From Treponema sp. (GTDB lineage Bacteria > Spirochaetota > Spirochaetia > Treponematales > Breznakiellaceae): 16,701 bases of DNA. Shown piece by piece: positions 1 to 16,701 of the stretch. The stretch is from positions 1-16,701 of the forward strand of contig JAITLF010000371.1 in assembly GCA_031278025.1 (NCBI GenBank), given 5' to 3'. The notes under the pieces are model-generated. The model worked only from the letters and a program-made list of their open reading frames with translations, was not told the DNA's origin and did not search any database. Both the position numbers and the translations under genes were made by a program. Every line of letters begins with the position of its first letter. The first letter of the stretch is position 1.

Positions 1-185
1 GGACTGACCATTCCCAGGGTCTTGATGGGACTCTGCTGGGACTTGAGCCACGCTTCATAATCCAACCGGATAAAAAGCTGAACCGCGTCATAGTTCCATG
101 AAAGCCAGAGATTACGGGCAATCTCTTCCAGCGGCTTTAAGGGGACGGGAAGCTTCGGTTTTACCGTGTATGTGGAGATATTCAT
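1..185 (-). CDS. glgP: Alpha-glucan (glycogen/maltodextrin) phosphorylase, N-terminal fragment
   Basis: Partial gene: it starts with ATG at 185 and runs off the left edge, so only 61 residues are visible. They begin MNISTYTVKPKLPVPLKPLE and continue through EEIARNLWLSWNYDAVQLF. The NLWxSWNxDAxxLFxRLD pattern is typical of the N-terminal domain of the GT35 alpha-glucan phosphorylases of the Thermotoga/archaeal type. Such enzymes release glucose-1-phosphate from glycogen or maltodextrins in the cytoplasm, using pyridoxal phosphate; the catalytic part lies outside the window. The start is supported by the family pattern, which begins within a few residues of this Met. No Shine-Dalgarno is present: a consensus promoter sits directly against the ATG (see 192-220). 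The identification is by motif only. Confidence 0.8.
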   Translation of the reverse strand, partial: MNISTYTVKPKLPVPLKPLEEIARNLWLSWNYDAVQLFIRLDYEAWLKSQQSPIKTLGMVS

Positions 186-191
186 GCTTAG

Positions 192-220
192 ATCTTATGC
201 CTGCCGGTGATTTGTGTCAA
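192..220 (-). promoter_or_regulatory. Consensus promoter directly abutting glgP start (leaderless candidate)
   Basis: On the minus strand TTGACA (215-220), a 17-base spacer and TAAGAT (192-197) form a near-perfect sigma-70-type promoter. Only six bases (186-191) separate the -10 hexamer from the ATG at 185, so transcription should start at or next to the A of the ATG, leaving no room for a ribosome binding site. Seen directly; leaderless expression is inference. Confidence 0.7.
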
Positions 221-332
221 CGCTTTACCCAAATTCTTAAAAACCATGAAAAAGGAGAGGGAAACCCGCCCAAAACCAGGACAGTTTCAGGAAAACTCCG
301 GGATTTGCCGCTTAAAAAGCTTATAAAAAGGC

Positions 333-806
333 TCAATGAAGACCGAAACGCCGGGCAAGTTCCTCAAGATGGCTGCCGATAAAGAGGGCCCCGTAACAGC
401 TTAAGACCGCCCCGATGGTTATTCCCATGGGCAGCAGAAAAGAATTGCCTTCAAAATTAACGGTTTTGATAAAATCCGCCCCGAAAAAAACGGAAGCCAG
501 GGAAACCAGAAGGACAATCCCGGTAACAACCCAGCCGGAGAAGGTTATTCCCATCTCAATTTCCCGCGTGGGCGGAAGGGCGGGATCTTCATTCCGGATT
601 TGGCGCATTACCGATTCCTCGAAACTCGGCGCGGAGGGAAAGAAATCGTTCCGCAGAATATCCCGGGAAAGTTCGAAGCGTTCGATTTCCTGGGCGCACT
701 GGGGGCAGAAAAAGCCGTGCAGCCTGAGCCGCAGCCTGAGATTAAGGGGGATCCTTTCGTCCCCCGCATATTCGTATAACTCATCCAACAATCCGTTACA
801 GCTCAA
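333..806 (-). CDS. Anti-sigma factor, zinc-finger-like N-terminus and two membrane segments
   Basis: A 157-residue protein with a cysteine-containing N-terminal domain, H30-x3-C34-x2-C37, the hallmark of zinc-binding anti-sigma (ZAS) domains that hold ECF sigma factors inactive. A linker of about 50 residues leads to two hydrophobic segments near 88-110 and 123-145, so it should be an inner-membrane protein with the ZAS domain in the cytoplasm. The start is TTG at 806, overlapping the TGA of the sigma gene by four bases; an AGGGGG ribosome site lies six bases upstream. The overlap implies translational coupling and roughly equal amounts of sigma and anti-sigma. The sensed signal cannot be told from the sequence. 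Confidence in the role rests on motif plus position. Confidence 0.8.
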   Translation of the reverse strand: MSCNGLLDELYEYAGDERIPLNLRLRLRLHGFFCPQCAQEIERFELSRDILRNDFFPSAPSFEESVMRQIRNEDPALPPTREIEMGITFSGWVVTGIVLLVSLASVFFGADFIKTVNFEGNSFLLPMGITIGAVLSCYGALFIGSHLEELARRFGLH

Positions 807-1360
807 TCAATGCCCCCTGCGGCAATCTCTCTAAGCTTCTCCCGTAAAAGCTTCTTCGCCCGGAATACATGGGATTTAACCGTATTCACCGGAATCCCCG
901 TAATCCCCTCTATCTCCTGGTAGGTGCGGCTGTAGAAGAAAAAGAGATCCACGCATACCCGGTAACGTTCGGGCAGTTCTTCCACGGCGCCAAGCACCGC
1001 TTTCCGGGAAATGTCCCGTACCAGTTTCCGCTCCGGGGTCTCCCCGTCGCTTAAGCCCTCTTCCTCCGCGAGGCTCCGGTATTCTTTCCGCCTGCTTACC
1101 CCGTTCACCGCCGTGTTGTAGGCGATTTTGTAAAGCCAGGTGGAAAAACGGGATCGTCCCTCAAAACGGGAAAGCCCCCGGTATACCTTGAGGAACACAT
1201 CCTGGGTAAAATCGGACGCGTCCTCGGAATTACGGAAAAAACTTAGGCCCATTCCGTACACCGCCTGTTCGTGCTTCTTTACCAGAAACCGGAACAACTC
1301 TTTCTGTCCGGAATTAATCTGGCTGACAATCAGCAGATCATCAGCGTCATCCTGCGTCAT
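803..1360 (-). CDS. ECF-family RNA polymerase sigma factor
   Basis: A 185-residue protein of ECF size. The region-2 core is seen at about residues 46-86 (DASDFTQDVFLKVYRGLSRF, then the FSTWLYKIAYN motif for -10 recognition). Region 4 follows at about 129-176, with the helix-turn-helix TYQEIEGITGIPVNTVKSHV that contacts -35 elements. Region 3 is absent, as is normal for ECF factors. It directs RNA polymerase to a small regulon and is presumably held by the anti-sigma factor encoded just downstream. ATG at 1358-1360 overlaps the stop of the upstream membrane gene by four bases (ATGA). The three overlapping genes form one operon. I cannot assign an ECF subgroup or target promoters. Confidence 0.92.
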   Translation of the reverse strand: MTQDDADDLLIVSQINSGQKELFRFLVKKHEQAVYGMGLSFFRNSEDASDFTQDVFLKVYRGLSRFEGRSRFSTWLYKIAYNTAVNGVSRRKEYRSLAEEEGLSDGETPERKLVRDISRKAVLGAVEELPERYRVCVDLFFFYSRTYQEIEGITGIPVNTVKSHVFRAKKLLREKLREIAAGGID

Positions 1361-1695
1361 TGAGCCTTTTCGCCGCGCGTAATTCCGTAGTAGATCAATA
1401 GGCCAATCCCCATGGACAGGGGAATAATTCCCCCCAAAAGACCGTAACCGGCCTTCCGGGTAACTACCAAAAACACCGTCAAGGCCAAGCCGACGCTGGC
1501 CAGGAGAAGGCCGGTAAGCAGGCTGAAGGAAAGCAGATCGAATTTGACGGGCCGGTACTGCCCGGCTTTGATAAGCAGGGATTTACGGCGGTGATCCCAG
1601 AGGAGGTAGAAAAATATCACCGCCGATCCCATGACAATCCCCACGATGGGGATGATCGCTATAATTACCCTGGCGGCCTGGGACGCTGACTCCAT
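1357..1695 (-). CDS. Small three-helix membrane protein (DUF6249-like), first gene of ECF operon
   Basis: A 112-residue protein with three strongly hydrophobic segments, near 9-32, 54-78 and 86-105. A short basic loop follows the first (WDHRRKSLLIKAGQ). The helix plus charged-loop plus two-helix layout resembles the DUF6249 family often encoded beside ECF sigma/anti-sigma pairs; the family name is a tentative recollection. The ATG at 1693-1695 has a good AAGGAG ribosome site nine bases upstream. The gene overlaps the sigma gene by four bases. It may be a membrane partner or signal input for the sigma/anti-sigma pair; this is inferred from position only. Confidence 0.72.
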   Translation of the reverse strand: MESASQAARVIIAIIPIVGIVMGSAVIFFYLLWDHRRKSLLIKAGQYRPVKFDLLSFSLLTGLLLASVGLALTVFLVVTRKAGYGLLGGIIPLSMGIGLLIYYGITRGEKAQ

Positions 1696-2018
1696 ACCAG
1701 CTTACTCCTTAAAAAACAGCCTTTCCTGACCCTGTCGATATTTTTAGACAAAAACTCGTACTCTGTCATAATAGCGGTTTCCGTCTGTTTCGTCCAGCGG
1801 CCCGGGACTTACGTTTGCAAGCAGTTTTCAACCTTATATTAGACCCCCCGGAATACTTTTTGTTGCAATGAACAGAATTCAATACAGGCCCTATCTTTAT
1901 GGAAATTCCGGCTTGAACCGCTTCTTCGGGAATACCTTCGCGGGATGCCCGATGCCAAAGAGCATCTCGTCAAACTTCATACAGCTTTCAACCCTAATTA
2001 CACTGGTGATCTCGAAGA
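1696..2018. other. Intergenic region upstream of ECF operon, with a possible gene-tail remnant
   Basis: There is no intact gene. The right-hand part carries a minus-strand open stretch ending at 1897 whose last 27 codons (from ATG 1980) read MKFDEMLFGIGHPAKVFPKK and a few more residues. Its frame stays open upstream across the start of the plus-strand restriction remnant, so it may be the tail of a decayed gene, or chance. I saw no convincing promoter for the ECF operon here; an ECF-type GGAAAC motif lies near 1777, but no matching -10 element is correctly spaced. Confidence 0.35.
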
Positions 2019-2333
2019 ATGAGAACCACCGATAATAATGGCGGCAAATTGTTAGCCGAGATCGGTGGTGCTAATAGCCCCGATCTGTCCGCAATCGCCG
2101 GCAAAAGTCTGTCTGATTTGCGGAAAGAAAATCCAGATTTGCTTATATTTCCGCAAGAACTAGGGATGTATAACGATGATATAGGAAAATCACGTATTTG
2201 TTCTTTGAATGACGGCAAACTGACAACTTATAACCTTATGGGGTTTGTCGGAAGAAATGATATGCAACTTACTATTTCTTCCCGCTTCACACAGAACGGC
2301 TTAAACAATAATTGTGACTATTTTCTACACTAG
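2019..2333 (+). pseudogene. N-terminal remnant of a LlaJI/McrC-like restriction component
   Basis: This 104-residue reading frame resembles only the N-terminus of LlaJI-type restriction endonuclease/McrC-like proteins. Visible hallmarks are a leading RTTDNNGG segment, DLLIFPQELG, and the TYNLMGFVGRNDMQLTISSR block followed by DYFLH. In relatives as I recall them, DYFLH is followed by YMLQKV and several hundred more residues; here a TAG follows DYFLH at once and the rest is missing. No partner GTPase gene is visible. Such proteins cut methylated or specific DNA in defence against phages; this remnant cannot be active. No clear ribosome site is seen. Assignment is from recalled family patterns, not from a search. 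Confidence 0.55.
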
Positions 2334-2405
2334 ACTTGTTCGACAACCCGGTTGGTTGTTTCACAAGTCTTGCAAAATGCTCCGTATTTTGTGGTTTATA
2401 GCGGA

Positions 2406-2437
2406 AGTTGTTCTGAAACTGAAGTTTCCGAACAACT
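2406..2437. repeat. Hairpin with TTGTTCTNAAACT core, copy 1
   Basis: The left arm AGTTGTTCTGAAACT and right arm AGTTTCCGAACAACT form a long stem with one mismatch around a GA turn. It shares the TTGTTCT-N-AAACT half and the overall design with a second hairpin at 8944-8981, which suggests a dispersed intergenic repeat family of this genome. Confidence 0.6.
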
Positions 2438-2482
2438 CTAATTAGTGTCTGCCCGCAAAGTCGGTTACTTTGCGGACAGACC

Positions 2483-2523
2483 TCGCGTTTTCGCAGCCTT
2501 TAGGCTGCGAAAACGCGATTTTT
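2483..2523 (+). terminator. Strong rho-independent terminator
   Basis: A perfect 16-bp stem (2483-2498 with 2503-2518), a four-base TTTA loop and a run of five T (2519-2523) give a textbook plus-strand intrinsic terminator. It would end transcripts entering from the restriction remnant and shield the cassette region. Confidence 0.8.
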
Positions 2524-2762
2524 AAGGAAGTCGCGGACCTACAATCCGAATCCATAATGTGTCTACATTATGGACCGTACCCGATCATATAGTAAAAACG
2601 ACAAAGGTAAGATAATCAACGCAAGCTTGAAATTTATCCGTCATCCATATTATACTGATTATCATCCGTTACATCGACTCTGTACAAACCCATGACGGTC
2701 TTTCTCGTGGGTCTAAGAAGGATTTTATGTATTGCATAAATCCTAATTGGTATTTGTCTTTA

Positions 2763-3068
2763 TCAATGGGCTTTGCGTAACAGTCCTGTTATGCGACGTT
2801 GGACCTTTACATTTAATCTTTCGCGTATTGATTTTATTGATTCTTTCATGGGTTTTATTTTTCCATCTTTTGCTTGTTCCAACCCTTCATTTATAAGGGA
2901 ATACAATTCAAGTTTTCCTGCCAATAATTCATACGCTTCTATACTCATGACAGCAAGATCTCCGGTTCCATTTTTTGTAATAAATACCGGTTCTGAATAT
3001 TCGTGGCACAATTCAGAAATTTCATTATAGTTATTTCGCAAATCGGCGCTTGGTCTAATTGTAGGCAT
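2763..3068 (-). CDS. Phd/YefM-type antitoxin, orphan, in integron cassette 1
   Basis: A 101-residue protein starting MPTIRPSADLRNNYNEISEL, with the EPVFITKNGTGDLAVMSIEA segment that is diagnostic of Phd/YefM antitoxins, small DNA-binding proteins that neutralise a RelE/YoeB-, ParE- or Doc-type toxin and repress their own promoter. The ATG at 3066-3068 has a GGAGG ribosome site four bases upstream. No toxin gene follows; downstream lies the cassette border. The last 15 or so residues (from VKVQRRITG) are read through the recombination site at 2788/2789 into the neighbouring DNA, where the stop is found. The true antitoxin fold probably ends near residue 86. It may act as an anti-addiction gene or serve a toxin elsewhere; that is inference. 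Confidence 0.85.
   Translation of the reverse strand: MPTIRPSADLRNNYNEISELCHEYSEPVFITKNGTGDLAVMSIEAYELLAGKLELYSLINEGLEQAKDGKIKPMKESIKSIRERLNVKVQRRITGLLRKAH
2775..2794 (+). repeat. Remnant of an attC recombination site; left end of cassette 1
   Basis: GCGTAACAGTCCTGTTATGC is followed by GACG. It matches the 3' end (L'-R' part) of the full attC site at 3167-3340, which reads GCGTATACAGGACTGTTATG then CGACG. The R' box GTTATGC (2788-2794) would be cut between G2788 and T2789, defining the left border of cassette 1. The left half of this attC is missing, so it is a truncated site or a collapsed one. Confidence 0.6.
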
Positions 3069-3096
3069 AATTCCTCCAAAAAATGTATATATAAAT

Positions 3097-3125
3097 ATTA
3101 TATCGTTATTCCGATATAATGTCGA
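3097..3125 (-). promoter_or_regulatory. Antitoxin promoter overlapped by a palindromic operator
   Basis: Minus-strand TCGACA (3120-3125), a 17-base spacer and perfect TATAAT (3097-3102). A perfect inverted repeat with arms ATTATATCG and CGATATAAT (3097-3105 and 3112-3120) and a six-base spacer covers the whole interval from the -10 to the -35. This is the expected layout for an antitoxin repressing its own gene. The promoter is seen directly; binding by this antitoxin is inferred. Confidence 0.75.
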
Positions 3126-3166
3126 TAGTTTTTTGATATATTTCTGAAATATTCTTGCCCAATGTC

Positions 3167-3340
3167 GTATAACGTTCCGGCTCTATATGACGTTTTTACG
3201 GCTGCGATAAAGAAACCCGTAGAGTTTCATGCCGCCCAAATGTGCCGGAACAATGCCGTGGGAATGGAGCGCAGCGAAATGACCCAGCCATTGCGGAGGC
3301 TGAACCGCCCGGCGGCGAAGCGTATACAGGACTGTTATGC
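3167..3340 (+). repeat. Integron attC site 1 (174 bp)
   Basis: The R'' box GTATAAC (3167-3173) is followed by GTTCCGGCT, a long variable terminal structure, then GCGTATACAGGACT and the R' box GTTATGC (3334-3340). The outer boxes pair, as in attC sites recombined by IntI on the folded bottom strand between G and TT. About 60 bases inside (from GTGCCGGAACAATG to GCCATTGCGGAGGC) are nearly identical to attC site 2, with scattered single-base differences. The site closes cassette 1 (2789-3334). No intI gene is in the window. Confidence 0.75.
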
Positions 3341-3364
3341 GACGTATTTTTGCCTTTATTTATT

Positions 3365-3742
3365 TTAATCCACCATTAAGTTTCTTATTTCATCTTCCTT
3401 TATTGTTATATTTGCATAAGAATTTAAGACTGCATACAACATCCTGGGATTCGTTCCATCTTGTATTCTAAGAACTGCTTCTTTTTGAATATTTTTTAAT
3501 ATAATAATATTTTCATCTTTTTCCTGTTTTATAATATTTGAAAGTATTTTCTCAATTAGTTCCGCGTCTGTTCCGTCAACAACAAAACGCAACCCATATT
3601 CAAATATATCCCTTTCATCGATCTTTGCCTGATCCGATTCCTCTTCCAATGCCAATAAACCCTCTCTTCTGGCTTTCTCAGCATATTTAAGAGCACGCCC
3701 TACAATTTCAGTATATCTATTCACAAATTCATTGCGAGTCAT
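3365..3742 (-). CDS. MotA-like protein lacking membrane segments (cassette 2)
   Basis: This 125-residue protein matches only the cytoplasmic parts of the flagellar stator protein MotA. Residues 20-33 (YAEKARREGLLALE) correspond to the loop that touches the rotor: R25 and E33 have the spacing of E. coli MotA R90 and E98. Residues 52-70 (RFVVDGTDAELIEKILSNI) match the VDGTDPE segment before transmembrane helix 3. Residues 86-109 (IQKEAVLRIQDGTNPRMLYA and on) match the MotA tail after helix 4 (IQ-G-NPR). The intervening helices 3-4, and helices 1-2, are absent, so it should be soluble. ATG 3742 has AGGAG ten bases upstream. It is the second gene after the FliG-like gene, 15 bases apart. It could bind the rotor or the FliG-like partner; function unknown. 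Family assignment is from recalled motifs. Confidence 0.7.
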   Translation of the reverse strand: MTRNEFVNRYTEIVGRALKYAEKARREGLLALEEESDQAKIDERDIFEYGLRFVVDGTDAELIEKILSNIIKQEKDENIIILKNIQKEAVLRIQDGTNPRMLYAVLNSYANITIKEDEIRNLMVD

Positions 3743-3757
3743 TCTGTGATTTCTCCT

Positions 3758-4282
3758 TTATAATAAATACGAAACAATAATTTCCCCCGATTGTTCCAAA
3801 TGGCGAATGATATTTAGAATTTTTTCTTGCTTTTCTTTAACATCTTTTATTCTAATTGGAACCATAAGTTCCATATCTTCTTTCAACATTTGAGCAGCTC
3901 TTTTTGACATATTAGTAAATACTTTTTCTCTTACTATTTCATCCTGATCTTTTAAACATATGGCAAGTTCATGGGGATCTATTACTCTTAATACTTTCTG
4001 AATAGCCCTATTATCCAATTTCATAATTACATTTGAAAATTTTAATGGGAGAAATACATCCAGTGAATATTGTGTATTTTCAGAAAGTATTTTAGCAAAA
4101 ATCCAAGAATCATCTTTTAATTCAAGTGAATTGATAGTATCACAATATGTCTCTGCATCTGAACTCTGCTTATTATAGTTATAGTACCGATCTTCAGAAA
4201 TTTCAAATGAACTAATCGCAATTTTATCAAGAGTTTTATTATGACCATAAGCGGTAACAACTACAGTTTTTCTATTGCCCAT
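3758..4282 (-). CDS. FliG C-terminal-domain-like protein (cassette 2)
   Basis: A 174-residue protein. Residues 85-170 match the C-terminal torque domain of the rotor protein FliG: KLDNRAIQKVLRVIDPHELA (88-107), then EKVFTNMSKRAAQMLKED (119-136), VPIRIKDVKEKQEKILNIIR (141-160) and SGEIIV. D90, N91 and R99 align with E. coli FliG D288, D289 and R297 of the torque helix; the D-N pair also occurs in other genuine FliG proteins. Residues 1-84 match nothing I recognise, and the FliF-binding and most of the middle domain of FliG (about 335-345 residues in full) are missing. The start is ATG 4282 with GGAGG five bases upstream; a longer frame from TTG 4330 is rejected because it runs through the promoter. 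First gene of a two-gene operon with the MotA-like gene. Function unknown; a motor regulator or decoy is inference. Confidence 0.75.
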   Translation of the reverse strand: MGNRKTVVVTAYGHNKTLDKIAISSFEISEDRYYNYNKQSSDAETYCDTINSLELKDDSWIFAKILSENTQYSLDVFLPLKFSNVIMKLDNRAIQKVLRVIDPHELAICLKDQDEIVREKVFTNMSKRAAQMLKEDMELMVPIRIKDVKEKQEKILNIIRHLEQSGEIIVSYLL

Positions 4283-4300
4283 ATAATCCTCCAATACACT

Positions 4301-4330
4301 ATTATAATTTATCCACCATGATTTTGTCAA
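4301..4330 (-). promoter_or_regulatory. Consensus promoter of the FliG-like/MotA-like cassette operon
   Basis: Minus-strand TTGACA (4325-4330), an 18-base spacer and TATAAT (4301-4306), both hexamers perfect. The GGAGG ribosome site lies about eight bases downstream of the -10, so the leader is very short. The promoter lies inside the cassette, so expression does not depend on an integron Pc promoter, in keeping with genes that face against the attC orientation. Confidence 0.85.
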
Positions 4331-4373
4331 TACCTTTTTTATAAATTATCCACAGAATTTTCAAAAATATGGC

Positions 4374-4553
4374 GCATAACGTTCCGGCTGTATGCGACGG
4401 TTTGTCGGCCCGGATAAGGGCTTTGCGCAGCAAAGACCAGGGCCGACAAACTGTGCCGGAGCAATGGCGTGGGAATGGAGCGTAGCGGAGTGACCTAGCC
4501 ATTGCGGAGGCCGAGGGGCCGTAGGCCCCGAAGCGCATACAGTCCCGTTATGT
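4374..4553 (+). repeat. Integron attC site 2 (180 bp)
   Basis: R'' box GCATAAC (4374-4380), then GTTCCGG and CTGTATGCG (the L'' arm). At the other end come CGCATACAG (L', 4534-4542), TCCC and R' box GTTATGT (4547-4553). The L''/L' and R''/R' arms are complementary. The internal variable structure contains its own perfect hairpin (GTTTGTCGGCCC with GGGCCGACAAAC) and a GGGGCC/GGCCCC hairpin at 4515-4528. Cassette 2 therefore spans 3335-4547. Confidence 0.8.
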
Positions 4554-4616
4554 GCAGTAACCCCCTTTTACAATTTATCCGCCATTGCTATTGCCATATT
4601 AATCTCTTGGGTTTTA

Positions 4617-4637
4617 CCGCAGGGCTCTGCCCTGCGG
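4617..4637 (+). terminator. Hairpin terminator candidate, possibly bidirectional
   Basis: CCGCAGGGC and GCCCTGCGG form a perfect 9-bp stem with a three-base loop. It is followed by T-rich TTATTTATT on the plus strand and lies directly after the stop codon of the minus-strand small-peptide gene, so it could end transcripts from either side. Confidence 0.55.
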
Positions 4638-4745
4638 TTATTTATTGGCATCTTTGCCATATGGATACAATACGAAAGCTATTATAAAGATAGCAAAAGC
4701 TAAGGTTACTACATACGCTAAAAACGGTACAAATTTTTTATTAAT
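4638..4745 (-). CDS. 35-residue single-helix membrane peptide without a standard start codon
   Basis: The frame reads INKKFVPFLAYVVTLAFAIF through a hydrophobic helix and ends LYPYGKDANK-stop: a short basic N-terminus, about 20 hydrophobic residues and a polar tail. Upstream are a perfect AGGAGG and a perfect consensus promoter (4768-4796), so the locus looks strongly expressed. No ATG, GTG or TTG occurs in frame at a usable position; the first candidate is ATT at 4743-4745, which is too close to the AGGAGG. The sequence next to it (AATAAAAAATTT) looks like ATGAAAAAATTT that lost a base, so the start may be decayed. It could be a small membrane toxin or stress peptide; no family recognised. 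Confidence 0.4.
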   Translation of the reverse strand: MNKKFVPFLAYVVTLAFAIFIIAFVLYPYGKDANK

Positions 4746-4767
4746 TCCTCCTATATACTGTTTTAGA

Positions 4768-4796
4768 ATTATACACTCTCATAAACATCCTGTCAA
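4768..4796 (-). promoter_or_regulatory. Perfect consensus promoter for the small membrane peptide
   Basis: Minus-strand TTGACA (4791-4796), a 17-base spacer and TATAAT (4768-4773): both hexamers and the spacing match the sigma-70 consensus exactly. AGGAGG follows within about 20 bases. Confidence 0.85.
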
Positions 4797-4824
4797 GTGT
4801 AATTTTTACAAAAAATTCAGGGGG

Positions 4825-5884
4825 TTATTGCAGATGCCATTCCGTCATCCGGTCGGACTTATGCCCCGTTACCGCATGGGTTTGCAATGGTCAAGCCACC
4901 TTTTAACAATTCCGTGTTGAAGAAATGCCTCCATCCGTGTAAATGCCGCTCCGCTATCTCGTCATCGCTTATCCCGATGTTCCTCAACGCCCGGTGAAAA
5001 TCCTGATACATCGTTTTCCGGCATATTGGCACTTCCCCTCCGTCAAGGGAAAACACAAACCCCTCCCGTTCGTGGCTTTCAGTTCCTCAGGGTCTTTAAT
5101 CATGTTGGGAGGCAGGGGGACATTGTGTTTGTCCTTGGTCTTGGTATCCCGGTAGCCGTATTCGTCATACTGCTTGCACAGGTATATGTGGTCCGCGTAC
5201 ACAAACCCGCCTTTAAGCCCAGCACTTCGCTTGCCCCCATGCCCATTAACGCCGCCAGCTTGTTCGCCGTGTATGATATACGGTCGTTGTCCCATACCCG
5301 CTTCCAGTCCTTCACAAACAGTTTCTTGAATTCTTCGAGGATAATAATTTTCCGGGCTACCGCCTCAATCATCATGGTTTTGAGGGTCCCGAAATATCCG
5401 TTGATGGGCGGGTTCTGACACTCCTCCTCGACGAGCTTGTCAAACCATGCCTCAATGTCGTCCCTTGAGATTTTATTCACGGGCATTTTCCCGAAATAGG
5501 GGATAAGGTGGTTTTTCAAATTCTTTTTGTTGTTGTCCGCGTAAGTCCGGGTAAGGTTATGGCGCTTGCGGCGTTTCTTGAGGCAGGCGCAGGTTTTCCT
5601 TTCCCACCAGCCTTGTGCGTATTCAGCGAAGGTCGGCATATAGCCCTTGTTGGAAATCAGGTTCCCTTCTTTCAAAAGCCGGTTGCACTTAACCCGTGCC
5701 GCAGTCATATTGGTTTCCCCGGTGGAACGCCCCATTTGCCGCACGTCATTTTCATCATAGGCGTAGTAGTACACCCCACCTCCCAGTTCCCCGAAGGGAA
5801 CATCCGCCAGTACAGGGTGAAATCGTTATGGATTTTCATAAAACCCTCATTTTTGGGAATACGATGTCTTTTGCGGATACGCAT
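4825..5884 (-). pseudogene. Tyrosine recombinase (phage-type integrase), multiply frameshifted
   Basis: Pieces in successive frames add up to one integrase of about 350 residues. The N-terminus starts at ATG 5884 (MRIRKRHRIPKNEG, then FTLYWRMFPSGN). The core-binding domain follows (TFAEYAQGWW, then HLIPYFGKMPVNKISRDDIE). The catalytic domain continues through YADHIYLCKQYDEYGYRDTK, FSLDGGEVPICRKTMYQDFH, the HxxR box HGWRH and the final VTGHKSDRMTEWH, ending at TAA 4825. Frame changes are needed near 5770, 5215, 5055 and 4885. The first catalytic arginine is also lost: the usual GMRASEV reads GMGASEV. It is therefore dead twice over. It marks an old phage or genomic-island integration and is unrelated to IntI, which carries an extra domain not seen here. 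Confidence 0.85.
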
Positions 5885-6115
5885 CGTTTTCCCCGTGAAG
5901 TATTCCCACCAATCAGCAACGCTATTTCATTGTAGGGAAAGGGAGTAACACGGATTAGGGAAGGTTCTCAATGGGACAAACCTGCAAAATGCCGGTTCTC
6001 GCCAATGTTCGGAACGAAAGGCGTGATTTTCAGAAAATTGGACAAATTTCTTGCGGAATATAACGAGTATTGAAAGCTGCGGCCTGTTTTACTACAATAC
6101 AAATCAGGATATGGC
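5885..6115. other. Intergenic region between the integrase remnant and the DeoR gene
   Basis: It has no supported gene; a 30-codon frame from ATG 5970 ends before any recognisable feature and lacks a good ribosome site. Its right end holds the regulator promoter at 6070-6098. Confidence 0.5.
6070..6098 (+). promoter_or_regulatory. Promoter of the DeoR-type regulator
   Basis: TTGAAA (6070-6075), 17 bases, TACAAT (6093-6098), followed by an AGGA ribosome site (6106-6109) and the ATG at 6116. This supports that start codon over the overlapping ATG at 6111, which meets a stop after two codons. Confidence 0.65.
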
Positions 6116-6877
6116 ATGACGGATAAACAGGCGGAACGGCAAAAAAAAATACTGGAAATTATAGCTCAGAAAGGCTGTATTGAGGTCGCTAAACTTGCGG
6201 AAATGGCAGAGGTTTCCAAAGTTACATTGCGTTCTGATTTAGATCGGTTGGAAGAAAGAGGGATTGTCCGGCATGAAAAAGGCCAGGTTTATCCCGGTTC
6301 AAGTGATGACATCAACAACCGCTTGACCTATCATTACGACACCAAGCGTAAAATTGCCTATCGGGCCAGCGAACTCGTCAGGGATAGCGAGGCGGTTATG
6401 ATAGAATCGGGATCATGTTGCGCTATTTTGGCCGAAGAATTAACCGTAAACAAGCGCGAAGTACGTATTATCACCAATTCTGCTTTTATTGCCGCCTATA
6501 TCAGGCGGTTGCCCCAGGCCAAAATCGTGCTTTTGGGCGGGGACTACCAGAATAATGCCCAAGTGATGGTCGGTCCCATTACCCGGCAGTGCGCTCAAGG
6601 TTTTACTGTGGATAAACTTTTTATCGGAACCGACGGCTTTTCGCAAAACGGTTTTACTGGGAATGACCATTTGCGCGCAGAAACGGTTCGGAGCATGGCG
6701 CGGCAGGCCAGAGAGGTAATCATTCTTACCGAATCAGAAAAATTTTCCAAACAGGGGCTGGTTCCGCTCCTCCCGTTTAGTGAAATCGGCTCGGTGTTCA
6801 CCGATGACCTCATACCTCCGGAAAAAGAGGCTTTCCTTTCCGAGCAAGGAGTAAAAGTCTACAAAGTGGAGCTATAA
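6116..6877 (+). CDS. DeoR/GlpR-family transcriptional regulator
   Basis: A 253-residue protein of standard DeoR length. The N-terminal winged helix spans about residues 6-57 (ILEIIAQKGCIEVAKLAEMA, VSKVTLRSDLDRLEERGIV), with the family's recognition helix. A DeoR-type sugar-phosphate-sensing domain follows: IITNSAFIAAY, a LLGGDYQ segment and GFTGNDHLRAETVRSMARQA near 180-200, then ESEKFSK. Such repressors usually release DNA on binding a phosphorylated sugar made by the pathway they control. It faces the activase gene end to end (33 bases apart) and lies upstream of the kinase and glycyl-radical enzyme, so it most likely controls this cluster. The effector is unknown. Confidence 0.9.
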   Translation: MTDKQAERQKKILEIIAQKGCIEVAKLAEMAEVSKVTLRSDLDRLEERGIVRHEKGQVYPGSSDDINNRLTYHYDTKRKIAYRASELVRDSEAVMIESGSCCAILAEELTVNKREVRIITNSAFIAAYIRRLPQAKIVLLGGDYQNNAQVMVGPITRQCAQGFTVDKLFIGTDGFSQNGFTGNDHLRAETVRSMARQAREVIILTESEKFSKQGLVPLLPFSEIGSVFTDDLIPPEKEAFLSEQGVKVYKVEL

Positions 6878-6910
6878 ACCATCCAAGTGTCTACGGAATA
6901 CTTTAGGCCG

Positions 6911-7660
6911 CTAAAAAAAGCAGTCTATTCCTGCCTTGGCGATGATTGCGCGGAATTCTTCTAAATCTTCTTTATGAAGTTGAGGGACGCCCCGCATGGC
7001 ATAGGCAATTTTCAGCAGTTCATACTTTTTTTCTCCAAATTGGTGGAACGGCAGCAGTTGCGCCCGCCGTACGCCCATCCCGGTCAACAACTCTGCAAAA
7101 CCTTGAGCGTCTTTAGGGGAATCGTTATACCCCGGTATAATCGGTAACCGGATACGGACAATTTTGCCCAGGGCCAGAACGGTTTTCAGATTTGCAAGAA
7201 TCGGGCCGTTATGGACACCGGTTCCCTCAATATGGCGGCTGTCATCGTAGTGTTTGATGTCAAATAGGAGCATATCCGCTCGTTCGGCAAGGCCCATAAA
7301 GACATCGGGCAGGGCATAACCGGAAGTTTCTATTGCTGTATGGATATTTTTCCCCCGTAGAGCGTCCAGCAAGGCGGCGGCAAATTTGCTCTGGGCCAAC
7401 ACTTCACCCCCGGAAAGGGTTACACCACCCCCTGATTCTTCATAAAATAGCCGATCCTGAAGGCAGATTTCCAAAGTTTCTTCTATACGGTAGGGCCGGG
7501 AATCGAGACCGTCTCCCATGAGGCAGGGTTCCACCCGCTGACTTTCGGGGTTGGAACACCATTTGCAGGAGAGGGGACAGCCCTTGAAAAACACCACCGT
7601 CCGTATGCCGGGGCCGTCGTGGAGGCTGAATTTCTGAATATTGAATAAAATGCCTTCCAT
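6911..7660 (-). CDS. Glycyl-radical enzyme activating enzyme (radical SAM, PFL-activase type)
   Basis: A 249-residue radical SAM protein. It starts MEGILFNIQKFSLHDGPGIR, the signature opening of PFL activases. The iron-sulfur motif C28-x3-C32-x2-C35 (CPLSCKWC) and the SAM-binding GGE motif at 84-86 (VTLSGGE) are intact. Length and the lack of extra cysteine clusters match the short PflA-type activases rather than those with a ferredoxin insert. It would use SAM and a reduced cluster to form the glycyl radical on G777 of the enzyme encoded at 9051-11456. It is divergent from the kinase gene, with a shared control region at 7661-7790. Its promoter sits six bases from the ATG and no ribosome site is present. 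Confidence 0.92.
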   Translation of the reverse strand: MEGILFNIQKFSLHDGPGIRTVVFFKGCPLSCKWCSNPESQRVEPCLMGDGLDSRPYRIEETLEICLQDRLFYEESGGGVTLSGGEVLAQSKFAAALLDALRGKNIHTAIETSGYALPDVFMGLAERADMLLFDIKHYDDSRHIEGTGVHNGPILANLKTVLALGKIVRIRLPIIPGYNDSPKDAQGFAELLTGMGVRRAQLLPFHQFGEKKYELLKIAYAMRGVPQLHKEDLEEFRAIIAKAGIDCFF

Positions 7661-7666
7661 CGTCTT

Positions 7667-7695
7667 AGTATACCCCGATTCCTTACCATCTTCAA
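7667..7695 (-). promoter_or_regulatory. Activase promoter abutting the start codon (leaderless candidate)
   Basis: Minus-strand TTGAAG (7690-7695), 17 bases, TATACT (7667-7672), then six bases and ATG 7660. The geometry is the same as at glgP (192-220). No Shine-Dalgarno fits in between. Confidence 0.6.
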
Positions 7696-7708
7696 GTTTT
7701 TTATTACT

Positions 7709-7731
7709 AAAACAAGAAGACTATTTGTTTT
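7709..7731. promoter_or_regulatory. Candidate operator between divergent activase and kinase promoters
   Basis: An inverted repeat, AAAACAA (7709-7715) and TTGTTTT (7725-7731), with a nine-base spacer lies between the two divergent promoters. Its position would let one bound repressor, such as the nearby DeoR-type protein, control both directions. AT-rich repeats of this size can arise by chance. Confidence 0.35.
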
Positions 7732-7744
7732 GATAAGAAATTCA

Positions 7745-7771
7745 TTGACAAAGAAAAACTTTTGGTATAAC
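7745..7771 (+). promoter_or_regulatory. Promoter of the ROK kinase and glycyl-radical enzyme operon
   Basis: TTGACA (7745-7750), a 15-base spacer and TATAAC (7766-7771). The spacer is shorter than the usual 17, which suggests a weak or activator-dependent promoter; TAACAT (7768-7773) gives a 17-base alternative. A G-rich ribosome site (7780-7785) precedes the GTG start at 7791. Confidence 0.55.
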
Positions 7772-7790
7772 ATGGAAATGGGGGGACGTT

Positions 7791-8774
7791 GTGGAACAAT
7801 TTACGATAGGCATCGACATTGGTGGAACCAAGACGGCTTACGGCTTGCTGGATGGAAAAGCGCGAATTATCGGGCGATTCTCCCATCCGTCAAACGCCCT
7901 CTGCTCTCCCGGGCGGTTTTTTGACCAGATTGCCGCTGGCATCCATGAACTTTTGTCGGCGGAACACGTTGAAAAAGAAAGCCTTCGCGGTGTCGGAATC
8001 GGGATGCCTTCTTTTATCTTGTTTGAAGAAGGGCGAGTTGTAAAAACCGCCAACCTTCCCAATATCCGCGATTTTCCGGCTCGCGCTTACCTGATGGAAA
8101 AGCTGGGCGGTGTCCGGGTCATCATTGACAACGATGCTCATACTGCCGCCATTGCGGAATACCGGCGCGGGGCGGGACGCGGTTTTGAGAACCTGCTCTA
8201 TTGCCCGGTAAGTACCGGCATTTCCACCGGTATCATTATAAATGGAAAGATTTTTCGCGGACGTTACGGCTGGGCTGGGGAAAGTGGGCATATGATCGTT
8301 ACTCCCGATGACGGTATCGAGTGTGGCTGTGGAAACAGGGGCTGCCTTATGTCCTGGTGTTCAGGCTCAATGATCATTAAGCATATCAAAAAATGGATAG
8401 AAACCGGAGAACAATCCTGCATAACCGATTTTGCTGGAGGCGAGGAACTAAATTGTAATCATCTGGCTATGGCGTATAACGCGGGAGATGGCCTCGCGCA
8501 CCGGGCTGTTTTGCAAATGGTCAAGTTTCTGGGAATTTGGGCCTACAATCTTTATGTTACCCTCAATATCAACTGCTTTATTTTTGGCGGCGGACTGCTC
8601 AAATTATTCCGGGAACTTACCGTTAGTGGAAACAACGGAAAGAAAGGCAACCTTTTGGGTGCTATGAAAGAAGTTTTTGACGGGTATAATAAAAACTCAA
8701 TGCCCGTTTATTTCAAAGAAGCGGAGCTTGGGGATGACTTTGGCATTATCGGGGCCGCTGAACTATTATTTTGA
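7791..8774 (+). CDS. ROK-family sugar kinase (glucokinase-like)
   Basis: A 327-residue ROK protein starting with GTG, five bases after a run of G that serves as ribosome site. The phosphate-binding DIGGTK lies at 9-14 and the catalytic-base region IDNDAH at 112-117. The ROK GESGH motif is at 163-167 and the zinc-binding CGCGNRGC at 178-185 (with H167). Most ROK kinases have E directly after GCL (GCLE, a sugar contact); here it reads GCLMSWCSG, so M187 replaces that glutamate. The enzyme would phosphorylate a hexose or hexose derivative with ATP in the cytoplasm; the changed sugar contact hints at an unusual substrate. It is the first gene of an operon with the small peptide and the glycyl-radical enzyme. 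A sugar-responsive repressor without a DNA-binding domain is excluded by the intact kinase motifs. Confidence 0.9.
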   Translation: MEQFTIGIDIGGTKTAYGLLDGKARIIGRFSHPSNALCSPGRFFDQIAAGIHELLSAEHVEKESLRGVGIGMPSFILFEEGRVVKTANLPNIRDFPARAYLMEKLGGVRVIIDNDAHTAAIAEYRRGAGRGFENLLYCPVSTGISTGIIINGKIFRGRYGWAGESGHMIVTPDDGIECGCGNRGCLMSWCSGSMIIKHIKKWIETGEQSCITDFAGGEELNCNHLAMAYNAGDGLAHRAVLQMVKFLGIWAYNLYVTLNINCFIFGGGLLKLFRELTVSGNNGKKGNLLGAMKEVFDGYNKNSMPVYFKEAELGDDFGIIGAAELLF

Positions 8775-8791
8775 AGAATCAAGGAGATAGT

Positions 8792-8917
8792 ATGAAAATA
8801 TTATTCATCGTCTGCCGCACCATCGAATATGCCTTGTCCCGTAAGGAACGCCAAACGGAAGGAACTGAATTCGATGCGTGGTGTGACGGGTTATTGCCGT
8901 TCGGAAAAAGGCCGTAG
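8792..8917 (+). CDS. Hypothetical 41-residue protein
   Basis: ATG at 8792 has a strong AAGGAG ribosome site five bases upstream and begins 17 bases after the kinase stop, so it should be translated in this operon. The product starts MKILFIVCRTIEYALSRKER and ends GLLPFGKRP. It has no family I recognise. It may be a true small protein or the head of a longer gene whose tail has been lost, since about 130 bases without a gene follow before the glycyl-radical enzyme. Confidence 0.45.
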   Translation: MKILFIVCRTIEYALSRKERQTEGTEFDAWCDGLLPFGKRP

Positions 8918-8943
8918 GGGAAGTTTTGAAAGGATAGGCATAA

Positions 8944-8981
8944 GAGCTTGTTCTAAAACTTGAGGTTTTTGGAACAGGCTC
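8944..8981. repeat. Hairpin with TTGTTCTNAAACT core, copy 2
   Basis: The left arm GAGCTTGTTCTAAAAC pairs with the right arm GTTTTTGGAACAGGCTC around TTGAG, with small bulges. It shares the TTGTTCT-N-AAACT half with the hairpin at 2406-2437. It lies between the 41-residue ORF and the glycyl-radical enzyme, where it could protect or attenuate the operon transcript; there is no T-run, so a terminator is unlikely. Confidence 0.6.
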
Positions 8982-9050
8982 ATAATACAAAAATGAATAC
9001 AACGGGTTTAACATGGCTGGTTTTTGGTTGACTTTTGATAGGAGAACAGT

Positions 9051-11456
9051 ATGAACAATCACTTTGGAACACTTTCGTCACGGATGGCTCAGTTCCGCAT
9101 GAAACTGCTCAACGCCAAACCTTATGTATGTGTTGAACGCGCAAAAATTACCACTGGCACGTACCGGGAAAACATGGATCAGCCTCTGGCGATACGGCGG
9201 GCATTGATGTGTAAAAACGTGCTCGAAAAAATGAGCGTTTTTATCGAGGAAGAAACCCTGCTTGCGGGAAACCATGCTTCCAGTAACCGTTCGGCACCGA
9301 TCTTTCCCGAATATGCCATGGATTGGGTCATCGCCGAACTGGACGAATTTGAAAAACGGGATGGCGACCGTTTTTGCATTACCGAGGAAAGCAAACAGGC
9401 CCTGCGGGAAATTGCCCCGTTTTGGCAGCATAACACCGTAAAGGATCGGGGGCTTGCCGCTATGCCCGCTTCGGCGAAGGTTTTCTACGACTTGGGAATC
9501 ATCAAGGCCGAGGGGAACATCACCTCAGGCGATGCCCATCTGGCCGTTGATTACAACCGTATGCTGCGGGAAGGACTTTTGGAATACAAACACCGTGCTG
9601 AGGAAAAATGCGCTGCCCTTGACCTTACCGATTACCAAAATTTGGCAAAGTCCTATTTTTACCGGGCCATATCCATAGTTGTTGATGCCGTCATTGCCTT
9701 CGCCAAACGCTACGCCGATCTTGCCGCGGATATGGCCAAATCTGAACGTAATGCTGGCCGGCAGAAAGAACTGCTTGAAATGAGCCGGATCCTGAACAAA
9801 GTCCCTGCCTGCGGAGCGGAAAGTTTTCATGAGGCGTTGCAGTCGTTGTGGCTCGTACACCTCTGCCTCCAGATCGAAAGTAACGGGCATTCCCTTTCTT
9901 ACGGACGGATGGATCAGTTTCTTTTTCCCTACTACGACCGGGACATCAAGGCGGGAAAAATCACCGAAGAAAGCGCTTGCGAGCTTTTGACCAACCTTTG
10001 GCTTAAAACCTTTACTATCAACAAAATCCGAAGCTGGTCCCATACCCGCTTTTCCGCAGGAAGCCCCCTGTACCAGAATGTTACCATAGGCGGCCAGACC
10101 GTGGACGGTACCGATGCGGTGAATCCCTTGTCGTTCCTTATCTTGCGCAGCGTGGCCCAGACCAGACTCCCCCAGCCAAACCTGACAGTACGATATCATA
10201 AACTGCTCAACAAACAATTTATGAAGGAATGTGTCGAAGTGGTACGCATGGGATTTGGGATGCCCGCTTTTAACAGCGATGAGATCATCATCCCTTCGTT
10301 CATCGAAAAGGGGGTAAAAAAGGAGGATGCCTACAATTACAGCGCCATAGGCTGTGTGGAAGTGGCGGTGCCCGGAAAATGGGGGTATCGCTGTACAGGC
10401 ATGAGCTTCCTCAACTTTCCCAAATCTCTTCTCATTGCCTTGAATGACGGAGTAGATATTGAATCAGGTATCAAGATTTGTGAGGGCGCGGGATATTTTA
10501 CCGCTATGAATTCTTTCGATGAGGTGATGAACGCCTGGGACAAGATCATCAGGGAATTCACCCGGCAATGTGTGATCATTGATTCCGTTGCCGATATGGT
10601 GTTGGAAAAAGACACGGCAGACATTCTCTGTTCCGCCCTCTGTAATGACTGCATTGAACGGGGCCTCAATCTGAAAGAAGGCGGCGCGGTCTACGACTTT
10701 ATCAGTGATCTCCAGGTGGGTATCGCAAACCTTGCCGATTCCCTGGCGGCGATAAAAAAATGCGTTTTTGAAGACCATGTTATAACTCAGGCAGAACTGT
10801 GGAATGCTCTCCAGCATAACTTTGAAGGCACGGAAAATGAACGTATTCGCAAACTGCTCATAGCCGCCCCGAAATACGGCAACGATGACGATTATGTTGA
10901 TTTGCTGGTACGCCAAGCCTATGACGTATACATCAATGAAATGAAGAAGTACCACAATACCCGCTATGGCCGTGGTCCCATCGGCGGTATATACTATGCG
11001 GGGACCTCTTCAATTTCGGCCAACGTCCCCCAGGGCGCAGGCACTCCCGCTACCCCTGATGGCCGCAAAGCTGGCGAGCCCCTTGCGGAAGGCTGTTCCC
11101 CATCACACGCTATGGACAAACACGGCCCCACGGCAGTCTTCAAGTCTGTGTCCAAACTTCCCATTTCGGAAATCACTGGCGGCGTTCTTCTTAACCAGAA
11201 AGTAACGCCCGCAATGCTTGAATCCGAAGAAAATCGCGGCAAGTTGATATCCCTGCTCCACACTTTTTTCAACCGGCTGGGGGGTTTTCATGTTCAGTTC
11301 AATGTGGTCTCGCGGGAAACCCTGCTTGATGCTCAGGTTCACCCGGAAAAGCATCAAGACCTTATTGTACGGGTCGCGGGTTACAGCGCGTTTTTCAATG
11401 TCCTTTCCCGCCAAACCCAGGATGACATCATCGAACGGACCGAGCAAACGTTCTAA
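9051..11456 (+). CDS. Glycyl-radical enzyme of the PFL-like/diol-dehydratase family, substrate unknown
   Basis: An 801-residue enzyme of full family length. The thiyl-radical cysteine is C435 in IGCVEVAVPGKWGYRCTG (434-450), with E437 as the likely general base (GCVE, as in dehydratases and C-C lyases; true pyruvate formate-lyase has two adjacent cysteines). The glycyl radical is G777 in RVAGYSAFFNVLSRQ near the C-terminus. ATG 9051 has an AGGAG site. Its activase is encoded divergently at 6911-7660. The context of ROK kinase and DeoR regulator points to a phosphorylated sugar or polyol. I recall reports of related enzymes (E. coli PflD/YbiW type) cleaving 1,5-anhydrohexitol 6-phosphates, which would fit the kinase, but the substrate is inference. 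Annotation as formate acetyltransferase would be misleading. Confidence 0.92.
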   Translation: MNNHFGTLSSRMAQFRMKLLNAKPYVCVERAKITTGTYRENMDQPLAIRRALMCKNVLEKMSVFIEEETLLAGNHASSNRSAPIFPEYAMDWVIAELDEFEKRDGDRFCITEESKQALREIAPFWQHNTVKDRGLAAMPASAKVFYDLGIIKAEGNITSGDAHLAVDYNRMLREGLLEYKHRAEEKCAALDLTDYQNLAKSYFYRAISIVVDAVIAFAKRYADLAADMAKSERNAGRQKELLEMSRILNKVPACGAESFHEALQSLWLVHLCLQIESNGHSLSYGRMDQFLFPYYDRDIKAGKITEESACELLTNLWLKTFTINKIRSWSHTRFSAGSPLYQNVTIGGQTVDGTDAVNPLSFLILRSVAQTRLPQPNLTVRYHKLLNKQFMKECVEVVRMGFGMPAFNSDEIIIPSFIEKGVKKEDAYNYSAIGCVEVAVPGKWGYRCTGMSFLNFPKSLLIALNDGVDIESGIKICEGAGYFTAMNSFDEVMNAWDKIIREFTRQCVIIDSVADMVLEKDTADILCSALCNDCIERGLNLKEGGAVYDFISDLQVGIANLADSLAAIKKCVFEDHVITQAELWNALQHNFEGTENERIRKLLIAAPKYGNDDDYVDLLVRQAYDVYINEMKKYHNTRYGRGPIGGIYYAGTSSISANVPQGAGTPATPDGRKAGEPLAEGCSPSHAMDKHGPTAVFKSVSKLPISEITGGVLLNQKVTPAMLESEENRGKLISLLHTFFNRLGGFHVQFNVVSRETLLDAQVHPEKHQDLIVRVAGYSAFFNVLSRQTQDDIIERTEQTF

Positions 11457-11669
11457 TTTAGAATACAGGGACAGGATGGATGGAAAGGAGAGGGGAAGGA
11501 AAGAATAATTCTGATATTCAAAAACGCGGCGGTACAATCATCATTTCCCCCCGAATTCCTCTTCCATAAAACAAAACCATCAACCCCAAAAACCCGTCCA
11601 TCCTACGGCATACGGGAGATCCAACCGTTGCGCTGTTTCTTATAACAAAGCGGTTAATGGCAAGGCCCT

Positions 11670-11804
11670 TTGCCGGAAAACAGGTATGATCTGGAGAATG
11701 TTTTAGGCTCGCCGGACGGGACCGCCTATGGCTGTAATAACGGAGGCCCCCATAACCCATTTTACGCGGACTGCCGCTATAACGGCTGCGCGCCCGATGT
11801 ATAG
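11670..11804 (+). CDS. Possible 44-residue cysteine-containing peptide (TTG start)
   Basis: From TTG 11670 the frame reads MPENRYDLENVLGSPDGTAY, then GCNNGGPHNPFYADCRYNGC and APDV-stop. The composition (Gly, Asn, three Cys, Asp/Pro) looks like a protein rather than noise, but there is no ATG and only a weak AAGG upstream. It may be a fragment of a larger decayed gene, with the ORF at 11819 as a neighbour in another frame. No family recognised. Confidence 0.25.
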   Translation: MPENRYDLENVLGSPDGTAYGCNNGGPHNPFYADCRYNGCAPDV

Positions 11805-11818
11805 AAGGCTGTAATTAA

Positions 11819-11962
11819 ATGGCCGGCAGACGGAGCCGGATACGGGCAAGAGCGCGGGAATTGGAAGCTGCCGTCCAGTCGGAAGCGGCGGCCGTCCAGT
11901 TGGAAGCGGCGGCCGTCCAGTTGGAGCGGCTTACGCTTTTTAAGGATAGGGGAACGGGGTGA
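11819..11962 (+). CDS. Possible 47-residue coiled-coil peptide with 21-bp tandem repeats
   Basis: ATG 11819 opens MAGRRSRIRARARELEAAVQ, followed by two exact EAAAVQL heptads and ERLTLF. The DNA carries a 21-bp unit (GGAAGCGGCGGCCGTCCAGTT) twice exactly, preceded by a degenerate 18-bp copy; the unit length keeps frame and equals one heptad, so a short amphipathic or coiled-coil helix is predicted, with length able to change by repeat slippage. The ribosome site (AAGG, 11 bases away) is poor. It could be a real small protein or only a minisatellite that happens to be open. Confidence 0.35.
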   Translation: MAGRRSRIRARARELEAAVQSEAAAVQLEAAAVQLERLTLFKDRGTG

Positions 11963-12132
11963 ATACGGCGGTGTTAAGAGGAAACGAGCGGGACACCGGA
12001 TTATGCGCTGGACGGGTATGCTTGATATGATAATTTTAGGACATTACCGATTGACGACAATATGCGCCGGTCATGGCGGTTCAGGAGAAAGACTTGTTGT
12101 TTAGGGAACCGCTGATTAACTTGACGCTCATC

Positions 12133-12261
12133 GTTTCTCCCCCAGAAAATATAAAGAGGGGGAAGGCAAACAATGTTTGCCCGCCTCCCCCCTCGTTCCC
12201 GCCGCCAAGCGGCTCCACTACCCCCCTCTGCAGGGGCTAGGCCCCCGCAACGCCCCCGGCT
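12133..12261. repeat. Structured dispersed repeat, copy 1
   Basis: A C-rich/G-rich stem encloses the loop CAGAAAATATAAAG (12143-12156). A perfect hairpin GGCAAAC-AAT-GTTTGCC (12165-12181), CCTCGTTCC (12191-12199), a CCCCTCTGCAGGGG hairpin and CCGCAACGCCCCCGG (12245-12259) follow. The same blocks occur in the same order at 16070-16177. The loops are identical while the stem sequences differ but still pair, which points to a conserved folded RNA or DNA. Confidence 0.6.
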
Positions 12262-12330
12262 TTCATCACAGGCTTCATCACGAGGAACCACGCCATGTGT
12301 GGGGAATCCGCATTCATCCCCGCTGGATCG

Positions 12331-12512
12331 GCCGACCCCCCCTGCCCTGGGGGGGTCGCCCATCCTGTCCCAGGGGGGCCGCCTTCCCTGCATTAGGGAA
12401 GCCGACGCCCCTGCATTAGGGACGCCGACGCCCCTGCGCTAGGGACGCCGCCTTCCCTGCGCTAGGGACGCCGCCTTCCCTGCATTAGGGAAGCCGCCTT
12501 CCCTGCGGGGAG
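12331..12512. repeat. 23-bp tandem array with palindromic cores
   Basis: Five full 23-bp units run from 12378 to 12492 (GCCGCCTTCCCTGCATTAGG plus GAA is the type unit), followed by a 20-bp partial unit to 12512. Two diverged longer units, one with CCCCCCC/GGGGGGG arms, precede them at 12331-12377. Each unit has a CCCT-N5-AGGG core, extended to CTTCCCT/AGGGAAG in some. Variants swap CTT for CGC in the left arm and GCATT for GCGCT in the loop. There are no unique spacers, so it is not a CRISPR array. Confidence 0.75.
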
Positions 12513-12648
12513 TTTGCAATACGCCGATTGCCAGGCCGGATGTCTTCTCCCGCCTCCAGTCCCCGTTTGTTTCGCAAGCGCGGCTTCCAATTCAGTATCC
12601 AGCCTGTCCGCACAGTTGCAACCATAGTTTGCGCGCCGGTCTTGTGAG

Positions 12649-14037
12649 CTACGCCGTCTGAACGATTTTCCCCCGCGCTTTGTCAAGTTGTAACGTTACC
12701 CGCTGGAGGGGTCTGTCGATAATCAGCGCGATTTGACAGATTTCAACCAGCGTCCCCTGAGAGATTTCTCCGTATATCGTGACGAACGCTTTTTCATCAA
12801 CGACAACCCGTTTCCGCAAGTTGTCGGTTATCGCCGAAAGCCGCTTTATTTCAGCATCCAGTTTGTTGCGTAATTCGATCATCTTTTGGTAGCGGCCACC
12901 GGTAGCGTCTCCGCTGGCAGAAATAAGCGTTTTTAATTTCTCCAGTTTTACGGTAAACGGCCTCAGTCGGTTTATAGTTTTATCAATTGCTTTCTGCACG
13001 GTAAAATCGACCCCGACATGGATTTTCGAGGTTTTTCCCGCCGTCCTGCCTATTTTTGCACATTTCATGCCATGCACGGCGTAAATTTCCGCCCCCATGA
13101 TGAAGCCCCGGCTCCCGACGTTGAGCATTCCCATCGTGTAGATGCTCGCGTTAAGAATTTCCATGTTGATAGTTATGTTTCCCCAGGCGGCGATCTTACA
13201 ATTCTCGACAAACCGCGCCTTTACCTCGCCGCCGGCTTTTACCGTTGCCTGCCCGCGTCCGATGATGCCGCCCCGGACTTCGATGCCGCCTTTGACAACG
13301 ACATCGGTGGCGTTCAACGTCTGCTTTGCCAAAAAGTTTCCGCCGACATAGACTTTGAATCCGTCCGCCACAGAGCCGTCAAGTTCGACATCGCCGGGAA
13401 AATTGATGTTGCCGGTACTATAGTTGACATCGCCCCGAATGACCAGCTTGTCGCTGACGGAAAGAACGCCGTTGTCCTCAATCAATTGGCCGTCGCTTGA
13501 CGCATAAATATACTTGTCGTCGGAGAAAGTATTCTTACCAAGGGCCGGACTGGACACGGTTTGGGTCTCAAAAGGCACAACATCTCCATGAACGTTTGTT
13601 CCCGTCCGGCCTATGGATTCAGGGATTTTCTCGGCAAGAATTTGCCCTTTTTTTACAATGGTAAAGGGCGAAAATCTTCGATAATCGGCCTGTTTGCCCT
13701 CTTCAGCGATGGGACGTGTATTCTCAAGATAGTTGTTCTTCACAAAATAGGCGGGACAAGCCAAAACGGGCGGCGTTCCTTCCGCAATAAGGATACCGAT
13801 TTGGGCGCGTTTGGAAAGGTTTGCGGCGAGCGCGGCTTTTTCAATTTCCTCGTATCGAACACCGTAAACAATTTTGAACCGCGCAAGCAAAGTTTTGATA
13901 TACTCACTGGTAATAGGCGCGCCTTCTCCATAGGGCGGTATAAAATCGGCGCGCGCTTCCGTATCGTTGTTCAAAAAAGTAACCGTAATGTATCCGTCTT
14001 TCTCACCCGATACGGGAACCGTGAGTTTCTCCTTCAT
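12649..14037 (-). CDS. FapA/DUF342-family protein
   Basis: About 462 residues. The N-terminal half is the FapA region with the GxxLAEKIPxxxGxxGxxVxG pattern (KKGQILAEKIPESIGRTGTN). A repetitive polymer-forming beta-helix follows (VIRGDVNYSTGNINFPGDVE, then VVKGGIEVRGGIIGRGQATV), and then a charged helical, probably coiled-coil C-terminal part. Family members in Vibrio affect polar flagellation and protein localisation; in spirochaetes a flagellar or cell-pole role is plausible but unproven. It follows alaS closely. I chose ATG 14037 because GGGA, overlapping the alaS stop, is then six bases away; ATG 14043 would start directly against it. Coupled translation with alaS is likely. No terminator is obvious after the stop. 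Confidence 0.85.
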   Translation of the reverse strand: MKEKLTVPVSGEKDGYITVTFLNNDTEARADFIPPYGEGAPITSEYIKTLLARFKIVYGVRYEEIEKAALAANLSKRAQIGILIAEGTPPVLACPAYFVKNNYLENTRPIAEEGKQADYRRFSPFTIVKKGQILAEKIPESIGRTGTNVHGDVVPFETQTVSSPALGKNTFSDDKYIYASSDGQLIEDNGVLSVSDKLVIRGDVNYSTGNINFPGDVELDGSVADGFKVYVGGNFLAKQTLNATDVVVKGGIEVRGGIIGRGQATVKAGGEVKARFVENCKIAAWGNITINMEILNASIYTMGMLNVGSRGFIMGAEIYAVHGMKCAKIGRTAGKTSKIHVGVDFTVQKAIDKTINRLRPFTVKLEKLKTLISASGDATGGRYQKMIELRNKLDAEIKRLSAITDNLRKRVVVDEKAFVTIYGEISQGTLVEICQIALIIDRPLQRVTLQLDKARGKIVQTA

Positions 14038-14046
14038 GGGCATTCC

Positions 14047-15930
14047 CTATTGTGAGTCCCGCAAAACGGCGCGGATACGCCGCACTCCCTGGGATGAACT
14101 CTGTTCTTTCAGTATCTTGAAAACACCGAGCGCCCCCGTGTGTTCCGCGTGCGGGCCGCCGCACACCTCCTTGCTAAAATCGCCGATGGCATACACCTTT
14201 ACCTGCGACTCGTATTTCTCGCCAAAAAGCGCGATCGCGCCATCAGCCTTCGCCGCGTCAAGGCTCGTTACCGTCATCGTTACCGGAAGATCGCGCCGTA
14301 TCTGTTCGTTGACTATCGCTTCCACGCGGGCGATCTGCTCCACCGTCATCGCCTCCGGGTGGGAAAAGTCAAAGCGCATACGCTCAGACGTGATGTTCGA
14401 CCCCTTCTGCGCGACATGATCGCCCAGCACGATCCGCAACGCCTGATGCAGGAGATGAGTCGCCGTGTGATAGTTGGTCGTAACCGCCGAATGATCGGCA
14501 AGACCGCCCTTGAACACCTGTTCGCTCCCGGCGCGGCTCGTCTCCTGATGCTTGGCGAAGGCCGCGTCAAATTCCTCGCGGTTCACCGCAAGGCCGTTTT
14601 CCCCGGCCAACTCCTCGGTTATCTCAATCGGGAACCCAAAGGTGTCGTAGAGTTTGAACGCGAGGCGGCCCGACATGATCTTTTTGGGGTCGCGGAGCAG
14701 ATTCGGCAGCAGTTTCTGAAACTCCTTTTCACCCTTGTGCAGGGTCTCCAGAAACTTCCGCTCCTCTTTTTCAATTTCTTCTATGATAAAGCGGCGGTTC
14801 AGTTCAAGTTCAGGATAGGGCCCCTTAAAATGTTCGACGACCGCCTCGGCAATCGGCGCAAGGGAGAAAGCCGCTTCATTGCCGGATACGTTCTCCCCGG
14901 CTTCTCCTGAATTGCTGAGCTTTCGCCCGTGGCGCACCGCACGGCGGAGAAGCCGCCTTAACACATAGCCCGCGCCGACATTCGACGGGGTGACGGCCTT
15001 GGGGTCGCCCAGCACAAAGACCGATGAACGCACGTGGTCGCAGATAATCCGCACCGATTTATCCAGACCGCCTCTATCCTCGTTTGTCTTCGCAGACGCG
15101 CCCGTATCCGCAGATACGCCCGTATCCGTCCCATAGCGGTAACCGCTTGCCTTTTCCACAGCGGCGATAATCGGAGCAAAAATCTCGGTGTCATAGACCG
15201 TGTTCTTCCCGTCAAGGATCGTTACCGTGCGCTCGATACCCATGCCGGTATCCACGCACGTACGGGCAAGCGGAATATAGTTCCCGTCCGCATCCTTGTT
15301 GTACTGCATAAACACGTCATTCCAGACCTCAAGCCATTTACCGCAACCGCAGCCGGGCGCACAGTCCGGGCCGCAGGGGTCTTTGCCCATATCGATAAAC
15401 ATCTCCGAGTCCGGGCCGCACGGCCCCGTCGCGCCCGCCGGCCCCCACCAGTTATCCTCTTTAGACCGGTAACTGATACGGTTCTCCGGAATACCCAGGC
15501 GCTTCCACACCGCCGCCGACTCATCGTCGCGGGGCGCGTTCTCGTCTCCGGCAAACACCGTAACACCGAGCTTATCCATCGGTATCCCCAGCCACTCCTT
15601 TGACGTGAGAAACTCAAAACTCATCTCGATGGCCCCTTCTTTGAAATAATCGCCGAGACTCCAGTTGCCGAGCATCTCAAAAAACGTAAGATGCGAGAAA
15701 TCCCCCACCGCGTCGATGTCGCCGGTACGGATACACTTCTGGTAATCGACGAGCCGCTTTCCCGCAGGATGATCCTGTCCCAGCAGATAGGGCACGAGCG
15801 GATGCATACCAGCGGTGGTAAAAAGCACCGTCGGGTCGTTGTCGGGCAGGAGACTCTTCCCCTCAATCTGGGCGTGGCCCTTGCTCCTGAAAAACGCGAT
15901 ATACTTTGAACGAAGTTCCGATGCAGTCAT
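14047..15930 (-). CDS. alaS: Alanyl-tRNA synthetase, short spirochaetal form
   Basis: A 627-residue enzyme that charges tRNA-Ala. The class II catalytic domain is at the N-terminus (FFRSKGHAQIEGKSLLPDND, then the FFEMLGNWSLGDYFKEGAIE block), with a glycine/cysteine-rich GPDCAPGCGCGKW insert and the tRNA-binding middle domain. The editing domain has the zinc motif H488-x3-H492 (HTATH) and C590-x3-H594 (CGGPH). The protein stops about 33 residues after that motif, so the C-Ala oligomerisation domain of the roughly 875-residue E. coli enzyme is missing, as in other spirochaetes. A TDTGVSADTGA low-complexity insert lies near residue 268. ATG 15930 is chosen because MTASELRSKYIAFF is the family start; the 27 codons upstream run through the promoter. 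Confidence 0.95.
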   Translation of the reverse strand: MTASELRSKYIAFFRSKGHAQIEGKSLLPDNDPTVLFTTAGMHPLVPYLLGQDHPAGKRLVDYQKCIRTGDIDAVGDFSHLTFFEMLGNWSLGDYFKEGAIEMSFEFLTSKEWLGIPMDKLGVTVFAGDENAPRDDESAAVWKRLGIPENRISYRSKEDNWWGPAGATGPCGPDSEMFIDMGKDPCGPDCAPGCGCGKWLEVWNDVFMQYNKDADGNYIPLARTCVDTGMGIERTVTILDGKNTVYDTEIFAPIIAAVEKASGYRYGTDTGVSADTGASAKTNEDRGGLDKSVRIICDHVRSSVFVLGDPKAVTPSNVGAGYVLRRLLRRAVRHGRKLSNSGEAGENVSGNEAAFSLAPIAEAVVEHFKGPYPELELNRRFIIEEIEKEERKFLETLHKGEKEFQKLLPNLLRDPKKIMSGRLAFKLYDTFGFPIEITEELAGENGLAVNREEFDAAFAKHQETSRAGSEQVFKGGLADHSAVTTNYHTATHLLHQALRIVLGDHVAQKGSNITSERMRFDFSHPEAMTVEQIARVEAIVNEQIRRDLPVTMTVTSLDAAKADGAIALFGEKYESQVKVYAIGDFSKEVCGGPHAEHTGALGVFKILKEQSSSQGVRRIRAVLRDSQ

Positions 15931-15936
15931 ACCCTC

Positions 15937-15965
15937 ATAATATCGGAAAAAAAGAGGAAAATCTA
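15937..15965 (-). promoter_or_regulatory. Candidate alaS promoter abutting the start codon
   Basis: Minus-strand TATTAT (15937-15942) lies six bases from ATG 15930. A weak -35, TAGATT (15960-15965), is 17 bases further up. The geometry repeats that of glgP and the activase. A GAGGG lies within the six bases but only one base from the ATG, too close for normal initiation. Confidence 0.45.
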
Positions 15966-16069
15966 CGGAACACCGGAAAGCGGTTTTCTTTATAGGGAAA
16001 GGAAAATACAAAATGGAAAACTATGGGAGCGCGCAACACTCAGACTCGCCCGTCTCCGCCCACCCATAG

Positions 16070-16177
16070 CGCTTCTCTCCAGAAAATATAAAGGGAGAAG
16101 GCCAACAACGCGCGCCCGTCTCTCCCTCGTTCCGGCCCCTCCCCTCTATGGGGATTCCGCCTCCGCAACGCCCCCGG
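16070..16177. repeat. Structured dispersed repeat, copy 2
   Basis: CTTCTCTC and GGGAGAAG pair around the conserved loop CAGAAAATATAAAG (16080-16093). Then come GCCCG-CTC blocks, CCTCGTTCC (16125-16133), CCCCTCTATGGGG and CCGCAACGCCCCCGG (16163-16177). Order and orientation match copy 1 at 12133-12261. The interval 16012-16362 otherwise has no supported gene; small minus-strand frames there lie over the repeat. Confidence 0.6.
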
Positions 16178-16362
16178 ACTTCTCTTCCCCTGAGCGGAAG
16201 GCGCATATCGGGACACCGCTTTTCGGGAAAATACGCAAAAACTCCCAAAATCCCCCATCCTCTCCCCGCCTGATGAAGCCCTGATACTCAGAAACCCCCC
16301 GCGCAGACCCGTTTCAGGCCCGTTTCCCTGTATTTCCCCCATGAGAAAACGGAAATTTGAAC

Positions 16363-16701
16363 CCTAATCCAGTAAGGATTGCAAGCCTAATCCTTGCCGG
16401 ATTGCGGCCCTAATCCTAGATAGGATTGCGAGCCTAATCCTAGATAGGATTGCGACCCTAATCCTGTATAGGATTGCGAGCCTAATCCTATATAGGATTG
16501 CGGCCCTAATCCTATATAGGATTGCGGCCCTAATCCTATATAGGATTGCGAGCCTAATCCTATATAGGATTGCGACCCTACTCCTAGATAGGATTGCGAC
16601 CCTAATCCTTGCTGGATTGAGAGGCTAATCCTATATAGGATTGCGGCCCTACTCCTATATAGGATTGCGGCCCTAATCCTAGATAGGATTGCGAGGCTAA
16701 T
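16363..16701. repeat. 24-bp palindromic tandem array running off the window
   Basis: Fourteen full units plus the start of a fifteenth. The type unit is CCTAATCCTATATAGGATTG followed by CGGC, CGAG or CGAC; three units (first, second, eleventh) are 23 bp. The core AATCCTATATAGGATT is a perfect 16-bp palindrome. The outer AATCC/GGATT arms are nearly constant (two units have CTCC on the left) while the centre varies (TATATA, TAGATA, TGTATA, AGTAA, TTGCC, TTGCT). No spacers between units, so not CRISPR. It lies upstream of alaS and downstream of structured repeat copy 2. Confidence 0.85.

Follow-up and report, generated by a model that had tools for sequence, protein, structure and literature searches.

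A candidate mobile cassette in Treponema pairs soluble proteins derived from the rotor and stator faces of the flagellar motor

The window analysed here, a 16,701-nucleotide stretch of Treponema sp. DNA, carries two adjacent minus-strand genes, 15 nt apart, that code for a FliG-like and a MotA-like protein (Table 1). Judged by profile matches and alignments, what the FliG-like protein retains of the rotor is its stator-facing domain (FliG_C), set behind a new N-terminal domain and without the parts that anchor FliG in the C-ring; the MotA-like protein retains the part of the stator that faces the rotor and has no membrane channel. Such torque contact faces are normally found only inside the motor, with MotA in the membrane. 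We propose, tentatively and at a little short of an even chance, that the cassette is a mobile, soluble mimic of rotor and stator, whose parts would bind one another and, probably, the motor of the host.

Table 1. Positions of the FliG-like and MotA-like genes, their domains and the flanking elements within the window
Feature	Position	Strand	Basis and remarks
FliG-like gene, 174 aa	3758..4282	-	ATG start; ORF list, profile and homologue searches
Family-specific N-terminal alpha/beta domain, residues 1-75	4058..4282	-	Near-invariant G13, C47, N51, W60
FliG_C domain, residues 83-169	3776..4036	-	Torque-residue equivalents K111, R128, E135, D136, R144
MotA-like gene, 125 aa, soluble MotA cytoplasmic domain	3365..3742	-	ATG start; profile and homologue searches; R25/E33 equivalent to E. 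coli MotA R90/E98
MotA-like residues 9-78, MotA stretch between TM2 and TM3	3509..3718	-	hhalign; phmmer piece 1
MotA-like residues 79-112, MotA after TM4	3407..3508	-	hhalign; phmmer piece 2
Promoter TTGACA-18-TATAAT, 12 of 12	4301..4330 (4330..4301)	-	Sequence; GGAGG ribosome site 4288-4292
Left attC-like site	3168..3340	.	AAC core from 3168, GTT core 3334-3336; weak fold
Right attC-like site	4375..4553	.	AAC/GTT repeat; strong hairpin
Cassette between G/TT cores	3335..4547	.	Reading the other strand: unit ~3175-4381, same genes
Neighbouring cassette, Phd/YefM antitoxin-like gene	2763..3068	-	Third core site 2780-2794

The resemblance of the first protein to the C-terminal domain of FliG, claimed in a preliminary description of this DNA, is borne out by a score of 99.5 bits against Pfam FliG_C (PF01706; cut-off 23.3, E 1.7e-28) and by a FliG match among PDB sequences (E 3e-28). 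Against the full-length model TIGR00207, the protein reaches 109.5 bits, below the cut-off of 226.7, and covers model positions 201-329 of 338 only; by this test the FliF- and FliM-binding N-terminal and middle domains of FliG are missing. Its own N-terminal domain gave no confident fold match among the PDB matches listed (50 entries per listing). The torque-face charges K264, R281, D288, D289 and R297, which are important in FliG, align with K111, R128, E135, D136 and R144. The earlier equation of D288/D289/R297 with D90/N91/R99 was mistaken, that stretch lying some 45 residues too early. Among FliG-like relatives K111, R128, E135 and D136 are well conserved, and R144, the counterpart of R297, is poorly kept (75 of the best 120 of 121 relatives).

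The MotA assignment of the second protein also holds. Its best match among NCBIfam MotA models has an E-value of 4.2e-12, at 45.6 bits far under the full-length equivalog cut-off of 340; MotA sequences in the PDB are matched in two pieces (80-135 and 223-248), and hhalign aligns residues 9-112 with a MotA profile at probability 99 and E 3.5e-18 across one large gap of 74 columns. On this alignment, the joint at about 3508/3509 replaces roughly 74 MotA residues that hold TM3 and TM4, and this pair of helices was lost as one block. No Pfam family was matched at E<=10, as the loss of the MotA_ExbB membrane portion would predict. A transmembrane-like stretch (19 residues with mean Kyte-Doolittle >=1.6) occurs in none of 120 MotA-like sequences (best 120 of 535), and five canonical spirochete MotA proteins reach means of 2.25-2.53 over 19 residues; the four ion-channel transmembrane helices of MotA are thus missing from the MotA-like protein. 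R25 and E33 align with R90 and E98, important residues of MotA, just as had been proposed, and the cytoplasmic domain is present with both charges. With both proteins matching their profiles, the idea of a FliG-MotA pair survives these searches.

The two genes lie between attC-like repeats about 1.2 kb apart, of which the right one folds more stably than its shuffled versions by a wide margin (z -7.15) and the left one does not (z -0.65). As for the earlier label of integron cassette, AAC/GTT attC-like repeats are found at both ends, with a weak fold on the left, and the window yielded no recognisable integron integrase. None of 20 related draft genomes has an intI match (TIGR02249) over the cut-off, so that the label rests on the sites. 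A broken partial intI-like match in one of them (G081:C5:166745-167212; 209.8 bits, two stops) is a possible integron integrase remnant. A published survey (PMC3607928) records integrons in several Treponema and no trace of them in T. primitia or T. azotonutricium, which are termite species. The promoter had rightly been called perfect in both hexamers, and promoter-like sites as a class are not enriched there (4 found versus 6.3 expected). As for the surroundings, the Phd/YefM antitoxin-like gene has no evident toxin gene alongside, and an apparently broken tyrosine recombinase (Phage_int_SAM_3) extends across several frames at 4859-5774 on the minus strand. Farther along, the window holds a DeoR regulator, a radical-SAM activase-like protein, a ROK family protein and a PFL-like glycyl radical enzyme together (6116-11456), a 23-bp array (12378-12506), a flagellar assembly protein A of FapA type next to a gene for alanyl-tRNA synthetase (12649-14043) and a 24-bp tandem repeat of 14.3 copies that translates into GLGSQSY-type repeats (16361-16701).

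Pairing of the two genes is recurrent, and both their identity and their linkage are firm by sequence comparison. Protein searches returned 535 MotA-like and 121 FliG-like homologues, of which the best 120 in each case were examined. The two homologue listings have 39 source-contig sizes in common, where 120 shifted comparisons gave 4.1 on average and never more than 8; 34 pairs were taken from these coincident values, leaving out five that were non-unique. On the contig of 22,126 bases, the pair carries the tags AGMMS49579_07300 and _07310, with _07360 denoting a FliG-LRR-MotA fusion. A scan of genome contigs found nine loci, in eight spirochete MAGs and Ca. Fibrimonas termitidis. FliG-like genes of the window type occur in nine genomes, and in seven of these the very next gene is MotA-like; stop and start overlap by 4 nt in five (G002, G004, G005, G006 and G010), and gaps of 17 and 24 nt separate the genes in the other two (G003 and G254). 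In the remaining genomes the MotA-like gene is not adjacent: the genes of G019 are on separate contigs, and the FliG-like gene of G276 is alone on its contig. The proposed pair thus also survives the search for co-occurrence, and the claim of a self-contained interacting module is well supported by its recurrence, the frequent translational overlap and fusions in both orders. Inspection by eye found an attC-like site beside the pair at one locus (L004) and none in the parts inspected of three others (L002, L003 and L006), where the pairs lie among ordinary genes.

MotA-like matches were found in 24 of the 291 genomes in the order to which G002 belongs (E<=1e-13), or 19 after setting aside five with canonical MotA of 260-270 aa only; in 5 of 392 genomes of the phylum (E<=1e-15), two of which, with ORFs of 263-264 aa, may represent canonical MotA; and in 3 of 167 genomes of Fibrobacterota, the phylum of Ca. 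Fibrimonas. The hosts, mostly draft genomes, have a canonical-length FliG in 19 of 20 cases, the exception (G005) having a 425-aa FliG_C frame, and a FliM match likewise in 19 of 20 (none in G272, partial in G009). At L112:3718-6581, a FliG-like gene alone on its contig has two flagellar rod genes of the FlgE/F/G type some 0.5 kb upstream.

Both domains also occur in a single chain, at seven loci (L008, L010, L077, L082, L084, L085 and L086) and in many proteins retrieved by a third search with a FliG-LRR-MotA-MotA query, which gave 136 matches among the 8,000 scored candidates sharing most words. With HMMs built in this analysis (E<=1e-3), 83 of the best 120 of these 136 contain both domains and 37 contain MotA-like domains without a FliG-like half. 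The orders among the same 120 include FliG-MotA-MotA (62 proteins), three MotA then FliG (7), two MotA then FliG (4), four MotA then FliG (3) and two FliG then two MotA (1), and six proteins have five MotA-like domains followed by one to three FliG matches. Among chains up to the length limit of roughly 1,100 aa, none has more than five MotA-like domains, a number that recalls the five MotA subunits of the real stator. Stricter, precomputed Pfam assignments give FliG_C in 49, LRR_14 in 86 and FliM plus TPR in 4 of the best 120, and 102 of them have no membrane-like segment. Repeat partners in the fusions comprise LRR, TPR/Sel1, MORN and DUF4116.

Conservation of the interface in these long relatives is uneven. 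At both MotA charge positions R/K and E/D are kept in 209 of the 272 MotA-like domains of the long relatives listed, and the equivalent of E98 is missing in L008, in most domains of L010 and in two proteins of the MotA-DUF4116 type. FliG-like halves are often weak, with only 27 domains above 60 bits, to which the FliG residue tally was confined; in L082 the torque positions read T/R/Q/V/R, the charges being lost. An AF2 model of the fusion reached a pTM of 0.62, with pLDDT <50 in the linker (131-141) and without an interface measure; the structure-prediction alignments held 35 and 26 rows. Fusion of parts that are also found as neighbours is standard evidence of interaction, and from the one-chain fusions together with the conservation we infer that the FliG-like and MotA-like proteins likely bind each other, through what would be the old torque interface.

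Some relatives lie in islands with FliM-derived parts. In G010 a MotA-like-Sel1-TPR protein, which carries both an EIDQLL and an EIDALL motif, precedes a protein with a FliM middle domain and TPR (PF02154 E 3.3e-33). G122 and G286 contain, in addition to their canonical FliG and FliM, adjoining FliG_C and FliM frames (455 and 436 aa; 328 and 426 aa). In T. primitia ZAS-2 (G026), an island of about 20 kb holds a FliG-LRR-MotA-MotA protein, two near-identical long MotA-like proteins (the one scanned has DUF4116 repeats), a FliM-like protein scoring 42 bits (cut-off 27) and another protein with an SQEEIDQLL motif at its start. The DNA pattern for QxEIDxLL was found at 30 places in nine genomes, and at none in the reversed control; by ORF reading, 16 are FliM/FliY N-termini, 7 lie in islands, 1 is in a truncated FliM paralogue and 6 are elsewhere or look accidental. 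EIDALL itself is absent from the window pair and occurs in 1 of 240 sequences (the best 120 of 535 MotA-like and the best 120 of 121 FliG-like). According to the part of the source used here, the motif binds CheY-P in FliM and FliY (PMC9126983). At L008:492-4209, Ca. Fibrimonas has a DO-GTPase2 gene, a GAP1-N2/M gene and, 13 nt later, a MotA-FliG fusion; GAP1-N2 was found in one of six hosts tested. A Fibrobacterota genome (G630; L109 and L110) contains a long row of genes with DUF4116-like repeats, recognised by eye, several with a MotA-like domain.

How such a pair might act can be sketched from what each protein keeps. Without its anchoring parts the FliG-like protein would not, given the known architecture of FliG, sit in FliG's normal place, and the MotA-like protein cannot conduct ions, each nevertheless keeping its contact surface. 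Free FliG-like protein might then bind host stators and free MotA-like protein the host rotor, which would let the ratio of the two tune how far the pair acts as a brake or decoy for flagellar rotation. Coupling to CheY-P could arise through the EIDALL motif in some relatives. A clutch or decoy action on the host motor is plausible in view of the flagellated hosts, the conserved charges and the FliM-type CheY-P motif in a few relatives.

Compared with canonical FliG and MotA, the cassette pair shares the FliG_C fold with its torque charges and the MotA cytoplasmic fold with equivalents of R90 and E98, but lacks FliF- and FliM-binding domains and transmembrane helices, has a new N-terminal domain, and is apparently mobile, outside a flagellar operon and without a MotB gene alongside. 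Zorya ZorA/ZorB, which uses MotA-like sequence as well, is a membrane proton channel that comes with further defence genes; the cassette pair has no membrane part, and neither window protein matched a PADLOC family at E<=0.01 in a library that presumably includes Zorya models. A role in defence by analogy with Zorya, as once suggested, finds no support here, given also that the only conflict-system link is the DO-GTPase/GAP1 operon of Ca. Fibrimonas. Systems of this last kind, as characterised in the part of PMC7159879 used here, adjoin one fusion gene in a link seen once; the main text of that paper does not mention FliG or MotA. The second FliG of Borrelia, FliG1, matters for torque and not for flagellar assembly, as far as the consulted part of PMC7225975 states, and is likewise a spirochete FliG paralogue, although a longer protein than the FliG-like one. 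In a FliG_C tree, three low-scoring treponeme FliGs, taken for FliG1, stand apart (98/97) from canonical FliG, the FliG-like proteins and the fusions, with no order resolved within the latter group. YcgR has a PilZ fold and EpsE a glycosyltransferase-like fold, both unrelated to those of the pair and neither built from motor parts. In common with the pair, the flagellar brake YcgR (PMC10140304) and the clutch EpsE (PMC3000366) are soluble and act, in the accounts drawn on from these papers, on FliG/MotA or the rotor.

The main competing explanation, which we regard as possible but rather doubtful, is that motor domains have been reused as generic interaction modules of a repeat-protein signalling or conflict network with no flagellar role, the cassette pair being its smallest form. 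Charge decay in some long members, the weak FliG-like halves and the fusions to LRR, TPR/Sel1, MORN and DUF4116 repeats favour such reuse, and we know of no motor regulator that resembles fusions to LRR, TPR, MORN or DUF4116. So does the Ca. Fibrimonas fusion 13 nt behind a GAP1-N2/M gene that itself follows a DO-GTPase2 gene, both conflict-system components in the relevant part of PMC7159879. A canonical-length FliG and a FliM match in 19 of 20 hosts tested each, FliM-type CheY-P motifs and FliM middle domains in the same islands, interface charges conserved in the small pairs, and the presence of GAP1-N2 in one of six hosts tested argue against it. The reading as a rotor-stator mimic has difficulties of its own: poor conservation of R144 and charge loss in several long relatives fit ill with strict mimicry, and the weak FliG-like halves, the rarity of EIDALL and a fusion model that came without an interface measure also count against it.

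An anti-phage or phage-borne function, for example through an action on motility, seems unlikely. Mobility on cassettes would suit it, as would one IMG/VR contig with two MotA-like copies, an intact one near weak tail-gene matches and another (L079:4603-5000) split between two overlapping frames; yet three IMG/VR scans gave only this contig, the FliG-like scan gave nothing, the MotA-like protein had no match in 50,697 INPHARED records, and PADLOC had none for the window proteins. It is more improbable again that the genes form a selfish pair of toxin-antitoxin type, in which one would harm the cell, perhaps by jamming the motor, and the other would mask it and so stabilise the cassette: two small genes side by side, under a promoter of their own and next to a Phd-like antitoxin cassette, look the part, but the separate contigs of G019, the lone FliG-like gene of G276 and the large fusions are atypical of such pairs. 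That decaying copies of fliG and motA were merely caught in cassettes is scarcely credible. Both genes are indeed partial relative to their parents, but the frames are open, there are 535 and 121 homologues, and near-invariant, family-specific residues are missing from the parent proteins; we judge this neutral-fragment reading refuted by conservation.

The individual domains are known, and source annotations read 'flagellar motor component MotA', 'flagellar motor switch protein FliG', 'Leucine Rich Repeat domain protein' or hypothetical. The system of free torque-interface modules is large and has apparently not been described before: searches of open-licence PMC papers, read as titles and abstract openings, showed no account of soluble MotA or MotA-FliG fusion proteins. 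With some reserve, and with a probability that we place noticeably under one half, we suggest that treponemes and some Fibrobacterota possess a soluble shadow of the torque generator, made of free MotA-, FliG- and FliM-derived modules with up to five MotA-like domains and FliG per chain, sensor-like repeats and CheY-P-binding motifs. Cassettes and at least one phage would spread this system, which would either plug into the motor and control motility or put the contact between rotor and stator to new use as a portable switch in signalling. Small, free and often covalently joined contact faces would offer soluble reagents of natural origin for work on this contact, which is difficult to study. 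The finding suggests that mobile genes may tune the motility of gut spirochetes, or that motor parts have been recruited into a new signalling system, and the related island carried by the isolate T. primitia ZAS-2 makes this testable.
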